Assembly: GCA_018696595.1 (NCBI GenBank)
Contig: JABHQW010000007.1
Location: 1 to 58,268, forward strand
Source of the DNA: Candidatus Woesearchaeota archaeon
Lineage (GTDB): Archaea > Nanobdellota > Nanobdellia > Woesearchaeales > GW2011-AR9
Direction: 5' to 3'
DNA length: 58,268 bases
Below the pieces are notes generated by a model. That model had not been told where the DNA came from and did no database searches. It worked only from the letters and a program-made list of their open reading frames with translations. Below, piece by piece: positions 1 through 58,268 of this stretch (the first letter of the stretch is position 1; each line of letters opens with the position of its first letter). A program made the translations under genes and the position numbers.

Positions 1-132
1 ATTCTAAAACACCCTTAAAGAGGAAAACCTAAACTAAAAAGAAAGACTATGGTTGTACTGGTTCCTGCGTCATAACTTCAACCTTCGCTATGCTCAGGTT
101 GCTCCCCAACATGAAGTGGGGGACAACTTAAC
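1..132 (+). mobile_element. Cassette unit 0, right end only (partial)
   Basis: Only the right flank of a unit is inside the window. It has the order seen at the end of unit 2: AGAGGAAAACC, then GGTTCCTGCGTCATAACTTCA, a hairpin (CCCCAAC, loop ATGAA, GTGGGGG at about 104-122), then the terminal CAACTTAAC at 124-132. It belongs to the same repeat family as unit 2 (1961-2095). No gene of this unit is visible. Mobility is inferred from the array pattern. Confidence 0.75.
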
Positions 133-136
133 ATAC

Positions 137-1183
137 ATTATGCTTAATTTTCAAGTTACCTAAAAGAGAACAATCCTGTCGGATAATCTCTAAACTAATG
201 CGTTGCTGTCTTTAACAATGTAAAAATCTATAACGGCAAAAACAAAAATAAACTGGAGCTCTCTGAACTATTTCAAATACTTTAAAAAGTCTAAAAAATT
301 ACTTAGAGTATAATGGTCATACCAATCATAAGTGATATAATCAGCAATATATGGTTCTTTCAAACAGAGAGTGTTGTACCATTATTTAAAGAAATATCAA
401 TCATTATCCTAATCCTATTTGTTGTTGATTTTATTTTAGCGGTAGTTCTTGATCAAGTTTTAATGAGATCAAAATATCATATTCCAATAGGATTAACGTT
501 GTGGCCAATATTTGTAGTAATTTTAACATACTTGTTTTATTCCTTTGGTGGACTTCTTGGTTTTAATTTTTACCAATTTGAGTTTAATAATCTTCTTGGT
601 TATGCAATAAAACATTGGTGGGTATTTGTAGTTTTTTGGATAATGACTTTATTTGGAAATATTCCTTATTCACTTGGCAAGTTAACCAAAAATGAAAAAG
701 TAATGAACTTTTTTGGAACATTCTTTACTCCCATACATGAAGAGTTCTTTTTTCGCTATTTAGGCATAAATACTATCTATGTACTTACCAATTCTATTGA
801 AATTGCAATAATATTTTCCTCTATTGGTTTTACATTGATCCATCTACCAAATAAATCCGGCGATAAATGGGGAGGGCCCGTAAAAATAAATGCAACATTG
901 TTTATGGGATTTGCATTAGGAATTATTGCTGTTAAGTATGGCTTCATTTTCGCAATAGCAATCCACATACTTAATAATTTACTAGCATTTTATGTTCTTC
1001 CTAAAATATTTAAAGATGAACAAATTTAACTAAAAAGAGAGCCCCAACTAAACACTAAAACTATTACTTGTTTTTGCCTAAACTAAATGTGTTAAAGACT
1101 TATGACAGCAACGCTCTATGAACGGTAACTTGAAAACTTCTCGGCTACGCCTCGACCCCGACGTAAAGTCGGGGAAGCATAAC
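137..1183 (+). mobile_element. Cassette unit 1 (CPBP protease)
   Basis: The left flank (137-264) and right flank (1036-1183) are an imperfect inverted repeat around one gene. Matching blocks are AATTTTCAAGTTACC against GGTAACTTGAAAA, GCGTTGCTGTC against GACAGCAACGC, GGCAAAAACAA against TTGTTTTTGCC, and GAGCTCTCT against AGAGAGCCC. The unit ends are ATTATGCTT and AAGCATAAC, complementary with one mismatch. The right flank alone contains a hairpin, CCCCGAC-GTAAA-GTCGGGG (1156-1174). The junction to unit 2 is TAAC-ATC-GTTA. Repeat structure is seen directly; function as a mobile cassette is inference. Confidence 0.8.
313..1029 (+). CDS. CPBP-family intramembrane metalloprotease
   Basis: A multi-pass membrane protein of 238 residues with about six to seven hydrophobic segments. 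It carries the CPBP (CAAX protease/bacteriocin-processing, ABI) signature: E143-E144 and R148 in HEEFFFRYLG, H177 in LIHLPN, and H218/N222 in HILNN, the presumed metal ligands. Family members cleave prenylated or other membrane substrates inside the bilayer; some bacterial members process or protect against peptide bacteriocins. The substrate here is unknown. It is the only gene of cassette unit 1, and both sides are the unit's inverted repeats, so it probably uses a promoter inside the unit. Family assignment is firm, biological role is not. Confidence 0.85.
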   Translation: MVIPIISDIISNIWFFQTESVVPLFKEISIIILILFVVDFILAVVLDQVLMRSKYHIPIGLTLWPIFVVILTYLFYSFGGLLGFNFYQFEFNNLLGYAIKHWWVFVVFWIMTLFGNIPYSLGKLTKNEKVMNFFGTFFTPIHEEFFFRYLGINTIYVLTNSIEIAIIFSSIGFTLIHLPNKSGDKWGGPVKINATLFMGFALGIIAVKYGFIFAIAIHILNNLLAFYVLPKIFKDEQI

Positions 1184-1186
1184 ATC

Positions 1187-2095
1187 GTTAAGTTGAATTA
1201 TTACTCGGAACCAGTAAGTTACAAACACTTAAAAAATAAAAAAGGTTTTCCTATCTATTAAAAATTAGGGCGTTTGAAAAAAAAGAAAAAAATAATTTAC
1301 TCATAAAAATCATAACCAATCAGATGTTCTTTTATTTCCTTCTTACATCCAAATTCAGTATTGATGCCCGGATATTTAGCATTGTTACATTCATCATCTG
1401 GAAGTAATTGACAATAATGTTCATCATGATCACAACAACAGATTGGTAATTCAGACTCTTCATAAAAATCATAACCCATCAGATGGTCTTCTATTTCCTT
1501 CTTACATTCAAATTCAGTATTACTGTCTGGATATTTGGCATTATTACATTCATCATTCGGAAGTAATTGGCAATAATGTTCATCATGGTCACAACAACAA
1601 ATTGGTAATTCCGTTGGTACAATTGGTTTCAGAATTCTCTTTAGTTTCATTTTATACGCTGTCTTCAAAAACTTATCTTTTGGAATGTTTCTTGGAATTG
1701 TTAGTGTTTTTTTGTACGCTTGTCCTGCTAAAGCACTAGTATCCTCTGATTCTACTGTTTCAATTGCCTGATCTAATTCTTCAGCAGATAATTCACTTAA
1801 TTCTGCTTCCAATTCTTCATCAGAGATTTCTTCAGTAGGAGTACATCCAACCAAAAACATAAAAACAACTAATAAGCCCAACATAACTAAAAATATTTTT
1901 TTCATAATAAACACCTCATTTTAAGTATAAATAAAGAACTATTTAATCCTTAATAAATATTACTATTCTAAAACGCCCTTAAAGAGGAAAACCCTAACTT
2001 TAAAAAAAGACTATGTTTGTAACTGGTTCCTGCGTCATAACTTCAAACTTGCCCATGGCAAGTTTGATCAGGACATAAAATCCTGACAACTTAAC
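1187..2095 (+). mobile_element. Cassette unit 2 (Cys-rich lipoprotein)
   Basis: Left flank 1187-1275 and right flank about 1965-2095 are inverted copies: GGAACCAGTAAGTTACAAAC against GTTTGTAACTGGTTCC, and GGTTTTCCTAT...AGGGCG against CGCCCTTAAAGAGGAAAACC. Ends are GTTAAGTTG (1187-1195) and CAACTTAAC (2087-2095), perfectly complementary. The right flank holds two hairpins, AACTTGCC/GGCAAGTT (about 2045-2064) and TCAGGA/TCCTGA (2068-2086). The gene inside is on the minus strand, opposite to unit 1, while the junction cores keep the same direction. Confidence 0.82.
1297..1905 (-). CDS. Cys-rich lipoprotein with a duplicated module
   Basis: A predicted membrane-anchored lipoprotein. The start is the ATG at 1905, because GAGGTG lies six bases upstream; an earlier GTG overlaps this ribosome site. 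A signal peptide (MKKIFLVMLGLL...) ends in a lipobox-like LVGC, followed by an acidic Glu-rich stretch and then a basic stretch. The C-terminal half is two near-identical copies of about 50 residues with ELPICCCDHDEHYCQLLP, DECNNAKYP, and a closing GYDFYE. Each copy has six Cys and two to three His, suggesting a disulfide-rich or metal-binding module. No family was recognised. It is the only gene of cassette unit 2. Confidence 0.75.
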   Translation of the reverse strand: MKKIFLVMLGLLVVFMFLVGCTPTEEISDEELEAELSELSAEELDQAIETVESEDTSALAGQAYKKTLTIPRNIPKDKFLKTAYKMKLKRILKPIVPTELPICCCDHDEHYCQLLPNDECNNAKYPDSNTEFECKKEIEDHLMGYDFYEESELPICCCDHDEHYCQLLPDDECNNAKYPGINTEFGCKKEIKEHLIGYDFYE

Positions 2096-2249
2096 ATCGT
2101 TATCTTCAATTCTCTTTGAGTTTAAGGGGCACTAATAACTATTCTAAAAAAATTATAATGGGGCAAAAACAATAAATATAAAAACAAAAATAGGGGCTCT
2201 CTTGTACTCTATTAATAACTAAACTCACAGACTAATACTACAAATAAGT

Positions 2250-2477
2250 TTATCTTTTCTTCTTACGTACAACTTCTTTGACTGGATGGCTAAGTAATGT
2301 TGGAAATAATATTCTTCGCAATCCTGCTAGTACTAATAAAACCGCAACCCAGGCAACCCAACCATCAATTCCAGACCATTTTGGCCAAACAAATGCGTTG
2401 AGTAAAAGTAACAATCCCCATGCAAGCCTCTTCACACCAAGATTACGAATACATTTAATATCTTTACACATGTCCAT
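2250..2477 (-). CDS. Small two-helix membrane protein
   Basis: The start is the ATG at 2477, since AGGTGA lies just upstream (AGGTGAAACATATG); this gives 75 residues. The N-terminus has MDMCKDIKC, a CxxxxC pair, followed by two hydrophobic segments (LAWGLLLLLNAFVW and WVAWVAVLLVLAGL) and a basic tail ending RKKKR. No family was recognised with confidence. It is the last of three minus-strand genes in cassette unit 3, 22 bases downstream of the next membrane protein gene, so the two are likely co-transcribed. Confidence 0.6.
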   Translation of the reverse strand: MDMCKDIKCIRNLGVKRLAWGLLLLLNAFVWPKWSGIDGWVAWVAVLLVLAGLRRILFPTLLSHPVKEVVRKKKR

Positions 2478-2499
2478 ATGTTTCACCTCTTTTTTTAAA

Positions 2500-2691
2500 C
2501 TACCAAACAAAAATTTCAGCTAGTGTTGATCCTGTATACATAAAGTATGCAACGACTCCAGCTAGTACTAATACTGCAACAATTAATATCACACCAATTC
2601 CCATCCTTAAATTGGGCGCCACAAGATGTAATAGTATCCTAAGAACAATTAGCCCACCTAAAACCAAAGCTAATATCATTAACGGTCCCAT
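2500..2691 (-). CDS. Small two-helix membrane protein
   Basis: 63 residues, almost entirely hydrophobic: one segment at residues 1-25 and another at about 32-52, separated by LVAPNLRMG. No ribosome site precedes the ATG, and an AT-rich TATA-like stretch (ATATATAAGATATCA on the minus strand) lies before it, so the message may be leaderless. Function unknown. It sits between the 75-residue membrane protein and the 271-residue helical protein in unit 3. Confidence 0.55.
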   Translation of the reverse strand: MGPLMILALVLGGLIVLRILLHLVAPNLRMGIGVILIVAVLVLAGVVAYFMYTGSTLAEIFVW

Positions 2692-2746
2692 TTTTAAAAT
2701 GATATCTTATATATTTATAAGTTTTCCTAAAAGCTTTTTCTGTGAC

Positions 2747-3562
2747 TTACGCTGTTTGTAATAATTTATCGTAACCACCATACGTTTTGTTTAACCAATT
2801 GACAAGTAGACGAGCTAGAAGAGTTAAGATTACACCTGTCGCAGGTAGAGGAAGAACTTTTCCGGTTACTGCTGCAGCTCCTATAACAACCCTTTCTCTT
2901 AATTCCTTCTTTTCAATTAGTTTGGTAATTGCTTCCATTTGAGGTTCATTTTTCTGTAAAAACAAATCAAATCTCTTGATTATTTGTTCCTCGCTTAAAA
3001 TTAGATTGAACAATTTATTCAATTTCCTTCTGGAATTTGGAGTTTTATAACTTCTTATGAATTTATTAATAATTTTATCTTCAAGTTGTCTGGTTGCTAT
3101 CAACTTTACAAGCATCTTTCGGTTTGATCTGAAAAAATAATAGATTTTTATCATGGCCTTATGCACTTCATCTCTTGAATACAAAGCAGGCATTAAGAGT
3201 AGCGAAAAATATTTTGCTTTGGCACGAACTTTATCTTTAAATGCCATATATGTTTCTAGCCCATATAACTCTCTATCAATAACACTAATTATTACCCTTA
3301 GAATCATATTGGAAGCAAGTGAGTATTTTTCCAATTTTGTACTATGTTCAAGTAAATCATCCCAACTTTCAGATTTTTTTAAATCGAGGGCATATTCTAC
3401 TCTTTTAACATCGTTTCTTTCAAGAATATTAATAAGAAGTTTTAATGTCCTTTCGGTAAAAGTTCCTACCTCTAACTTAGCCCCAATAACATCCAAATCA
3501 TGTTCTGAAAGAGCTTCTGGAGAATATAATGTTCTAATGTCGCTATCTGAAACTTGGCTCAT
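2747..3562 (-). CDS. Uncharacterised helical protein with C-terminal membrane segment
   Basis: 271 residues, rich in Lys, Leu and Glu and predicted mostly helical. A likely membrane or membrane-associated segment lies near the C-terminus (VVIGAAAVTGKVLPLPATGVILTLLARLL, given here in part: VVIGAAAVTG and GVILTLLARLL). No catalytic motif was recognised. It is the first gene of the minus-strand set in unit 3. Similar 'helical body plus glycine-rich C-terminal membrane segment' proteins exist in many archaea, but I cannot name a family. Confidence 0.6.
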   Translation of the reverse strand: MSQVSDSDIRTLYSPEALSEHDLDVIGAKLEVGTFTERTLKLLINILERNDVKRVEYALDLKKSESWDDLLEHSTKLEKYSLASNMILRVIISVIDRELYGLETYMAFKDKVRAKAKYFSLLLMPALYSRDEVHKAMIKIYYFFRSNRKMLVKLIATRQLEDKIINKFIRSYKTPNSRRKLNKLFNLILSEEQIIKRFDLFLQKNEPQMEAITKLIEKKELRERVVIGAAAVTGKVLPLPATGVILTLLARLLVNWLNKTYGGYDKLLQTA

Positions 3563-3783
3563 TATTCTGAATAATTATATTATAATTAATAAACATTTTG
3601 TAAACAAACAAGAGAGTCCCTTAATCTAACTTAAACTAAAAGTGTTTTTGCCCCCGGTCTAAATCTCATTTTAAAGGTATTAGTGCCCTGTATTCTAGAC
3701 TGCTATTGCAGTAATCTATACAAACTCAAAGAAAACTACTCGCTGCGCTCGTCCCCTACATAAAGTAGGAGGAAGATAACATC

Positions 3784-4775
3784 GTTATGTGCAATAAATT
3801 TTAGCGCGCTTTAAGAAGTGAACTTCTACTCGATTTCTTTTTTCTTTCACTGAGGTCTGCTCTTGTCATTTTTCTTTCTACTACTTCTTTTCTAGTTACT
3901 CCTGTTTTTTCTTTAAGTTCCTTAAAAGAAACAGAACCAAATTCACATCTGCTTATTGGAACGTCTTCTCCAATCCAAAATTCAGGAACTTTAAAATTGC
4001 CCTTGTACTTATCTATTCTTACTATTGATTTGTAATATTTTGTAAAAAGGAGATTGATGAAGAATTTTTTAAATTCAAGATAATTTTTTAATTTTGGTTT
4101 CTTTTTCATGAACATATCTTTTTCAAATGCTTCAGACAATTTAACCCAATCTTTTCCAAATTTCTTTTTCAAAATAGGCTTATGATATTTTTCATCCCAA
4201 TATTTTTGCTCTAAAACATAACAATGTTTTGCAATCTTATCTGTGATTTTAAACATAATATATTTATTACCTATTTTTGAAAAAATTGAAGCAATATAAT
4301 TAGGATCATTTGAACCTTTTAACCATCCATCTTGAAATTTCTTTGAAAAAGCCAAAATATAACCTTCATTATTAAAAAATTCCTCAAGTAATTTGTTTTT
4401 ATATTTAAATTCTATATCTCTATAACAACTTTCATAATTTTCTTCATCATCTTGTTCTTTTTTATACAGATCTATCAATTTTTTATTTTGGTGTTGATAT
4501 GCTTGTAATCTTCTAATTTCGGTTTTACTTAAAAAATCTTCAGGGCAATTTTCTAAAATCCAATCATAAGCATATGTTTTTGCAAAAGAAGTAGCCAAGA
4601 GCAGACCATCCTTCTTAATCTCTTTAATAAATCGAGTATAATGATAAAAAGTTTTAATTCTTCTCATAATCAAAAGAAGATTATTAGACTATAATAACTT
4701 TTCTATAAGCGCGCTAAAATTTACTTGCTCCGCATACATGCTACGCACCCCTACATAAAGTAGGGGGCACATAAC
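3784..4775 (+). mobile_element. Cassette unit 4 (unknown 288-residue protein)
   Basis: Left flank GTTATGTGCAATAAATTTTA-GCGCGCTT (3784-3811) and right flank AAGCGCGCTAAAATTTACTTG (about 4708-4728), ending in GCACATAAC (4767-4775). The terminal nonamers are perfectly complementary. This is the most compact unit: the stop codon and last codons of its gene lie inside the left repeat. The hairpin CCCCTAC-ATAAA-GTAGGGG (4748-4766) is again only on the right. Confidence 0.82.
3801..4667 (-). CDS. Uncharacterised Lys-rich protein, possible ADP-ribosyltransferase-like N-terminus
   Basis: 288 residues from the ATG at 4667. The opening FYHYTRFIKEIKKDGLL resembles the 'hYH(Y/I)T...IL..GLL' start seen in DarT-like and other ADP-ribosyltransferase-fold proteins, but this is a pattern impression only and no catalytic residues can be assigned. 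The rest is Lys/Phe/Tyr-rich, and the C-terminus is very basic with Ser (SERKKKSSRSSLLKAR). The last residues are encoded by the left inverted repeat of cassette unit 4. If it were an ART toxin an antitoxin would be expected; none is seen in the unit. Confidence 0.55.
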   Translation of the reverse strand: MRRIKTFYHYTRFIKEIKKDGLLLATSFAKTYAYDWILENCPEDFLSKTEIRRLQAYQHQNKKLIDLYKKEQDDEENYESCYRDIEFKYKNKLLEEFFNNEGYILAFSKKFQDGWLKGSNDPNYIASIFSKIGNKYIMFKITDKIAKHCYVLEQKYWDEKYHKPILKKKFGKDWVKLSEAFEKDMFMKKKPKLKNYLEFKKFFINLLFTKYYKSIVRIDKYKGNFKVPEFWIGEDVPISRCEFGSVSFKELKEKTGVTRKEVVERKMTRADLSERKKKSSRSSLLKAR

Positions 4776-4778
4776 ATC

Positions 4779-5587
4779 GTTAAGTTTAAGTTTCTTTTTT
4801 CCTGAATTTCGCTTTTATGTACTTTTTTACGTATAAGTCGATGATAAATCTCCATATCCATAATAAAATAAATAAATGAAGAATCTTGCGAAATCCTGAC
4901 CAGTGCTCCTACTCAAATTAGAACAGGGATAGCTCAATAAACCTGAAAACTTTAGAAACTTATTTAAATGATTTTTTATTACTTAACTGTATGAATGATT
5001 GTTTGTTTTGTAAGATTGTAAAAAAAGAAATCCCAATCACAAAAATATATGAAGATAAGAAAGTTCTTGCTATATTGGACATCCAACCAGTCAATGATGG
5101 TCACGTTTTAATAATTCCAAAGAAGCACGCAGTTCTTATTACAGAATTAGATGATAATTTAACTTCACACCTATTCAAAGTAGCAAAGAAAATAAACATT
5201 TCTTTAAGAAAATCAGGGCTTAAGTGTGAAGGTGTTAATTATTTTCTCGCTGATGGTGAGGCAGCAATGCAAGAAGTACCCCATGTACATTTACACGTAT
5301 TTCCAAGATATAAGAAAGATGGTTTTGGTTTGAAATTCGCGAAAAAATACTTTAAATTACCATCAAGAAAAAAACTTGACATCATAGCAAAAAAAATCAA
5401 AAATAATAAATAAATGAAGATTCTGAGCTATCCCTGAACTTGTTCTATTTGGAGCCCTGTTCATCGGAAAAAAGAAACCTCTGCGTAACCGGGTACTCAT
5501 TAGTTTCTTATATTATCGCCTTCGGCGAATTTCAACACTAATGAGCACTCCGTTACTTGCGGGAGGATGAACCTCCCGAAACTTAAC
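4779..5587 (+). mobile_element. Cassette unit 5 (HIT hydrolase)
   Basis: Left flank 4779-4940 and right flank about 5410-5587 are inverted copies: GTTTCTTTTTTCC against GGAAAAAAGAAAC, and AGAACAGGGATAGCTC against GAGCTATCCCTGAACTTGTTCT. Ends GTTAAGTTT (4779-4787) and AAACTTAAC (5579-5587) are perfectly complementary. Two local interruptions occur. The left flank has about 90 extra bases whose AAATAAATGAAGA recurs in direct orientation at about 5409. The right flank has a foldable insert (about 5483-5556) with stem ACTCATTAG/CTAATGAG and tip CGCC-TTC-GGCG. The end hairpin is CGGGAGG-ATGAA-CCTCCCG (5560-5578). Confidence 0.8.
4991..5413 (+). CDS. HIT-family nucleotide hydrolase
   Basis: 140 residues, a normal length for an Hint/HIT protein. 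The histidine triad is intact, H98-V-H100-L-H102 in PHVHLHVFP, and the N-terminal C4xxC7 with H46 resembles the zinc site of many HIT proteins. Family members hydrolyse nucleoside phosphoramidates or related AMP conjugates in the cytoplasm. A TATA-like stretch (TATTTAAAT at about 4959) precedes the ATG by about 25-30 bases, consistent with a leaderless message. It is the sole cargo of cassette unit 5. A second, divergent HIT protein lies at 57200. Confidence 0.9.
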   Translation: MNDCLFCKIVKKEIPITKIYEDKKVLAILDIQPVNDGHVLIIPKKHAVLITELDDNLTSHLFKVAKKINISLRKSGLKCEGVNYFLADGEAAMQEVPHVHLHVFPRYKKDGFGLKFAKKYFKLPSRKKLDIIAKKIKNNK

Positions 5588-5778
5588 ATCGTTAAGCTTA
5601 ATTTTCAAGTTACCTAGACGAGAACAATCCTGTCGAATACTCTCTAAACTAATGCGTTGCTGTCTTTAACAATATAAAACTCTATAACGGCAAAAACAAT
5701 AATTATGATAAAAATAAAATTGGGGACTCTCTTAAAAAATGTAGAAAAATATATTAACTTAGTAAAATTGACAAAACT

Positions 5779-5961
5779 ATGCGACTAAATGAAATTAAAA
5801 CATTAACAGGTTACATTATAGCTGTTGTTTATTTTCTAATAGTAATTTTTGTTATAATTCTAAACATTAGGTCTCCAATATTACACATTGTGATTGTTTC
5901 ATCAATTGTTATTGGGGTTGTTTTGTGGTTCTTCTACCTTTGGTTGGTTAAGTATTTTTGA
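5779..5961 (+). CDS. Small two-helix membrane protein
   Basis: 60 residues with two hydrophobic segments (about 9-28 and 32-57) and a short polar start, MRLNEIKTLTG. No family was recognised. Its 3' end overlaps the 3' end of the opposing membrane protein gene by 60 bases, so one of the two could be an artefact; both have plausible composition. It lies in cassette unit 6. Confidence 0.5.
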   Translation: MRLNEIKTLTGYIIAVVYFLIVIFVIILNIRSPILHIVIVSSIVIGVVLWFFYLWLVKYF

Positions 5962-6192
5962 AATAAGAAAACCAATTCCTGCACCAATTCCAAATCCTAC
6001 AATTAACACAACTATAATCCACAAGATACCTGGAGGAAAGCCAAGAATTGATACAGTTCCAGCCATTCCTGATGTTTCACCAGCCACAAATTTCTGTAAC
6101 TCTAAATGTTTCATATATGAATAAATAAACAAAATCACTTCAAATATTAAAGCAACAACAATTCCAATAATTAACCAGAGTTTATTTTTCAT
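5902..6192 (-). CDS. Membrane protein, two helices
   Basis: 96 residues from the ATG at 6192, chosen because GAGATGA lies directly upstream; an ATG three codons earlier falls inside that site. Segments at about residues 6-26 and 54-80 are hydrophobic, the second glycine-rich (VGFGIGAGIGFLI). The C-terminus is Asn/Pro-rich. Function unknown. Convergent with, and overlapping, the 60-residue gene of the same unit. Confidence 0.6.
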   Translation of the reverse strand: MKNKLWLIIGIVVALIFEVILFIYSYMKHLELQKFVAGETSGMAGTVSILGFPPGILWIIVVLIVGFGIGAGIGFLISKILNQPKVEEPQNNPNNN

Positions 6193-6483
6193 TTTAATCA
6201 TCTCTTTTTTATTATTTCTATGAAATTACTTTAATCTTTTTAAAATTAACTCTTCTCAATGAACGAAAGAGCCCCCCAAACACTAAAAAACTAATTGTTT
6301 TTGCCTTTAAACTAACTAAACTAAGAACTATGACAGCAACGCACTATGCACGGTAACTTGAAAACTTCTCGCTAACGCTCGACCTGGACGTAAAGTCCAG
6401 GAAGCTTAACATCGTTAAGTTCAATATTTTTACCGCCTTGTAGGTTCACACAATGTTCCCGAAAATCTTTTGCACTGGCACCT

Positions 6484-6566
6484 TTGCATAGACGAGAACA
6501 ACAAACGTGAGGAAATTAAAACTTCCTATAACATTGTCTATGCGATTTCATTTCATTACACCCAAA
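6484..6566 (+). repeat. Structured insert in left flank of unit 7
   Basis: About 83 bp interrupt the flank between GGCACC and TTCACTAATAGG. The arms GCATAGAC (6486-6493) and GTCTATGC (6536-6543) are complementary; inside is a smaller stem AGGAA/TTCCT followed by TATAACATT. It ends with ACCCAAA. A similar element with different arms sits at the matching place in unit 8 (9933-10015). The TATAACATTG segment resembles the junction core TAACATCG. Confidence 0.6.
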
Positions 6567-6603
6567 TTCACTAATAGGCAGGGGGCGGAGAGTTATTATT
6601 AAA

Positions 6604-7146
6604 CTATCTAAGAGAACTAACACATTCAACAAATTCTGGAATAACTTTTATTCCAACTAACTTAACCCCACTTAACAAGTCAATAGCCGTATCAATATTC
6701 TTATTACACTGATTAATCCTAATTTCAAAATTATTCCTCATCTTCAAAAAATCATCATTTAGAATATCAAAATCATTTCTAGTTCTTTCTAATTTCTTCT
6801 CAATCCGCTCTTTAAAGACAATAATCTTTTTTACTTCCTTAACGAGTTCTTCCCATTTTTCATCAATTAAAGTATCAACAATCTCTTCTACTTTTTCGTA
6901 GATCATTTGCTCTGTTGATATATTGCCGACTTCAGTAAAATAATCTCCCTGCTCCTGAAAATTCTCATCAAAATCTTCCTCTTCATTTTGAAAAGTTTCA
7001 TCCGGTTGTCCAAAAGCCCAGTTAATTTCCTCTTCACTGTAACCTTTCGTAATCAATTCATCAAAAACATATTCGTCAGATAAACCATAATTTCTTAAAT
7101 TTTTTACTTCCAGAAGCAAATTATTGTAATAGTCCCTCTCCGACAT
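6604..7146 (-). CDS. Coiled-coil protein, function unknown
   Basis: 180 residues from the ATG at 7146, chosen because GGAGGG lies just upstream (GGAGGGTTTCAGATG). The first 50 residues (MSERDYYNNLLLEVKNLRNY... GYSEEEINWAFGQ) look like a short helical domain. An acidic linker (NEEEDFDENFQEQ) follows, then a predicted coiled coil at about residues 80-150 and a hydrophobic end. The layout (helical domain, acidic linker, coiled coil) recalls small DPANN scaffold proteins, but no family is recognised. It is the last minus-strand gene of unit 7. Confidence 0.65.
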   Translation of the reverse strand: MSERDYYNNLLLEVKNLRNYGLSDEYVFDELITKGYSEEEINWAFGQPDETFQNEEEDFDENFQEQGDYFTEVGNISTEQMIYEKVEEIVDTLIDEKWEELVKEVKKIIVFKERIEKKLERTRNDFDILNDDFLKMRNNFEIRINQCNKNIDTAIDLLSGVKLVGIKVIPEFVECVSSLR

Positions 7147-7218
7147 CTGAAACCCTCCACCATCTGTCAAGATGTTCCCATTTTTCATCTTCATCAAACA
7201 ATCCAAAATTTTCTGAAA

Positions 7219-7383
7219 TCATTTTCTTATTTTCAACTCTTTTATTGCTTCTCTTAGCAGCTTACGGAGAGACTTTCTTTTGCTTTGCACAGGAGCAGGA
7301 CTTTTTTCTACTTCTCTTATTTCACCATAACTAAAATCTGGGTCTTTCTCTATTTTTGGGATATGCTCAAAATATTGGTTCAT
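7219..7383 (-). CDS. Small basic protein, 54 residues
   Basis: Starts at the ATG at 7383 with GAGGT eight bases upstream. The product begins MNQYFEHIPKIEKDPDFSYG and ends in a strongly basic helix (KRKSLRKLLREAIKELKIRK). Its start overlaps the end of the next upstream gene (7367-7525) by 17 bases, which supports translational coupling. Function unknown. It belongs to the micro-protein set of cassette unit 7. Confidence 0.6.
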   Translation of the reverse strand: MNQYFEHIPKIEKDPDFSYGEIREVEKSPAPVQSKRKSLRKLLREAIKELKIRK

Positions 7384-7525
7384 TTTCCAATACCTCTTGA
7401 TCTTCAGGAATTCCTTTCAGTAATCTTTCCCAATTCTCTTCACGCAGATCATTCCACTCTTCATCGTAATCATAGTCTTCCCTTGATGCCCGCCACTTTA
7501 ATTTTTGCTTACGAGATCGAGCCAT
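7367..7525 (-). CDS. Small charged protein, 52 residues
   Basis: The ATG at 7525 is preceded by GGGGTGAT. The product starts with a basic head (MARSRKQKLKWRASRE) and continues with a Tyr/Asp/Glu/Trp-rich tail (DYDYDEEWNDLREENWERLL). Basic and acidic halves on one chain echo the separate basic and acidic micro-proteins further upstream. Function unknown. Confidence 0.6.
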   Translation of the reverse strand: MARSRKQKLKWRASREDYDYDEEWNDLREENWERLLKGIPEDQEVLENEPIF

Positions 7526-7606
7526 GATAATCACCCCTTTAAGCCTAACAGTAAAAGAAGTATAAAATTCTGTGGTAGAAATCACCAACTTTTTTGGGAA
7601 AAATAG

Positions 7607-7903
7607 TTAACCATAAAGTGCAATCCCCCCTAAAATAAAGATATAACAAATCAACCAAAGAACATAAGTGATGATAATTGGCTTTTTCTTATGTATGCTT
7701 CCGTAGGCTATCCAAACAAGTGCAATTAATATGTAGGAAAGCCAAGCAATCGCTGATACTCCACTCGCATTTTTTCCAATCCAAATTTTAGTTATTTGAG
7801 GAATCGTCATCGCCAATCCAAAAAAACCGGAAGAATAAATCAAAGTGTCAATTAGTTTTTCTTTTTTCGCTAGAAAAGTATATCTTGTTTGGTTTTCTTT
7901 CAT
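7607..7903 (-). CDS. SemiSWEET / PQ-loop transporter
   Basis: 98 residues with three membrane segments, the size of a SemiSWEET half-transporter that works as a dimer. The PQ-loop motif is in the first segment (MTIPQITKIWIGKNASGVS), followed by AIAWLSYILIALVWIAYG. Family members carry sugars or other small solutes across the membrane by facilitated diffusion; the solute is not predictable. It lies among the micro-protein genes of cassette unit 7. Confidence 0.85.
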   Translation of the reverse strand: MKENQTRYTFLAKKEKLIDTLIYSSGFFGLAMTIPQITKIWIGKNASGVSAIAWLSYILIALVWIAYGSIHKKKPIIITYVLWLICYIFILGGIALYG

Positions 7904-7975
7904 TTTCCATGCTAACCATAAATTATATGTTGAAAAGAAAAAAGATATTTGGGAATAAAAAATTGTCTTAAAGAC

Positions 7976-8071
7976 TTATTTTTTCTTCCCTTTCTTTGCT
8001 CCTTTTTTGGATTTCTTACCAGAAGCTTCTGCTCCAGCTGCAATCTTTGCTTTCCTTGATTTAGTTGCCAT
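7976..8071 (-). CDS. Polybasic micro-protein, 31 residues
   Basis: ATG at 8071 preceded by GGAGGT at good distance. The product is MATKSRKAKIAAGAEASGKK followed by SKKGAKKGKKK: about half Lys, otherwise Ala/Gly/Ser. It resembles the other MA(x)K-starting polybasic peptides at 8326 and 8387. A nucleic-acid-binding or charge-partner role is possible but is inference. The strong ribosome site argues that it is translated. Confidence 0.6.
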   Translation of the reverse strand: MATKSRKAKIAAGAEASGKKSKKGAKKGKKK

Positions 8072-8090
8072 TATATTTTACCTCCATTAT

Positions 8091-8258
8091 TCAGTCATAA
8101 TCATACTTGTAAGCCCAATCGTCATCATCTGGGTTGGTCTTCTTTCTGTTAGAACCTTCAAGGTTTCCCTCTTCGTAATCTTCTAACTCTGCAGAATCTT
8201 CTCCAAACCATCCAATGAAACTAAAGTTCTCATCTTTAAATTCTTCAGTATCTTTCAT
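8091..8258 (-). CDS. Acidic micro-protein, 55 residues
   Basis: ATG at 8258 with GGTGAGG upstream. The product is strongly acidic (MKDTEEFKDENFSFIGWFGE..., ending DDDDWAYKYDYD) with a short basic patch NRKK in the middle. It shares with the 36-residue product at 8482 a run of four Asp followed closely by Trp and a Tyr/Asp end. It follows the polybasic genes in the same direction. Confidence 0.6.
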   Translation of the reverse strand: MKDTEEFKDENFSFIGWFGEDSAELEDYEEGNLEGSNRKKTNPDDDDWAYKYDYD

Positions 8259-8325
8259 TTTCCCCTCACCATCTAATTGAAAAAAAGAAAAAAAATTTAA
8301 AACAGAGATTTCCTCTCAAAGAGAG

Positions 8326-8358
8326 TCACTTTTTCTTTTTTCCTTTCTTTTTAGCCAT
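8326..8358 (-). CDS. Possible 10-residue polybasic peptide
   Basis: ATG at 8358 with GAGGTG upstream encodes MAKKKGKKKK and a stop. It is extremely short and could be a remnant of the related 25-residue gene next to it, but the ribosome site and the same MAKKK start make it worth recording. Low confidence as a functional gene. Confidence 0.35.
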   Translation of the reverse strand: MAKKKGKKKK

Positions 8359-8386
8359 TGTGGAATCCACCTCATCAAGATTTTTT

Positions 8387-8464
8387 TTACTTCTTTTTTT
8401 TCTTCTTTCCTTTTTTTTTACCTTCTTTAGACTCAGCTGCAGCTTTCTTTTTCTTTTTGGCCAT
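8387..8464 (-). CDS. Polybasic micro-protein, 25 residues
   Basis: ATG at 8464 preceded by GAGGTGA. The product is MAKKKKKAAAESKEGKKKGK followed by five Lys. It has the same organisation (Lys run, Ala-rich patch, Gly/Lys tail) as the 31-residue product at 7976. Located between two acidic micro-protein genes. Confidence 0.55.
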   Translation of the reverse strand: MAKKKKKAAAESKEGKKKGKKKKKK

Positions 8465-8481
8465 TTATTTCACCTCATTTT

Positions 8482-8592
8482 TTAATAATCCTTGTCCCAA
8501 CGATCATCATCATCAGGATCAGGTTCTTCTTTGTCCTCATCTTCAAAATCTTCGTCATTACCTTCATTTTTCTTCTTCTTTCTTGGCGGCAT
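8482..8592 (-). CDS. Acidic micro-protein, 36 residues
   Basis: ATG at 8592 with a perfect GGAGGT upstream. The product starts MPPRKKKKNEGNDEDFEDED and ends EPDPDDDDRWDKDY: a basic head and a long acidic tail with four consecutive Asp before Arg-Trp. It resembles the C-terminal end of the 55-residue product at 8091. Confidence 0.6.
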   Translation of the reverse strand: MPPRKKKKNEGNDEDFEDEDKEEPDPDDDDRWDKDY

Positions 8593-8605
8593 TTTTTGTA
8601 CCTCC

Positions 8606-8737
8606 TTACAGTATTGCTCCGCAATAAGGGCAAACTAAAGAAAGCCCTTCCATTTTTGTTTCATCTACAAACACTTTACACTTCGGACAATAACAACCCT
8701 GATGGCTTTTTTTTGAAGAGGTGTTTTGGCTTGTCAT
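8606..8737 (-). CDS. Zinc-ribbon micro-protein, 43 residues
   Basis: ATG at 8737. The product has two CxxC pairs, C15-Y-C17-P-K-C20 and C36-P-Y-C39 (GCYCPKCK and VCPYCGAIL), spaced as in a small zinc ribbon. Such minimal ribbons are common in archaea as nucleic-acid or protein binding adaptors. No ribosome site is evident upstream. It is the gene nearest to the Lrp regulator. Confidence 0.6.
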   Translation of the reverse strand: MTSQNTSSKKSHQGCYCPKCKVFVDETKMEGLSLVCPYCGAIL

Positions 8738-8820
8738 TGTTGTTCAGAAAGAAAGAAAAGTACCTATATAATCTTGCGGTAGGTGAAATAAACCAAAAAA
8801 AGAAAATAAGTTTAAACTAA

Positions 8821-9378
8821 TTATTTCTTTTTCAGGAAGAACTCGTTAAGCGGGAATTCTTTCTTGTCAAGAATTTCATAAAGCAGACCTATCGGTGATT
8901 CTGTGATTATCTTCTCAGTGGAAAATGGATAAATATGTAAGATTTCAACTTCTCTGGAAAACTTCGTCTGCATTTTAGCAACGTATCTATCCATTTGATC
9001 TAAATCCTTAAAGCCCATAATCAATATATGGCTCGCTTTAGGCTCTGTGACACGATAAGCATTAATCACGTAGGGGATTTGCTTAATCCTCTGTGAAATC
9101 TGTTCATCACTATGAGAATCCCAGACTTCTGAAGTTAGCTTAATGATGAGCATCGCCATTACTTTAATCCCTAATTTCCTTAAATCAAGAATAGGCTGAT
9201 AGCCTTTAATTATACCTTTATCTTCTAACTTATGACGAATCTTAAAAACAGCTTGAGGAGAAAGACCCATCTTTTTAGCTATTTCTGTATCGGGCAATTT
9301 AGCAGACTGGATAATCGTCTTTAAAACTTCCTGATCATTTCTTGTTAAGTGGGGGTTCTCTGGGTCTGGCTGCTTCAT
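8821..9378 (-). CDS. Lrp/AsnC-family transcriptional regulator
   Basis: 185 residues. The N-terminal helix-turn-helix is at about residues 12-60 (LTRNDQEVLKTIIQSAKLPD and KKMGLSPQAVFKIRHKLEDK), followed by a RAM-type ligand domain at about 68-150 (KVMAMLIIKL..., SHILIMGFKDLDQMDRYV). The length is slightly above the usual 150-165, with a Lys-rich C-terminal tail. It probably controls its own transcription and perhaps the micro-protein genes downstream on the same strand. It is the first gene of unit 7 on the minus strand. Confidence 0.85.
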   Translation of the reverse strand: MKQPDPENPHLTRNDQEVLKTIIQSAKLPDTEIAKKMGLSPQAVFKIRHKLEDKGIIKGYQPILDLRKLGIKVMAMLIIKLTSEVWDSHSDEQISQRIKQIPYVINAYRVTEPKASHILIMGFKDLDQMDRYVAKMQTKFSREVEILHIYPFSTEKIITESPIGLLYEILDKKEFPLNEFFLKKK

Positions 9379-9707
9379 AGTAAGCTAAAATAACTAACAA
9401 CTTTAAAAGCATTTCTAAGAAATTTAAATAACTCTCCGCCCCATGGTTTTACTCTGCTTTGCAGTAATTGATATGCCTATTAGTGAACTACGGTGCCAGT
9501 GCGATTTTCGGCGGTAAAAATACTCTGCGATTTAATGTTCTCCGTGAGGAATTAATAAAAAAATTCTAGTCTCACTCCGAACTTAAATCTTGGTCTCCCC
9601 ACTCCGCAAACATATCACTGTAAAAGTAGATGTTTAAATCGAAAGAACCCGCTTCTGTAAGTCGCTATAATTCCCTAAATGTTTGCTCGTAAGTCGACGA
9701 ACTTAAC

Positions 9708-9801
9708 AGGAATTATGCGGTTGCGTTACTCAGGCTCCCCTCTAAAGGGGTCGCCCTGCGTTACTCACCCAAATGGCTTCGCCACTTCGCATAATTCCAC
9801 C
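9708..9801 (+). repeat. Foldable linker between units 7 and 8 (attC-like)
   Basis: 94 bp between the terminal GAACTTAAC of unit 7 and the initial GTTATACGTA of unit 8. It has GGAATTATGCGG at its left and CGCATAATTCC at its right, an 11 bp inverted repeat. Inside are two TGCGTTACTC copies around a variable stem (CCCC-TCTAAA-GGGG), and then ACCCAAATGGCTTCGCCACTT. It is near-identical to 12280-12364 except for the central stem. The order (outer 7-9 base arm, inner arm, folded centre, inner arm, outer arm) matches the general plan of integron attC sites. Confidence 0.75.
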
Positions 9802-9932
9802 GTTATACGTAATTTTTTATTTGCCTTGCCTTTGGCAACTTTCTTAGCTCTTTTCCTTTCCCATGCAAAGCTCAAGTAAAAACCGAAAAGAAAGCTTCGG
9901 GCTACGTCGGGAATGTTTAACGTTGGTACTTT

Positions 9933-10015
9933 CGTTTAGTCGGATAAAACAAAAAGAATTCAATTGAAACTGAATATAACATTGACTAAACGGCTTCGCT
10001 TCGCTACGACCCAAA
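9933..10015 (+). repeat. Structured insert in left flank of unit 8
   Basis: Arms CGTTTAGTC (9933-9941) and GACTAAACG (9984-9992) are complementary and enclose GGATAAAACAAAAAG, a small stem ATTCA/TGAAT and TATAACATT; the element ends with ACCCAAA. It occupies the same position in the flank, just after GG(T/C)AC(T/C), as the insert 6484-6566 in unit 7, with different arm sequence but the same architecture. Confidence 0.6.
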
Positions 10016-10122
10016 TTTTTTTAATGAATCTAAATCAAGTAATAATTACAAAATACTATTAATTTCAGATGAATTTATAAACTAATCCTGAAATTTTTAC
10101 GCTTAAATTGACAAATAAAGAA

Positions 10123-11172
10123 ATGGAATCATTGAACTTTTTGATAACTAATGCAAAAGCACAAACTTTTCCAGGAACAGTCTACAGCTTAAAGCAAGAA
10201 TTTAAAGGAAAAATAATTTCTGTATCTTATAAAGAAAACGCAATAGGTGCATTCCTTTCTGATAAAAATTTTATAATCTCAAAAAACGATTCTTCTCAAT
10301 ACATCAGAGAAATTTTGTCCATTTGTAAAGAAGAAAAAATCGATGTAATCATCCCACTTAGTATTGAAGAAAGAATTATTTTTCTTAAAAATAAACAACT
10401 GTTTGATGAAAATGAAATTAAGATATTCTCTTCAAGTATTGAATCAATTGAGAATGCAGAAAATAAAGTTTTTCTTTATGAACTTTGTAAGAAAAATAAT
10501 ATTCTAACTCCTTATTTTTATGTTGTTAATAATTATACTGACTTAAAAGAAAAAGCGTTATTATTAGGTTATCCACAGAAAAAAGTAATCATCAAACCAA
10601 TTAATTCTTGCGGTTCGAGAGGTTTAAGAATATTAAATAAAAAAGCTGATTACAAAAAAAACTTTTATAATATTAGAGCAGATTACACTGAAATTACTTT
10701 AAGTGATCTTAGAAATATTATTGGAAGTAAATTTAGAGATTTAATGCTTTGTGAATATATCTCGGGTGAAGAATATACCGTCGACTGTTTGCGTTTAACT
10801 GAACATCATTTTTCTTTTCCTAGAATAAGAAAAGAAGTAAAAAATGGATTAACATATGTTGGCCAGATGAGTAAGCATGAAGAAATAATTCAATCAAGTC
10901 AAAAATTAGCAAATATTTTGGATTTAACAACCGTATTTGGTTTCCAGTTTAGATTGAATGAGATGAATAAGCCTGTAATCATTGATTGCAACCCTCGAAT
11001 TCAAGGAACAATGATTATGAGCACTTTAGCAGAAGCAAATGTAATAGCTGCTGGGATTAAGATTTTGTTAAATAAAACTAAAGTAGAATTTAATCCTGAT
11101 TGGAACATGACATATTATAGATTCTGGGGTGGTGTTTCTGTTGGTAAAACGAAAAAAATAGTTAATTTTTAA
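10123..11172 (+). CDS. ATP-grasp ligase
   Basis: 349 residues from the ATG at 10123; a TTG five codons upstream is the alternative. The fold is visible: a Rossmann-like pre-ATP domain (about 1-110), the ATP-grasp core with VIIKPINSCGSRGLRIL (lysine and glycine-rich loop), LCEYISGEEYTVDCL, and the metal-binding end VIIDCNPRIQGT. It looks closest to the carbamoyl-phosphate-synthetase/PylC-type group. Such enzymes form an acyl-phosphate and ligate it to an amine; substrates are unknown. It converges on and overlaps by 11 bases the deacylase gene, and the two share cassette unit 8. Confidence 0.85.
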   Translation: MESLNFLITNAKAQTFPGTVYSLKQEFKGKIISVSYKENAIGAFLSDKNFIISKNDSSQYIREILSICKEEKIDVIIPLSIEERIIFLKNKQLFDENEIKIFSSSIESIENAENKVFLYELCKKNNILTPYFYVVNNYTDLKEKALLLGYPQKKVIIKPINSCGSRGLRILNKKADYKKNFYNIRADYTEITLSDLRNIIGSKFRDLMLCEYISGEEYTVDCLRLTEHHFSFPRIRKEVKNGLTYVGQMSKHEEIIQSSQKLANILDLTTVFGFQFRLNEMNKPVIIDCNPRIQGTMIMSTLAEANVIAAGIKILLNKTKVEFNPDWNMTYYRFWGGVSVGKTKKIVNF

Positions 11173-12106
11173 CTATTCCCAGATGGATGATTCTTGATCC
11201 AGCATAATTAACTGGATTAGTGTTTTTTCCGATAATAATTCCATTTTCAGGAGAATGATATTCTTTTATAACTTTTCCAAAGATATCACTTACAATTGCA
11301 ATTTTTTCTCCCTTTTTTACATTAGATCTCAACCCTGGTAAAACATTTAAAATTCCACCTCCTTTAGTGTTAATTCTTTGCGAACTAGTGCAAATAGTTG
11401 GATTAGTATTAATTGAAGTTTTTCCATCAATAATATTTAGATAAATTAAGCAGTTAACTATTCCTTTAACCGCATTAGAAATCACTTCATTTTGAAATTT
11501 GTTTGGGTCCCCCAATTCTAGAGTAATCGCTATTATTCCATTTTCATTTGCCTGTCTTCTCAGGGTTCCTTTTCCACCTATTGAATTAAGGATAATATCT
11601 GAATTTAGTAGTAATGACAAATCGTAAATAACTTTATTTTTCAAATTAGCTCTAACATAAAAAGAATTCACATTTCCAATTCTCGCTGTATGTAGATCAA
11701 GAATATAATCAAAATTTTTTATAACTTTATTAAAAATATTGAACGCATAAATACTACTCTCTGTGCCATTTTCCTTTCCAGGAAATTTATAATTCAAATC
11801 TCTTCCGTCAATAAAATTTCTTTCTTTTCTTAAAAAACCAGGCACATTAATTACTGGCACTCCTACAATAATTCCTTTTAATTTATTTAAATCAATTTCA
11901 TTAAACACTTTATGGATTACCAAAAGACCATTTAATTCATCTCCATGAACTAGTGCTGTTAATCCAAATGTTGGTCCCTTTTCTTTTCCTTTTAATACCA
12001 TAACTGGAACACTAATATCATGACCCAAACTATTTGAAACTATCTTTAACCAGCAACTTGTTAATCCTACTGGAAAATTATTAAAATCCAATTCTTTTAT
12101 CTCCAT
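11162..12106 (-). CDS. Succinylglutamate desuccinylase/aspartoacylase family (M14-like)
   Basis: 314 residues. Zinc ligands are visible in LVHGDELNG (HxxE) and the later His in ILDLHTARIGN; the catalytic Glu candidate is in ITLELGDP. The family removes acyl groups from amino acids or peptides (AstE, AspA and relatives). A C-terminal beta domain (GGGILNVLPGLRSNVKKGEK...) resembles the barrel-sandwich tail of this family. Pairing an ATP-dependent ligase with a deacylase suggests a make/trim step on a common amide, but substrates cannot be read from sequence. Confidence 0.85.
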   Translation of the reverse strand: MEIKELDFNNFPVGLTSCWLKIVSNSLGHDISVPVMVLKGKEKGPTFGLTALVHGDELNGLLVIHKVFNEIDLNKLKGIIVGVPVINVPGFLRKERNFIDGRDLNYKFPGKENGTESSIYAFNIFNKVIKNFDYILDLHTARIGNVNSFYVRANLKNKVIYDLSLLLNSDIILNSIGGKGTLRRQANENGIIAITLELGDPNKFQNEVISNAVKGIVNCLIYLNIIDGKTSINTNPTICTSSQRINTKGGGILNVLPGLRSNVKKGEKIAIVSDIFGKVIKEYHSPENGIIIGKNTNPVNYAGSRIIHLGIVKN

Positions 12107-12279
12107 GAAGAGAGGTTTTATCCATAACTATAAAAATTTAATTGAATAAACCACATATATAATTGGTTTTACTCTGCTACGCAGTTATTGATAACGATTC
12201 ATTAAAAAAACTACAGTACCAACTACATTCCCGACAAATAAAAAACTCCGCAGACCATCAAAGGTCTGCTACGTATAAC

Positions 12280-12364
12280 AGGAATTATGCGGTTGCGTTA
12301 CTCGGGGCATCAAAGCCCCTGCGTTACTCACCCAAATGGCTTCGCCACTTCGCATAATTCCAAC
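12280..12364 (+). repeat. Foldable linker between units 8 and 9 (attC-like)
   Basis: 85 bp between TACGTATAAC and GTTATGC. GGAATTATGCGG and CGCATAATTCC form the outer stem; between them TGCGTTACTC occurs twice around CGGGGC-ATCAAA-GCCCCTG, then ACCCAAATGGCTTCGCCACTT. Against 9708-9801 nearly all changes lie in the central stem, where both sides change together. The following GTTATGC fits the integron core consensus loosely (GTTRRRY with one T). Confidence 0.75.
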
Positions 12365-13081
12365 GTTATGCTCAATTAATCTTTTCCTCTTTTCCAAAAA
12401 CATCTTTATTGCCAACTTTTGCTTTCTCAACTGTTATCTTAATCCTCTTAATTCTAGTTTCTTCACGTTTCCCACGTAAGATCCATCTATAAAAAACCTT
12501 TTTTAGAGAAGCAGAGTACTTTTCAAAATTATCTTTAGCTTTCTTATTTTTATCTAAAGCTTTCTTTAATTCAACAGGTATATCTGGATTTTTTGGAATT
12601 CCAAAATCATGTGTGGGCTTCATCAGACCTTCTTTGTAAAATTTCAAGCCTGAAGGAGTCATTTTTCCACGTTCAATCAACTGTTTACCATACCCGAGAG
12701 TGTTATCACTCCATTTACTATTTTTATTCCTTCTAGAAAATGTTCTGATATACCTTTCTTCATCTAATTTTTTAAGTGTAGTATCAATCCAACCAAAACA
12801 AATCGCTTCTTCCATTAATTCTCTGTGAGAAGGAGATGACTTACCTGTATGTTTCTTGTAAACTATAACTAAAACTTTATCTTCTTTATCATGATTCGTC
12901 ACTAACCACTTTCTAAAATCTATTCTATTGAATGCAGTTATTGTCTTCATAGTATCACCATTAATCTTTGATATCATTTAAACTTTATGGGTTTTTCTGT
13001 TTCAATATTTTATATTGGTTCAATACTCCACTTTTTGAAATCCCCTTATCCTTCAGACATATAGACCCCCCAGCACATAAC
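12365..13081 (+). mobile_element. Cassette unit 9 (YdeI-like protein), degenerate ends
   Basis: Starts GTTATGCTC and ends GCACATAAC, so only the first six bases are complementary to the end, and long flanking repeats are not obvious. The junction to unit 10 is CATAAC-ATC-ATTAAG, a one-base variant of the core. It may be a hybrid or decayed unit. Confidence 0.55.
12372..12950 (-). CDS. YdeI/OmpD-associated family protein
   Basis: 192 residues from the ATG at 12950, chosen because GGTGAT lies just upstream. Characteristic segments are FRKWLVTNHDKEDKVLVIVY, EEAICFGWIDTTLKKLDEER, and FSRRNKNSKWSDNT, typical of the YdeI/OmpD-associated ('bacteriocin-protection') family. The C-terminal region (AKDNFEKYSASLKKVFYRWI...) matches the family's second domain. 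Molecular activity of the family is not established. Single gene of cassette unit 9. Confidence 0.8.
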   Translation of the reverse strand: MKTITAFNRIDFRKWLVTNHDKEDKVLVIVYKKHTGKSSPSHRELMEEAICFGWIDTTLKKLDEERYIRTFSRRNKNSKWSDNTLGYGKQLIERGKMTPSGLKFYKEGLMKPTHDFGIPKNPDIPVELKKALDKNKKAKDNFEKYSASLKKVFYRWILRGKREETRIKRIKITVEKAKVGNKDVFGKEEKIN

Positions 13082-13084
13082 ATC

Positions 13085-14477
13085 ATTAAGTTCAATTTAA
13101 ACACACATCTTTATAACTGAGAAGCATATTTTGCAGTATATGGATACATCATTTAAAGATCTTAATCTGAACCCGCAATTAGAAAGAGCATTAACTAAAT
13201 TAGGATATAAAGTACCAACCCCGATTCAGTTGAAAGCAATCCCGGGTTTATTAGAAGGTAAGGACCTAATAGGTATTGCACAAACAGGCACTGGTAAAAC
13301 TGCAGCATTTGTATTACCAATACTGCACCGGATGGTTGAAAAATATCCTAGAAAAATTAGAACTTTAGTAGTTGCACCAACACGAGAACTAGCAGCACAG
13401 ATTGGAGAAAGTTTTACCCAATATGGAGAGTTCTTGAAGTTTAAACACACAGTTATCTTTGGTGGTGTTAAACAAGGAAAACAAGTTCAAGCATTAACTA
13501 AAGGAGTAGACATTCTTGTAGCAACACCAGGAAGATTATTAGATTTAATAGATCAAAGAAAATTAACTCTTAAAAATGTAGATTTTTTTGTCCTTGATGA
13601 AGCAGACAGAATGTTAGACATGGGATTCATTAATGATATTAAAAAAATAATTTCCAGATTACCTCATAAAAGACAATCACTATTCTTCTCAGCAACAATG
13701 TCTCCACAAATCAACAAACTTGCAAAGAGTTTACTTAATAACCCAATTCATGTTGAAGTTACGCCTCAAGCAACTACGGTAGAATTGATCAAACAAGAAG
13801 TCTTTTTTGTTGACCAAAAAGCTAAAGAACAGTTATTGCTTAAACTTTTGAAACATGAACACCTTACAAGTATTCTAATTTTTACTAGAACAAAACATCG
13901 AGCAAACAAAGTTGCTGTTTTCCTTAATAAGAATAATATTTCTGCCGATGCAATTCATGGCAACAAATCACAAAATGCAAGAACAAAAGCAATTAAAGAT
14001 TTTAAAACAGGTAAGATTAAAGTTTTAGTTGCAACTGATATTGCTGCACGAGGGATAGACATTCCAGAAATTTCTCATGTGATAAATTTTGAACTTCCTA
14101 ACGAACCAGAAAGTTATGTTCACCGGATTGGTAGAACTGCCAGAGCTGGAGCTAAAGGAACAGCATTTTCATTTTGTGCTGCTGAAGAAAGAAGTTATCT
14201 TCACAGTATTGAAAGATTGATCAAACAAAACATTGAAGTTATGGATCACACTTTTCATTCAGAGACTGCAAAAAACGCAGTAGGTGCAGCAGCCAAACCA
14301 GCACCAAAACAAAGAGGATCATTTAGATCAAAAAGCAAAAAATCATTTTCTAAAAAGTTTAAGCCCAAACACCGTTTTAAAAGAAGATAGTAATAGAATT
14401 AACTAAGGAGATAAACTGATTTATATTTTCTTTTTAAGATTATCTAGTGTGGGGGAGGGTCAGAATTAGCCCATAAC
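13085..14477 (+). mobile_element. Cassette unit 10 (DEAD-box helicase), degenerate ends
   Basis: Begins ATTAAGTTC after the core and ends CCATAAC (14471-14477); ends match only weakly. The junction after it is CATAAC-GTT-GTTAAGCTC (14471-14489), the last recognisable core in the array. The housekeeping-type cargo and weak repeats suggest that this is either an old unit or the chromosomal border of the array. Confidence 0.45.
13140..14390 (+). CDS. DEAD-box ATP-dependent RNA helicase (RhlE-like)
   Basis: 416 residues from the ATG at 13140; TTTATAA at about 13110 is placed for a leaderless start. All core motifs are visible: Q-motif (PTPIQLKAIP), AQTGTGKT, PTRELA, VATPGR, DEAD, SAT, IFTRTK, ATDIAARGIDI and HRIGRTARAG. 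The C-terminus is a basic, Ser/Phe/Lys-rich tail for RNA binding. It unwinds structured RNA, probably in ribosome assembly or cold adaptation. It is the only gene between the junction cores at 13085 and 14477. Confidence 0.92.
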   Translation: MDTSFKDLNLNPQLERALTKLGYKVPTPIQLKAIPGLLEGKDLIGIAQTGTGKTAAFVLPILHRMVEKYPRKIRTLVVAPTRELAAQIGESFTQYGEFLKFKHTVIFGGVKQGKQVQALTKGVDILVATPGRLLDLIDQRKLTLKNVDFFVLDEADRMLDMGFINDIKKIISRLPHKRQSLFFSATMSPQINKLAKSLLNNPIHVEVTPQATTVELIKQEVFFVDQKAKEQLLLKLLKHEHLTSILIFTRTKHRANKVAVFLNKNNISADAIHGNKSQNARTKAIKDFKTGKIKVLVATDIAARGIDIPEISHVINFELPNEPESYVHRIGRTARAGAKGTAFSFCAAEERSYLHSIERLIKQNIEVMDHTFHSETAKNAVGAAAKPAPKQRGSFRSKSKKSFSKKFKPKHRFKRR

Positions 14478-14489
14478 GTTGTTAAGCTC
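14471..14489 (+). repeat. Last recognisable cassette junction core
   Basis: CCATAAC-GTT-GTTAAGCTC. It keeps the TAAC...GTTA dyad with a GTT spacer instead of ATC, in the same orientation as the others. No further core is seen to the right through 58 kb. Confidence 0.55.
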
Positions 14490-14521
14490 AATCGTGAAAA
14501 AAAATAAAAAATAAAAAAAAA

Positions 14522-15298
14522 TTATTTTCTACAGGCAACAATGGTTTCTCTTACACATTCACTCATTAAATCATAAGCCCCATTTTCTATGAGAGAATCA
14601 TGCAATTTACCAGTAAAACTTCCAGGTCCAGCAACTTGACCATATATTTCATCACCGGATGTTCCCATGAGTAAACGTTTTCCAATTGCCATTAAAGTTG
14701 CCCCATACATAGCTCTTGCATCTTCTTCATTCAATCCATCTAAAGAATCTATTTTGCGTTCTATTCCTTTAGCCATCAAACCAGTATCACAAGCAATCCA
14801 AGTACGATCAGCCAAAGCTTTTTCATCAACTTCTTTAGCTGAACCTCCAAAGATGTACTTTACTATTGCCTCATCTTCTTCGGTGGTTTTAGAACCAAGC
14901 GCATATGCTGCTATTTCATCAGATACAAAAATGCCAGTCATCACTCTGCAAACTCTTGATTGGTCAAGAATTGATTCTATATTTGCAATACTCTTTCCTG
15001 CGGCAAGAGAAATTACCAGTTTATCTTTAGCAGAGTATTTTATCTCTTCACAGACATCATCAAGAGAATTTGGTTTTAAACCCAGAATTACTACATCAGA
15101 ATTTTTAACAGCATAAACATTGTTATTGCTAACTTCAATGCCATATTGTTGTTGTAACTTTTCCAATCTTTCTAAGTTTCTTCTTGCTGCAATTATTCTT
15201 TGATGTCCTTTTTTCTTCAAGGCATCAATCACTTTGGTTCCTAAGTATCCCGCACCAACTACAGAAATAGTCTTATCGCTGACAAGGAATACAATCAT
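14522..15298 (-). CDS. proC: Pyrroline-5-carboxylate reductase-like protein
   Basis: 258 residues with the ProC layout: N-terminal Rossmann motif VVGAGYLGTKVIDALKKKG, NSDVVILGLKP, LVISLAAGKSIANIE, and the C-terminal helical dimer domain (MAIGKRLLMGTS, QVAGPGSFTGKLHDSLIENG). ProC makes proline from pyrroline-5-carboxylate with NAD(P)H. The C-terminal 'PGG.T' region is present as PGSFT, one residue off the usual PGGTT, so another imine reductase activity is possible. It may be co-transcribed with small upstream frames at 15273 and 15494. Confidence 0.8.
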   Translation of the reverse strand: MIVFLVSDKTISVVGAGYLGTKVIDALKKKGHQRIIAARRNLERLEKLQQQYGIEVSNNNVYAVKNSDVVILGLKPNSLDDVCEEIKYSAKDKLVISLAAGKSIANIESILDQSRVCRVMTGIFVSDEIAAYALGSKTTEEDEAIVKYIFGGSAKEVDEKALADRTWIACDTGLMAKGIERKIDSLDGLNEEDARAMYGATLMAIGKRLLMGTSGDEIYGQVAGPGSFTGKLHDSLIENGAYDLMSECVRETIVACRK

Positions 15299-15362
15299 CG
15301 GTATTCCCGAAAGCTGTTTCGCTTCCCATTCCTAATTTTTCCATTCTTTGTTCTAATTCCAT
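15273..15362 (-). CDS. Possible 29-residue peptide upstream of proC-like gene
   Basis: An ATG at 15362 with GGAGG nine bases upstream opens a short frame, MELEQRMEKLGMGSETAFGN then TDDCIPCQR. It overlaps the first 26 bases of the proC-like gene in another frame, a layout suited to translational coupling. CxxC at its end. It could also be a shifted remnant of the neighbour's N-terminus. Confidence 0.4.
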   Translation of the reverse strand: MELEQRMEKLGMGSETAFGNTDDCIPCQR

Positions 15363-15685
15363 TTTATTTTTCCTCCAAGTTTTTTTGAGGAGGGACCAGA
15401 AACATTTTTGTTTCTCGTTTCCCCCAAGTTTTGTTTTTTAGAAATATCCTAATAACTTCTTAAGAAGACAGGATAAAAAAATAATGGAGACAATTATTGT
15501 CCCGGTGTTGGCTGAAGAGAACTAAATCTATTTAAATCAGAATTTGCAATTTCAAAGTTCATTCTCTTCATCATAATTACAAGTAAGAAGAGAATCTATT
15601 TAAAACTTTCTTAATTTTTTTTAGAATACTACACAATCAAAAAATATTTAAATAACCTCTTATCTCTTTCTAGTTGAGGTGTAAG
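15363..15685. other. Intergenic region with a hairpin and a possible 26-residue frame
   Basis: No long gene. A hairpin AGAAACA/TGTTTCT lies at about 15400-15420 and a palindrome CTTCTTAAGAAG at about 15452. On the minus strand 15494-15574 encodes MMKRMNFEIANSDLNRFSSL followed by QPTPGQ, with a TATA-like TTTTAAATA about 28 bases upstream of its ATG. On the plus strand ATTTAAATAAC (about 15645) is a TATA candidate for the exonuclease gene. Confidence 0.4.
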
Positions 15686-16414
15686 GTGTTAACAAATAGT
15701 TTCATTCATATCCCTGGAATTAGTAAAGAAAAAGAAGTGATGTTGTGGTCAAGCAACATTCTTAATTGGCAAGAATTTCTAGACAATGATACGTTTCCTA
15801 GCATGAGATCTTGGATAGAAGAATCAGTTGAAGCACATCAAAATAACAATCATAAATTCTTTCTCACACATTTGCCGGGTAATGAACATTGGCGAGTTTA
15901 CAAACAGTTTAATTGTTGTTTCCTAGATATTGAAACAACTGGATTAAGTAAACATTATCATGATGTTACAGTTATTGGGTTATATGATGGAAAAGAATCT
16001 AAAATATTTATTAACGGTAAAAATATGGATCAGTTTCCAGCAGAGATGGCCAAATATTCAACAATAATATCTTTCAATGGAAAATGTTTTGATGTTCCTT
16101 TCTTAAAAGCTAAATTCCCAGAAATAGATTTTAATAAGTTTCATATTGATTTAAGATACGTAATGAAATCAATTGGTTATTCTGGCGGGTTGAAGAAGAT
16201 TGAAAAAGAAGTTGGGATTTGTCGTGATGACGATCTGCAAGACATTTCTGGTTTTGACGCAATTCGTTTATGGAGACAATATCAGCGAGGAGACGAAGAA
16301 GCTTTAAAATTGCTGGTTAAGTATAATATTGCAGATATTGAAAACCTTAAAACTCTAATGGACTTTACTTATGATAAGTTGAGAGATAAACATTTCTTAG
16401 GGAAAATAGAGTGA
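15686..16414 (+). CDS. YprB-like ribonuclease H-fold exonuclease
   Basis: 242 residues from the GTG at 15686, favoured by GAGGTG just upstream (GAGGTGTAAGGTG); a TTG at 15674 is the alternative. The 3'-5' exonuclease motifs are present: DIETTGL (first acidic pair), IISFNGKCFDVPFL, a His-x-Asp in FHIDLRYVM, and a final ADIENL. These match the RNase_H_2/YprB group of predicted DnaQ-like exonucleases. The N-terminal 70 residues carry IPGISKEKEVMLW, which looks like the helix-hairpin-type start of the same family. Confidence 0.8.
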   Translation: MLTNSFIHIPGISKEKEVMLWSSNILNWQEFLDNDTFPSMRSWIEESVEAHQNNNHKFFLTHLPGNEHWRVYKQFNCCFLDIETTGLSKHYHDVTVIGLYDGKESKIFINGKNMDQFPAEMAKYSTIISFNGKCFDVPFLKAKFPEIDFNKFHIDLRYVMKSIGYSGGLKKIEKEVGICRDDDLQDISGFDAIRLWRQYQRGDEEALKLLVKYNIADIENLKTLMDFTYDKLRDKHFLGKIE

Positions 16415-16421
16415 TAGTATT

Positions 16422-16688
16422 CTAACGATAAGGTTTCCAAGTTGTAGAAGTAAACAAAGTTGCATCTCCCAACTCTGCTGGTTTACCAGTAAGATTATTT
16501 GTTGTTTCTGGAAGATAACCACTCTGCCCCATATTTTGTTGCATAGCAGCATCATAAGCTTTATCAGGATCGTCACCAAAGATTCTCGCCTTACCTTTAG
16601 CTTCAAGTGCTGCAGAAGTAGCACCACCCAGTGCATTATTTAATCGTTGTCTTTCTCTAAACGCTTCATGGTCAAAGTGATCTTTCAT
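16422..16688 (-). CDS. Small soluble protein of unknown function
   Basis: 88 residues with a perfect GGAGG upstream of the ATG. It is Ala/Gln/Asn-rich and hydrophilic (NNALGGATSAALEAKGKARI, DAAMQQNMGQSGYLPETTNN) with no membrane segment. It lies 18 bases after the CDC48 gene on the same strand, so it is probably in its operon. In composition it resembles the 106-residue protein at 57693. No family recognised. Confidence 0.65.
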   Translation of the reverse strand: MKDHFDHEAFRERQRLNNALGGATSAALEAKGKARIFGDDPDKAYDAAMQQNMGQSGYLPETTNNLTGKPAELGDATLFTSTTWKPYR

Positions 16689-16706
16689 TTTTATTCCTCC
16701 AAAAAA

Positions 16707-18977
16707 CTAACCGAAGTAATCAGCTTTCTCATGCTTAATCTGTTTCGCTCTGGCAGCAGAAAAGTAATCTGCCAGTTTATCATAAGCTTCTTCAACTTCT
16801 TTATCCACAGACGGTTTAACAACATTAAGGGCTTCTTCGAAATGTTTCAAAGTAATTTCTTTACTGCCCATATTTTCTCGTAAAGCAATCATGGCAGCCT
16901 CTCTACATACTCCTTCAATGTCTGCACCAACATAACCTTCGGTTTTGTCTGCCAATTGAATAATATCAACATCTTTGGCAACAGGCATACCTTCAACATA
17001 AATTTCAAAGATTTTCTTCCTACCTTCTACATCAGGAACAGGAGTAAAAATAATTCGATCAAACCTTCCTTGTCTTAACAAAGCAGGATCAACAATGTCT
17101 GGCCTATTAGTTGCAGCAATAACAACAACATCATTCAGACTTTCTAAGCCATCCATCTCAGTAAGCATTTGGTTAACCATTTTCTCACTAACTCGATGAC
17201 CTTCCGATGATCCACCTCTTCGAGGAACTAAAGCGTCAATCTCATCAAAGAATAAAATAGTAGGAGAGGTTTGTCGAGCTTTTCTAAAAATTTCTCGCAC
17301 AGCTTTCTCAGATTCACCAACCCACTTACTAAGTAATGAAGGTCCATTAACTAAAATAAAGTTTGATTCTGCTTCTTTAGCTACAGCTTTCGCCAATAAA
17401 GTTTTTCCAGTACCAGGAGGACCGTATAATAAAATCCCTCTTGGTGGACGAATCCCCATTTTTTCAAAAACTTCTGGGGTTTTCAGTGGCCATTCTACAG
17501 CTTCTTTAAGTTTATCTTTAACGTCTTCTAAGCCACCAACGTCTGACCAATTAACATCAGGAGTTTCTACTAAAACTTCTCTCATAGCAGATGGACGAAC
17601 AATTTTAAGTGATTCCATAAAATCTTTTTGAGTAACCATTAACTTAGCTAGAATATCTTCAGGAATAGTGTCGCCTTCTTCAATACCAGCTTTTTTCAAG
17701 TCAGGAAGAATTCTTCTTAACACAATCATAGCAGATTCTTTCGCCAAAGCATTCAAATCAGCACCAACAAAACCGTGAGTTATTTTGGCCATCTCTTTCA
17801 AATTAACATTCTTTGCCAATGGCATATTTCTTGTATGGATCTTCAAAACTTCCAACCGACCTTCTTTACCAGGAACACCGATTTCAATTTCTCGGTCAAA
17901 CCTTCCTGGACGACGCAAAGCTGGATCAACAACATTAGGCATATTAGTTGCAGCGATAACAATTACTTTTCCACGAGATTTCAAACCATCCATTAAACCA
18001 AGTAATTGTGCCACAACTCTTTTCTCAACATCTCCTTTAGTTTCTTCTCTTTTAGTTGCAATAGCATCAATTTCATCCAAGAAAATTATTGAAGGAGCAT
18101 TCTGTTCAGCTTCATCAAACTTTTTACGTAAGTTAGCTTCTGATTCCCCATAAAATTTACTCATAACTTCTGGGCCATTAATTAAAATGAAATGTGATTG
18201 AGTTTCTGAAGCAACAGCTTTTGCCAATAAAGTTTTACCCGTTCCAGGAGGACCATGTAACAGAACTCCTTTCGGTGGTTCGATTCCTAACCTTTCAAAT
18301 ATTTCAGGATGTTTTAAAGGAAGTTCAATCATTTCTCTAACTTTTTTAATTTCTTCTCCCAAACCACCAATGTCTTCATAATTTACCCCAAGAGTTAATG
18401 TTTCTTCTTCTTCCTTAAAAGAAGCTCTGGGATCAAAAACTAATTCTGTATCTTGATTAACTGTAACAATACCTTTTGCAGGATTAGTTTCAGAAACAAA
18501 TAATTTAACTGCTGCGCCAAACCCAAGAAAATTCTCTTGTACTTGGATAACAATGCCGCCTTGCCTGATTACTTTCGGGCGATCTCTTCGTAAAGAAATA
18601 ATATCGTTTTTCATTAACGGTCTGTTAAGTAAAGCACTTTTTAAGAAATCATGTCTGATTGGAGGAACGTGACCTAAACGGCCAACAACGATTCTCTTTG
18701 CTGGAATTACTTCCGTTTTTTCAATCGTAACAAATTCCCCGATAGAAGTTTTAGCATTTCTTCTGGTATCACCATCCATCCGAACGATGTTAAGATTAAT
18801 ATCTCCTGGATATCCTCTACGAACAACTGCTGCGGTAACTTTCTCACCTTTAACTTCAACAATCTCTCCTTCGTTTACATTAATCGTTTTCATAAAACCA
18901 GAATCTAATCTAACAATTCCTTTATTAACATCATCCTGTACTGCTTCCATAACTTTAAGTTTAAGTTCTTCTGACAT
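16707..18977 (-). CDS. cdc48: CDC48/VCP AAA+ ATPase
   Basis: 756 residues, normal for archaeal Cdc48/VAT. An N-domain (about 1-190: double-psi barrel and substrate/cofactor region) is followed by two AAA modules, each with [12 protein letters not shown] and second-region-of-homology arginines ([40 protein letters not shown]). It unfolds proteins and feeds the proteasome. The C-terminus ends DYFG, near but not identical to the HbYX proteasome-docking motif. GGGTGA lies upstream of the ATG, and TTTATATATTA on the minus strand (about 19013-19023) is a likely TATA box. Confidence 0.96.
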
Positions 18978-19030
18978 AATTACTCACCCTCTCGAGAATA
19001 TTCAGAGAATTGTTAATATATAAAGTTTAT

Positions 19031-19054
19031 GGAGTAAATAATAATAACTACTCC
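19031..19054. promoter_or_regulatory. Inverted repeat between divergent promoters
   Basis: GGAGTA (19031-19036) and TACTCC (19049-19054) form a 6 bp inverted repeat separated by 12 AT bases. It lies between the TATA candidates of cdc48 (about 19013-19023, minus) and the dehydratase operon (about 19068-19075, plus), a position suited to an operator. Short dyads occur by chance in such AT-rich DNA. Confidence 0.35.
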
Positions 19055-19120
19055 AAGATGGAAATAGTTATATATCAGTGTGCCTCATCAATTTTGTTAA
19101 GAGGTATATAGATCTATGAA

Positions 19121-19216
19121 GTATACTAAAAATCCTTAGATTTTGAACAGAAATCTAAAGATTTTGGTATATACAAAAGGAATTAAGTCCGAAACCTAAT
19201 TCCTTTTAGTATATAT
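19121..19216 (+). promoter_or_regulatory. Leader with two tandem hairpins
   Basis: Two hairpins share a middle segment. The first pairs AAAATCCTTAGATTT with AAATCTAAAGATTTT around TGAACAG. The second pairs AAAAGGAATTA with TAATTCCTTTT around AGTCCGAAACC. Three copies of a GTATAYAY motif (19121, 19167, 19209) lie at the outer edges and the middle. The GGTGA ribosome site begins at 19217, directly after the second hairpin, and the operon ATG is at 19226. With transcription from the TATA at about 19068, both hairpins would be in the leader RNA. A role in translation control or protein binding is inference. Confidence 0.55.
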
Positions 19217-19225
19217 GGTGAATTA

Positions 19226-20704
19226 ATGACAACCTTAGACGCTATCGTTATTGGAAGTGGTCCTGTAGCTACACTTAATGCTGTTTCTTTAGACCCTTCA
19301 CTTACTATTGGATGGACTGTTTTCAAAGATAAAACTGCTAAATTAAAACAAGGAGTACATTTAGTTAATGGGAAAAAAGTTAAAGAAGGTCTTGAGGAAG
19401 AGTTATATGAAAGAGTTATTGAATCTTCTGAGATGGTTTTTGATCCTAAACAACCAGAAGAAGGTAAATTAAATATTTATACAGTTCAACCAAATCAACA
19501 GTTATCCCTAGACACATTACCAATTACAGATGAAACATTAATAGTCTTAGCAACCAAATCTTATAGTAATGAAGATGTTCTTGAACAATTAAAACCATTA
19601 TTAGATGTAGCAAATCCAACAATCGTATTAACTCAGAATGGGGTTGCTCCAGAAATTAGAGTTAATGAATGGCTTGAAAAGGAAGGTTACGATAAAGTTA
19701 AGGTTGTCAGAGGAGTTGCCCTGGGGCCTTGTACTTATGATAAAGATGACCCAACAATATTAAATAATAATATTCATGATCTGGTTTTCGGTCACTGGAA
19801 CGCAGAAAACCATGAAGGACATGAAGAAGCAACAACAACGGTTGTTGAAGCATACACCCATTTACCAACAAAAAGTGGAGGAAATAATTTTAAAGGAACT
19901 TCCATAAGTAAAGCTCTTGTTAATTTAATAAACCCAATTTCAATTTTATTTGCTAACTCTATTGGTGAAGCACTTGAATCTAGTTTAATTAGTAATCTTT
20001 ATCTTTCCTGTTTTGAAGAAGGATTAGCAGTGTTTAAAGATCAAGGCATTACTCTTGAACCCAGAAATACTTTGGATTCTTCATTATTTATGTATGATGC
20101 TGCAAGACCACACATGCCTTCCATGGGCAGAGATACTTTTGTAGCAATTCAAGGAGGAGAAGATTATCAATTCCCATTAGAAACTGAAACTATCGATCTT
20201 TCAGGACAAATTGCAGTGTTAGGAAAAGAAGCAGGGATTACTACTTACTGGAATTCTTTATGTGCAGACTTAGTAGACGATTTCTGTAAATCATTTAATG
20301 AAATTAAAGAACAAGGCGGTTCTGACATTGCTGCAGAATTTGCAGTTAGGTTTGTTACTAGAAACAGACATATTGCAGGCCTAGACCCTTATCAACTCCA
20401 TAATCGTGCTAGAGATTTTGATGTTGTAGAAGATTTACAAGAGGGCGTTAAAAAAAGATTTGCAGAAGTTGACACTAATCTTCCTAAAGCAGTTTACTTG
20501 TGTCCTTCATTAGCAAGCCCTAACACGTCTTTACCAAATTTATCTCAATCATTAATCAATTCTTATCAACAATTAAAATTAGGGTACTCTCAACATTTGT
20601 CTCAATCTAATGTTCAATTTGATTTACAGATAGCAGAATGTCCAAATACAGAAGTTTGTTCTAAAAGAAAAACAATAAGTCCGGTTTGTCTTAGACCCAC
20701 ATAA
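19226..20704 (+). CDS. Ketopantoate reductase-like NAD(P)-dependent dehydrogenase
   Basis: 492 residues, longer than PanE (about 300). The N-terminus has a Rossmann-like start (LDAIVIGSGPVATLNAVSLD) and the PanE-type middle ITDETLIVLATKSYSNEDVL ... TIVLTQNGVAPEI. The second half is helical (KALVNLINPISILFANSIGE) as in the ApbA C-terminal domain, then an extra C-terminal segment with two Cys (CSKRKTISPVC). Family members interconvert 2-keto and 2-hydroxy acids. First gene of a tight operon with an acyl-CoA synthetase and a 2-hydroxyacyl-CoA dehydratase, so it plausibly supplies the 2-hydroxy acid. GGTGA precedes the ATG. Confidence 0.7.
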   Translation: MTTLDAIVIGSGPVATLNAVSLDPSLTIGWTVFKDKTAKLKQGVHLVNGKKVKEGLEEELYERVIESSEMVFDPKQPEEGKLNIYTVQPNQQLSLDTLPITDETLIVLATKSYSNEDVLEQLKPLLDVANPTIVLTQNGVAPEIRVNEWLEKEGYDKVKVVRGVALGPCTYDKDDPTILNNNIHDLVFGHWNAENHEGHEEATTTVVEAYTHLPTKSGGNNFKGTSISKALVNLINPISILFANSIGEALESSLISNLYLSCFEEGLAVFKDQGITLEPRNTLDSSLFMYDAARPHMPSMGRDTFVAIQGGEDYQFPLETETIDLSGQIAVLGKEAGITTYWNSLCADLVDDFCKSFNEIKEQGGSDIAAEFAVRFVTRNRHIAGLDPYQLHNRARDFDVVEDLQEGVKKRFAEVDTNLPKAVYLCPSLASPNTSLPNLSQSLINSYQQLKLGYSQHLSQSNVQFDLQIAECPNTEVCSKRKTISPVCLRPT

Positions 20705-20712
20705 TTTTAGAA

Positions 20713-22590
20713 ATGACAACCACATTAACTACAGAAGCAATGAACCTTGCACAGATTATTGAACATCACGGACAAGATGAAACACTAGGCAATCAAACCT
20801 TTATTATGTTTAGAGATGACGAAACAAAACAGATGCAAGAGGTTACCTATCAAGAATTTTATCAAAGATCTTTAGAGTATGGAAACATGCTTCATCAAAT
20901 GCGTTCTGAAAGTGATAAATCTATCGAAGATAATTTTCAAGTTGGTGCTTTTATGCAAAACACTCCTGAATTTCTATATCTGTTAGGAGGATGTGCTTTT
21001 ACTGGTTCTACTTTAGTGGGAATTAATAATGCTCAAGTTGGAGAAAAGTTAGCACAAGACATTAATGGAATTAACCTAGACCTTCTTGTTGTTGATAATG
21101 TAGAACAACCAAAAACTGGAAGAACTTTTTTAGAAACGGTTTTAGTTGCAAAAAAAGAACACGGATTTGAAGGGTTAAAAAGAGCAGACATTATGGTTAA
21201 AGGTGGATCTTATATGGCGGAATGGGGAGAAGATATAGAAACCATTGAAGACACATTATTAGAATATGGACTATCACTAAATCAATTTACCCCACAAGAG
21301 TTTGATCAAGATAAAGCAGGAGTAATAATTTTTACTTCTGGAACAACTGGCGCCCCAAAAGGAATAGAAGTTAGTTGGAATAAATTAGTTGATGTTGGTG
21401 GTGTTGCTACTAAGATTCTAAACTATACAGAAGATGATGTTGGTTATGTTTGTATGCCGTTAAATCATTCAAATTCTCTTTACTTAAATATTATGCCAGC
21501 ATTATTAAACGGGGCTCAGATTTTATTAAGAAGGAGATTTAGTTCTAGTCAATTTGTAAATGACATTTCAGAAGTTGGAGCTACTGTTTGGAATTGTGTT
21601 GGTGACCCTGCAAGTTATGTAGTTAATAAAGTTGGAGCAGATACTGACCATAGTGGGTTGCCCCTAAGAACAGTAATTAGTACAGGAACCAATGCTGAGA
21701 ATCGAGCAACATTCTCTAAAATATTTGGCCTTGACATTTTCACAGAAGTATATGGTTCAACTGAAGTTGGCGCAATAACAATGGTTGACAAGAACACACC
21801 AGATTATAGTGTTGGAAAATTGATTAAAGATGTGAAAATATTTGGTGAAGATTCAACGGCAGCATTACCACTAGCAAAAGTTGATGAAGATGGAAAAATT
21901 CTAAACTTTAGTGAAGCTGTTGGGGAAGTTGTTGTTAGTCAAGAATCTTTGGCTGGTTCTGCATTTACTGGTTATTATAAACAACCAGAAGAAAGTGCAG
22001 AAAGACTTTGTAATGCGGGTGAAGAACAATTTTACAGAATGGGAGATCTGGGTGCTATTGTAGAGCAGGATGGAATCAAATATTTAATGTTCTTAGGTAG
22101 AACTGGAACAGACAGATTAAGAAGAAGCGGAGAAAACTTTTCGACAACTTTTGTTGAGGATGCTATTCGTAAACACCCTGGTGTAACTAACAGCGCAGTT
22201 ATTGGCATACCAGAATTTAATAGTACTGAAAATGACAACCCCATTTATGTTGTAGAAACAAAAGACCCTTCAACTTTTGATGTTGATAGTTTTTACCAAC
22301 ACTGCCAAGAAACATTACCGGGATATGTTCTTCCTGGTTTTATTAGAGTGGTCCAAGAGTTACCAAAAACTGATACTTTAAAAGTAAGAAAAGCAGAATT
22401 ATCTCAACAATTTATTGAAAGAACCCCAGCAATAGATGAAGATCAAAATGATCGACTTTATGCTGTTAATGAGGGAGTACAAGAATTTGAAACAGCAGAT
22501 TACCTTACAGCAATGAAACAATTTACTGATCCTGCAGTGCAAAGTAGATTAATTGCTGCCACTAGAAGAGACGATTTAAAATTCATATAA
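20713..22590 (+). CDS. AMP-forming acyl-CoA synthetase
   Basis: 625 residues of the ANL superfamily. Visible motifs: AMP-binding loop IIFTSGTTGAPKGIE, VYGSTEVG, the hinge region YRMGDLGAIVEQDG..FLGRTGTDRLRRSGENFS, and the catalytic lysine region LPKTDTLKVRKAEL. It resembles the long-chain/FATP or carnitine-CoA-ligase branch in length. It activates a carboxylic acid to its CoA thioester. It starts eight bases after the previous gene, and the next gene starts one base after its stop codon. In context it would make the 2-hydroxyacyl-CoA used by the dehydratase. Confidence 0.88.
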   Translation: MTTTLTTEAMNLAQIIEHHGQDETLGNQTFIMFRDDETKQMQEVTYQEFYQRSLEYGNMLHQMRSESDKSIEDNFQVGAFMQNTPEFLYLLGGCAFTGSTLVGINNAQVGEKLAQDINGINLDLLVVDNVEQPKTGRTFLETVLVAKKEHGFEGLKRADIMVKGGSYMAEWGEDIETIEDTLLEYGLSLNQFTPQEFDQDKAGVIIFTSGTTGAPKGIEVSWNKLVDVGGVATKILNYTEDDVGYVCMPLNHSNSLYLNIMPALLNGAQILLRRRFSSSQFVNDISEVGATVWNCVGDPASYVVNKVGADTDHSGLPLRTVISTGTNAENRATFSKIFGLDIFTEVYGSTEVGAITMVDKNTPDYSVGKLIKDVKIFGEDSTAALPLAKVDEDGKILNFSEAVGEVVVSQESLAGSAFTGYYKQPEESAERLCNAGEEQFYRMGDLGAIVEQDGIKYLMFLGRTGTDRLRRSGENFSTTFVEDAIRKHPGVTNSAVIGIPEFNSTENDNPIYVVETKDPSTFDVDSFYQHCQETLPGYVLPGFIRVVQELPKTDTLKVRKAELSQQFIERTPAIDEDQNDRLYAVNEGVQEFETADYLTAMKQFTDPAVQSRLIAATRRDDLKFI

Positions 22591-22591
22591 A

Positions 22592-23815
22592 ATGACAAAA
22601 CCACAATCAATTGGAAAAGTACAAAGAGAATTGATAACTGCTCATTATCAGAGAGCAAATGAAGCAAAGGCAGAAGGGAAACCAGTTGTTTACGTAACAG
22701 CAATGTTTCCAGTTGAAATTGTTAAAGCTTTTGAACCACACTTAGCAACAGTTTACCCAGAGAACCATGCTGCTTTGTTAATTTCTCGAGGTTTAGCTGA
22801 AGATTTAGCAAGTAAAGCAACAGTAGGTGCACATTTGGACAAGATGGGTTGTGCTTATGAGTTGGTAAATACGGGATACCTTTTACAACCAGAAAGTGCG
22901 TTAGTAGATGCTAAGGGAAGACCAATTTCAAAACTACCAGAACCAGACGTTCTTCTTGCTTGTGATAATCAATGTAGAGTGGTTTCAGAATGGTTTGCTA
23001 ATTTGGGAAAACTCTTTGACGCTACTGCTTACTCTGTAAACGTTGGAGACAATTATACTGGCGAAGAAAGTTCTAGAAAAACAACTTATATCAGAGGACA
23101 ATTAGAACATGTTATTGCTTTTCTTGAAGAGAAAACAGGAACAGATTTGAACCAGGATAAATTATTAGAAGTTGCCAGACAATCAAACTCTGCAGTTAAA
23201 TTATGGCGAGAGTATTTAGAATTAGGAAAATTAACTCCTTCCCCTGTAACTTCATTTGATGGGTTTTTTCATATGGCACCCATCGTTTCAGAAAGAGGAA
23301 CACAACAAGCAGTAGATTATTATCAACAGTTATTGAATGAAACAGATGTTAATGAAGGAGCAGTTCAACCAGAGAAACACAGGCTGTTATGGGATAATTT
23401 AGCCACCTGGTTTAATTTTGGAGAATTAAAAAGATACTTTTCTGACAGAAACATTGCAGTTGTTGGATCCACATACTTAGACGTCTGGAAAAAAGAGTTA
23501 GATACAACAAGTTATGACACTCTTCTAGACAGTATGGCCGAAGCCTATGGCACAATGTATACTAATCAAACAATGGATCAAAGGATTGATCTTTGGAAAG
23601 AAATGGTAAGAAGTCATCGTGCAGAAGGAATTTTATTTCATGACAATAGAAGTTGTCACACTTTTTCTTTAAGACAAAGAGAAATTGCAAAAGCTTTGAA
23701 AGAAGAGTTTGGTAATCAATTTAGAACAATTCACTTTGAAGGCGATCAAGGATTGAAAGAAAGGTTCCAAGAAACATCATTGAAAACTAAAGTTGAAACT
23801 TATTTCTGTGATTAA
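22592..23815 (+). CDS. 2-hydroxyacyl-CoA dehydratase subunit (HgdB/BcrC-like)
   Basis: 407 residues, the size of one dehydratase subunit. Family-like features: GKPVVYVTAMFPVEIVKAF near the start, LLACDNQCRVVSEWF (Cys candidate for the iron-sulfur cluster), GILFHDNRSCHTFSLRQREI (second Cys region), FEGDQGLKERF, and a final YFCD. Such enzymes remove water from 2-hydroxyacyl-CoA by a ketyl-radical route and normally need two subunits and a separate ATPase activator. Neither partner is present here, so it may act as a homodimer, have remote partners, or have a different reductase role. Confidence 0.75.
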   Translation: MTKPQSIGKVQRELITAHYQRANEAKAEGKPVVYVTAMFPVEIVKAFEPHLATVYPENHAALLISRGLAEDLASKATVGAHLDKMGCAYELVNTGYLLQPESALVDAKGRPISKLPEPDVLLACDNQCRVVSEWFANLGKLFDATAYSVNVGDNYTGEESSRKTTYIRGQLEHVIAFLEEKTGTDLNQDKLLEVARQSNSAVKLWREYLELGKLTPSPVTSFDGFFHMAPIVSERGTQQAVDYYQQLLNETDVNEGAVQPEKHRLLWDNLATWFNFGELKRYFSDRNIAVVGSTYLDVWKKELDTTSYDTLLDSMAEAYGTMYTNQTMDQRIDLWKEMVRSHRAEGILFHDNRSCHTFSLRQREIAKALKEEFGNQFRTIHFEGDQGLKERFQETSLKTKVETYFCD

Positions 23816-23867
23816 AAATTTCTATATAACAGAAACTTTTATTTACTCAACCAAAATACAAAGTGAT

Positions 23868-25010
23868 ATGATTCCTAATTACAAACAAAATAATATAATC
23901 AATTTGATGAGTTCTATTTTACATGGGTTAGGCAGTAACAGCAAATACCCACAATTGAATAAAGAACTAACTAAAGAAATCAAAGAAGCCAAGAATGTTG
24001 TTCTAATGGTCATTGATGGTGTTGGAACTGATAGTTTAAAGAAACTGGGCAAGAAAAGTTTTTTGGTTAAGAATAAAGTTCAGGATTTACAATCAATATT
24101 TCCATCAACTACTGCGGCTGCAGTAACCACTTTCTATACTGGATTGGCGCCACAAGAACATGGCGTTACTGGTTGGTATATGAACATGAAAGAGTTTGGT
24201 GCTGTTGTTTGTCTATTACGTTTTATAACAAGAATGAGAAAGAAGATTGAATTACTTGATAAAGACCCTTATTTACCAAAAGCAATCTTTGACAAAATAA
24301 AAGTTAAAAGTTATAAAATCGGTCCTGAAAGTATATTCAAAAGTCCTTACAATCAGATCTTGGGAAAAAATGCTAGTTTAATTGGTTATAGAAGTTTAAA
24401 CGGTTTCTTCAACAAAATCAATCAAACAATTAAATCAAGTTCAAAGAGAAAATTTATTTATGCTTACTGGCCAGACTTTGATTCCTTGTCGCATTTATTA
24501 GGGAAGAATAGTAAAGAAGCCAAAGACCATCTTAAAGCAATAGATGAAAAGATGGAAAAGTTTGTTAAAAAACTAGAAGGAACAAACACTTTACTTTTAA
24601 TCACTGCAGACCATGGCCAGATTGTTACAACAAGGAAAAAAGCAGTTATTGCTAATGAACATCCATTATTAAAAGAATGTTTATCTGCTCCTCTTTGTGG
24701 TGAACCAAGAGCAGCTTATTGTTATGTATATCCAAGAAAAGTTAAACAGTTTGAAAGTTATGTAAAAAATAAATTAAGCAAGTATTGTGAATTACACAAA
24801 TCTGAAGATCTGGTAAAAGCGGGATATTTCGGGCTTGGAAGAGCACACCCTCGTCTTTTAGATAGAGTTGGAGATTATACATTAATAATGAAGAAAGATC
24901 ATATCATTAAAGATTTTTTAATCAACGAAGAGTTTAGAATTAAAATAGGAGATCATGGTGGAGTAAGTGAAGAAGAAATGATTATTCCTTTAATAAAAAT
25001 AAGAAAATAA
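23868..25010 (+). CDS. Alkaline-phosphatase-superfamily phosphodiesterase
   Basis: 380 residues from the ATG at 23868; CTATATAA at about 23822 suggests its own promoter. The metal-binding framework of type I phosphodiesterase/nucleotide pyrophosphatases is seen: VVLMVIDGVG, nucleophile Thr in IFPSTTAAAVTTFYTGLAPQ, AYWPDFDSLSH, LLITADHGQ and IGDHGGVSEEE. It hydrolyses phosphodiester or phosphate bonds; the substrate is unknown. Cytoplasmic, as no signal peptide is visible. Confidence 0.85.
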   Translation: MIPNYKQNNIINLMSSILHGLGSNSKYPQLNKELTKEIKEAKNVVLMVIDGVGTDSLKKLGKKSFLVKNKVQDLQSIFPSTTAAAVTTFYTGLAPQEHGVTGWYMNMKEFGAVVCLLRFITRMRKKIELLDKDPYLPKAIFDKIKVKSYKIGPESIFKSPYNQILGKNASLIGYRSLNGFFNKINQTIKSSSKRKFIYAYWPDFDSLSHLLGKNSKEAKDHLKAIDEKMEKFVKKLEGTNTLLLITADHGQIVTTRKKAVIANEHPLLKECLSAPLCGEPRAAYCYVYPRKVKQFESYVKNKLSKYCELHKSEDLVKAGYFGLGRAHPRLLDRVGDYTLIMKKDHIIKDFLINEEFRIKIGDHGGVSEEEMIIPLIKIRK

Positions 25011-25015
25011 AAAAA

Positions 25016-25708
25016 TTAATTCTTATAAAAGTCAGTAACTAACTGTGCAATATCTGCAACAACCCGAGTGACATCATGGACACAAGCTACTTTTGGCACT
25101 TCATCAAGTTTAAGATATTTCATATCATGTGCAACTGAACCATTAGTTCTAGAACGTTCATCAATTGAAGTTGGCATAGTAGTTGTGTCAATAACTAACC
25201 CATATTCTCCAGATCTAAGTTCTTCTTTAAGGTTACTTCCTAATACAACTTTATCAGGATCACAGAATACCTCTATTACTTGTTTCATTGCTCGATAAAT
25301 AGAACTATTTTCTCCAGCTGGCATATAAACTAATACTTTACCGCCTTCTTTCAAAGGTGCTTTAGAAACAGTCATTCCAACTAATGTTCCTAATTCATCT
25401 TTATCCAATAATTCAGCACCCAATTCTTTAGCTTTTTCCTTAACCTCTTCTTGGTCAGCTACACCAGTCCAAAGAATTTTCCTAGCATCCAAATCTTCAA
25501 GTTCTTCTAAGATTTTATAACCTTCTGTTCCTTGTGGAGTATATTGTAAGTCTGTAATAATAGTGGTGTAATTTCCAGTTCTTGCTTCTGTAACTAACTC
25601 CTCTGGAGAAGATACAAAAGTTATCTCTGCACCAGGGATATATGGCATTGCTTCTCTAGCAAACTCTAGATTATCGTCCCCCAATAATATTTTTTCTAAT
25701 TTTTCCAT
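25016..25708 (-). CDS. Receiver-like protein with second divergent domain
   Basis: 230 residues. The first half has the receiver pattern: ILLGDDN (acidic pair), IITDLQYTPQGTEGY (phospho-acceptor Asp), KILWTG (Thr) and LLDKDEL (Lys). The second half (KVLVYMPAGENSSIYRAMKQ, YGLVIDTTTMPTS) looks like a second alpha/beta domain without the acidic pocket. No kinase gene is nearby and no DNA-binding domain is attached. It probably acts through protein contacts; signal unknown. Family assignment rests on motif order. Confidence 0.7.
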   Translation of the reverse strand: MEKLEKILLGDDNLEFAREAMPYIPGAEITFVSSPEELVTEARTGNYTTIITDLQYTPQGTEGYKILEELEDLDARKILWTGVADQEEVKEKAKELGAELLDKDELGTLVGMTVSKAPLKEGGKVLVYMPAGENSSIYRAMKQVIEVFCDPDKVVLGSNLKEELRSGEYGLVIDTTTMPTSIDERSRTNGSVAHDMKYLKLDEVPKVACVHDVTRVVADIAQLVTDFYKN

Positions 25709-25815
25709 TTTAATTTCACCATAGTTTTTTATTAATAATTAATAGAAATAGACGATTATTTATAAACTTTTTGTAAATTACTACTCAAAAGTAAATAAAA
25801 AAGTAAAAAAGAAAT

Positions 25816-26253
25816 TTACTCTTCTTTCTTTGTTTCTTCTGCAGGAGCAGGGTTAGTCTTTACTTTAGGTAAAGGTAACGGACTTGGCAAAGAAATATCT
25901 TCACTAATCTTAATTGCTTGAATGTTTCCTTTATGTAAAGCTGCATTAACAATTTGTTCCATAACATCTGCGGGAATCTTTTTGTCTTTATCCCAACCTT
26001 CTTTAATTTCGTTAATCTTAGCTTCTACTTCAACAAAAAGAACTTGGCCTTCAACATCAATTTTTCCTAAACCAGGTTCATAAGCACAGTTGAAAGTAAA
26101 AGTAAACTTCAAACCTTTTTTACCATCAGCAGCGAAACTCATTTCTTCAACATCTTTAACAGAAACGTTATTGTTGATCTTAATCTGTCCTACTTTTGCG
26201 TCTAAACTTCTTTCTGCATTAACTTTGTGTAAATTTATTTTAACTATTGTCAT
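25816..26253 (-). CDS. Conserved-looking soluble protein, function unknown
   Basis: 145 residues. Beta-rich middle (GLKFTFTFNCAYEPGLGKID and VEGQVLFVEVEAKI), a helix with a basic/acidic mix, and a disordered Pro/Glu/Lys tail (PAPAEETKKEE). The arrangement 'YEP..G.I.V.G..' is faintly reminiscent of SecB-like folds, but I would not assign it. Its acidic tail resembles that of the protein at the right edge of the window. Confidence 0.6.
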   Translation of the reverse strand: MTIVKINLHKVNAERSLDAKVGQIKINNNVSVKDVEEMSFAADGKKGLKFTFTFNCAYEPGLGKIDVEGQVLFVEVEAKINEIKEGWDKDKKIPADVMEQIVNAALHKGNIQAIKISEDISLPSPLPLPKVKTNPAPAEETKKEE

Positions 26254-26368
26254 CTTTTAACCTCCAGTTATAAGATACAAAAAATTGTAAAACAATTTTT
26301 CAGTATTTTAACCACCTTTTTAAGTTTTAAAGGTTATTTAGAAAGCTCCTTTATAAATTTTATTGATG

Positions 26369-26572
26369 TTAAGAATGATATTTCTTTAATAATTCTATTA
26401 AATTACCTTTGGTTTGAGAGTAAACGGCTTTAGACTTATCAAATAATTCATATCTTTCAGATAAATGATAAACCACTGCACCTAAACCAAATATTGCTAA
26501 AGGAGCAACAAATGAACCTAATAAAGTGGGAGTGAATTCAGCAACAATATCAGTAAGTTCTACTGGAGTCAT
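26369..26572 (-). CDS. Small single-helix membrane protein
   Basis: 67 residues with one hydrophobic segment (LLGSFVAPLAIFGLGAVVYHL) and a basic, amphipathic C-terminal half. No family recognised. It lies 33 bases after the agmatinase-like gene's upstream side in the divergent order of the region, but on the same strand, so a link with the polyamine cluster is possible only by position. Confidence 0.5.
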   Translation of the reverse strand: MTPVELTDIVAEFTPTLLGSFVAPLAIFGLGAVVYHLSERYELFDKSKAVYSQTKGNLIELLKKYHS

Positions 26573-26605
26573 TCTTGATGATAGTTTATAAATTATTTAT
26601 AAGGG

Positions 26606-27439
26606 TTATGGTCTCATTGCCATTATCTTGTAAACTAATTTTGCTAAAGAATAAGCTTCTGCCTGAAAGTTTTCTTTTGGGGCAAATTCAACAATATCTG
26701 CTCCAATAACTTCTTTCTCTTTGAAAATTGTTTTTAGAATCGCAATCACCTGATTCCAATTAAAACCGCCAGGTTCAGGTGTGCCAGTATTTCTAATGAA
26801 ACTGGGATCAAAAATATCAACATCTATTGAAATGTAAACTTTATCTTTCAGTTTTGGAAGTAATTCTTTAAGTTTAGTTAAATTGAAGTTGTAAGCGTTT
26901 AGTAGATAAACATTCTCATTATTCTCAATCTGGGTTTTTTCATCAATATCCATTGATCTTATTCCAAGTAAAGCAACTTCACGATTCTTAGAAACTTGTT
27001 TTGCAGTACAAGCATGATTTAAACTTGAACTATTCCAAGAATCTCTGAAATCTGCGTGTGCATCTAAAATAATTACAGAGAAATCTTTGTGTATTTGTTC
27101 TTGTCCCTTAACTAATCCAATTGTAACTGAATGATCTCCGCCTAAACCAATAATAAATTTATTTTCATGTTTCTTAATTTCTTTAGAAACTCTTTCAATC
27201 ATTTCTTCTGGTTCACTAGCTTTAATTGGTTCTAACAATTCAATTCCTTTTTCAAACGGCTCACAATCAAACTGTTCATCATAATATTCTAAATGTTTAC
27301 TTGCTGCAATTATTTCTTTTGGACCATTAATAGTTCCAGTTCCGAAAGTCAAATCCTTCTCATATTCAATAGGCAAGATTACAAACTTACCCCTTTGGTA
27401 TTCTTCTGAGAGATTCATCCAATAATTTTTAGTTTTCAT
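26606..27439 (-). CDS. speB: Agmatinase/arginase-family ureohydrolase
   Basis: 277 residues with the binuclear manganese site intact: GLGGDHSVT, ILDAHADFRDSW, and SIDVDIFDPSF; the substrate loop HACTAKQVS is present. Agmatinase makes putrescine and urea from agmatine; in haloarchaea a homologue also finishes hypusine by cleaving an agmatine-derived intermediate on IF5A (established in Haloferax). The gene overlaps the upstream unknown gene by four bases and is in one minus-strand set with a PLP decarboxylase and deoxyhypusine synthase. Confidence 0.92.
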   Translation of the reverse strand: MKTKNYWMNLSEEYQRGKFVILPIEYEKDLTFGTGTINGPKEIIAASKHLEYYDEQFDCEPFEKGIELLEPIKASEPEEMIERVSKEIKKHENKFIIGLGGDHSVTIGLVKGQEQIHKDFSVIILDAHADFRDSWNSSSLNHACTAKQVSKNREVALLGIRSMDIDEKTQIENNENVYLLNAYNFNLTKLKELLPKLKDKVYISIDVDIFDPSFIRNTGTPEPGGFNWNQVIAILKTIFKEKEVIGADIVEFAPKENFQAEAYSLAKLVYKIMAMRP

Positions 27440-28155
27440 TTTGTTCCAAAAGTTTTTATTGCCTCATCTAAATCCAATTCAATATAATCAAACAAACAAG
27501 CCCGAAGAATTAACCTTTCTCTTGCCTCTGGATGATCTGGCAAATTTGTTCTAAATCCACTTCTTTTTCCAAAAAGATCTGGGGAGTAAATTAACAGTGC
27601 TGGAAAAATATGTTCTTGATTTTCATTAATGGTATTCTCCTTAAAGTATGCAGGATAAAAACTAAACGGAGAAATTACCCAACAATCAGGAATCTGAAAA
27701 TTCCTATCCCAATAAGCTCTCGTGAATTCATGGTCTCCTTCAAATTCATCTCTCCAAGCAACTTCACAACCCTCTTTTAAAGTTCTAACAACGTTCTTAA
27801 CTAGGTAATGCCATTCTCCACGTTTATTTTTTACAGTAAACTCAAAATCTGGACCTGTTGTCGTTGTTATTCCCCTAAAACCAATTTCTCTCCCAGTATA
27901 TTCTTTTCTTAAATCAGGAACGACTCTACTTTCAATAACATTAGTATAAACGTGAGTTATTAATCCATCAGTATGTTGGTTTCTATCAAAATCGGTTTTA
28001 TTCATTTTTGGATCAAATAAAAATTGATATGTGCTTCCCATTTCTTCCATCCACATTTTAGCTGTTTCTTCATCAACCGGATAATAACTAATTCTTGGAT
28101 CTTGTTGAGCTAATTCTTCAAGTAACTCTGAGTTTGGTCTATGAATGGTAAGCAT
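27436..28155 (-). CDS. Unknown protein in polyamine/hypusine operon
   Basis: 239 residues, no family recognised. Soluble, with many Trp, Tyr, Phe and acidic residues (EETAKMWMEEMGSTYQFLFD; DRNFQIPDCWVISPFSFYPA; HIFPALLIYSPDLFGKRSGF). Its stop overlaps the agmatinase start by four bases and it begins one base after the decarboxylase stop, so the three are translationally coupled. Context suggests a role in polyamine metabolism or IF5A modification, for example a regulatory or substrate-handling protein; this is inference. Confidence 0.65.
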   Translation of the reverse strand: MLTIHRPNSELLEELAQQDPRISYYPVDEETAKMWMEEMGSTYQFLFDPKMNKTDFDRNQHTDGLITHVYTNVIESRVVPDLRKEYTGREIGFRGITTTTGPDFEFTVKNKRGEWHYLVKNVVRTLKEGCEVAWRDEFEGDHEFTRAYWDRNFQIPDCWVISPFSFYPAYFKENTINENQEHIFPALLIYSPDLFGKRSGFRTNLPDHPEARERLILRACLFDYIELDLDEAIKTFGTK

Positions 28156-28156
28156 T

Positions 28157-29191
28157 TTACTCTACAACCTCCGTTTCAATCTCTTCTAAGTCACAAAAGT
28201 TTGTTGTAAAATTGTACGCACCTGCATTCAAGAAAACTAATTGATCCCCTACTTTTGGATTATCTAAATAAACTCTGTAGCGAAATAAGTCCATTGAACA
28301 AGGGGTAACCCCCTTAATCACAAATGACTTTCCTTCTTCTTTAGTTAACTCTCCTTCAACAAGTAGTTTCACAGGAACAATAACTGCATCCATATTTGCA
28401 TTATACACAGAAGCGTTAACAATTATATTATTCTCATGAATAGCAATTATTTTTGTAACCAATTTACCAGCAGAGGCAGCAATAAATCTGCCTGGTTCAA
28501 TCATTAACTGAATTCCTTTTTGGTTAAGCCATTGTTTTAGTTCTGTGATTTTATTAAATATTCCAGGTAAGACTTTAACATTAGTATTGGCATATTCTGA
28601 AGGCAGACCACCACCAATATTGACTAAATCAATCATTTCTAAAACATCTTCATCAAGAATGTTAGACAATTCATATTGTAATTTCCATTCTGCCATATTT
28701 TGTGTCTTTCGATGGAAATGTATCCCTAATTGACCAATTTTAGAATTGTTTCTTAACTCTTTAACTCTTTTATTAATAACTGCAGAGGTCATTCCGAAAA
28801 CAAAATATCTTTCTGTACGCACAGATAATTCTTTTAGTTTTAATCTGAGAAGTAAATTTATCTTAACTTCGTTCTTCTCTAAGAAACTTAGTAACACATC
28901 TAAATCAGATTCGTTATCAACAACAAACCAATTAATTCTTTTCTCAACTAAACTTCTTATCTCTTCTTCATTCCAACCCTGAGCAAGAAAGATAACTCTT
29001 GACAAATCCTGATTATGTTTTAGTTCATTAACAGAATGCACAGAGAACATACAATCAACTTCATTCTCTAAAATCTTTGTAACTGTTTGATTTGTTTTGG
29101 AACTATAGGAAACAAAGTCTGCTAACTGTTTTACTTTACCAAACTGCGAAAGTACTTTACTTTTTGAGATTAGGAATTTCAGGTCATTCAT
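28157..29191 (-). CDS. PLP-dependent ornithine/arginine/DAP decarboxylase (fold III)
   Basis: 344 residues, slightly shorter than usual. The PLP lysine is K32 in SYSSKTN (family: YAxKxN). Further motifs: LGIHFHRK, LVNIGGGLPSEY (phosphate loop), MIEPGRFIAASAG, and the substrate-side PCSMDLFRYRV plus GAYNFTTNF (family: GPxCxSxD and GAY). Whether ornithine, arginine or another diamino acid is decarboxylated is not decidable by eye; with agmatinase next to it, arginine is attractive. It overlaps the deoxyhypusine synthase stop by four bases. Confidence 0.85.
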   Translation of the reverse strand: MNDLKFLISKSKVLSQFGKVKQLADFVSYSSKTNQTVTKILENEVDCMFSVHSVNELKHNQDLSRVIFLAQGWNEEEIRSLVEKRINWFVVDNESDLDVLLSFLEKNEVKINLLLRLKLKELSVRTERYFVFGMTSAVINKRVKELRNNSKIGQLGIHFHRKTQNMAEWKLQYELSNILDEDVLEMIDLVNIGGGLPSEYANTNVKVLPGIFNKITELKQWLNQKGIQLMIEPGRFIAASAGKLVTKIIAIHENNIIVNASVYNANMDAVIVPVKLLVEGELTKEEGKSFVIKGVTPCSMDLFRYRVYLDNPKVGDQLVFLNAGAYNFTTNFCDLEEIETEVVE

Positions 29192-30123
29192 TCTAACAAG
29201 CCCTCTTCACTTAATTCTTCCAAAGCTTTAATCATCGCTAAAGGAAACATAATAGTTACATCACCGATAACAGTAGCCACATCAGAATCATCTTTGACTT
29301 TACCCCAAGATTTTGCTTCGTTAGTTGTTGCACCAGACATCGAACCAGAAGTTCTTTGCGCGGTGGTCATGTAAACAGCATAATTTGCCCCACCATTTAA
29401 CAAAGTACATAAGATGGCATGATGTTTACTAATCGAACCACCTAAAGCAATTACTGCTTTCTTATCATCATGACTTGTACAGAACAAAATATTTCCAAAA
29501 TCTTTTACCACGTCAACAATAAAATCTGAATGTTTCTGTTGAAACAAATAAAGATGGAATCCAAAAGCCCCATCAGTAATTGCTGGACAGAAAATAGGAA
29601 CATTATTTTTTGCTGCTTGATATAAAATAGAATTTTCATCGTTTAACTTTAAACCAATCTCTCTTAATAATTCTGAGACTGCCCACCTTTTCTGTTTCTG
29701 ATATAGCTCATCTAGTACGGGAGTAATCCAATCTTCAAAATTCATATAACTTTCATTCTTAACAAAAAGATTTCCTACTCGATTAACTCCTTGTTCATGT
29801 AACTCAACATCATCTGCTTCAAATCTACCAACGGAAAACTTTTCTCCATTAGCTTTCATAATATCTTCTTCTAATCCGCCAACAGTGGTTACAATGACAT
29901 CTGCAAACTTTAACTTGATTAATTGTGCAAAAAACCCTCTCAATCCAGAAGTCACCATATTTGATGTAAATGTAAGAAATACTTTTGCAGAATTCTTTTT
30001 CATTTTCACAAAAACGTCTGCTGCTTTTGCTAGCTCAACACTTTGAAACCCAACTTGACCATACTGTTGAATCAATTCCTTAACGGTAATATCTTTTTTC
30101 CATTGAAAATCTTTAACATTCAT
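29188..30123 (-). CDS. dys: Deoxyhypusine synthase
   Basis: 311 residues, typical for an archaeal DHS. The catalytic lysine is K233 in ALGGSISKHHA; the NAD-binding stretch LTFTSNMVTSGLRG and the site VTTVGGLEEDI are present, as are CPAITDGAFG and SGSMSGA. DHS attaches an aminobutyl (or in some archaea agmatine-derived) group to aIF5A. It begins the minus-strand cluster with the PLP decarboxylase, an unknown protein and agmatinase. aIF5A itself is not in the window. Confidence 0.93.
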   Translation of the reverse strand: MNVKDFQWKKDITVKELIQQYGQVGFQSVELAKAADVFVKMKKNSAKVFLTFTSNMVTSGLRGFFAQLIKLKFADVIVTTVGGLEEDIMKANGEKFSVGRFEADDVELHEQGVNRVGNLFVKNESYMNFEDWITPVLDELYQKQKRWAVSELLREIGLKLNDENSILYQAAKNNVPIFCPAITDGAFGFHLYLFQQKHSDFIVDVVKDFGNILFCTSHDDKKAVIALGGSISKHHAILCTLLNGGANYAVYMTTAQRTSGSMSGATTNEAKSWGKVKDDSDVATVIGDVTIMFPLAMIKALEELSEEGLLE

Positions 30124-30152
30124 TTTAATCCTCGTAATTTTTTAATACCATT

Positions 30153-30779
30153 TTAACGATAACCTTCTCCTGGTGGTGCACCAATTAATGCGCCCCCATC
30201 TTTTAAGAAAGCTTTTTCAGCAGTAACGGGGGCAACACTTTGTCCTTGAAATTCAACTTGCCAAGCCCAATGTTGTGGCCCATAATTGTCAACAACAACA
30301 TCAAATTGTCCTAACAAAGAATGATCCGTTAAAGCTTCTTCTAAACTAATTTGGTGATGCCTAATATTAGAAGAATCTAAAATAATCTTTGCTCTTTGTC
30401 TTAGTTCATTCATTTCTTCTAAATGACTTGGATCTTTCACACATTTTTCCATTTGATCAAAAAGATTAATGCAAGTAGTATAATCAACAAAGTCAATTAT
30501 ATCTATTTGGCCACCTTGTTTAACTACCTGCTTTGGAAATTGTCCTAATCCCGCTCCGATTTCTAAATAACTTTTATCTAGATCAAAATTAGTAAAAAGT
30601 TCACTAACATCAGGATGGTAACCCTTTCCTAACTTTTTCCCAACAAGATCTCTACCCGTAACTGTAAGGTCGTGCATACCACCTTCTCCATGATAAAAAT
30701 AAAAATGCTTCCCTCCTCTACTTAAATGTAATCTTGGTTCGTAAACCAATGTCAATCCATCTTCTTGTATCTTTTCCAT
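30153..30779 (-). CDS. Class I SAM-dependent methyltransferase-like protein
   Basis: 208 residues from the ATG at 30779; a TTG seven codons upstream is possible. A Rossmann nucleotide-binding start is visible, SYLEIGAGLGQFPKQVVKQG, with an acidic strand IDIIDFVDYT and DVVVDNYGPQHW further on. The beta-hairpin-like N-terminus (LTLVYEPRLHLSRGGKHFYF) recalls aminopropyltransferases, which would fit beside polyamine genes, but their usual motifs are absent. Upstream of DHS on the same strand, 29 bases away. Confidence 0.6.
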   Translation of the reverse strand: MEKIQEDGLTLVYEPRLHLSRGGKHFYFYHGEGGMHDLTVTGRDLVGKKLGKGYHPDVSELFTNFDLDKSYLEIGAGLGQFPKQVVKQGGQIDIIDFVDYTTCINLFDQMEKCVKDPSHLEEMNELRQRAKIILDSSNIRHHQISLEEALTDHSLLGQFDVVVDNYGPQHWAWQVEFQGQSVAPVTAEKAFLKDGGALIGAPPGEGYR

Positions 30780-30897
30780 TTTCTTAATAAACACACACAA
30801 AACTCACTAATAGAATTATAATAATAGTACTTTAACTTCCACGTTTTCTTACTGAACTCATTATATACTCAAGAATATAGTTTATTTATAAGGTTTT

Positions 30898-32070
30898 CTA
30901 AGCTTTATTTACTTCTAAAGCACAAACATTACTTCTAGCACACATAGAAGAACAACCAAACCCGTTAACCAAATAGTTAGGATCATAAAGTAATCTTATT
31001 ACTACTTCCTTCAGAGCAAATGCGTCTTTATAAGATACTAAAGATTCTAATTCATCATCATCAAACCCAAAACGATTAAAGAAACTCTTACAATAATCTC
31101 TTTCTCGAGATTCTCTTCCAAGAAAGTCCTCTTGTTCTCGGTGCAATAAAGAATCATACTTCTTAATTATTGCTTGCGACAACCAAGTGGGATGCATTTC
31201 ATTAGAATCCAACTCTGAAACTTCATCTAAACCCTGATGTTTGTAAGCATATTTATGAAACGCTAAACGCAGATAAGGTAATGCAGGAGCAACCGCAGAA
31301 CCTTGAATCTCATGGAGAATTTCAGAAAACCCAATATATGTTGTCTTACACGATTTTCTAAATAGTTTTTCAAGAGAGTCCATTTCTTTTTCAGAATTAT
31401 CGTCAGTAATTCGACTGGTTCCAATCAAATAACGTTTAGCATTATTTAAGATAAACACATTCTTAAAACATTGATATATTTTGTCCCGTTCATTAAACCC
31501 ACTAAGAGTTAAGGCGGCATGAATTTTATCAGCAAATTTAACTTGAATAGTGGCATCTTTCACTTCAGGATCTTGACAGGAAAAGATTCGAGAAATTGAA
31601 CGATAATAACGTTCTCGCTTGTGCCGACTGATCAAATCAACAACAGAAATTAATTTTTCGGGAGTTGCCCCAGAAATCCCCCCTTCAGGAAATAAATCAT
31701 TTAGATTTAAACTTAGAACCGCTTGCATTTGTTCCTCAAGAACATCAAGCACATCTAATCCTTCTGGAACTCCGCCTCTTGCTATAGTGGCATCAACTAA
31801 TTCTTCAACATAATCATGTAACATTCCAGCTGATTGAGCTAAAAACGAAGCACCAGCTTTTTGCAAAAGATGAGTTACTGTAAGAGGGTGGATCAAATGA
31901 TCTGTACCATCTTTTCTTTTCCCAAACCTCTCAAACTCAATCATGTCATAAAATACTTTGAGAAGTCTAACCTCCTCCATAGTGCCAACTGCAATATGAG
32001 AAAAATCAGTATTTGGTAATGGCGTCCAGATCTCTGTGGAGTTGATTACTCCCTCAAGGTCTTTAAACAT
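30898..32070 (-). CDS. HD-domain phosphohydrolase, RelA/SpoT-type HD
   Basis: 390 residues. HD residues are visible: HLIHPLTVTHLL, GMLHDYVEE (H-D pair), and VKFADKIHAAL (final Asp). This pattern with the late KxADxxHN-like motif matches the HD domain of RelA/SpoT/MESH1 hydrolases, but no synthetase or TGS domain follows. The C-terminus has a Cys group, CSSMCARSNVC, which may bind zinc or an iron-sulfur cluster. It could hydrolyse an alarmone or nucleotide; the substrate is unproven. Confidence 0.75.
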   Translation of the reverse strand: MFKDLEGVINSTEIWTPLPNTDFSHIAVGTMEEVRLLKVFYDMIEFERFGKRKDGTDHLIHPLTVTHLLQKAGASFLAQSAGMLHDYVEELVDATIARGGVPEGLDVLDVLEEQMQAVLSLNLNDLFPEGGISGATPEKLISVVDLISRHKRERYYRSISRIFSCQDPEVKDATIQVKFADKIHAALTLSGFNERDKIYQCFKNVFILNNAKRYLIGTSRITDDNSEKEMDSLEKLFRKSCKTTYIGFSEILHEIQGSAVAPALPYLRLAFHKYAYKHQGLDEVSELDSNEMHPTWLSQAIIKKYDSLLHREQEDFLGRESRERDYCKSFFNRFGFDDDELESLVSYKDAFALKEVVIRLLYDPNYLVNGFGCSSMCARSNVCALEVNKA

Positions 32071-32173
32071 TATTAATAAGAGGTAAGTTGAAATACTATT
32101 TATAGATTTATACTCTAAAGTGGTCTGTTAGAGATTTATAATAAGAATTGATACCTCCTGTAGGATTAAAAAC

Positions 32174-32473
32174 TTATTCAAACAAATACTCTGCTACACT
32201 AGGAATCCTACCATAAGTTTCTTGTAACCAAATTTTAAAGGCATCTTTATTCTCTTCAGGTCTCCTTTGTGGAAAGATTCCTAAATGTTCTTTACAAAGA
32301 TCATAATTAAAATCCAAGTGTATTGTGGGAATTATTTCAACCCTCAAAGGTTCTCTTTCTATAACGGTATCAATACTAACCCCAGCATCTCTAGCACCGT
32401 TAGATTTGTAAACTAATCCAAATCCTATTTGAAGAGATCCCAATGGTCGTTTTGTAATTACATCATATTTCAT
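32174..32473 (-). CDS. Unknown small protein
   Basis: 99 residues from the ATG at 32473, favoured because TTATAAAT lies about 30 bases upstream on the minus strand, fitting a leaderless message. Soluble, beta-rich start (MKYDVITKRPLGSLQIGFGL) and a helical end (KIWLQETYGRIPSVAEYLFE). No family recognised. Divergent from tatD with a shared 78-base promoter region. Confidence 0.55.
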   Translation of the reverse strand: MKYDVITKRPLGSLQIGFGLVYKSNGARDAGVSIDTVIEREPLRVEIIPTIHLDFNYDLCKEHLGIFPQRRPEENKDAFKIWLQETYGRIPSVAEYLFE

Positions 32474-32551
32474 AGGAAAAGCAATTCTCTTCAAGTTATT
32501 TATAAGTGTTTCTTAGAAAACTTTAAAATAACTAAACAAAATCTAACTTTT

Positions 32552-33343
32552 ATGAACTTAGTAGATGTACATTGCCACTTGAACCAAGAACTATTTAAGA
32601 AAGATATAAACGAAGTTATCAAAAGAGCAAAAGATAATGGAGTGAAAGCAATCATTGTTTCTGGAACAAATCCGTTAGCGAATCAAGAAGTTCTTGAAAT
32701 GAAAAAGTTAGATCCAATCATCAAAGTCTCTTTAGGATTACATCCAATTGACGCTTTAGGATTATCTGAAGGAGAAACAGGAATCTCTAAACCAGAAGGA
32801 AAAGTTGACTTAGAAAAAGAATTCAAATATATTGAAGAACATCAAGATGAAATTGTTGCTATTGGCGAAATTGGGCTAGACTATTATTGGGATAAAGACC
32901 ACCATGAAGAACAGCAAGATGTTTTTAGAAAGATTTTAAGATTAGCAGTCAAACTAAACAAACCAGTTATTATTCACACTTGGGCAGCAGAAGAAGACAC
33001 AATAAATATTCTAGAAGAAGAAATAAAAGGCAAAGTTCCTGTAGTTTTACATTGTTTTGGTGGCAGAAAATCTTTAGTGACAAAAGCAATTGAATCAGGA
33101 TATTATTTCTCAGTTCCACCATCAACTGTTAGGACTGGAAACTTTAATACAAAGATTAAGAAAATCCCAATGAAACAATTATTAACAGAAACAGATGCGC
33201 CTTGGCAAGGTCATCTTAAAGGCGAAAGAAACGAACCAGCTTGTGTTCTGGAAACTGTGAAAAAGATTGCAGAGATTAAAGAGATTTCTGTAGAAGAAGC
33301 TGCTGAACAGATTTGGAATAATTACGAAAAAGTGTTTCTATAA
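32552..33343 (+). CDS. tatD: TatD-family metal-dependent DNase
   Basis: 263 residues from the ATG at 32552, the start that places DVHCHL near the N-terminus as usual for the family. Metal ligands: H-x-H in VDVHCHL, Glu in IGEIGLDYY, His in VIIHTWA, His in VLHCFGG, and Asp in LTETDAPW. TatD enzymes are 3'-5' exonucleases acting in DNA repair or degradation. Its stop overlaps the convergent gene by six bases. Confidence 0.93.
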   Translation: MNLVDVHCHLNQELFKKDINEVIKRAKDNGVKAIIVSGTNPLANQEVLEMKKLDPIIKVSLGLHPIDALGLSEGETGISKPEGKVDLEKEFKYIEEHQDEIVAIGEIGLDYYWDKDHHEEQQDVFRKILRLAVKLNKPVIIHTWAAEEDTINILEEEIKGKVPVVLHCFGGRKSLVTKAIESGYYFSVPPSTVRTGNFNTKIKKIPMKQLLTETDAPWQGHLKGERNEPACVLETVKKIAEIKEISVEEAAEQIWNNYEKVFL

Positions 33344-34132
33344 ATTCTCTGCTCGCCATTCTCTAAAACCGCAACCAAAAACTGCTGAAAAGTTTTTGTA
33401 AAGTGTATTTCTACTGGAATAACTTAATTCATCAGCAATTTCTGCTCCTCTTTTTCCTTGCCTTAACAGTTCAGGCACTAACGCCATCTTTTCTTCAATT
33501 CCTTTAAGTTCTTCAACAACAGTGTGATCTAGATTAAACAACTCTTTCTTTTCTGACAAATACAACCCACTATCGTAAACAGAACTAAATCTTTGATACA
33601 TAAAATCATGTGCTTTTATTGCATCGGCATGAGAATAAACAAGTCCCCTTGAGCCAACTTCATTATCCTCACCAACTTGAGCATAACGAACAAGAACTTG
33701 ATGTAACCCTAACAAAAATTCTGGATTGAAACAAAAAACTAAATGATTACTACCATTATCATTAACTTGAATACGGCCCTTAGTATCAGAAAATCCCCTA
33801 ACTAAGTTCCGAGCTACTTTTTTAGAGATTCCTTTAGGAAAAGATCTTTCTTTCTTAGGTACTAAAACTTTATGATCATCCAAATATTCTCTTAAAGATC
33901 CAGTAGAACCAACCCTTAACCAATGAGAAGACTTGCCCTCACGATTATCAGAAGCAATGGCGTGTTCACTTTCCAATTCTCTTTTAACAATCTCTACTAA
34001 ATCTTGATTAGAAGAACGGAAGATTATTCCCCTTTTTCCGAAAGGGATAGCACCACCATAAAAAGCACCCAACAAGTAAAACTGATCAAAACCACTTCCT
34101 TTAAAATAATCTTCTTTAATTCTTTTAGTCAT
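33338..34132 (-). CDS. LAGLIDADG-fold protein with C-terminal helix-turn-helix
   Basis: 264 residues. Two LAGLIDADG-like helices can be seen, FYLLGAFYGGA (about 20-30, lacking the catalytic acid) and ARNLVRGFSDTKGRI (about 106-120, with Asp). The C-terminus PELLRQGKRGAEIADELSYS...SRNTLYKNFSAVFG is a helix-turn-helix. The combination resembles WhiA-like regulators that kept the fold but lost nuclease activity. Overlaps the DHH gene by four bases, so they are coupled. Confidence 0.65.
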   Translation of the reverse strand: MTKRIKEDYFKGSGFDQFYLLGAFYGGAIPFGKRGIIFRSSNQDLVEIVKRELESEHAIASDNREGKSSHWLRVGSTGSLREYLDDHKVLVPKKERSFPKGISKKVARNLVRGFSDTKGRIQVNDNGSNHLVFCFNPEFLLGLHQVLVRYAQVGEDNEVGSRGLVYSHADAIKAHDFMYQRFSSVYDSGLYLSEKKELFNLDHTVVEELKGIEEKMALVPELLRQGKRGAEIADELSYSSRNTLYKNFSAVFGCGFREWRAENL

Positions 34133-35037
34133 CTTCTTAGTTCACCCATAATGGCCTCATAAACACGATCTGTTTCTCCAGTGTCAATAGTAACCCCGCC
34201 AGAATAAGGATGGCCACCGCCACCTAAAGTGTTTAAGAAAGCCCCAATATCTAAATTAGGAGAATTATCAACAATTAATGGATTCTTAACAACTTGGAAT
34301 CGTGTTTCTCTGTGATCCAAGCCAGGGTGATAAGTTCTAACCATAACACCAGAGTCTTTACCACCATCAAAAACAAAAGGGTCATACATAAAAGAACAGC
34401 GAGTATAAATCTTTGAAGGAGCACCCCGTAAATCAACTAATAACAACCCATTCGAGGATTGCATTTGTTGTTTGAGATAAGGCCTAGCCAATTCCTGCAT
34501 TCTAAAGTATTCAGTTATTTTATCTTCAACTAAAGGATCAGCAATAATCTCTCCAATATGGTCCCCCTTATCTTTCATCAAACTCATTAAATAATGGTTA
34601 AACTGAACAGTATTAACCTCAGAAAAATCTTCATTAATCAGTTTAGATAATAAATAATAACCATAAGGTTCAAAGATTTCTTCGGGAGTTAGGTCTAATG
34701 AATCAATTCGATCAGTCTCAGAAACCAATGCTCCATAACCGGGAACCTCAAACACTCTTGCCAAAATTCCAGCACAACTATCGGCAGTTTCTCTGACACC
34801 AAGAATACCTTCAAATTTATCTAAAAAGTTACTCAGGTGATGATCGAACCAATATGTGGCACCAGAGATATAAGGCAGATCTGTAACTACAATCTCTTGA
34901 CCAATAATATCAATTATTCCATGTTGGGCATCAGAAGGTCTAGCAAACCTAACGTCTTCCGGTTCAAAACCAAAATGTATTCCAGCCAACATAGCTGAAA
35001 CTAAACCATCCAAGTCAGAATGAGTAATTCCTATCAT
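34129..35037 (-). CDS. DHH-family phosphoesterase
   Basis: 302 residues. Motifs: GITHSDLDGLVSA (His-Asp-Asp), IVVTDLPY, YWFDHHLSN (DHH), and the DHHA1 signature TLGGGGHPYSGG. It belongs to the NrnA/RecJ-like group acting on short oligonucleotides or cyclic dinucleotides. The alternative is a membrane-free c-di-AMP phosphodiesterase; sequence alone does not decide. Coupled by overlap to the LAGLIDADG-fold gene downstream. Confidence 0.88.
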   Translation of the reverse strand: MIGITHSDLDGLVSAMLAGIHFGFEPEDVRFARPSDAQHGIIDIIGQEIVVTDLPYISGATYWFDHHLSNFLDKFEGILGVRETADSCAGILARVFEVPGYGALVSETDRIDSLDLTPEEIFEPYGYYLLSKLINEDFSEVNTVQFNHYLMSLMKDKGDHIGEIIADPLVEDKITEYFRMQELARPYLKQQMQSSNGLLLVDLRGAPSKIYTRCSFMYDPFVFDGGKDSGVMVRTYHPGLDHRETRFQVVKNPLIVDNSPNLDIGAFLNTLGGGGHPYSGGVTIDTGETDRVYEAIMGELRR

Positions 35038-35105
35038 TAACCTAAAATTTACCCGTTTCTTTTTAAAATTTGTCCAAAGTGTTACTACTTACTATAATAA
35101 TGTCG

Positions 35106-35145
35106 CACTAGACACACTAGACAACCTTGGAAAGAATATATAAAT
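35106..35145 (+). promoter_or_regulatory. 40 bp promoter repeat, copy 1
   Basis: The same 40 bases occur at 56264-56303. They begin CACTAGACACACTAGAC (a 7-base direct repeat ACTAGAC) and end in GAATATATAAAT, a TATA box. In both copies a coding start lies about 21 bases after the repeat, as expected for leaderless transcripts. The first part may be a regulator site upstream of the TATA box. Confidence 0.75.
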
Positions 35146-35166
35146 TAGTGTGTCTATTAAGATTAT

Positions 35167-35295
35167 ATGAAAAAAGTCAAACTGTTTAGAAAAGGTAGAT
35201 TTGTGGGACTGGTAAAAGAAGACTTCCATAACATCCATCATCAAGAACAAGATAATTCTATGTGGGAACAGCTTGGGTTAAGTAAAATTTATTAG
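35167..35295 (+). CDS. Small protein, 42 residues
   Basis: Begins MKKVKLFRKGRFVGLVKEDF and continues HNIHHQEQDNSMWEQLGLSK before IY and stop. It has no ribosome site but starts 21 bases after the TATA box of the 40 bp repeat, so leaderless expression is plausible. Basic head, His/Gln-rich middle. No family recognised. Confidence 0.5.
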   Translation: MKKVKLFRKGRFVGLVKEDFHNIHHQEQDNSMWEQLGLSKIY

Positions 35296-35296
35296 T

Positions 35297-35680
35297 TTAT
35301 AATAAGCTATAAGTGTTCAGTTTAGGAATATCTTCATTGCAGAACGGACAAGATCTAGGTCTTTTTCTAAATGGATCATATTTAAAAGAATATTTACAGT
35401 TACAACAAGTACATTGTAAATGTTCAGACCCAGGAACTTTTTGGAATTGTGGTTGTTCTTTATCTCTTTCACGTTTTACTTTTTGTAAATACTCATCATC
35501 CATATCCCAACCAGCCGGTTTAGAAGGTTTCTCTTGCTCTGCTTTCGCTTTTTCTTTTTGTAGTTGAGTTTTACCACGAAAACAATCTGGACAGACCATC
35601 ATTTTGTACTTATAATGTAACTTAAATTGATCTGCAGGTACTTCTTTATCACAATTTCTACATTTTGCTTTGATAGTCAT
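35297..35680 (-). CDS. Double zinc-ribbon protein
   Basis: 127 residues. Zinc ribbon 1 has CRNC and CPDC (residues about 7-33); zinc ribbon 2 has CTCCNC and CPFC near the end. They are separated by a charged helix (QLQKEKAKAEQEKPSKPAGW). The N-terminal ribbon resembles those binding RNA or ribosomal partners. No enzymatic motif. It ends two bases from the convergent 42-residue gene. Confidence 0.7.
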   Translation of the reverse strand: MTIKAKCRNCDKEVPADQFKLHYKYKMMVCPDCFRGKTQLQKEKAKAEQEKPSKPAGWDMDDEYLQKVKRERDKEQPQFQKVPGSEHLQCTCCNCKYSFKYDPFRKRPRSCPFCNEDIPKLNTYSLL

Positions 35681-35725
35681 ACTAATAGAGAAAAATTAAT
35701 TGTTTTTATATATTTTGGTTGTCTA

Positions 35726-36961
35726 TCATACATTAATCTTAACAACTTCCTTAACTTTCTCCTTAAAATAATCATCATTTACAGAATTCTTAACAAAACT
35801 AGACAATTTACGATGTTTAACTTTGATCTTAGCAAATATTTTACCATTCTTAGTAAAAGTATTCTTGTTTTTCTTCTTGAAGTCTTTAACATAATCTTTA
35901 AGTTTTAACGGCGGACCAGAACGAACTTCAAATTCTGGCAACTCTTTATTTTTTACCACAAAATAAAAGTCGGCTTTTCTTTTCTGACCCCAGTCCCATT
36001 CAGAAAATTTCAACCCAAATGGTTCTAACTCCTTTTCTAAGAAACCAAACGCTTTCAATAGTTTAACCCCAACGACATCTCGCTTCCCAATCAAAGCTTT
36101 CAATTCTAAATGAACCAAGTTGCCTTTCTTTTTTAGTTTCTCAAGATTGATTTCTTGTTTCTCAAAGAATTTTTGATTTGGCTGATCCAAATATTTCTTT
36201 GCTAATTTCTTAAACTGAGCAAATCTTTCTTCAGACAAAGCGGCAGCAGCATTTCTATTCTTATCAACGGGATCAATAATAATTAACGGAGACTGTAATT
36301 TAGATTTATTTAAATTGAAAAAAACATCTTTGCCCTGATAATACTTTTCAGGGTCAATTACTTGTTTATTTTTCCATTTCAGTGAAGATTTTAATAATTT
36401 CTCAAACGACCCGTAATGCGCAACCAGGATCTCTAAAATATAACCAGAGAACCCAGAGATGTGAGATTCTGCCCCATAAATTTTATTCGCTTTACAAAAC
36501 TGTTTTACTAGACGGATATCATCTTTAATGTTCTTAGCATTTTTGTTAACCCAAACAGAATGTAACGTAGAAACATCAGTAATGTTAAGTGCTTTTTCTG
36601 ATTTACTAATTTTAATGATTGGGACGATCTCAAATTCATATTTATGGTAAGTTAATTGAAAATAATCTCTGCTACCATGAAGCTTAGAAATTTTTACTTT
36701 AGGAAATGCTTTATTTAACGCTTTTTCCAAATGTAGAGTTAATTCCATTGATTGGCCTTTATATTTCTGATAATCAAACTGTACAAAAATATCTATATCA
36801 TGACTTCCTGATAACCAAGTATCCTTTGCACCAGATCCACCAAGGATTGCTTTTGCATTATTTAATTTAGAATTAAGCTGTTTAATGAATTGAGTAACTA
36901 CTTTCTTAAATTGAACTTGCTCCTCTTTACTAGGTTTAATTTTGTCTAATACTTCTTGCAT
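35726..36961 (-). CDS. cca: CCA-adding tRNA nucleotidyltransferase, archaeal class I
   Basis: 411 residues. The nucleotidyltransferase signature is GGSGAKDTWLSGSHDIDIFV (Gly-Ser and the D-x-D metal site) with the third carboxylate in YEFEIVPI. The middle and RRM-like tail domains of archaeal class I CCA enzymes follow (FSGYILEILVAHYG; LKLKDYVKDFKKKN). It builds or repairs the 3'-CCA of tRNAs, needed here because the two visible tRNA genes do not encode CCA. Confidence 0.94.
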   Translation of the reverse strand: MQEVLDKIKPSKEEQVQFKKVVTQFIKQLNSKLNNAKAILGGSGAKDTWLSGSHDIDIFVQFDYQKYKGQSMELTLHLEKALNKAFPKVKISKLHGSRDYFQLTYHKYEFEIVPIIKISKSEKALNITDVSTLHSVWVNKNAKNIKDDIRLVKQFCKANKIYGAESHISGFSGYILEILVAHYGSFEKLLKSSLKWKNKQVIDPEKYYQGKDVFFNLNKSKLQSPLIIIDPVDKNRNAAAALSEERFAQFKKLAKKYLDQPNQKFFEKQEINLEKLKKKGNLVHLELKALIGKRDVVGVKLLKAFGFLEKELEPFGLKFSEWDWGQKRKADFYFVVKNKELPEFEVRSGPPLKLKDYVKDFKKKNKNTFTKNGKIFAKIKVKHRKLSSFVKNSVNDDYFKEKVKEVVKINV

Positions 36962-37023
36962 GAGTTAAAGAATTATTTGTGGTTATATTAATGTTTTTGT
37001 TTTAACAATAAAAGAATAAGAAC

Positions 37024-37764
37024 CTAAATCTTCTTAAACTCTTTCTCAATCTCTTTTTCCAATAACTTTTCTTCTTTCTCTAAGAAATGTAATCCTTTAA
37101 TCAAAGATTTCTTAATTTGATTCTTGAAGATTACGATCAACAATAATAAAGTTACAACTATAGTAATAATAATCATAGAAACACTAACTTTCCCTGCTGC
37201 TAACTCTGCTCCAAAGTAAGTTAAGATAATCATCTGAACAACAAAACCAAGAGTAGAAACCCAATTAAATTGCCTAAGCTTAATTGTTGTTAACCCGGCA
37301 GTAAAACTAACTAAATCATTTGGAAAGATTGGCGTAATTCTAGCCAAGAATAAAGCCCACAATTTCTTTTGTCTGAAGAAAATATTAAAATGAACAATCT
37401 CTTTTTTGCTAAAAAGTCTTAAGGCTAATTCCTTACCATACTTTCTACCTGTTAAGAAAATAATCATCGAACCTAGAAATGCGCCAATTAAACTGTAAAC
37501 TAAACCCAAAATAGGACCAAAAACAAAACCAGCAATGATTGTAGTAATTTGAGAGGGAATAACAGAAATAGTTGTTTGGAATGTCTGCAAAAGAATTATC
37601 GCAATAGGAGCAAGAATCCCAAAGCCCAAAATAAGATTTTTCAAAGATTCTGGGTTTGAAAGATACTGTTTAGCAATCGGAGATTCAACAAATAAGATAT
37701 AAGCTAAAAGGATTAATATTAGTAATAGAAAATACTTTAATTTGTGGGCCCTCTTTTCAATCAT
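37024..37764 (-). CDS. DedA/VTT (TVP38/TMEM64) family membrane protein
   Basis: 246 residues with about five to six membrane segments. The family core is visible: IIAGFVFGPILGLVYSLIGA, FLGSMIIFLTGRKYGKELAL, and ARITPIFPNDLVSFTAGLT. Homologues are linked to lipid scrambling or undecaprenyl/polyprenyl phosphate recycling. The C-terminus is a charged Glu/Lys helix. Confidence 0.88.
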   Translation of the reverse strand: MIEKRAHKLKYFLLLILILLAYILFVESPIAKQYLSNPESLKNLILGFGILAPIAIILLQTFQTTISVIPSQITTIIAGFVFGPILGLVYSLIGAFLGSMIIFLTGRKYGKELALRLFSKKEIVHFNIFFRQKKLWALFLARITPIFPNDLVSFTAGLTTIKLRQFNWVSTLGFVVQMIILTYFGAELAAGKVSVSMIIITIVVTLLLLIVIFKNQIKKSLIKGLHFLEKEEKLLEKEIEKEFKKI

Positions 37765-37814
37765 AACTTGATAATATCTTTTTCATTTATAAATTTATTT
37801 AAGATTGTATTATT

Positions 37815-37956
37815 GTAAAATTGCTTAATGCATCTTCAAAATTTTTAATGGTTTTTCTGTTGGAGCTACTTCCCCGTAAGGGACAACCCCCAGTAACGCT
37901 CTAAGATGTAATCAATTGGTTGAATTTTGACTTGATGATGCAGATAGCAATTTTAC
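37815..37956. repeat. Solitary palindromic element, copy 1
   Basis: 142 bp with imperfect inverted ends: GTAAAATTGCT ... TGCATC at the left and GATGATGCAGATAGCAATTTTAC at the right. The centre, GGAGCTACTTCCCCGTAAGG then GACAACCCCCAGTAACGCTC, is shared in pattern with 55739-55886 (GTGCTACGTTCCCGTAGGG then AGCAACCCCTCGTAACGCAC). It carries no gene. The GCTACG...CCCC pattern also appears in the end hairpins of the cassette units at 1-14 kb. Confidence 0.65.
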
Positions 37957-38012
37957 TTGATTTATTTGAGTTGAGGGGTAACAACAATTTTTTATACTCA
38001 ATTATTTTTCTA

Positions 38013-38312
38013 ATGAAAATGGCAGTGTTAAGAGCGAGGGTTAGTTGTTTTCGTTGTAGAAGACCAGTAAACAAATTGTCCACGATTACTAATAAATCTA
38101 TTAACGGAGAATTTAGACATGAATGTTCTGAATGTTTTAGAAAAGCTAAAAGAGACCCTTTATTAGCTGGTATTGAAGAAGTTAAACAAAAAAAAGAATA
38201 TTATTGTGAAAGATGTAGATATAGGTTTCATTCTAAAAGTGGCGTTTGCCCTTATTGCAGTAGAACCGATCAAGTAATTGGTGGCAAAGTTACAGTTATG
38301 GACTTGCTCTGA
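38013..38312 (+). CDS. Double zinc-ribbon protein
   Basis: 99 residues from the ATG at 38013; TTTATAC about 20 bases upstream suggests a leaderless start. Cys pairs: CFRC and CSEC (ribbon 1), CERC and CPYC (ribbon 2, as YYCERCRYRFHSKSGVCPYC). Basic overall, so nucleic-acid binding is likely. No enzyme domain. Confidence 0.7.
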   Translation: MKMAVLRARVSCFRCRRPVNKLSTITNKSINGEFRHECSECFRKAKRDPLLAGIEEVKQKKEYYCERCRYRFHSKSGVCPYCSRTDQVIGGKVTVMDLL

Positions 38313-38351
38313 AAACAAAAGATTTAATTACAACAACTCCTTTCTATCTTT

Positions 38352-38747
38352 ATGAAACTTGACCTAAACTATTCGTTAAAGTTCTATTGGGGAGCAGTAT
38401 TAATAGTTTTAAGTGTTATTTTAGGAACATTAACAAAAGTAGTTTTCTTCTATCCTACTATTAGTAGTACAACTAGGTTAACAATGGTTGTAACTTACAT
38501 CATCTCTTGGCCAATATTGTTCTTAGGGGTTTATTGGATGGGTAAAGAATATGCAGATAGTTTAAGGAAATATTTACAGTACAAGTATTATCACAAATAT
38601 GTAAGAGCGGGAACCAAGAAGGCTTATGAAGTTACCAAAAATAAAACTCAAAGAGTAAAACAAGGAGTAAAAACAAAAATAGAAAATAGTAAAGAAAAAG
38701 CTCGTTCTAGAAAATTAGCAAGAAAAAATAAAAAAATAAAAAAGTAA
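38352..38747 (+). CDS. Membrane protein with long basic tail
   Basis: 131 residues: two hydrophobic segments (about 12-34 and 44-62) followed by about 60 residues that are very rich in Lys, Arg and Thr (VKQGVKTKIENSKEKARSRK). The tail could contact RNA, DNA or acidic membrane surfaces. A promoter TATA is likely in the 39-base gap before it. Function unknown. Confidence 0.6.
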   Translation: MKLDLNYSLKFYWGAVLIVLSVILGTLTKVVFFYPTISSTTRLTMVVTYIISWPILFLGVYWMGKEYADSLRKYLQYKYYHKYVRAGTKKAYEVTKNKTQRVKQGVKTKIENSKEKARSRKLARKNKKIKK

Positions 38748-38749
38748 AC

Positions 38750-38950
38750 TTATTTACACATTTTACCGTGGAGTGCTAAAATTATTCCTTTTAGAATTAT
38801 AATTCCTCCAATAAAAACTCCCCAATTAAACCAACTATAAATTGCATTCAGTAATACTAATATACCCAAAACAATTAACATGCCACTATAACATCCCATA
38901 TGACAACCAGTAGAACAAGTTGAAACGGGTTTCATTTTCTTTTTTACCAT
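38750..38950 (-). CDS. Small membrane protein with N-terminal Cys group
   Basis: 66 residues, preceded by GGTG upstream of the ATG. An N-terminal segment STCSTGCHMGCYSG holds three Cys and one His and could bind a metal; two hydrophobic segments follow. No family recognised. It is convergent with the preceding gene. Confidence 0.55.
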   Translation of the reverse strand: MVKKKMKPVSTCSTGCHMGCYSGMLIVLGILVLLNAIYSWFNWGVFIGGIIILKGIILALHGKMCK

Positions 38951-39063
38951 TTAAAAACACCTCTTTTGTAAGAAAATGATTTTTTAGAAGTTTAAAAAAG
39001 TATCGAAAAAACAAGTTTTATCGGACATCCCAAAAAACAAAGTTTTTTGTTATGTATCGAAAT

Positions 39064-39372
39064 TTATTTCCACTCACTATGCCCAAACTGGACAAGCAGA
39101 TCAAAATCTTTAACATTAGGCACATCACAAGCGCCAAAACAAGAACCAGACCAGAAAGTTAATTTTACAGCAGGAAACTTCTCTTTAACAATTTCTTGAA
39201 TTTCTTTTGCTTTCGGTTTCAGTCCGTCTGGAAGTTGAATTAAAATAGTCTCAGCTTTAGTCTTAAGAATTTCATCAAGTAATTTATCTAATTCAAAATT
39301 AAAAGAAAGATTATTCTGAACAAGTTCAGAATGACCAGAAATTTCTTTAGAAATTTCTCGTTTATTCGTCAT
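39064..39372 (-). CDS. Diphthamide synthase Dph2, N-terminal domain only
   Basis: 102 residues matching just the first domain of archaeal Dph2, a radical-SAM-like 4Fe-4S enzyme that starts diphthamide on elongation factor 2. Visible are AETILIQLPDGLKPKAKEIQ and the first cluster cysteine in FWSGSCFGACDVPN (C78, with C82). Full archaeal Dph2 is about 340 residues with three cluster cysteines in three domains. Here a TAA follows VQFGHSEWK and the next gene is unrelated, so domains 2-3 are missing. Either a split gene whose other part is elsewhere, or a decaying gene. It overlaps Spt5 by 11 bases. Confidence 0.75.
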   Translation of the reverse strand: MTNKREISKEISGHSELVQNNLSFNFELDKLLDEILKTKAETILIQLPDGLKPKAKEIQEIVKEKFPAVKLTFWSGSCFGACDVPNVKDFDLLVQFGHSEWK

Positions 39373-39826
39373 CTTCTCTTCGAATAACCTTTACAGCATC
39401 CATCTTAACCGTAATTGGAATTGGAACAGCCGCTTCAAGTAACTCAACAACAATTTCTTCTTTCTGTTTATTAATCCTAATTACTTTAGCATTTTCTCTC
39501 TTAAAAGGACCAGAAATAATTTCAACAATGTCGCCTTTCTTAATATTCATCTCAACTTTAACTTGTTCTAACATATGTTCAATTTCAGGATAAGGAATTT
39601 CATGAGGTAAAGTTCCTCTAGCATAAGGAACGCCTTGCAAAGCAGCGTCAGCAGCTTCTTTAGATTCAGCTTCTACAAAAATGTAACCACGCATACCATG
39701 CGGTCTAATTACTGCATATACTTTAGCTTTAGTGTCACGTTGCAATTTTGAGACGAAAAAGTCTATTACTTGATCTTCTCTGTTTGCAGAGGTTCTAATT
39801 GCGAATATTTTTGTTTGTGCTTCCAT
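39362..39826 (-). CDS. spt5: Transcription elongation factor Spt5 (NusG homologue)
   Basis: 154 residues with the standard archaeal layout: NGN domain (about 5-90, IFAIRTSANREDQVIDFFVS ... GYIFVEAE) and a C-terminal KOW domain (about 95-150, IKKGDIVEIISGPFKRENAK). It binds RNA polymerase with Spt4 to raise processivity and couples to ribosomes. Placed eight bases after secE, the usual archaeal order. Confidence 0.95.
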   Translation of the reverse strand: MEAQTKIFAIRTSANREDQVIDFFVSKLQRDTKAKVYAVIRPHGMRGYIFVEAESKEAADAALQGVPYARGTLPHEIPYPEIEHMLEQVKVEMNIKKGDIVEIISGPFKRENAKVIRINKQKEEIVVELLEAAVPIPITVKMDAVKVIRREDDE

Positions 39827-39833
39827 TTTTTCA

Positions 39834-40022
39834 TTAAAATAATAGTTGTTTGATCAAGAAAATAAAAAACCCAATTAAACCAATAATCAGAATTCCTAAG
39901 CCTGTTACTTTAACAATACTCTTAAATTCTTCCTTATTCGGCTTTTTAGTAATTCTCAAAACCCTGATAGTTTCCTTAAAAAACCGCCTAATTTTATTTG
40001 GTCTAACGTCTTGCTCGATCAT
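39834..40022 (-). CDS. secE: Preprotein translocase subunit SecE/Sec61-gamma
   Basis: 62 residues with an amphipathic cytoplasmic helix (FFKETIRVLRITKKPNKEEF) and one C-terminal membrane segment (GLGILIIGLIGFFIFLIKQL), the typical SecE plan. Part of the SecYEG/beta channel. Lies between ftsZ and spt5 on the same strand. Confidence 0.9.
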   Translation of the reverse strand: MIEQDVRPNKIRRFFKETIRVLRITKKPNKEEFKSIVKVTGLGILIIGLIGFFIFLIKQLLF

Positions 40023-40081
40023 TATTAGCCGTAAACGAGCTAACTGATTTATAAAGTTTACTGTTTTTTATTAGAAAAGAC

Positions 40082-41254
40082 TCACTTCATGAAATCAATC
40101 CCTAGCTCGTTCTCAATAGCTTCCTTCTTTTTACCAAAGAATTGGTTATCAGTTCCAAAGATTTGTTCAGAGTTAACACCAGTTATAATCAACATTGTTC
40201 GTACAGTTTTCTCTAAATCTTTATAGATCTGAGCCCCCCAGATGATTTTAGCTTTAGGATCCAAACTTTCAGAAACTGTTTCTACGATTTTCTTAGATTC
40301 GTCCAGAGTTAAACTTTCTCCGCCAGAGATATTAATCAAAGCACCGGTTGCATTAGAGATGTCAACATCAATTAAAGGGTTATCTAACGCTTTCTGGACA
40401 GACTCATCTGCTCGATTCTCAGAATCAGATTCCCCAACACCAATCAAAGCAACTCCACCTTCACTCATAATAGATTTTACATCAGCAAAATCTAAGTTTA
40501 CAAGTCCAGCCTTAGTAACTAATTCAGCAATACCTTTAACAGAATTTGTCAAAATTTCATCTGAAACCTTAAATGCAGTTTGTAAAGGTAAATGAGGAGC
40601 AATCTCTAACAATTTCTCGTTAGGAATAACAATTAGAGTGTTAATACTTTGTTCCAACTTTTCTAAACCAATTAAAGCATTTTCATGCCGATGAGATCCT
40701 TCCATAGTAAAAGGCATAGTTACAATTCCAACTGCTAAGATACCCATCTTCTTTGCTAAATGAGCCATATAAGGAGCACTACCAGTTCCAGTTCCGCCAC
40801 CTAAGCCACAAGTAATGAAAATTAAGTCTGCACCTTCAATTAGTTTTTTCAGATCATGTTCATTTTCTTTTGCTGCTTCTTCACCAATCTTAGGATTAGA
40901 ACCTGCGCCTAAACCGCCAGTAAGTTCTTTTCCAATCAGCAACTTTTTATCGGAGTTAGTGTATAATAAATCTTGAGCATCAGTATTTAGAGCAATTGTT
41001 TCTACCCCTTTAATTCCAACTTCAGAAATTCTGTTAATAGTGTTATTACCACCACCGCCACAACCAATAACCTTGATTCTGGTCTTGTGTGAAGCAATTA
41101 ATCTTTCTAATTCTTCATCAACATCAAAATTAGCTTTCTTATGAGAAACTTCTTCAGTTCTCATTTGATTAACAGGAGCTGCTTGTGGTCGCTGCTGTGC
41201 TTGTTGATTTTGTTGTGATGATTGATTTTGATTCTGTTCAGTATTGTATTCCAT
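40082..41254 (-). CDS. ftsZ: Cell-division GTPase FtsZ
   Basis: 390 residues. The tubulin/FtsZ motifs are complete: VIGCGGGGNNTINRI, the T4 loop ITCGLGGGTGTGSAP, NEKLLE and the T7 region. The N-terminal 40 residues are Gln/Asn-rich and disordered (NQNQSSQQNQQAQQRPQA), unlike the short leader of most FtsZ. The C-terminus ends in a hydrophobic patch (LGIDFMK) likely to bind partners such as SepF. It forms the division ring. Confidence 0.96.
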   Translation of the reverse strand: MEYNTEQNQNQSSQQNQQAQQRPQAAPVNQMRTEEVSHKKANFDVDEELERLIASHKTRIKVIGCGGGGNNTINRISEVGIKGVETIALNTDAQDLLYTNSDKKLLIGKELTGGLGAGSNPKIGEEAAKENEHDLKKLIEGADLIFITCGLGGGTGTGSAPYMAHLAKKMGILAVGIVTMPFTMEGSHRHENALIGLEKLEQSINTLIVIPNEKLLEIAPHLPLQTAFKVSDEILTNSVKGIAELVTKAGLVNLDFADVKSIMSEGGVALIGVGESDSENRADESVQKALDNPLIDVDISNATGALINISGGESLTLDESKKIVETVSESLDPKAKIIWGAQIYKDLEKTVRTMLIITGVNSEQIFGTDNQFFGKKKEAIENELGIDFMK

Positions 41255-41369
41255 TTTAAAATTACCCTCAACCCTTTTTTAATGTATTACTGATATGAGA
41301 ACTAATTTATAAAGATTATTGTGCTGTGAAAACTACTAACCATGTTGTTATGATATGAAAGAAAGAATC

Positions 41370-41981
41370 CTAAAAACGGAAAGAAAAAGAATCTATTGGT
41401 ATTGGCGCCGGTGTTGGTGCAGGAGAAAGTAAATCTTTCAATTTTTCACCCGTTCTTTTCCACACAGTTTTCTCTGGAGGGTCTGGCATATCTGCTTTTG
41501 AAGTATATTCTGCAATGTTGTAAGGAATAAATGATAAACCCGTAGTGTAAAAAATAGCGGCACCAGAGTAACTAAAAAAGTCTTGTTTTGTTGAATCCAT
41601 CCCCAACAAGTAATTTCCTCCTAAAAAAAGAAAAGGCATATACACTGACAATTGTGTTAACCTAAGTAATTTTGGAACCCATTTTGGTTGTCCGCCCGCT
41701 TCCTGTTGTATTCCTTCTTCCAGAGGAGAAGAACAATCAGGGTGAGAGTAATTTTCGTATGACAAAGCCCCATAAAGAAATCCCACGGGACTACCCCCTA
41801 AAACAGTTAACCCAAAGCCCCAAGTAGAAATCTTGTAACAACTCTTAACAAGATCTTTATAACTTCTCCCAGTCATCTGTTGATAGGCTTTCCCCACTTG
41901 AGCAATAGATTTAATTAGAATATTATCTAGTTTAGTTAAAGGACTTCCATCTTCGGGATAAAATTGATCTTCTAAGGACAC
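41370..41981 (-). CDS. Membrane protein of unknown function
   Basis: 203 residues from a GTG start, with about four hydrophobic segments (GFGLTVLGGSPVGFLYGALS, LSVYMPFLFLGGNYLLG, SGAAIFYTTGLSFIPYN) and a Pro-rich C-terminus (LSPAPTPAPIPIDSF). No family recognised. Confidence 0.6.
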   Translation of the reverse strand: MSLEDQFYPEDGSPLTKLDNILIKSIAQVGKAYQQMTGRSYKDLVKSCYKISTWGFGLTVLGGSPVGFLYGALSYENYSHPDCSSPLEEGIQQEAGGQPKWVPKLLRLTQLSVYMPFLFLGGNYLLGMDSTKQDFFSYSGAAIFYTTGLSFIPYNIAEYTSKADMPDPPEKTVWKRTGEKLKDLLSPAPTPAPIPIDSFSFRF

Positions 41982-42068
41982 ATTTCATAAAATCCAAGAA
42001 TATTTTATAAAACTTTGGGCGATAACTACTTAATAGAGATAACGATTAAAAGAGAAGTTAGAACACTA

Positions 42069-42839
42069 TCATTTCAACATTTCATGTAACTTTACTGATT
42101 CTTCCAAATACCCTTGTGCTGCCAAGAAATCTGTTGCTTGAGAAAGTAATTGTTTATTTCTGGTAGCATGTTGTTCAATTAAAGCAATTACTGCTTTTGC
42201 CCCGACATCATAACGATTTCCACCGATGTAATGAGGAGAAATACTTAATTGTTCATCTCTTTGGATTAATCCCTTATGATGAGATAAACAACGATCAATT
42301 ATTCGATCAACTGGCCTTAATAGCCCACCAAAATTTAATGAATTCGCTAACTGATTGGCAACATAAGATCCTTTTTTTCTTGCCACACTGATATCTTCCC
42401 AAGAAAGAGATTTATATTCTTTAGAGTTATTCTTAATTGCTAAATCATATTCAATGACTTTGTCTTTATGATAATCTTCAAGGGAAGTATATTCAAGATA
42501 ATCACCTGCACAATCCCGCCAGTGCTCTTGTAAAAAAGAACGATCTGTTTCATCATCATAATCCCAATAATCTTGGTGTATTCCACTAAGTAATTTAAGC
42601 AATTCATCATAATGGGTATTAACACATTCCTCTATACTTTCTCTTCCTTCTTGTGTTTCTTTAAGAACATTAAAGAACCAAGCATTGCTATCTTTAGTTA
42701 GATCAACAGCATAAGGGATAACTTGTCCTTCACTACCCAAAGCAGTAGAGTTAGCAATCGCATAAACAAAAGATTGTGCAATAGGTTCAAGTCCATCTAA
42801 TATTGTTCTCTGAATCTCAATAGGTAAAGTATCTGTCAT
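42069..42839 (-). CDS. Unknown soluble helical protein
   Basis: 256 residues, acidic, helical. Segments such as EEHWRDCAGDYLEYTS-type (HWRDCAGDYLEY) and RPVDRIIDRCLSHHKG carry scattered Cys/His but no recognised motif. It is divergent from the TrmB-like regulator, sharing the region 42840-42930 with its dyad, so it may be a target of that regulator. Confidence 0.55.
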   Translation of the reverse strand: MTDTLPIEIQRTILDGLEPIAQSFVYAIANSTALGSEGQVIPYAVDLTKDSNAWFFNVLKETQEGRESIEECVNTHYDELLKLLSGIHQDYWDYDDETDRSFLQEHWRDCAGDYLEYTSLEDYHKDKVIEYDLAIKNNSKEYKSLSWEDISVARKKGSYVANQLANSLNFGGLLRPVDRIIDRCLSHHKGLIQRDEQLSISPHYIGGNRYDVGAKAVIALIEQHATRNKQLLSQATDFLAAQGYLEESVKLHEMLK

Positions 42840-42876
42840 AAATAATCATTTGAGGGAAGTCTTATATAAACTCTCG

Positions 42877-42898
42877 TTGTCTTATAATAAAACGACAA
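42877..42898. promoter_or_regulatory. Dyad in divergent promoter region
   Basis: TTGTC and GACAA are separated by 12 bases that include TTATAATAAA. It lies between two divergent genes, overlapping likely TATA elements (CTTATATAAAC at about 42860 for the minus gene, TTTATAAAAC at about 42900 for the plus gene). A binding site of the TrmB-like regulator is plausible but unproven. Confidence 0.4.
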
Positions 42899-42930
42899 GT
42901 TTATAAAACAGAATAAGATTACAATTAGAG

Positions 42931-44049
42931 ATGCAAAAGGAAAAGATATTACAAAACTTCGGATTAACAGAAGCAGAAGTTAAATTATATTTAGAACTTC
43001 TAAAAGCAGGAGAAGCTACAGCAACAGAATTATCAAAAGAAACTAATACAAACCGAACTTTTACTTATGACCGGTTAAAGAAACTTTTAGATTCTGGTTT
43101 AGTAAGTTACGTCGTTAAAGATAATAAAAAATATTTCAAAGCAGCTGAGCCAAATCATTTATTAGGAATAATTAAAGAAAGAGAAGAACAAGTCAAATCA
43201 ATTCTCCCAGAATTAGAGAAATTAAAGAGACCACGCCAAGAAGGTCCAAAAGTTGAACTGTTCTCCTCAAAGAAAGGGATTAGAACTGTTCTTAATTTGA
43301 TTCTTAAAGAGAAAAAAGAAGTTCTCATTCACGGCTCAATTACGCGCTTTCAACAAATCATGGAAGAATACTATGAGATATGGAATAAAAGAAGAGAGAA
43401 AGAAAAGATTAAAGCAAGAATTCTTACTAATGAAGATGTAGAATTGCCGTTAGCAAAAGTAGACCTGTTAGCAGAAGAAGAAAAATCAAACATTACAACA
43501 TTTACTTTTGGCAATAAAGTAATCGTTGCTTTGTGGTCAGACGTCCCAGTAGCAATTTTTATTGAGAGTAAAGAAATAGCAAAAGATAACACTTCACTTT
43601 TCAATAACTTATGGAACCGAGAGATTAAAATTTACTCAGGTGTTGCAGGCATCAGAAGAGCGTGGATGGAATTAGTATCTCAAAAATCAAAAGAATTGGT
43701 GGGCTATGGCTTCTCTTGGGACTTAGCTCAGATTTATGGCCGAGAGTTCAGTAATAAATGGCACCAACAAAGGACTAAAAAACAAATCCCCGCAAGAATA
43801 ATTTCTTACGACAACTCCAATTCAAGAAAATACTTTGATGTGAGAATGATGGAACATAAGAAGTTCAACATTCAGTTTCTAGATAAAGACCTCTGTGGAC
43901 CTGCTTGTATTACTCTCTCTGATAACTTAATTGTAGAGTTCTTATACACAGAAAAAAAGTTTAGAGTGATTGTAAGTAAGAATAAAGAGATGATAAAGGT
44001 TTATAGAAAATACTTTGAAACGTTATGGAAAAAGATAAAGAAAGAATAA
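42931..44049 (+). CDS. TrmB-family transcriptional regulator with duplicated sensor domain
   Basis: 372 residues. An N-terminal winged helix (about 1-70: NFGLTEAEVKLYLELLKAGE and TELSKETNTNRTFTYDRLKK) is followed by a short coiled coil. Then come two similar alpha/beta modules, both with a hydrophobic strand and a closing '...N(L)W' helix: ALWSDVPVAIFIESKE...LFNNLW and EFLYTEKKFRVIVSKNKE...YFETLW. TrmB proteins regulate sugar or central metabolism genes; a duplicated sensor is unusual but known among PLD-like TrmB proteins. The ligand is unknown. Confidence 0.82.
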   Translation: MQKEKILQNFGLTEAEVKLYLELLKAGEATATELSKETNTNRTFTYDRLKKLLDSGLVSYVVKDNKKYFKAAEPNHLLGIIKEREEQVKSILPELEKLKRPRQEGPKVELFSSKKGIRTVLNLILKEKKEVLIHGSITRFQQIMEEYYEIWNKRREKEKIKARILTNEDVELPLAKVDLLAEEEKSNITTFTFGNKVIVALWSDVPVAIFIESKEIAKDNTSLFNNLWNREIKIYSGVAGIRRAWMELVSQKSKELVGYGFSWDLAQIYGREFSNKWHQQRTKKQIPARIISYDNSNSRKYFDVRMMEHKKFNIQFLDKDLCGPACITLSDNLIVEFLYTEKKFRVIVSKNKEMIKVYRKYFETLWKKIKKE

Positions 44050-44056
44050 AGAAAAA

Positions 44057-44752
44057 TTAGTTTTTATTTTCAGATTTAACTTCTCCCTTCTTCTCAGCTG
44101 CTTTGACAAACTTAACTTCTTTCAATTTAGTTAACTCAGCTAACTTTTGACTAATAGCTTCAGTAAACTGTTCAGGAAGATCCATTGGCAACTTGATTTC
44201 TGCTTTATCTTCGTTAACTGTAACATCAATTTTATCTCCAGGCATTTTCATTGAAGTTGTTAAAAAAGATTTAATCTGTTCAGGAACATCAGTTACTTTA
44301 CGGATAACATTGACAGTATAAACAACTTCTTTTCCTGCCAGAGGGTGATTAAAATTAACAATAACTCTTCCACCAGAAACTCTGGAAACAGTTCCAACTT
44401 TACCATCAGCATCAATTTGCATCCCAGGTTGAGGTTGCATGTTATGTTCTTTGAAAGCAGAGATTGGCATGATTCTCATTTTCTTTACATCTCGCTTACC
44501 GAAAGCTTCTTCAGCAGAAAGTTTAACATCATGATTTTTGCCGATTTCCTTATCAACTAACTGAGCATCTAAGCCAGGAAGAATTTGTTTTTCTCCAACA
44601 CAAATAACTGCAGGAGCAAAGTTAGCTTTCTCGTTATTAAAACCATTTTCTTTAGCAACTGCTTCAATAGTAGTGTCGAAAACAGTACCATCAGTTAGTT
44701 TCCCAGTATAATTTAATTCAATAAAATCATGTTCTTTAATTGTTTCAGTCAT
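44057..44752 (-). CDS. FKBP-type peptidyl-prolyl isomerase (SlyD-like, archaeal)
   Basis: 231 residues. FKBP core with an inserted IF domain: DFIELNYTGKLTDGTVFDTT, ILPGLDAQLVDKEIGKNHDV, and NFNHPLAGKEVVYTVNV; this is the archaeal long FKBP type with a C-terminal extra domain (about 160-231). It acts as a chaperone and prolyl isomerase in the cytoplasm. Confidence 0.92.
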   Translation of the reverse strand: MTETIKEHDFIELNYTGKLTDGTVFDTTIEAVAKENGFNNEKANFAPAVICVGEKQILPGLDAQLVDKEIGKNHDVKLSAEEAFGKRDVKKMRIMPISAFKEHNMQPQPGMQIDADGKVGTVSRVSGGRVIVNFNHPLAGKEVVYTVNVIRKVTDVPEQIKSFLTTSMKMPGDKIDVTVNEDKAEIKLPMDLPEQFTEAISQKLAELTKLKEVKFVKAAEKKGEVKSENKN

Positions 44753-44796
44753 TTTAAGTTTCTTTTTAATTTAATCTTTATAAGTTTTACTGGGAA

Positions 44797-45045
44797 TTAT
44801 TTATTGTCTAAGTGATTTTGAATTGTAGTTCTATAATCTGTGATGGTGTTTGCCATCCTCCTATAACCATCAAGCACTAAACCCAGCCCACCCAAAGTAG
44901 TGACAACTTCAGCTATAATTGCATAATCACCCTGAAAATCAAAGATTTGTTTAGCAAAAATTACAACTCCCCCTATTGTTGCTTCAGAAACGTATGCCCA
45001 AGGTTTAGATTCTTTTTTCAATACTTTCTCAAGCGTTTCTGTCAT
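44797..45045 (-). CDS. Small protein with hydrophobic middle
   Basis: 82 residues. A hydrophobic stretch (about 20-60: ATIGGVVIFAKQIFDF, IIAEVVTTLGGLGLVLDGY) suggests one or two membrane segments. It starts four bases inside the end of the cytidylate kinase gene, so it is translationally coupled. In size and glycine pattern it resembles the 168-residue protein at 51940. Function unknown. Confidence 0.55.
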   Translation of the reverse strand: MTETLEKVLKKESKPWAYVSEATIGGVVIFAKQIFDFQGDYAIIAEVVTTLGGLGLVLDGYRRMANTITDYRTTIQNHLDNK

Positions 45046-45581
45046 TTTCTTTCCTCGATAAATTTAATTATTTTCTCTGCCACTTCTTCGGCAGGAATTC
45101 CAGTTGTATCAACAACCAAATCATAATTGTTATGGTCATAATAGTTAAGGTTATAATAATCTTGATAACGTTTAATTTCAGATGCTCTTCTGTTTTTAAT
45201 ATTTTCTAAAGTGGAGTTTAAATCTGTATTATATTTCTCATCTTTCCGATCTTCTTTAAAGATTCTCCTAGCTGCTTCTTCATCACTAACGTCTAAGAAT
45301 ATTTTAACAGAATTGGGAATGAAATGCCATCCTAAACGAGCATCAATAATAAAATTGTCTTCTTCTTTTCCTAATTGAATTTGTCGCTCATCTATTTCTT
45401 CATCAATCAACTTATCTGTTTCTGCTAATTTACTTAATTCCAAAAGACTGACTCCTCTTTTTGCAGCAATCTCTCGCATCAGACCACCACTAGAATAATG
45501 TTTAAGATTAAACTTTTCAACTAGAATCTTGGCAACTGTACTTTTTCCTGAACCTAATGCTCCAGAGATTGTAATTATCAT
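45042..45581 (-). CDS. cmk: Cytidylate kinase, archaeal type
   Basis: 179 residues. P-loop ISGALGSGKSTVAKIL, SSGGLMREIAAKRG, NFIIDARLGW, and FKEDRKDEKYNTDL: the archaeal Cmk pattern, where 'GxLMRxxAxxxG' and the arginine pair bind CMP. It phosphorylates CMP/dCMP. The gene is coupled to the small membrane protein downstream. Confidence 0.93.
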   Translation of the reverse strand: MIITISGALGSGKSTVAKILVEKFNLKHYSSGGLMREIAAKRGVSLLELSKLAETDKLIDEEIDERQIQLGKEEDNFIIDARLGWHFIPNSVKIFLDVSDEEAARRIFKEDRKDEKYNTDLNSTLENIKNRRASEIKRYQDYYNLNYYDHNNYDLVVDTTGIPAEEVAEKIIKFIEERK

Positions 45582-45655
45582 AGTTTAAGCATAATTATAA
45601 CTCCTTAATAAAGTTTATTGCTAGAAATTAAAAAAAATTAAAAAAAATAAAAGAA

Positions 45656-47332
45656 TTATCTCCTCTTCTTTAAAACCAAAGCAACTATTGAGCCAAAGAC
45701 TACAAGAGTTACAAAGAGAGTTAACCAGATTAGCACATTAGATTTCTGAACAACAGGAATTACACATTGATGATTATCAATGATCTGCCCTTCTCCACAA
45801 ACTAATTTAACACACTTTTCAGACTTACAATACTCATCAGCAGCACAACCATCGTTGCTTAAACATTCTGGTTCTACTTCTTCAGGTTCTGGGGCTTTAT
45901 CAACACAAACATAGTTCTGGCAAATCTTTTCATCCCAACAATGTTCATCCTTAGTACATTGAGTTGGACTAGATGAAACTGGTTTAATAACACATTTGTC
46001 CTTCTCACAAACTTTCCCGCTACTACAATCATTGTCTTTGACACATTCTTTGCTACTTTCAGAGGAATCTGAACCGCCATCCCCATCATCATCATCATCT
46101 TCAACAATCTTAACCATACAAACCCCTTCTTGACATTCTTCTCCTTCTGCACAATTGTTATCATTAGCACAAATTTCTGTACAATCTGGAATTAAATTTG
46201 TATTTTTATCTAACGCCTCACCAAGCGGTTTCTTAGTAACTAACAAGTTTATTTGAGTCGTGTCAATACTACTATAATCACCATCACAATCAAAATCAAT
46301 AAATTCTAAAGTGGTTCTCCAACAATCAGGTCTTGTAACAGGTTCAGAATTTAAACCTTCAAAAATCAATACACTACATTGAAGATCTATAACATTAACA
46401 TTTCCATCAAGATTTGTATCTCCGTAATCATATTTAGAAGTTATAAGACAATCTTCACAATAATCATTCTTAACATCACATTCTTCATCTCCTTCAATGA
46501 TTTCATCTCCACAAATTGGGCCTTCTTCTTTACAGTCTGGAATTTGGTTAGTGTTTTTATCTAATGCTTCACCCAGTACATCATTACTAACTAATGAAGT
46601 TACTTGAGTTAAATCTACAGTGGTAACATCTTCATCACAATCAAAATCAATAAAATCTAAAGAAGTTTTTAAACACGCAGCTACGGATTCATCAGTAGTC
46701 CAATCTTGAAAAACTAAAACCATACATTGTAAATCAACTGCATCAACATTTCCATCTAAATTCAAATCACCAAACGCAAATTCAGAGGTTAATTGACAAT
46801 CATTACAAAAAAGATTATCCGAATCACATTCTTCAGAAATTTCTACAATATTATTACCACAAACCGCAGGCATACAAAGATTATCAATACATCCTTCATT
46901 TTCTGCACAATCAGCATTACTATCACAATGTTCTTTGCAGTCTGGAATTAAGTTTGTATTTTTATCTAGTTCTGACCCTAAAGCTTTTTTACTAACCAAT
47001 AAACTCACTTGAGTGAGATCAACATTGGTCATATCACCATCACAATCAAAATCAACAAAATCTAAAGAGGTTTGCAAACATGCAACTGGATCCTCGTCAC
47101 CAGCCCCTTGAAGAACTAAAACCATACATTGTAAATCAACAGAGTTAGTACTTCCATCTAAGTTCAAATCCCCGTACTTAAAATCAGCAGTGAGTTGACA
47201 GCTATTACACAAAGCATTTTCTGAATCACATTCTTCTTCTAATTCAATAATATTGTTGCCACATTCTGCGTAAACTGTAAAACTAAGTAAAGTTAACATG
47301 AGAAATAATAAAACTAATAATTTGCCTTTCAT
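45656..47332 (-). CDS. Surface protein with dockerin-like repeats and Cys-rich modules
   Basis: 558 residues. Signal peptide (MKGKLLVLLFLMLTLLSFTV), then three repeats of about 125-130 residues, each with CGNNIIE..EECD, GDLNLDG...VDLQCMVLV, FDCDGD...VDLTQV..LV and LDKNTNLIPDC. The GDxNxDGxxxxxDL segments are the calcium-binding form of dockerin-I/EF-hand loops. After an acidic spacer come short Cys modules (KDNDCSSGKVCEKDKC and similar) and a C-terminal membrane anchor (WLTLFVTLVVFGSIVALVLK) with RR tail. Likely exported and membrane-anchored, possibly for adhesion or cell contact. Confidence 0.85.
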   Translation of the reverse strand: MKGKLLVLLFLMLTLLSFTVYAECGNNIIELEEECDSENALCNSCQLTADFKYGDLNLDGSTNSVDLQCMVLVLQGAGDEDPVACLQTSLDFVDFDCDGDMTNVDLTQVSLLVSKKALGSELDKNTNLIPDCKEHCDSNADCAENEGCIDNLCMPAVCGNNIVEISEECDSDNLFCNDCQLTSEFAFGDLNLDGNVDAVDLQCMVLVFQDWTTDESVAACLKTSLDFIDFDCDEDVTTVDLTQVTSLVSNDVLGEALDKNTNQIPDCKEEGPICGDEIIEGDEECDVKNDYCEDCLITSKYDYGDTNLDGNVNVIDLQCSVLIFEGLNSEPVTRPDCWRTTLEFIDFDCDGDYSSIDTTQINLLVTKKPLGEALDKNTNLIPDCTEICANDNNCAEGEECQEGVCMVKIVEDDDDDGDGGSDSSESSKECVKDNDCSSGKVCEKDKCVIKPVSSSPTQCTKDEHCWDEKICQNYVCVDKAPEPEEVEPECLSNDGCAADEYCKSEKCVKLVCGEGQIIDNHQCVIPVVQKSNVLIWLTLFVTLVVFGSIVALVLKKRR

Positions 47333-47452
47333 TTAAATACACCTCTTTTGTGTTAAGAAAATACTTTTATGTTTATATAATTATTGTCTTTATCAGCTCT
47401 TATGGAATTGTATTATCTTTTAAATTAAAAACAAAAGTAAGAAAAATAAAGT

Positions 47453-47854
47453 TCAATTTTTATTAAAATAACCAAGAGCTAACAAACAGTTAACCTCTCC
47501 TGGATTTGTTTGAACTAATGCAAAATATTGATCACCTAATTGTTCAACTTTTTGTACTAACGGATCCTCTGCAGGAAGCTGAGAAATGGTTTGATGGAAG
47601 TCCCATAAATATTGGTCTAAAGACTGTTTTTGAAGAGGTTCTGCCGCATCTTTTAATAGGGTAGAGTTTTCTTGAGTGAATGACCCATAATTTCTAATTA
47701 TTTCTTCTTGTATTCTATATCTAACATCCGATGAATCTAATTGTTCCTCAGTTTTAATCTTAAATGAACCACTATTAACGGGTTCTAAAACCCCCCACTT
47801 GGACCAAAAACTAGTAGTATCAAAAACATATTCTGTTTGTTGTGAATCTGTCAT
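47453..47854 (-). CDS. Unknown soluble protein
   Basis: 133 residues, acidic and Gln-rich, no signal peptide. Segments TTSFWSKWGVLEPVNSGSFK and DQYLWDFHQTISQLPAEDPL carry aromatic residues but no recognised motif. Function unknown. Confidence 0.55.
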   Translation of the reverse strand: MTDSQQTEYVFDTTSFWSKWGVLEPVNSGSFKIKTEEQLDSSDVRYRIQEEIIRNYGSFTQENSTLLKDAAEPLQKQSLDQYLWDFHQTISQLPAEDPLVQKVEQLGDQYFALVQTNPGEVNCLLALGYFNKN

Positions 47855-47893
47855 TTTTAGTTTACTTCTTCAAAAATTTATAAATGTTATGAT

Positions 47894-48589
47894 TCATCTT
47901 ACTTTCTCATAATCAGAATCCTTTAAATCAGAAACGTAATTCTTGCCCCACTCTTTAATCCAAAAGAAAGTGGCTTTGGTTAAACCCCATTGCTGGAATC
48001 TTCGCATAGAAGTAGTTACGTTAGTATCAAGACATTTGAATTTCTTTTTCGTGTGTCTCTTCAAATCAATAATTAACTTACGATGTTCTTTAACAACAAT
48101 CTCTGGATAACCATTTACAGCATGGAAATCTTCTTTCCTACAGATTAAAGCACCACTACATCCTTGATACAGTTTTGTTCGATGATAGAAGTTCTTAAAT
48201 CCAAGAGCAAACTTAAATTTCATTTTCTGATCATCCGGAATTGCTCTTGTTGTTGCTACAGAATACTCTTCTGTAAACTGATCTTTGATTTTTTGTAAGG
48301 AATCTTCTTCTAAGGTTGTATCTGCATCTAAAAAAAGAAAAATTTCCCCATTAGCAAATTTAGAACCAAAATTTCTAGCTTTGGAAACATTCGCTTCACT
48401 AATTGAAAAGAATTTAGTTTTATCATTAGTTCTTTTCTTAACAAGATCCTCAGTTCCGTCCGTACAACCATTAGCCACAACAACGGTTTCATAATTCTGA
48501 TAGGTTTGATTTTTAATAGAATGTAACGTTTTTCTAATATAGTTCTCTTCGTTATGTGCAGGAATTATGATAGATATTTTTGGATCCAT
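47894..48589 (-). CDS. Family 2 glycosyltransferase
   Basis: 231 residues of GT-A type: nucleotide-binding start ISIIIPAHNEENYIRKTLHS, VVVANGCTDGTEDL, metal-binding FLFLDADTTLEED (D-x-D), and an acceptor-side region GALICRKEDFHAVNGYPE. It lacks membrane segments. It transfers a sugar from an NDP-sugar, likely for envelope glycans or protein glycosylation. Upstream of it on the same strand is a six-hairpin glycosidase-like gene. Confidence 0.88.
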   Translation of the reverse strand: MDPKISIIIPAHNEENYIRKTLHSIKNQTYQNYETVVVANGCTDGTEDLVKKRTNDKTKFFSISEANVSKARNFGSKFANGEIFLFLDADTTLEEDSLQKIKDQFTEEYSVATTRAIPDDQKMKFKFALGFKNFYHRTKLYQGCSGALICRKEDFHAVNGYPEIVVKEHRKLIIDLKRHTKKKFKCLDTNVTTSMRRFQQWGLTKATFFWIKEWGKNYVSDLKDSDYEKVR

Positions 48590-48665
48590 TAGTCAAAACC
48601 AGTTCTTTTGGGAATTGAGAAGTAACTGCTTTTTAAATAATTGTTGTTCTAGAGAAGCTATATTT

Positions 48666-49748
48666 TCACAATGTCAAGTAATTGGCAGCCCATAACATTC
48701 CAGAATCGCAGTAAAAGAACGGACTACTAAACGGTTTACCGTTGGCAAAGAAAACTTCTAAGTAATTCTTATGTTTTTCAATCATTTCTGTGTAAACTTC
48801 TTTATACTCAGAAGCTTTTTGTTTATCAATCTGCTGAACCAACTTAACAAATAACGGACCCATATGTGTCCAAACAGAATCACTTTCATAATTGTACATT
48901 AAAAGTTCTTCAGGAATAAACTTAACTTGATCTCTACTTTGTGTATACTTTAAAGGTAAAGGTTCATCTAATCCGGCTTTAGCAATTTGTTGCAAAGCAG
49001 AACGCATCATTTCTTTATCAGAAATTATTCCCAGAATGAAAGGAAACAGATTAGCATCTCCAGCCACATATTCTTTCCTGGAAAGGTCATCATAAAAATA
49101 TTTGCCGTTCCAGAAATGTCTTTTAATCAAACTAGGATAATCGAATTTCTTGAAAGGGTTTTCTAATTTCATTTCTTTAAGATCATTAGCTAACATTGCC
49201 AACATACAATTGTCATAACAAGAACTTTTTCTAACCGAAAAATCTTTCATTGAAGAAAATGTTACTTTAGGGGTTACTAGACCCGTATGCTCATCAATAA
49301 CTTTCTTGTAAAATTTTCTAATTTCTTTGTTCAAGAAGTTTTTGTAAGAGTGATATGAAAATTTGCTAATTTTAATAGTATGAATTAGCCAAGGTAAAGA
49401 ATCAACTGCAAACACAGGAAAATCATAAGCTCTGCCTTTCGGAGTTATTGTTGTAGTTATTTTGTTGTATTGTTTAAATCTGTTTAAAGCAAATCGAATT
49501 GTTTGATGAACTTCTTTATTATATTTTAATTTGATTAAAGAACTTGCACACCACCCAAAATCTCTTGTCCAGAATTGTGAAAAGTTTCCTGATGAAGTTT
49601 GAAAATATCTACCGTTCCAACAATCTTCAACTACTTTTTGACAAATTTCTTCAGCGTTTCCTTCATATTTCTTTTTAAAGAATCTGCGGTACCAACTAGT
49701 AAAAAATATTCTTACTCCTTCTGTTAAATAAAATCCCAAACCCACCAT
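48666..49748 (-). CDS. Six-hairpin glycoside hydrolase-like protein
   Basis: 360 residues. The pattern FWTRDFGWCASSLIKL resembles the substrate-binding 'W.RD.GW' helix of (alpha/alpha)6-barrel glucoamylase or amylo-alpha-1,6-glucosidase relatives; other aromatic-rich helices (RHFWNGKYFYDDLSRKEYVA, GDANLFPFILGI) fit the same fold. The N-terminus has a hydrophobic stretch but no clear signal peptide. Probable role: trimming or remodelling an alpha-glucan or glycan; the catalytic acid cannot be assigned by eye. Confidence 0.7.
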   Translation of the reverse strand: MVGLGFYLTEGVRIFFTSWYRRFFKKKYEGNAEEICQKVVEDCWNGRYFQTSSGNFSQFWTRDFGWCASSLIKLKYNKEVHQTIRFALNRFKQYNKITTTITPKGRAYDFPVFAVDSLPWLIHTIKISKFSYHSYKNFLNKEIRKFYKKVIDEHTGLVTPKVTFSSMKDFSVRKSSCYDNCMLAMLANDLKEMKLENPFKKFDYPSLIKRHFWNGKYFYDDLSRKEYVAGDANLFPFILGIISDKEMMRSALQQIAKAGLDEPLPLKYTQSRDQVKFIPEELLMYNYESDSVWTHMGPLFVKLVQQIDKQKASEYKEVYTEMIEKHKNYLEVFFANGKPFSSPFFYCDSGMLWAANYLTL

Positions 49749-49815
49749 ATATAGTGTAGAATTGAAGTAATATAAATATTTATTGGAAGAAAAGTAAAAA
49801 ACACATGATTAAAAA

Positions 49816-50391
49816 TTATTTTCTTTTGTGACCACCAATGTCAAAAGTTAAAGGATTTGGAGAATAACATCTTCTTACGTCATGATTGTAATTTATTGCT
49901 CTTCCAAAATGTTTTACTACTATTTCGTCTTGACCCAACTCATCAATTACTTCTTTCCATCCTTGCCCAGTTATTTCTAAATTTTTGTAATTTCTTACTC
50001 TTCCATATAACCTAAATAGTTTAGGATCAGTTCTTCGAGCCATATTTACTTTATGGTCTTTACGGCCAGGATTCCCTAACTCTTGTGGCCGAAGTAAATA
50101 TAAATCTTCTAAATTTTGGACTTTTACTTCTTTTGTTTCTTCTTGATGTCCAGAAATAATTGCTTGTTCTGCAATAATGTAAGCAAGAAGTAACGTTTTA
50201 TCTTCCATTCTTATAAGATCATGGTAAGCATGATAATTGGTAGGTCTATGGTTAAGATTAAAATCTTGGTTAGGATCTGCAAGTTCCCGTTCTTGTTGTC
50301 TTTCTAAGAAATCTTTAACTGCTTGTTCATCAGAAAATTTAATACCATACTTTCTAATGCAATTCTCTAAAACAGTATCTAAAGTGTTCAT
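49816..50391 (-). CDS. Unknown soluble protein
   Basis: 191 residues. Charged, with segments HAYHDLIRMEDKTLLLAYII, RPQELGNPGRKDHKVNMARR and VVKHFGRAINYNHDVRRCYS. No recognised family. It overlaps the endonuclease V stop by four bases, so the two are translated together; a role in the same repair process is possible but unsupported. Confidence 0.6.
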   Translation of the reverse strand: MNTLDTVLENCIRKYGIKFSDEQAVKDFLERQQERELADPNQDFNLNHRPTNYHAYHDLIRMEDKTLLLAYIIAEQAIISGHQEETKEVKVQNLEDLYLLRPQELGNPGRKDHKVNMARRTDPKLFRLYGRVRNYKNLEITGQGWKEVIDELGQDEIVVKHFGRAINYNHDVRRCYSPNPLTFDIGGHKRK

Positions 50392-51020
50392 TCTTTCTTC
50401 CCCTTAACTTTCTTCTTAGCAACTTTTCTAGCAATATGAAGGGGTTCCGGCATTTTATGTGGAAACTGAATAGTTTTAGAAACAATGTTTAATGTTGAAC
50501 CAAAAGTGATTAAGTGTCCTGGTGCAACGTAAACAGGATTAGCATGTTCTCTTGTCTTTACTTCAAATCCAACATGTTCGTTATGATTAATTATTTTCCC
50601 TTTCTCAATTGTACCAAATGGAAGTTTTTGTGTAACTCCAATAGTTGGTTTGTTTAGAGATAATCCTAAATGAGAAGCCATACCTAGTTTTCTTGGATGA
50701 TTAATTCCTAATCCATTAACCATAATAACATCTGGTTCTTCATCTAATTGATTATATGCTTCAATAATTGCTGGCATTTCTCGATAAGCTTGAAATCCAG
50801 CTTTGTATGGAAGAGGACTTGATAAAGAATAAGTTTTTTTCTCAATAACTTTTAATGAAGGGAATTCACAAACTACAACTGAAGCCAAAATATTATCTCC
50901 TTCAACAATACAATCTACTCCTGCAATAGTTTTTAATTTATCAAAGTCGTCTTGCAATCGTATCTTTCTAGCAAGTTTGTTCTGTTCTCTTTTTAGTTCG
51001 AATGAATCTATTTTAATCAC
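50388..51020 (-). CDS. nfi: Endonuclease V homologue with altered catalytic residue
   Basis: 210 residues with the endonuclease V framework: TIAGVDCIVE (D36), GFQAYREMPAIIEAY (E81), VIMVNGLGINHPRKLGMASH, and KPTIGVTQK. The family normally has D-G at the third metal position (E. coli Asp110, in VDGxGxxHPR); here it is N102-G. Loss of that Asp removes activity in the E. coli enzyme, so this protein may bind deaminated DNA without cutting, use another ligand, or be low-activity. The codon is AAT by direct reading. Confidence 0.85.
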   Translation of the reverse strand: MIKIDSFELKREQNKLARKIRLQDDFDKLKTIAGVDCIVEGDNILASVVVCEFPSLKVIEKKTYSLSSPLPYKAGFQAYREMPAIIEAYNQLDEEPDVIMVNGLGINHPRKLGMASHLGLSLNKPTIGVTQKLPFGTIEKGKIINHNEHVGFEVKTREHANPVYVAPGHLITFGSTLNIVSKTIQFPHKMPEPLHIARKVAKKKVKGKKE

Positions 51021-51096
51021 CTATTTGAAAGTATACTTTCCAGAGCAAGGTTTATTTATAAATGTTTTGTTACTTAAGAGTGGTTGTTTAAAGGAA

Positions 51097-51903
51097 ATGT
51101 TTATAAAAAACCAACAGCTTTTAGAGAAAATAATGGAATTACGCCAAACATTAGAACAAAGAATATATCTTAATGTTCAACAAAAGTTAGCATTAAAGCA
51201 GTTATTACTATTAAAATTAGAATTAAAACATCCAGAGTATCCTGATGTTGTTAGGGGTTTAGAAGGAATGAAGGTTGCAGATAAAGTTCTAAAAGAAAAA
51301 GAAGTTGCTGGTGTTTTAATTGGTGGGTTAGCTGAAGCAGTTTGGAACCAAAGAAGAAAAATAGAAGATCTTTATCGGCATAAAGATGTTGACGTCATGG
51401 TTTTGGGTGAAACTAGTTTTGATAAATTTGAGGGTGGGGTCGATTGGTGGTTACCACAAAAAGCCAGAATATCCACGATAGGAAATTATACTGAAGGCGA
51501 AAGAAAAGAACAATGGTACGAAAATGGTAATGGAGTAATTCTATCTTTTGGTGCAAAAAGAGTTCAGGATTTAGAACCAGGATTATACATCCCTGATAAT
51601 GAGTGGGTCATTGATATGCGCGAATATGAAGCAAGTGCACACATTGATTATGGTAGTGTTGATACGGAATTTGATGACCAAGTTTTTGAAAAGTTTAGAA
51701 AACATATTAAGAAAAAAGTAAAAACAAGATTACCCTCATTTATTTGTGAAGAATTTGAAAGACAAATAATGTCTTATCAATATGAACCAAATTGGAGAAT
51801 TGTAGATGCTGTGGAATTAGAACTATTTGATTTAGGGACTATACGAGGAATCAATAAGTTTAAAGGAAATTATCTTAAACCTAACGAACAACCAAAAACT
51901 TAA
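51097..51903 (+). CDS. Nucleotidyltransferase-superfamily protein
   Basis: 268 residues from the ATG at 51097; the ATG at 51133 also fits a TATA box (TTTATAAAA, about 51100) for a leaderless start. The Pol-beta-type signature GVLIGGLAEAVW...HKDVDVMVLG gives Gly-Gly and the D-x-D metal pair. A long helical N-terminus precedes it. Substrate unknown; it resembles the 'minimal nucleotidyltransferase' group more than a polymerase. Confidence 0.7.
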   Translation: MFIKNQQLLEKIMELRQTLEQRIYLNVQQKLALKQLLLLKLELKHPEYPDVVRGLEGMKVADKVLKEKEVAGVLIGGLAEAVWNQRRKIEDLYRHKDVDVMVLGETSFDKFEGGVDWWLPQKARISTIGNYTEGERKEQWYENGNGVILSFGAKRVQDLEPGLYIPDNEWVIDMREYEASAHIDYGSVDTEFDDQVFEKFRKHIKKKVKTRLPSFICEEFERQIMSYQYEPNWRIVDAVELELFDLGTIRGINKFKGNYLKPNEQPKT

Positions 51904-51939
51904 ACATTCACTTGACAAATCACAATTCAACTAATAAAA

Positions 51940-52446
51940 ATGGAAGAAAACCTAGAACAGAAGTGTAATGAACCAAAAAAGTTTGCTAAGTTAAAAGAAT
52001 GGGGCAAACGTTATGGTTTAGCAGAAATAATTGGGACAGTAACCGCTTATGCAGAATTTTTTGTAGCTAATGAAATTTATGATAATACTATCATTGCTGC
52101 TTATATGGGAACTATAGGAGAAGGCATTGGTTTTTATGGGACAATGATTACTAGAGAAATTATGACTGACGTTAAAAAAGCTAAAGAGGAAAATAGAAGA
52201 TATGAAAATGTTGATGTACTATTAACATTAGGGAAATTAGTTTCTGAATTTGGACCAAGCGAAGTATTAGATTCTTTAGTTGTAAGACCTGCAGCAATGG
52301 GATTTGGAGCAGAAATTCTAGGTAAAGGCCTAGGTGTGGGAATTGGAAAATTAGTTGCAGATGCAGTGTTTTATGTTCCTACAGTGATTTCTTATGAAGT
52401 TAGAAAAAAATTATTTAAAGATAGTAATAAAACAAATTCTAACTAA
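51940..52446 (+). CDS. Glycine-rich membrane-associated protein, unknown
   Basis: 168 residues. Moderately hydrophobic Gly/Ala-rich stretches (LAEIIGTVTAYAEFFVANEI, AAYMGTIGEGIGFYGTMITR, MGFGAEILGKGLGVGIGKLV) resemble glycine-zipper membrane helices. N- and C-termini are charged. No family recognised. Confidence 0.55.
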   Translation: MEENLEQKCNEPKKFAKLKEWGKRYGLAEIIGTVTAYAEFFVANEIYDNTIIAAYMGTIGEGIGFYGTMITREIMTDVKKAKEENRRYENVDVLLTLGKLVSEFGPSEVLDSLVVRPAAMGFGAEILGKGLGVGIGKLVADAVFYVPTVISYEVRKKLFKDSNKTNSN

Positions 52447-52492
52447 TCCCCTTACCAAAAACTTATATACTAATTTTATTTTATACTTAATT

Positions 52493-52948
52493 ATGAACAA
52501 AAGAGGTATTAGTCCAATAATCGCTACTTTACTATTAATTTCTTTCGCAGTAGCTCTGGGCGTAGTAATTATGAGTTTCGGACGAGCACAAGTAGAACTA
52601 GAAGCACAATGTCCAATCAATATTGGTTTAAAAATTTCTAACATTGGTGGAGAAGATCAGTTTTGTTATGATGCAAACTCAAAAGAGATTAAATTTACTT
52701 TAGAAAACGGAGTAAACATTAAAGTAGATGGATTAATTTTTAACGTTATTGGAACCAACCAAGCAGAATCTTCTGAGATTAATACTGAAATTATTAAAGC
52801 GGGAACTTATTTAGGAACAGTAAAATACGATTCTTCTGCTTCTGGCGAGATTAGACAAGTTAAAATTTCTCCTAAAGTGAATTTGTATGATGAAGAACAA
52901 ATTTGTACGGATAAAGCTTTAGTAGTTGAAGATGTTCGAGCTTGTTAG
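52493..52948 (+). CDS. Archaeal type IV pilin/archaellin-like protein
   Basis: 151 residues. Class III signal peptide KRGISPIIATLLLISFAVAL (cleavage expected after Gly by a preflagellin peptidase) followed by a hydrophobic helix and a beta-rich Cys-containing head (three Cys: QCPINIG, QFCYDAN, RAC end region). It is assembled into a surface pilus or attachment fibre. TATA candidate TTATATAC at about 52462 gives a leaderless start. Confidence 0.88.
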   Translation: MNKRGISPIIATLLLISFAVALGVVIMSFGRAQVELEAQCPINIGLKISNIGGEDQFCYDANSKEIKFTLENGVNIKVDGLIFNVIGTNQAESSEINTEIIKAGTYLGTVKYDSSASGEIRQVKISPKVNLYDEEQICTDKALVVEDVRAC

Positions 52949-52956
52949 AAACATAT

Positions 52957-53076
52957 TAAGTTAGATTTGCCAATAGAGGCGATTTTTTTAAGATATTCTC
53001 AAGATTGTAACTCACGAAAAAAAGTGGAGTGCTTGAGAATTTAAAAAAATGATAAACGCCGTGCAATCTTAACTTA
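52957..53076. ncRNA. Candidate structured RNA (H/ACA-like)
   Basis: 120 bases with nested complementarity: TAAGTTAGATTTGC with GCAATCTTAACTTA, GGCG with CGCC, ATTCTCAAG with CTTGAGAAT, and an inner CTCAC/GTGGAG hairpin with an A-rich loop. ACA follows the outer stem by two to three bases on the plus strand (AACTTAATACA), the placing expected of an archaeal H/ACA guide. No gene covers it. The strand and the guide target are unresolved. Confidence 0.4.
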
Positions 53077-53128
53077 ATACAAATATTGTTAAGAAACATT
53101 TTTAACTCATCACATTATTCTTCAACTC

Positions 53129-53947
53129 ATGGAAATAGAAATAGATCTTACTAAGTCTGTAGATGAGAACGCAGGAACGTACTTTAACTTAGCTAAGAAA
53201 GCAAAAAAGAAGATTGAAGGTGCCAAGAAAGCGGTAGAAGTTAGTAAAAAGAAACTAGAAAAGTTACAGAAAGACGAAGATAAATTCATGGAAGTAGAAA
53301 CGAAGAAGTTAGAAAAGAAGGAAAGAAAAAAAGAATGGTATGAAAAATTTCATTGGTTTGTTTCTTCAGAAGATTTTCTTTGCGTTGGCGGAAAAGATGC
53401 TACATCAAACGAAATTATTGTTAAAAAACATACAGACAAAGATGATTTAGTATTTCACACAGAAATGGCAGGGTCTCCTTTCTTTATTGTTAAAAATGGT
53501 CAATCCGCTAAAGAAGAAACAATTAATGAAGCCGCTCAAGCAACAGGAGTTTATTCTCGTGCTTGGAAACTTGGACATACTACTGCGGACGTTTTCTATG
53601 TCAAACCAGAACAAGTAAGTAAAGAAGCACAATCTGGTGAATACATGAGTAAAGGAAGTTTTATGGTTAGAGGAAAATCAACTTTTGTTTATCCAAGATT
53701 AGAATATGCAATTGGTTTAGTTGATACTCAGAAACCCAGAATTCCTGGCACCGCCTCTGATGGTGCAGAAATTATTGGCGGTCCTTTAACAGCGATCAAA
53801 AAAAGAACAAACAAGTTTGTAAAAGTGATCCCAGGAAAATACAAGAAAAGTGCTTTAGCAAAGAAAATCAGATCTAAATTAAAAGGTGGCGATTTAGATG
53901 ACATTATTAAATTCTTACCTGCTGGCGGCGCTGAGATTAAGAAGTGA
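53129..53947 (+). CDS. NFACT-R (Rqc2/RqcH C-terminal) domain protein, stand-alone
   Basis: 272 residues. A coiled coil (about 15-75, Lys/Glu-rich) leads into the NFACT-R (DUF814) domain: KFHWFVSSEDFLCVGGKDAT, DLVFHTEMAGSPFFIVKNGQ, QATGVYSRAWKLG. In typical archaeal NFACT proteins (about 650 residues) this follows an NFACT-N and a HhH region, both of which are absent here. The family binds tRNA and the 60S/50S subunit at stalled ribosomes (Rqc2/RqcH). The N-terminal half may be encoded elsewhere. The start has a TATA about 25-30 bases upstream (TTTTAACTC). Confidence 0.85.
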   Translation: MEIEIDLTKSVDENAGTYFNLAKKAKKKIEGAKKAVEVSKKKLEKLQKDEDKFMEVETKKLEKKERKKEWYEKFHWFVSSEDFLCVGGKDATSNEIIVKKHTDKDDLVFHTEMAGSPFFIVKNGQSAKEETINEAAQATGVYSRAWKLGHTTADVFYVKPEQVSKEAQSGEYMSKGSFMVRGKSTFVYPRLEYAIGLVDTQKPRIPGTASDGAEIIGGPLTAIKKRTNKFVKVIPGKYKKSALAKKIRSKLKGGDLDDIIKFLPAGGAEIKK

Positions 53948-53955
53948 GTCTCTTA

Positions 53956-54034
53956 ACAAACAGCAGTGCCAAAGGAGGCACATTTTTCTGTAAAGAAAAA
54001 TCTAAGGTGCCGTGCCCTGCTGTTTGTGAAAACA
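53956..54034 (+). ncRNA. Candidate structured RNA (H/ACA-like)
   Basis: ACAAACAGCAG (53956-53966) pairs perfectly with CTGCTGTTTGT (54017-54027). Inside, GGCAC...ATTTTTCT and AGAAAAAT...GTGCC form an upper stem separated from the lower one by unpaired TGCCAAAGGA and CTAAG, like a pseudouridylation pocket. ACA occurs four bases after the outer stem. It lies directly after the NFACT-R gene, so it could also be a terminator-like structure; the internal loops favour an RNA. Confidence 0.4.
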
Positions 54035-54086
54035 TATTTAATTTAAGGTAAATTTTTTAAACTGACCTTAATATTTAATTTCTATT

Positions 54087-54190
54087 GCTCCCGTAGTCTA
54101 GTGGATATTTAATGAAACCATAAAGGACACAAGATTGCGGTTTTTCAAAGCAGAAATCTTGAGACCGGAGTTCGATTCTCCGCGGGAGCG
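54087..54190 (+). tRNA. tRNA-Arg(GCG) with two introns
   Basis: Acceptor GCTCCCG/CGGGAGC, discriminator G, T arm CGGAG-TTCGATT-CTCCG. The anticodon stem CAAGA/TCTTG holds a 22-base loop. A bulge-helix-bulge is readable there: TTGC pairs with GCAG, flanked by bulges GGT and AAA, predicting removal of 15 bases after position 37 and a mature loop TTGCGGA, anticodon GCG. The D loop also has about 15 extra bases (TTTAATGAAACCATA) compared with GGATAAGGAC. No CCA is encoded. Glu or Cys readings were considered but fit the splice geometry or the discriminator less well. Confidence 0.8.
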
Positions 54191-54808
54191 TTACTTCTTT
54201 TTCTTAAAAGGATTCTTCAACAGTAACCCTAACCAGGCAAGAGCAGAACCCAATATTCCCAAAGCCATATCTTTCTGAGCATCCCATTGATCACCCTGCA
54301 TTCCCAAGTAATGTGTGCCAATAATTTCACTTCTGGTAATTAAAATAAAAGCAAACTCTATAACCTCAAAAATACTTTGTAAAGAAACAACGGCTAAGAA
54401 AGTTAAGAAAAAAGCCCAAAAACCTTTTATTTTCAGTTTCTTAGAAATAAATTCATAGCCAGGAATGAAAAAGATCAAACCAAATAAGAAATGTACCACA
54501 CGATCATAATAGTTTCTAGCTAAGCCAAAAGAATCACGAATTAATTCAAATAAAGGCATTTCAGTATAACTGTACTGGCTTCCAATTGTATGCAAAACTA
54601 AAAATGCAAAAAGTAAAGTATAACTAAGATTAGAGAATTTAAATTTCTTATAAGTTAAGATTAAGAACCCGACAAAAAGAACTGTTAAGATATTTTCTGC
54701 AATCCAGACGCCGCGATATAAAGGAGAGATAGCAACAATTATCCAGAAAACTAAGAATACCCCTAACAAAATTCGGGGATAGTTTTTCTTATTAAACACC
54801 TCTTTCAT
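54191..54808 (-). CDS. DUF2238/YjdF-like membrane protein
   Basis: 205 residues with about six membrane segments. The family hallmark is HYLGMQGDQWDAQKDMALGI near the C-terminus and YYDRVVHFLFGLIFF in the middle. Function of the family is unknown. It converges on the tRNA-Arg gene with no gap. Confidence 0.85.
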   Translation of the reverse strand: MKEVFNKKNYPRILLGVFLVFWIIVAISPLYRGVWIAENILTVLFVGFLILTYKKFKFSNLSYTLLFAFLVLHTIGSQYSYTEMPLFELIRDSFGLARNYYDRVVHFLFGLIFFIPGYEFISKKLKIKGFWAFFLTFLAVVSLQSIFEVIEFAFILITRSEIIGTHYLGMQGDQWDAQKDMALGILGSALAWLGLLLKNPFKKKK

Positions 54809-54896
54809 TGTTTAAAGAAAATCATTAAGTAATATAAAGTTAACTGATAAGTTTGTTCCTTAAAATTTATAAATAGAGTCTTAATAAAAATAAATT

Positions 54897-55160
54897 ATGA
54901 CATATGAAACAAACAACATTGATTTTTTGAAAGGAGGATTAAAAAGTTCCCCTCGGTTTGAATTAGTTGGAGAACTGGAATTTTTAGCTGGTGGATTAGA
55001 TGATTTGCCAAGACCGGGAAAACCGATCAAAGCAGGAGTACTTTACGTTGCAAGGAAAGCAGGAGATGCAGTAGAAACAGCAACAGAACCACTAAGAAAA
55101 GCTTATAGTATGATGGAAACTTTGAAACATTATTTCAATCCTAAGAATCAGAATGACTAA
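54897..55160 (+). CDS. Small soluble protein, unknown
   Basis: 87 residues. Repeating LKGGL/LAGGLDDLP-type motifs (FLKGGLKSSPRFELVGELEF; FLAGGLDDLPRPGKPI) then a helix (KAGVLYVARKAGDAVETATE). TATA-like AAAATTTATAAA about 30 bases upstream fits leaderless expression. Overlaps the convergent gene by 20 bases. No family recognised. Confidence 0.55.
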   Translation: MTYETNNIDFLKGGLKSSPRFELVGELEFLAGGLDDLPRPGKPIKAGVLYVARKAGDAVETATEPLRKAYSMMETLKHYFNPKNQND

Positions 55161-55692
55161 TTATTACAATCCCTCTTTCTTTGCCATCAACTTCTTTTGA
55201 CATTGCTTTCATTAATTCTTTAATAGAAGTTTTCCAATAAGACTTATCTTCATAACTAGGGTCACATATTTCTACAACATCATCTTCAATAGAATTAACT
55301 AAACAGAAATGCCCCCAATTCTTCTGAGGATCGTAAATACCTCGATGTAAGTTGATCATAATATCGTTTCCTTTTTCCAAATTCTCAGTAATCAATTTCT
55401 TCAAATCTTTAATCTCAGGAAAAAGAATTACTTCTGCTTTTAATCCGTATTTTTCAAGAATAGAACCAAACTGATTAAATTCTAACAGATTTAAACCAGC
55501 ATCAGAATCATTAATTTCAAAATCAAGCAAATATTTATCTTGATTCTTATTTCTTATTCGAGTACCTAATTTCTTAGCCAATTCTTCTTGCTCTACCCAA
55601 ATTCCTCTTCTGAACAGAATCATCTGTAAAGAGGTAGGACCGCAGAAAGAACTTTTCTGAGTAAGATGTTTATATGGTGGATTGATTCTCAT
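55141..55692 (-). CDS. C39-like papain-fold peptidase
   Basis: 183 residues from the ATG at 55692, chosen by the TATA-like TATATATTA about 30 bases upstream; an earlier start would add a hydrophobic leader. Catalytic Cys in SSFCGPTSLQM, His in NWGHFCLVN, and Asp/Asn candidate in ICDPSYEDKSY: the C39/C70 pattern. No partner transporter is seen. It could trim peptides or proteins in the cytoplasm or, with the longer start, outside. Confidence 0.75.
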   Translation of the reverse strand: MRINPPYKHLTQKSSFCGPTSLQMILFRRGIWVEQEELAKKLGTRIRNKNQDKYLLDFEINDSDAGLNLLEFNQFGSILEKYGLKAEVILFPEIKDLKKLITENLEKGNDIMINLHRGIYDPQKNWGHFCLVNSIEDDVVEICDPSYEDKSYWKTSIKELMKAMSKEVDGKERGIVIISHSDS

Positions 55693-55738
55693 AAAAATAA
55701 AAACAAAGAAGTAATATATAAACTTAATCCAAATCAAG

Positions 55739-55886
55739 TTTTTACAAAACTCCCTTTATTGTCTTCAAAATTCTCGTCGTTTGTTTTAATAGTGCTACGT
55801 TCCCGTAGGGAGCAACCCCTCGTAACGCACTAAAATTAATTTTGATAGAATTTTGACCTTATGACAATAGCGAGAGTTTTTGTAAC
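55739..55886. repeat. Solitary palindromic element, copy 2
   Basis: 148 bp with long inverted ends: TTACAAAACTC...TATTGTC...TCAAAATTCT at the left against AGAATTTTGA...GACAATA...GAGTTTTTGTAA at the right. The centre is GTGCTACGTTCCCGTAGGG then AGCAACCCCTCGTAACGCAC. It lies between two minus-strand genes and contains no gene. It matches the element at 37815-37956 in plan and in the centre, but not in the outer arms, which are element-specific. Confidence 0.65.
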
Positions 55887-56195
55887 TTAATCTTCTCTAA
55901 CTTTCTTAATCTTCTTTTTTACTTTCTCATAGAAAGGAACTTGACCAGTTTTAAAGATATAAGCAGCTACAACAATAAATAATCCAAGGATTGCAGCAGA
56001 ACTAATATAATTTGTTTCTTTAACAACAATTTGATCAGGATACTCGTGACATTCATAATCCGTACCACAATAAGCATTGCCTGGGCAATCTCTGTTACTG
56101 TTACATTCTCGCTGAGCAAAGCTAACAAGTACATAAGCCAATATAACTAAAGCTAAGACAACGGCAACAATTTGAATCATACCCTTTTTGTTCAT
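55887..56195 (-). CDS. Pilin-like membrane protein with Cys-rich region
   Basis: 102 residues. An N-terminal class III-like signal (MNKKGMIQIVAVVLALVILA) is followed by a small Cys module, ECNSNRDCPGNAYCGTDYEC, then a second hydrophobic segment (ISSAAILGLFIVVAAYIF) and a basic tail. The Cys module resembles the short EGF/WAP-like blocks in the surface protein at 45656. Likely membrane-bound and exposed. Confidence 0.65.
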   Translation of the reverse strand: MNKKGMIQIVAVVLALVILAYVLVSFAQRECNSNRDCPGNAYCGTDYECHEYPDQIVVKETNYISSAAILGLFIVVAAYIFKTGQVPFYEKVKKKIKKVRED

Positions 56196-56263
56196 TGAAT
56201 CAAAGATTGAAACCAGGTTGTTTTTAAAGTTTGTGGAAGGTATATGATTTATATGTCAGAACC

Positions 56264-56303
56264 CACTAGACACACTAGACAACCTTGGAAAGAATATATA
56301 AAT
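56264..56303 (+). promoter_or_regulatory. 40 bp promoter repeat, copy 2
   Basis: Identical to 35106-35145, including the TATA box GAATATATAAAT. Here it drives the LAGLIDADG endonuclease-like gene, whose GTG start lies 21 bases after the repeat, the same spacing as the first copy to its small gene. The identity between two distant sites points to recent copying or strong constraint. Confidence 0.75.
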
Positions 56304-56323
56304 GATTTTTACTACAAAGGATT

Positions 56324-56929
56324 GTGAAAAATAAAGAAAAACTTGCTGAGTTTGTTGGGATTATGCTAGGTGATGGATATATTGGTTTTCCAAACTGTCC
56401 ACGAATAAAGATTTCCTTCAATTCTATTGATGACAAAGAATATTTTGGTTTTGTTGAGAATCTGTTATCCCAATTATTTGATGCGAATATTATCACTAAT
56501 CATAGAAAAAATGAAAACACTTCGGAATTATTTATTTTTAAAAGAGAAGTAATTCGTTCAGTAATCAATGAATTAAAACTTTTACCTTCTCCAAAATGGG
56601 ATAGAGCAAGAATCCCTGGCTGGATTTTTAATCAAAATTTAGAAAGATTTGTTTTAAGAGGATATTTTGATACGGATGGGTGTGTTGTCATTACTAATAA
56701 CAATGGAACGAGGTATCCTAGACTGGAAATGAAAGTCAGCCCCTCACCAATGCAAAATCAATTTGTAAAGATTATTGACAAATTGGGTTTTAGATTTGGA
56801 GTTTATAATATTGGTAAAGGAAAAGTAAGAATTCAAATGAATGGGAAAGAACAATTAAGAAAATGGAATGAATTAGTTGGTTTTAGTAATAAGAAACACC
56901 AAAGAAAAAGTGATTCTTTCATTAATTAA
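56324..56929 (+). CDS. LAGLIDADG homing endonuclease-like protein
   Basis: 201 residues from a GTG start. Two LAGLIDADG helices are clear: LAEFVGIMLGDGYIG (about 7-21, with Gly-Asp-Gly) and FVLRGYFDTDGCVVI (about 110-124), both keeping the acidic residue, so activity is plausible. It is a monomeric two-motif enzyme of the intron-encoded type. It ends six bases before the 3' end of the interrupted initiator tRNA gene on the other strand, an association seen for archaeal tRNA and rRNA introns. Confidence 0.85.
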   Translation: MKNKEKLAEFVGIMLGDGYIGFPNCPRIKISFNSIDDKEYFGFVENLLSQLFDANIITNHRKNENTSELFIFKREVIRSVINELKLLPSPKWDRARIPGWIFNQNLERFVLRGYFDTDGCVVITNNNGTRYPRLEMKVSPSPMQNQFVKIIDKLGFRFGVYNIGKGKVRIQMNGKEQLRKWNELVGFSNKKHQRKSDSFIN

Positions 56930-56933
56930 AAAA

Positions 56934-57102
56934 TAGCGGAGGGAGGACTTTCAATTTTAGGAGTTCGCTCCCAAAGATTTTGAATTCGGCAACCACAAGC
57001 AAAACTTAATGGTTTCCTCCGATCTCCGGGTTATGAGCCTTCCGCATCTAATACTTATTCATTACTAGATTCGGCGGGTACTCCTAGCTTCCCTACCCCG
57101 CT
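56934..57102 (-). tRNA. Initiator tRNA-Met(CAT), interrupted twice
   Basis: Minus strand. Acceptor AGCGGGG with CTCCGCT keeps A1-U72, an archaeal initiator hallmark, with discriminator A. D arm GGG...CCC. The anticodon arm becomes CCGGG-CTCATAA-CCCGG only if 32 bases (AATCTAG...TGCGGAA) are removed after CCG, placing an intron inside the 5' strand of the anticodon stem (about position 29/30). T-stem strands GGAGG and CCTCC are separated by about 69 bases containing a hairpin GGAG-CGAA-CTCC, so a second interruption lies in the T arm; its exact ends are not resolved. No encoded CCA. Confidence 0.75.
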
Positions 57103-57199
57103 ATGTAACTTGAGAACTGGTGATTCTTTAAAAAGATTTGCCTTTTATTCATGATTATGGGAAAATTTTAATAAACAGGTTTACATTTTCTTTTTTAAA

Positions 57200-57610
57200 A
57201 TGGAAAATTGTCAACTTTGTCAAGCGTACAAAAACGAGAAAAGTAGAATTTTTATGGAAAATGAGCATGCTTTTGCAATTATTGCCAAATGGCCGCTAAA
57301 TGAAGGGCATTCTATGGTTCTGCCAAAAAAACATGTAAAAGATCTTAGTGAATTACCTTCTGAAGAAATAAAAGCAGTCATGGAACTTTGTGAAAAAGTT
57401 GTTGCAAAAATAGACGAAAAATTAGATAAATCAACAATTACAATGTTAAATTCTAAAGGTTGTCGAACCCAAGAACATTTACATTTCCAGTTGGCCCCAT
57501 TAAAGAAAGAAATTGGAGTTAGAGATTTAGTTAACGCTTTAGAAAAAAATAGTTTATACCCAGAAGTTTCTGATGAACAAATGAATAAACTAGCAGACCA
57601 GTTTAAATGA
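57200..57610 (+). CDS. Divergent HIT-family protein (HxHxQ)
   Basis: 136 residues. HIT-like fold: CQLCQAYKNEKSRIFMENEH (CxxC start), AKWPLNEGHSMVLPKKHV, and EHLHFQLAP, where the triad is H93-x-H95-x-Q97. The Gln in place of the third His is the arrangement of the GalT branch, whose nucleophile is the middle His. It could transfer or bind nucleotidyl groups instead of simply hydrolysing them. A TATA is likely in the gap 57150-57199. Confidence 0.8.
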   Translation: MENCQLCQAYKNEKSRIFMENEHAFAIIAKWPLNEGHSMVLPKKHVKDLSELPSEEIKAVMELCEKVVAKIDEKLDKSTITMLNSKGCRTQEHLHFQLAPLKKEIGVRDLVNALEKNSLYPEVSDEQMNKLADQFK

Positions 57611-57692
57611 CTTTTTTGTCCCACTTTCTTACGAAACATTTTTAATTGTAAAACACTTATATGTAATACAATAGACTAAATAGTGACACAAA

Positions 57693-58013
57693 ATGTATGA
57701 CCAATCTCCAGAAGGAAATGTACAAGCAGTATTAGCAGGAATGGGCGAAAGTAGTAATGCCCATAACGTAATGGGCCCCTATATGAAATCATTAGATCAA
57801 AGTTCTTACAAAGGTTTTCAACAAGCATTAGCAGATTATTCTACTAGAGCACAAACAATGCAAGATTCTGGTATTGGACAAAGAGGTATTGGTTTAGGGA
57901 TAAAAGATAATGACCTTTCCTCATTACTCGGACCAGGAGAACCGTTGAAAACACCTTCTATTCCAAGAGAATTACTTTATTCTCCGAACAGTTGTGCGGG
58001 TTGTTACAATTAA
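57693..58013 (+). CDS. Small soluble protein, unknown
   Basis: 106 residues. Gln/Ser/Gly-rich, hydrophilic start (MYDQSPEGNVQAVLAGMGES), ending in CAGCYN. TATA TTATATG at about 57657 with the ATG 30-35 bases later. Composition resembles the protein at 16422. Function unknown. Confidence 0.55.
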   Translation: MYDQSPEGNVQAVLAGMGESSNAHNVMGPYMKSLDQSSYKGFQQALADYSTRAQTMQDSGIGQRGIGLGIKDNDLSSLLGPGEPLKTPSIPRELLYSPNSCAGCYN

Positions 58014-58039
58014 AAATAAAAGAAATAAAAAAATAAATT

Positions 58040-58268
58040 TTATTCTTTCTTTTCTTCTTCTGAATGTTCTTCTTTCTTTTTCAGATGTAGGGCTTCCTCA
58101 ACCTTCTCAACCACATGATGAACTTTTTCTCCAAAACTTTCATGTGCTTCTGGTTTAGGTTCTTCAGCAGGAGTTTCCTCTTCAGCAGGAGCTTCCTCTT
58201 CAGCAGGAGCTTCCTCTTCAGCAGGAGCTTCCTCTTCAGCAGGAGCTTCCTCTTCAGCAGGAGCTTCC
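58040..58268 (-). CDS. Acidic protein with EAPAEE repeats, C-terminal part
   Basis: The gene enters from the right edge. The visible part has tandem six-residue repeats EAPAEE encoded by an 18 bp DNA repeat (TTCAGCAGGAGCTTCCTC on the plus strand, about six copies at 58162-58268). It then has a helix (ESFGEKVHHVVEKVEEALHL) and a charged end (KKKEEHSEEEKKE). Low-complexity, likely disordered. Start and full length are outside the window. Confidence 0.65.
   Translation of the reverse strand, partial: EAPAEEEAPAEEEAPAEEEAPAEEEAPAEEETPAEEPKPEAHESFGEKVHHVVEKVEEALHLKKKEEHSEEEKKE

Follow-up and report, generated by a model that had tools for sequence, protein, structure and literature searches.

The question raised by this locus is what two foldable linkers are doing in a gene array that also has junctions of only three nucleotides, ATC. 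The array occupies the first ~14.5 kb of contig C2 in a genome bin of 1.19 Mb; the window analysed here is the whole stretch of 58,268 nt. The initial annotation compared the linkers to the attC sites of integrons. Our analysis indicates that they are very probably the attC equivalents of an integron-like cassette system of Woesearchaeota-type DPANN archaea, with a XerA-family enzyme and with linker and ATC sites in the same arrays. All data come from genome bins, and it is from these that we infer the recombination activity of the system.

Cassettes and junctions in the window

The linkers of 94 nt (9708-9801) and 85 nt (12280-12364) stand, as initially described, in place of the 3-nt ATC. 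On direct reading, the flanking AAC has its last base at 9707 and 12279 and the flanking GTT its first base at 9802 and 12365, with the linkers between. The junction sequence of the ATC type is TAACATCGTTA at 1180, 2092, 3777, 4772, 5584 and 6407, and TAACATCATTA at 13078. The features of the array are the following:

133-136 (+): 4-nt junction variant ATAC, in the context AAC-ATAC-ATTATGC, first complete cassette (window 125-145)
1184-1186 (+): ATC-type junction; others at 2096, 3781, 4776, 5588, 6411 and 13082
6414-9801 (+): mixed cassette with an ATC junction at its start and a linker site at its end; R' and R'' complementary over 9 bp
9699-9707 (+): R'' box GAACTTAAC, 3' end of the cassette starting at 6414 and 9-bp complement of GTTAAGTTC at 6414
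9708-9801 (+): linker site 1, 94 nt; A, then stem 1 (9709-9719/9788-9798) and GTTGCG; then an inner hairpin (9732-9757), CACCCAAAT (9766-9774), hairpin 2 (9775-9783), ACTT and the spacer ACC
9802-9810 (+): R' box GTTATACGT, opening the next cassette; complementary to 12271-12279 over 9 bp
9802-12364 (+): cassette with linker sites on both sides; its cargo is an ATP-grasp gene (10108-11172, +) and an AstE/AspA-family gene (11162-12106, -)
12250-12269 (+): one-sided hairpin GCAGACC-ATCAAA-GGTCTGC just outside R'', arranged as beside R'' in ATC-type cassettes
12271-12279 (+): R'' box ACGTATAAC
12280-12364 (+): linker site 2, 85 nt, on the same plan as linker site 1
12365-12373 (+): R' box GTTATGCTC, opening the next cassette (YdeI/OmdA-like gene, 12372-12977, -)
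14414-14492 (+): putative attI-like stretch at the right array border, 81% identical to DNA just upstream of the genome's own recombinase gene

The internal anatomy proposed for the linkers was confirmed in both. The outer stem GGAATTATGCG/CGCATAATTCC lies at 9709-9719/9788-9798 in linker 1 and at 12281-12291/12351-12361 in linker 2, and the two inner copies of TGCGTTACTC are found at 9722-9731 and 9757-9766 and at 12294-12303 and 12320-12329, respectively. The central stem changes between the linkers (AGGCTCCCCTCTAAAGGGGTCGCCCT versus GGGGCATCAAAGCCCC) with pairing kept in both. A string search recovered two occurrences in the window where chance predicts 0. Folded as single-stranded DNA, the copy at 9699-9810 gave z values of -3.7 (top strand) and -5.3 (bottom strand), and the copy at 12271-12373 a z value of -2.8. 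The left cassette ends at 6500-6560 and 9945-10015 carry a second conserved structured block, with a stem around TATAACATT followed by ACCCAAAT, which is partly similar to the linker.

Cassettes in the window start with GTTA and five variable bases, and the exact complement of this start ends each of them before ATC or a linker (end pairs GTTAAGTTC...GAACTTAAC, GTTATCTTC...GAAGATAAC, GTTATGTGC...GCACATAAC and GTTATACGT...ACGTATAAC). The initial annotation had proposed the order R-L-loop-L-R of attC sites. An attC-like plan is indeed present (R'' - stem - complex loop - stem' - R'), but the flanking R boxes do not pair reliably across the linker, whereas they pair perfectly end to end within their own cassette (9802-9810 and 12271-12279, 9 bp). 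In 45 ATC or mixed cassettes from the window and related genomes, R'' and R' of one cassette match at 4.33 of 5 variable positions, compared with 2.64 for shuffled ends (0 of 10000 as high) and 2.6 for the boxes that face each other across a junction. The corresponding values for 57 cassettes of linker arrays are 4.72 of 6 positions, 2.96 for shuffled ends (0 of 10000) and 3.04 across the junction. Since own ends match far better than shuffled ones and junction-facing boxes do not, R'' and R' belong to the same cassette, with a consensus GTTA... rather than the strict GTTRRRY. Their complementarity is therefore as expected for an integron-type circular cassette. R''/R' pairing across the array junction was dropped as a candidate conserved unit, its match being no better than shuffled. 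Some cassette ends are mismatched and represent either old or decayed cassettes or misparses by the model.

When an ATC cassette is joined as a circle, its ends form a stem at the base, made by the long inverted repeats, with a 7-bp hairpin on one side, and the 9-bp R''/R' hairpin, whose loop is ATC. For 38 ATC cassettes the joined ends have a mean folding energy of -37.6 kcal/mol, against -21.6 for mismatched ends, and the own pair is the best in 33 of the 38. The outer parts of the linker type equal those of the ATC type, with the linker in place of the ATC loop. Of the folded recombination sites seen so far, this minimal hairpin is possibly the simplest.

The linker family: structure, distribution and cargo

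The 17 linker copies from which we built a covariance model follow a common plan: A, an 11-bp stem, GTTnCG, an inner region, CACCCAAAT, a hairpin, ACTT, the other side of the stem, a spacer and GTTA. Between GTTnCG and CACCCAAAT, the inner region can be as short as 14 nt or exceed 100 nt; in the window it corresponds to the variable central stem. In the 17-site alignment, 98.2% of the stem and hairpin pairs are formed, and covariation is 0.809 against 0.167 in shuffled alignments (0 of 500 as high); pairing and covariation collapse in every version in which the pairing partners were slid. The 96 model matches, in an alignment fitted to the model, are 95.5% paired with a covariation of 0.671 against 0.167. 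The linker is thus a covarying site that can fold as a single strand and has, like the sites of integrons, a conserved stem of variable sequence. An attC-like preference for the bottom strand is nominal: this strand is more stable in 86 of 94 sites, which is not clearly above the bias of shuffled sequences (45 of 60).

Of 288 genomes of the order, 103 gave a match to the linker model (E ≤ 0.01). In a phylum-wide draw, linker sites were present in 76 of 243 genomes (E ≤ 1e-4), including 16 from other orders of the same class. The ATC type is less common, with 13 of the 288 genomes positive for a strict pattern (control 0). Arrays run on one strand: of the 29 loci examined, which together hold 92 linker sites, none mixes the two strands, and cassette bodies have a median length of 786 bp. 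Mixed arrays were seen in the genome of the window, in G062 (L084), in G244 (L080) and on contig JABHRR010000014.1 (L061), while other arrays consist solely of linker sites. The initial annotation had suggested a search of the genome for further copies, and would have counted their absence from cassette borders, together with a lack of covariance-model support, against its reading. A third linker was detected at C8:87967-88075 (E 1.1e-11), and many more stand at such borders in related genomes. The linkers apparently form a large, previously undescribed family of gene-cassette recombination sites.

Several observations concern the limits of this family. The third linker lies near the end of contig C8 together with a junction variant TAAC-AAAC-ATTA in the same orientation (G000:C8:87967-89720, L174), and the C8 array may run on across contig ends towards C2. 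Scattered ATC matches in contig C3 of the same genome were not counted as sites. At ~691-772 and 2608-2689 in L133 (G150:C11), two junction-like sites are only ~80 bp apart; such 'empty' mini-cassettes, with both ends and no gene, may represent a minimal mobile unit. Linker sites were also found on contigs binned as Anaerolineaceae, Buchananbacteria and Yanofskybacteria (L055, L065, L066), which could be misbinned archaeal DNA or could reflect cassette transfer to bacteria. The linker core pattern had no match in the viral contigs searched, and a 19-base pattern searched in all species (21 contigs) gave bacterial coding-sequence matches that were rejected as chance after inspection.

Duplicated and common cassettes are bounded by the junctions. 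In the G171 array a 913-bp ATC-type cassette is present twice (93.5% identical, gapless), and homology stops at AACATCGTTATG on both sides. The 136 bp across linker 2 (12240-12375) are identical in contig JABHRR010000014.1, which belongs to another Woesearchaeota MAG. The cassette between the two linkers has left (9891-10034) and right (12167-12301) ends that share ~98.6% identity with the ends of the cassette nearest the G244 recombinase, which comes from another genus and has different, unrelated cargo. Two other MAGs also have, at 83-84%, the YdeI/OmdA-type gene that follows linker 2. Toxin-antitoxin pairs are a common cargo of large integrons. On the minus strand of L082 (G171:C2), at ~8400-8700, 10000-10700 and 15200-15900, we noticed candidate toxin-antitoxin-like cassettes which, judging from their protein sequences, encode a PIN-like protein with a small DNA-binding partner and a RelE-like protein.

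Border recombinases and competing explanations

In 19 of 19 examined contigs carrying both a recombinase and sites, a tyrosine recombinase gene lies 5' of the sites on the opposite strand, i.e. divergently (the site of L171 is on the minus strand). The clearest platform is that of G171, where the recombinase is followed by a foldable attI-like stretch, with short direct repeats of GTTAAG beside it, and then by at least 12 cassettes. Foldable stretches of this kind, recognised by eye at several platforms, are putative attI sites, and the border geometry is that of an integron integrase. The candidate recombinase of the genome of the window is encoded on C3 at ~265.1 kb and does not adjoin the array at the start of C2; at the array itself there is only the copy of its upstream DNA (14414-14492, 81%). 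This recombinase falls in one group with the recombinase found at the border of a linker array in G274. The more typical XerA-like proteins of these archaea form a separate branch with no sites nearby. A motif GTCCAGTG...AGTGG recurs just upstream of recombinase genes in L080, L081, L082, L099, L130, L142, L186 and L143; it is possibly a common regulatory box or a set of recombinase binding repeats.

The mechanism that we propose starts from a cassette made of a (G)TTAnnnnn start, at least one gene in either orientation and a complementary nnnnnTAAC end, to be followed by ATC(G) or by a foldable linker of ~65-190 nt ending in (G). In the presumed cassette circle the ends would meet and one DNA strand would fold, with R'' and R' pairing over 9 bp and enclosing either the 3-nt ATC loop or the linker with its 11-bp stem and side hairpins. 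The XerA-family tyrosine recombinase, whose gene lies divergently at the 5' border beside the attI-like stretch, would recognise this core, folded or palindromic, and strand exchange at G/TT would add or remove cassettes. That the intermediates are circular, that the route is single-stranded, where exactly crossover takes place, that this recombinase is the enzyme and that it acts on sites of both sizes is what the organisation of the arrays suggests to us. Array-adjacent recombinases fall into several clades, so that this enzyme is a candidate.

The initial annotation asked whether one recombinase uses sites of different size or whether two related systems are involved. Two separate recombination systems, one for linkers and one for ATC, with cassettes brought into one array by coincidence, would fit the several clades next to arrays, the two G244 platforms with different recombinases and the rarity of the ATC type (13 against 103 of 288 genomes). 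We nevertheless find this doubtful: the R-box grammar and the outer hairpin plan are common to both types, cassettes that bridge both kinds of junction have matching ends, and one recombinase clade occurs beside both. Because the mixed cassettes (6414-9707; G062) have complementary ends and one clade adjoins both types, a single system is favoured, although not proven.

Less probable still is a remnant of a canonical integron (CALIN), in which ordinary attC sites would be served in trans by a bacterial-type IntI; our data largely refute it. The R-box logic is the same (GTTA.../...TAAC), the linkers are of attC-like size, and the divergent integrase is placed as in the class 1 integrons used for comparison. 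Archaeal integrons with true IntI do exist: Ghaly et al. 2022 (PMC9668308) reported them, on the basis of bacterial models, in 75 archaeal MAGs, Nanoarchaeota included, and a few of our linker sites may be among those sites. However, the attC covariance model, proposed in the initial annotation as a check, gave no support for the archaeal sites as known attC. A model of 14 bacterial attCs, chosen by reading the stretches after cassette genes, had no match in the archaeal arrays (six sequences; unfiltered best 7.9 bits), although it does pick up an attC-like site in bacterial DNA that was not used for training (E 4.6e-4); the test is of moderate weight because the model is narrow (class 1-type cassettes). 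The linker model, run on bacterial arrays, found no bacterial attC.

The proteins also argue against a CALIN. The cut-off of TIGR02249 (integron integrase) was reached in 0 of the 288 genomes. The recombinases of the window's genome and of G171 exceed the 220-bit cut-off of the XerA family (NCBIfam recomb_XerA_Arch, NF040815) with 232.3 and 236.4 bits, while their IntI family scores of 194 and 217 stay below the cut-off of 265. Matches of the IntI model in these archaea break where the IntI-specific insert sits, which the array-adjacent recombinases do not have: compared with VchIntIA, 63 IntI residues face 20 in the array-type recombinase, so that ~43 residues of the insert region are missing. 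The best alignment of array-type recombinases is with solved XerA.

Two further explanations are very improbable. If the cassettes were non-autonomous, IS- or MITE-like transposons with terminal inverted repeats, ATC would be a 3-bp target duplication and the linkers a second small element inserted there. Long inverted repeats around each gene, the repeated ATC and the common ends of units with different cargo fit this idea; against it, the terminal 9 bp differ from unit to unit but change together inside each, unlike conserved transposase ends, the units form ordered arrays in one orientation instead of being scattered with their target duplications, linker-only arrays exist, and the border gene encodes a tyrosine recombinase and no transposase. 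Structured RNAs or transcription terminators between genes would explain the compensatory stem changes as well as single-stranded DNA does, together with the conserved loop motifs (CACCCAAAT, ACTTCG), but the sites of an array lie on one strand and the genes on both, exactly between complementary cassette ends, their structure extends into these ends in the joined circle, and neither the linkers (E ≤ 5) nor the region gave a match in Rfam.

A likely integron class of DPANN archaea and its relation to known systems

Returning to the linkers as attC equivalents of an integron-like system, we consider it likely that DPANN archaea possess an integron class of their own. This class would rely on XerA-family recombinases, in which the IntI domain was either never present or lost, and on two interchangeable folded sites, one a conserved attC equivalent of 65-190 nt, the other a minimal hairpin of 9 bp closed by an ATC loop; this class would be present in about one-third of the genomes of a major archaeal order and missed by current integron searches. 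Among the papers searched, none combines 'Woesearchaeota' and 'integron'. If this reading is true, such storage and exchange of genes either has more than one origin or has a longer history and a wider spread than IntI, and the small-genome DPANN archaea have a mechanism of gene acquisition. The evolution of a folded-site recombinase out of an enzyme for dimer resolution, and the reason why IntI requires an extra domain, would also become testable.

Xer-type recombinases move small DNA modules in XerCD-dependent pdif modules, and phages of the CTX type integrate through folded single-stranded DNA. Such XerCD modules are not known to have ordered one-strand arrays, matching ends inside each cassette or a dedicated border recombinase. 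The dif site has inverted arms around a centre of 5-6 nt and in this respect resembles the sites described here. The archaeal XerA/dif system (PMC2958812, PMC3646895) has the same recombinase family, but there dimer resolution uses one double-stranded site on the chromosome, dif, in contrast to the many folded, cassette-bounding sites of these arrays.

The system differs from integrons in its recombinase, which is of the XerA family and lacks the IntI-specific insert, and integrons are defined by IntI. Its sites contain the fixed motifs GTTnCG, CACCCAAAT and ACTT and an 11-bp stem one base from R''; there are, moreover, ATC-only sites, long inverted repeats and side hairpins outside the R boxes, and genes in both orientations. 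What it has in common with integrons and CALINs are cassette arrays on one strand, R'' and R' boxes (AAC/GTT) that belong to one cassette, an attC-like site at the 3' end of the cassette, a divergent integrase at the 5' border with a foldable attI-like stretch beside it and, in one array, toxin-antitoxin-like cassettes.
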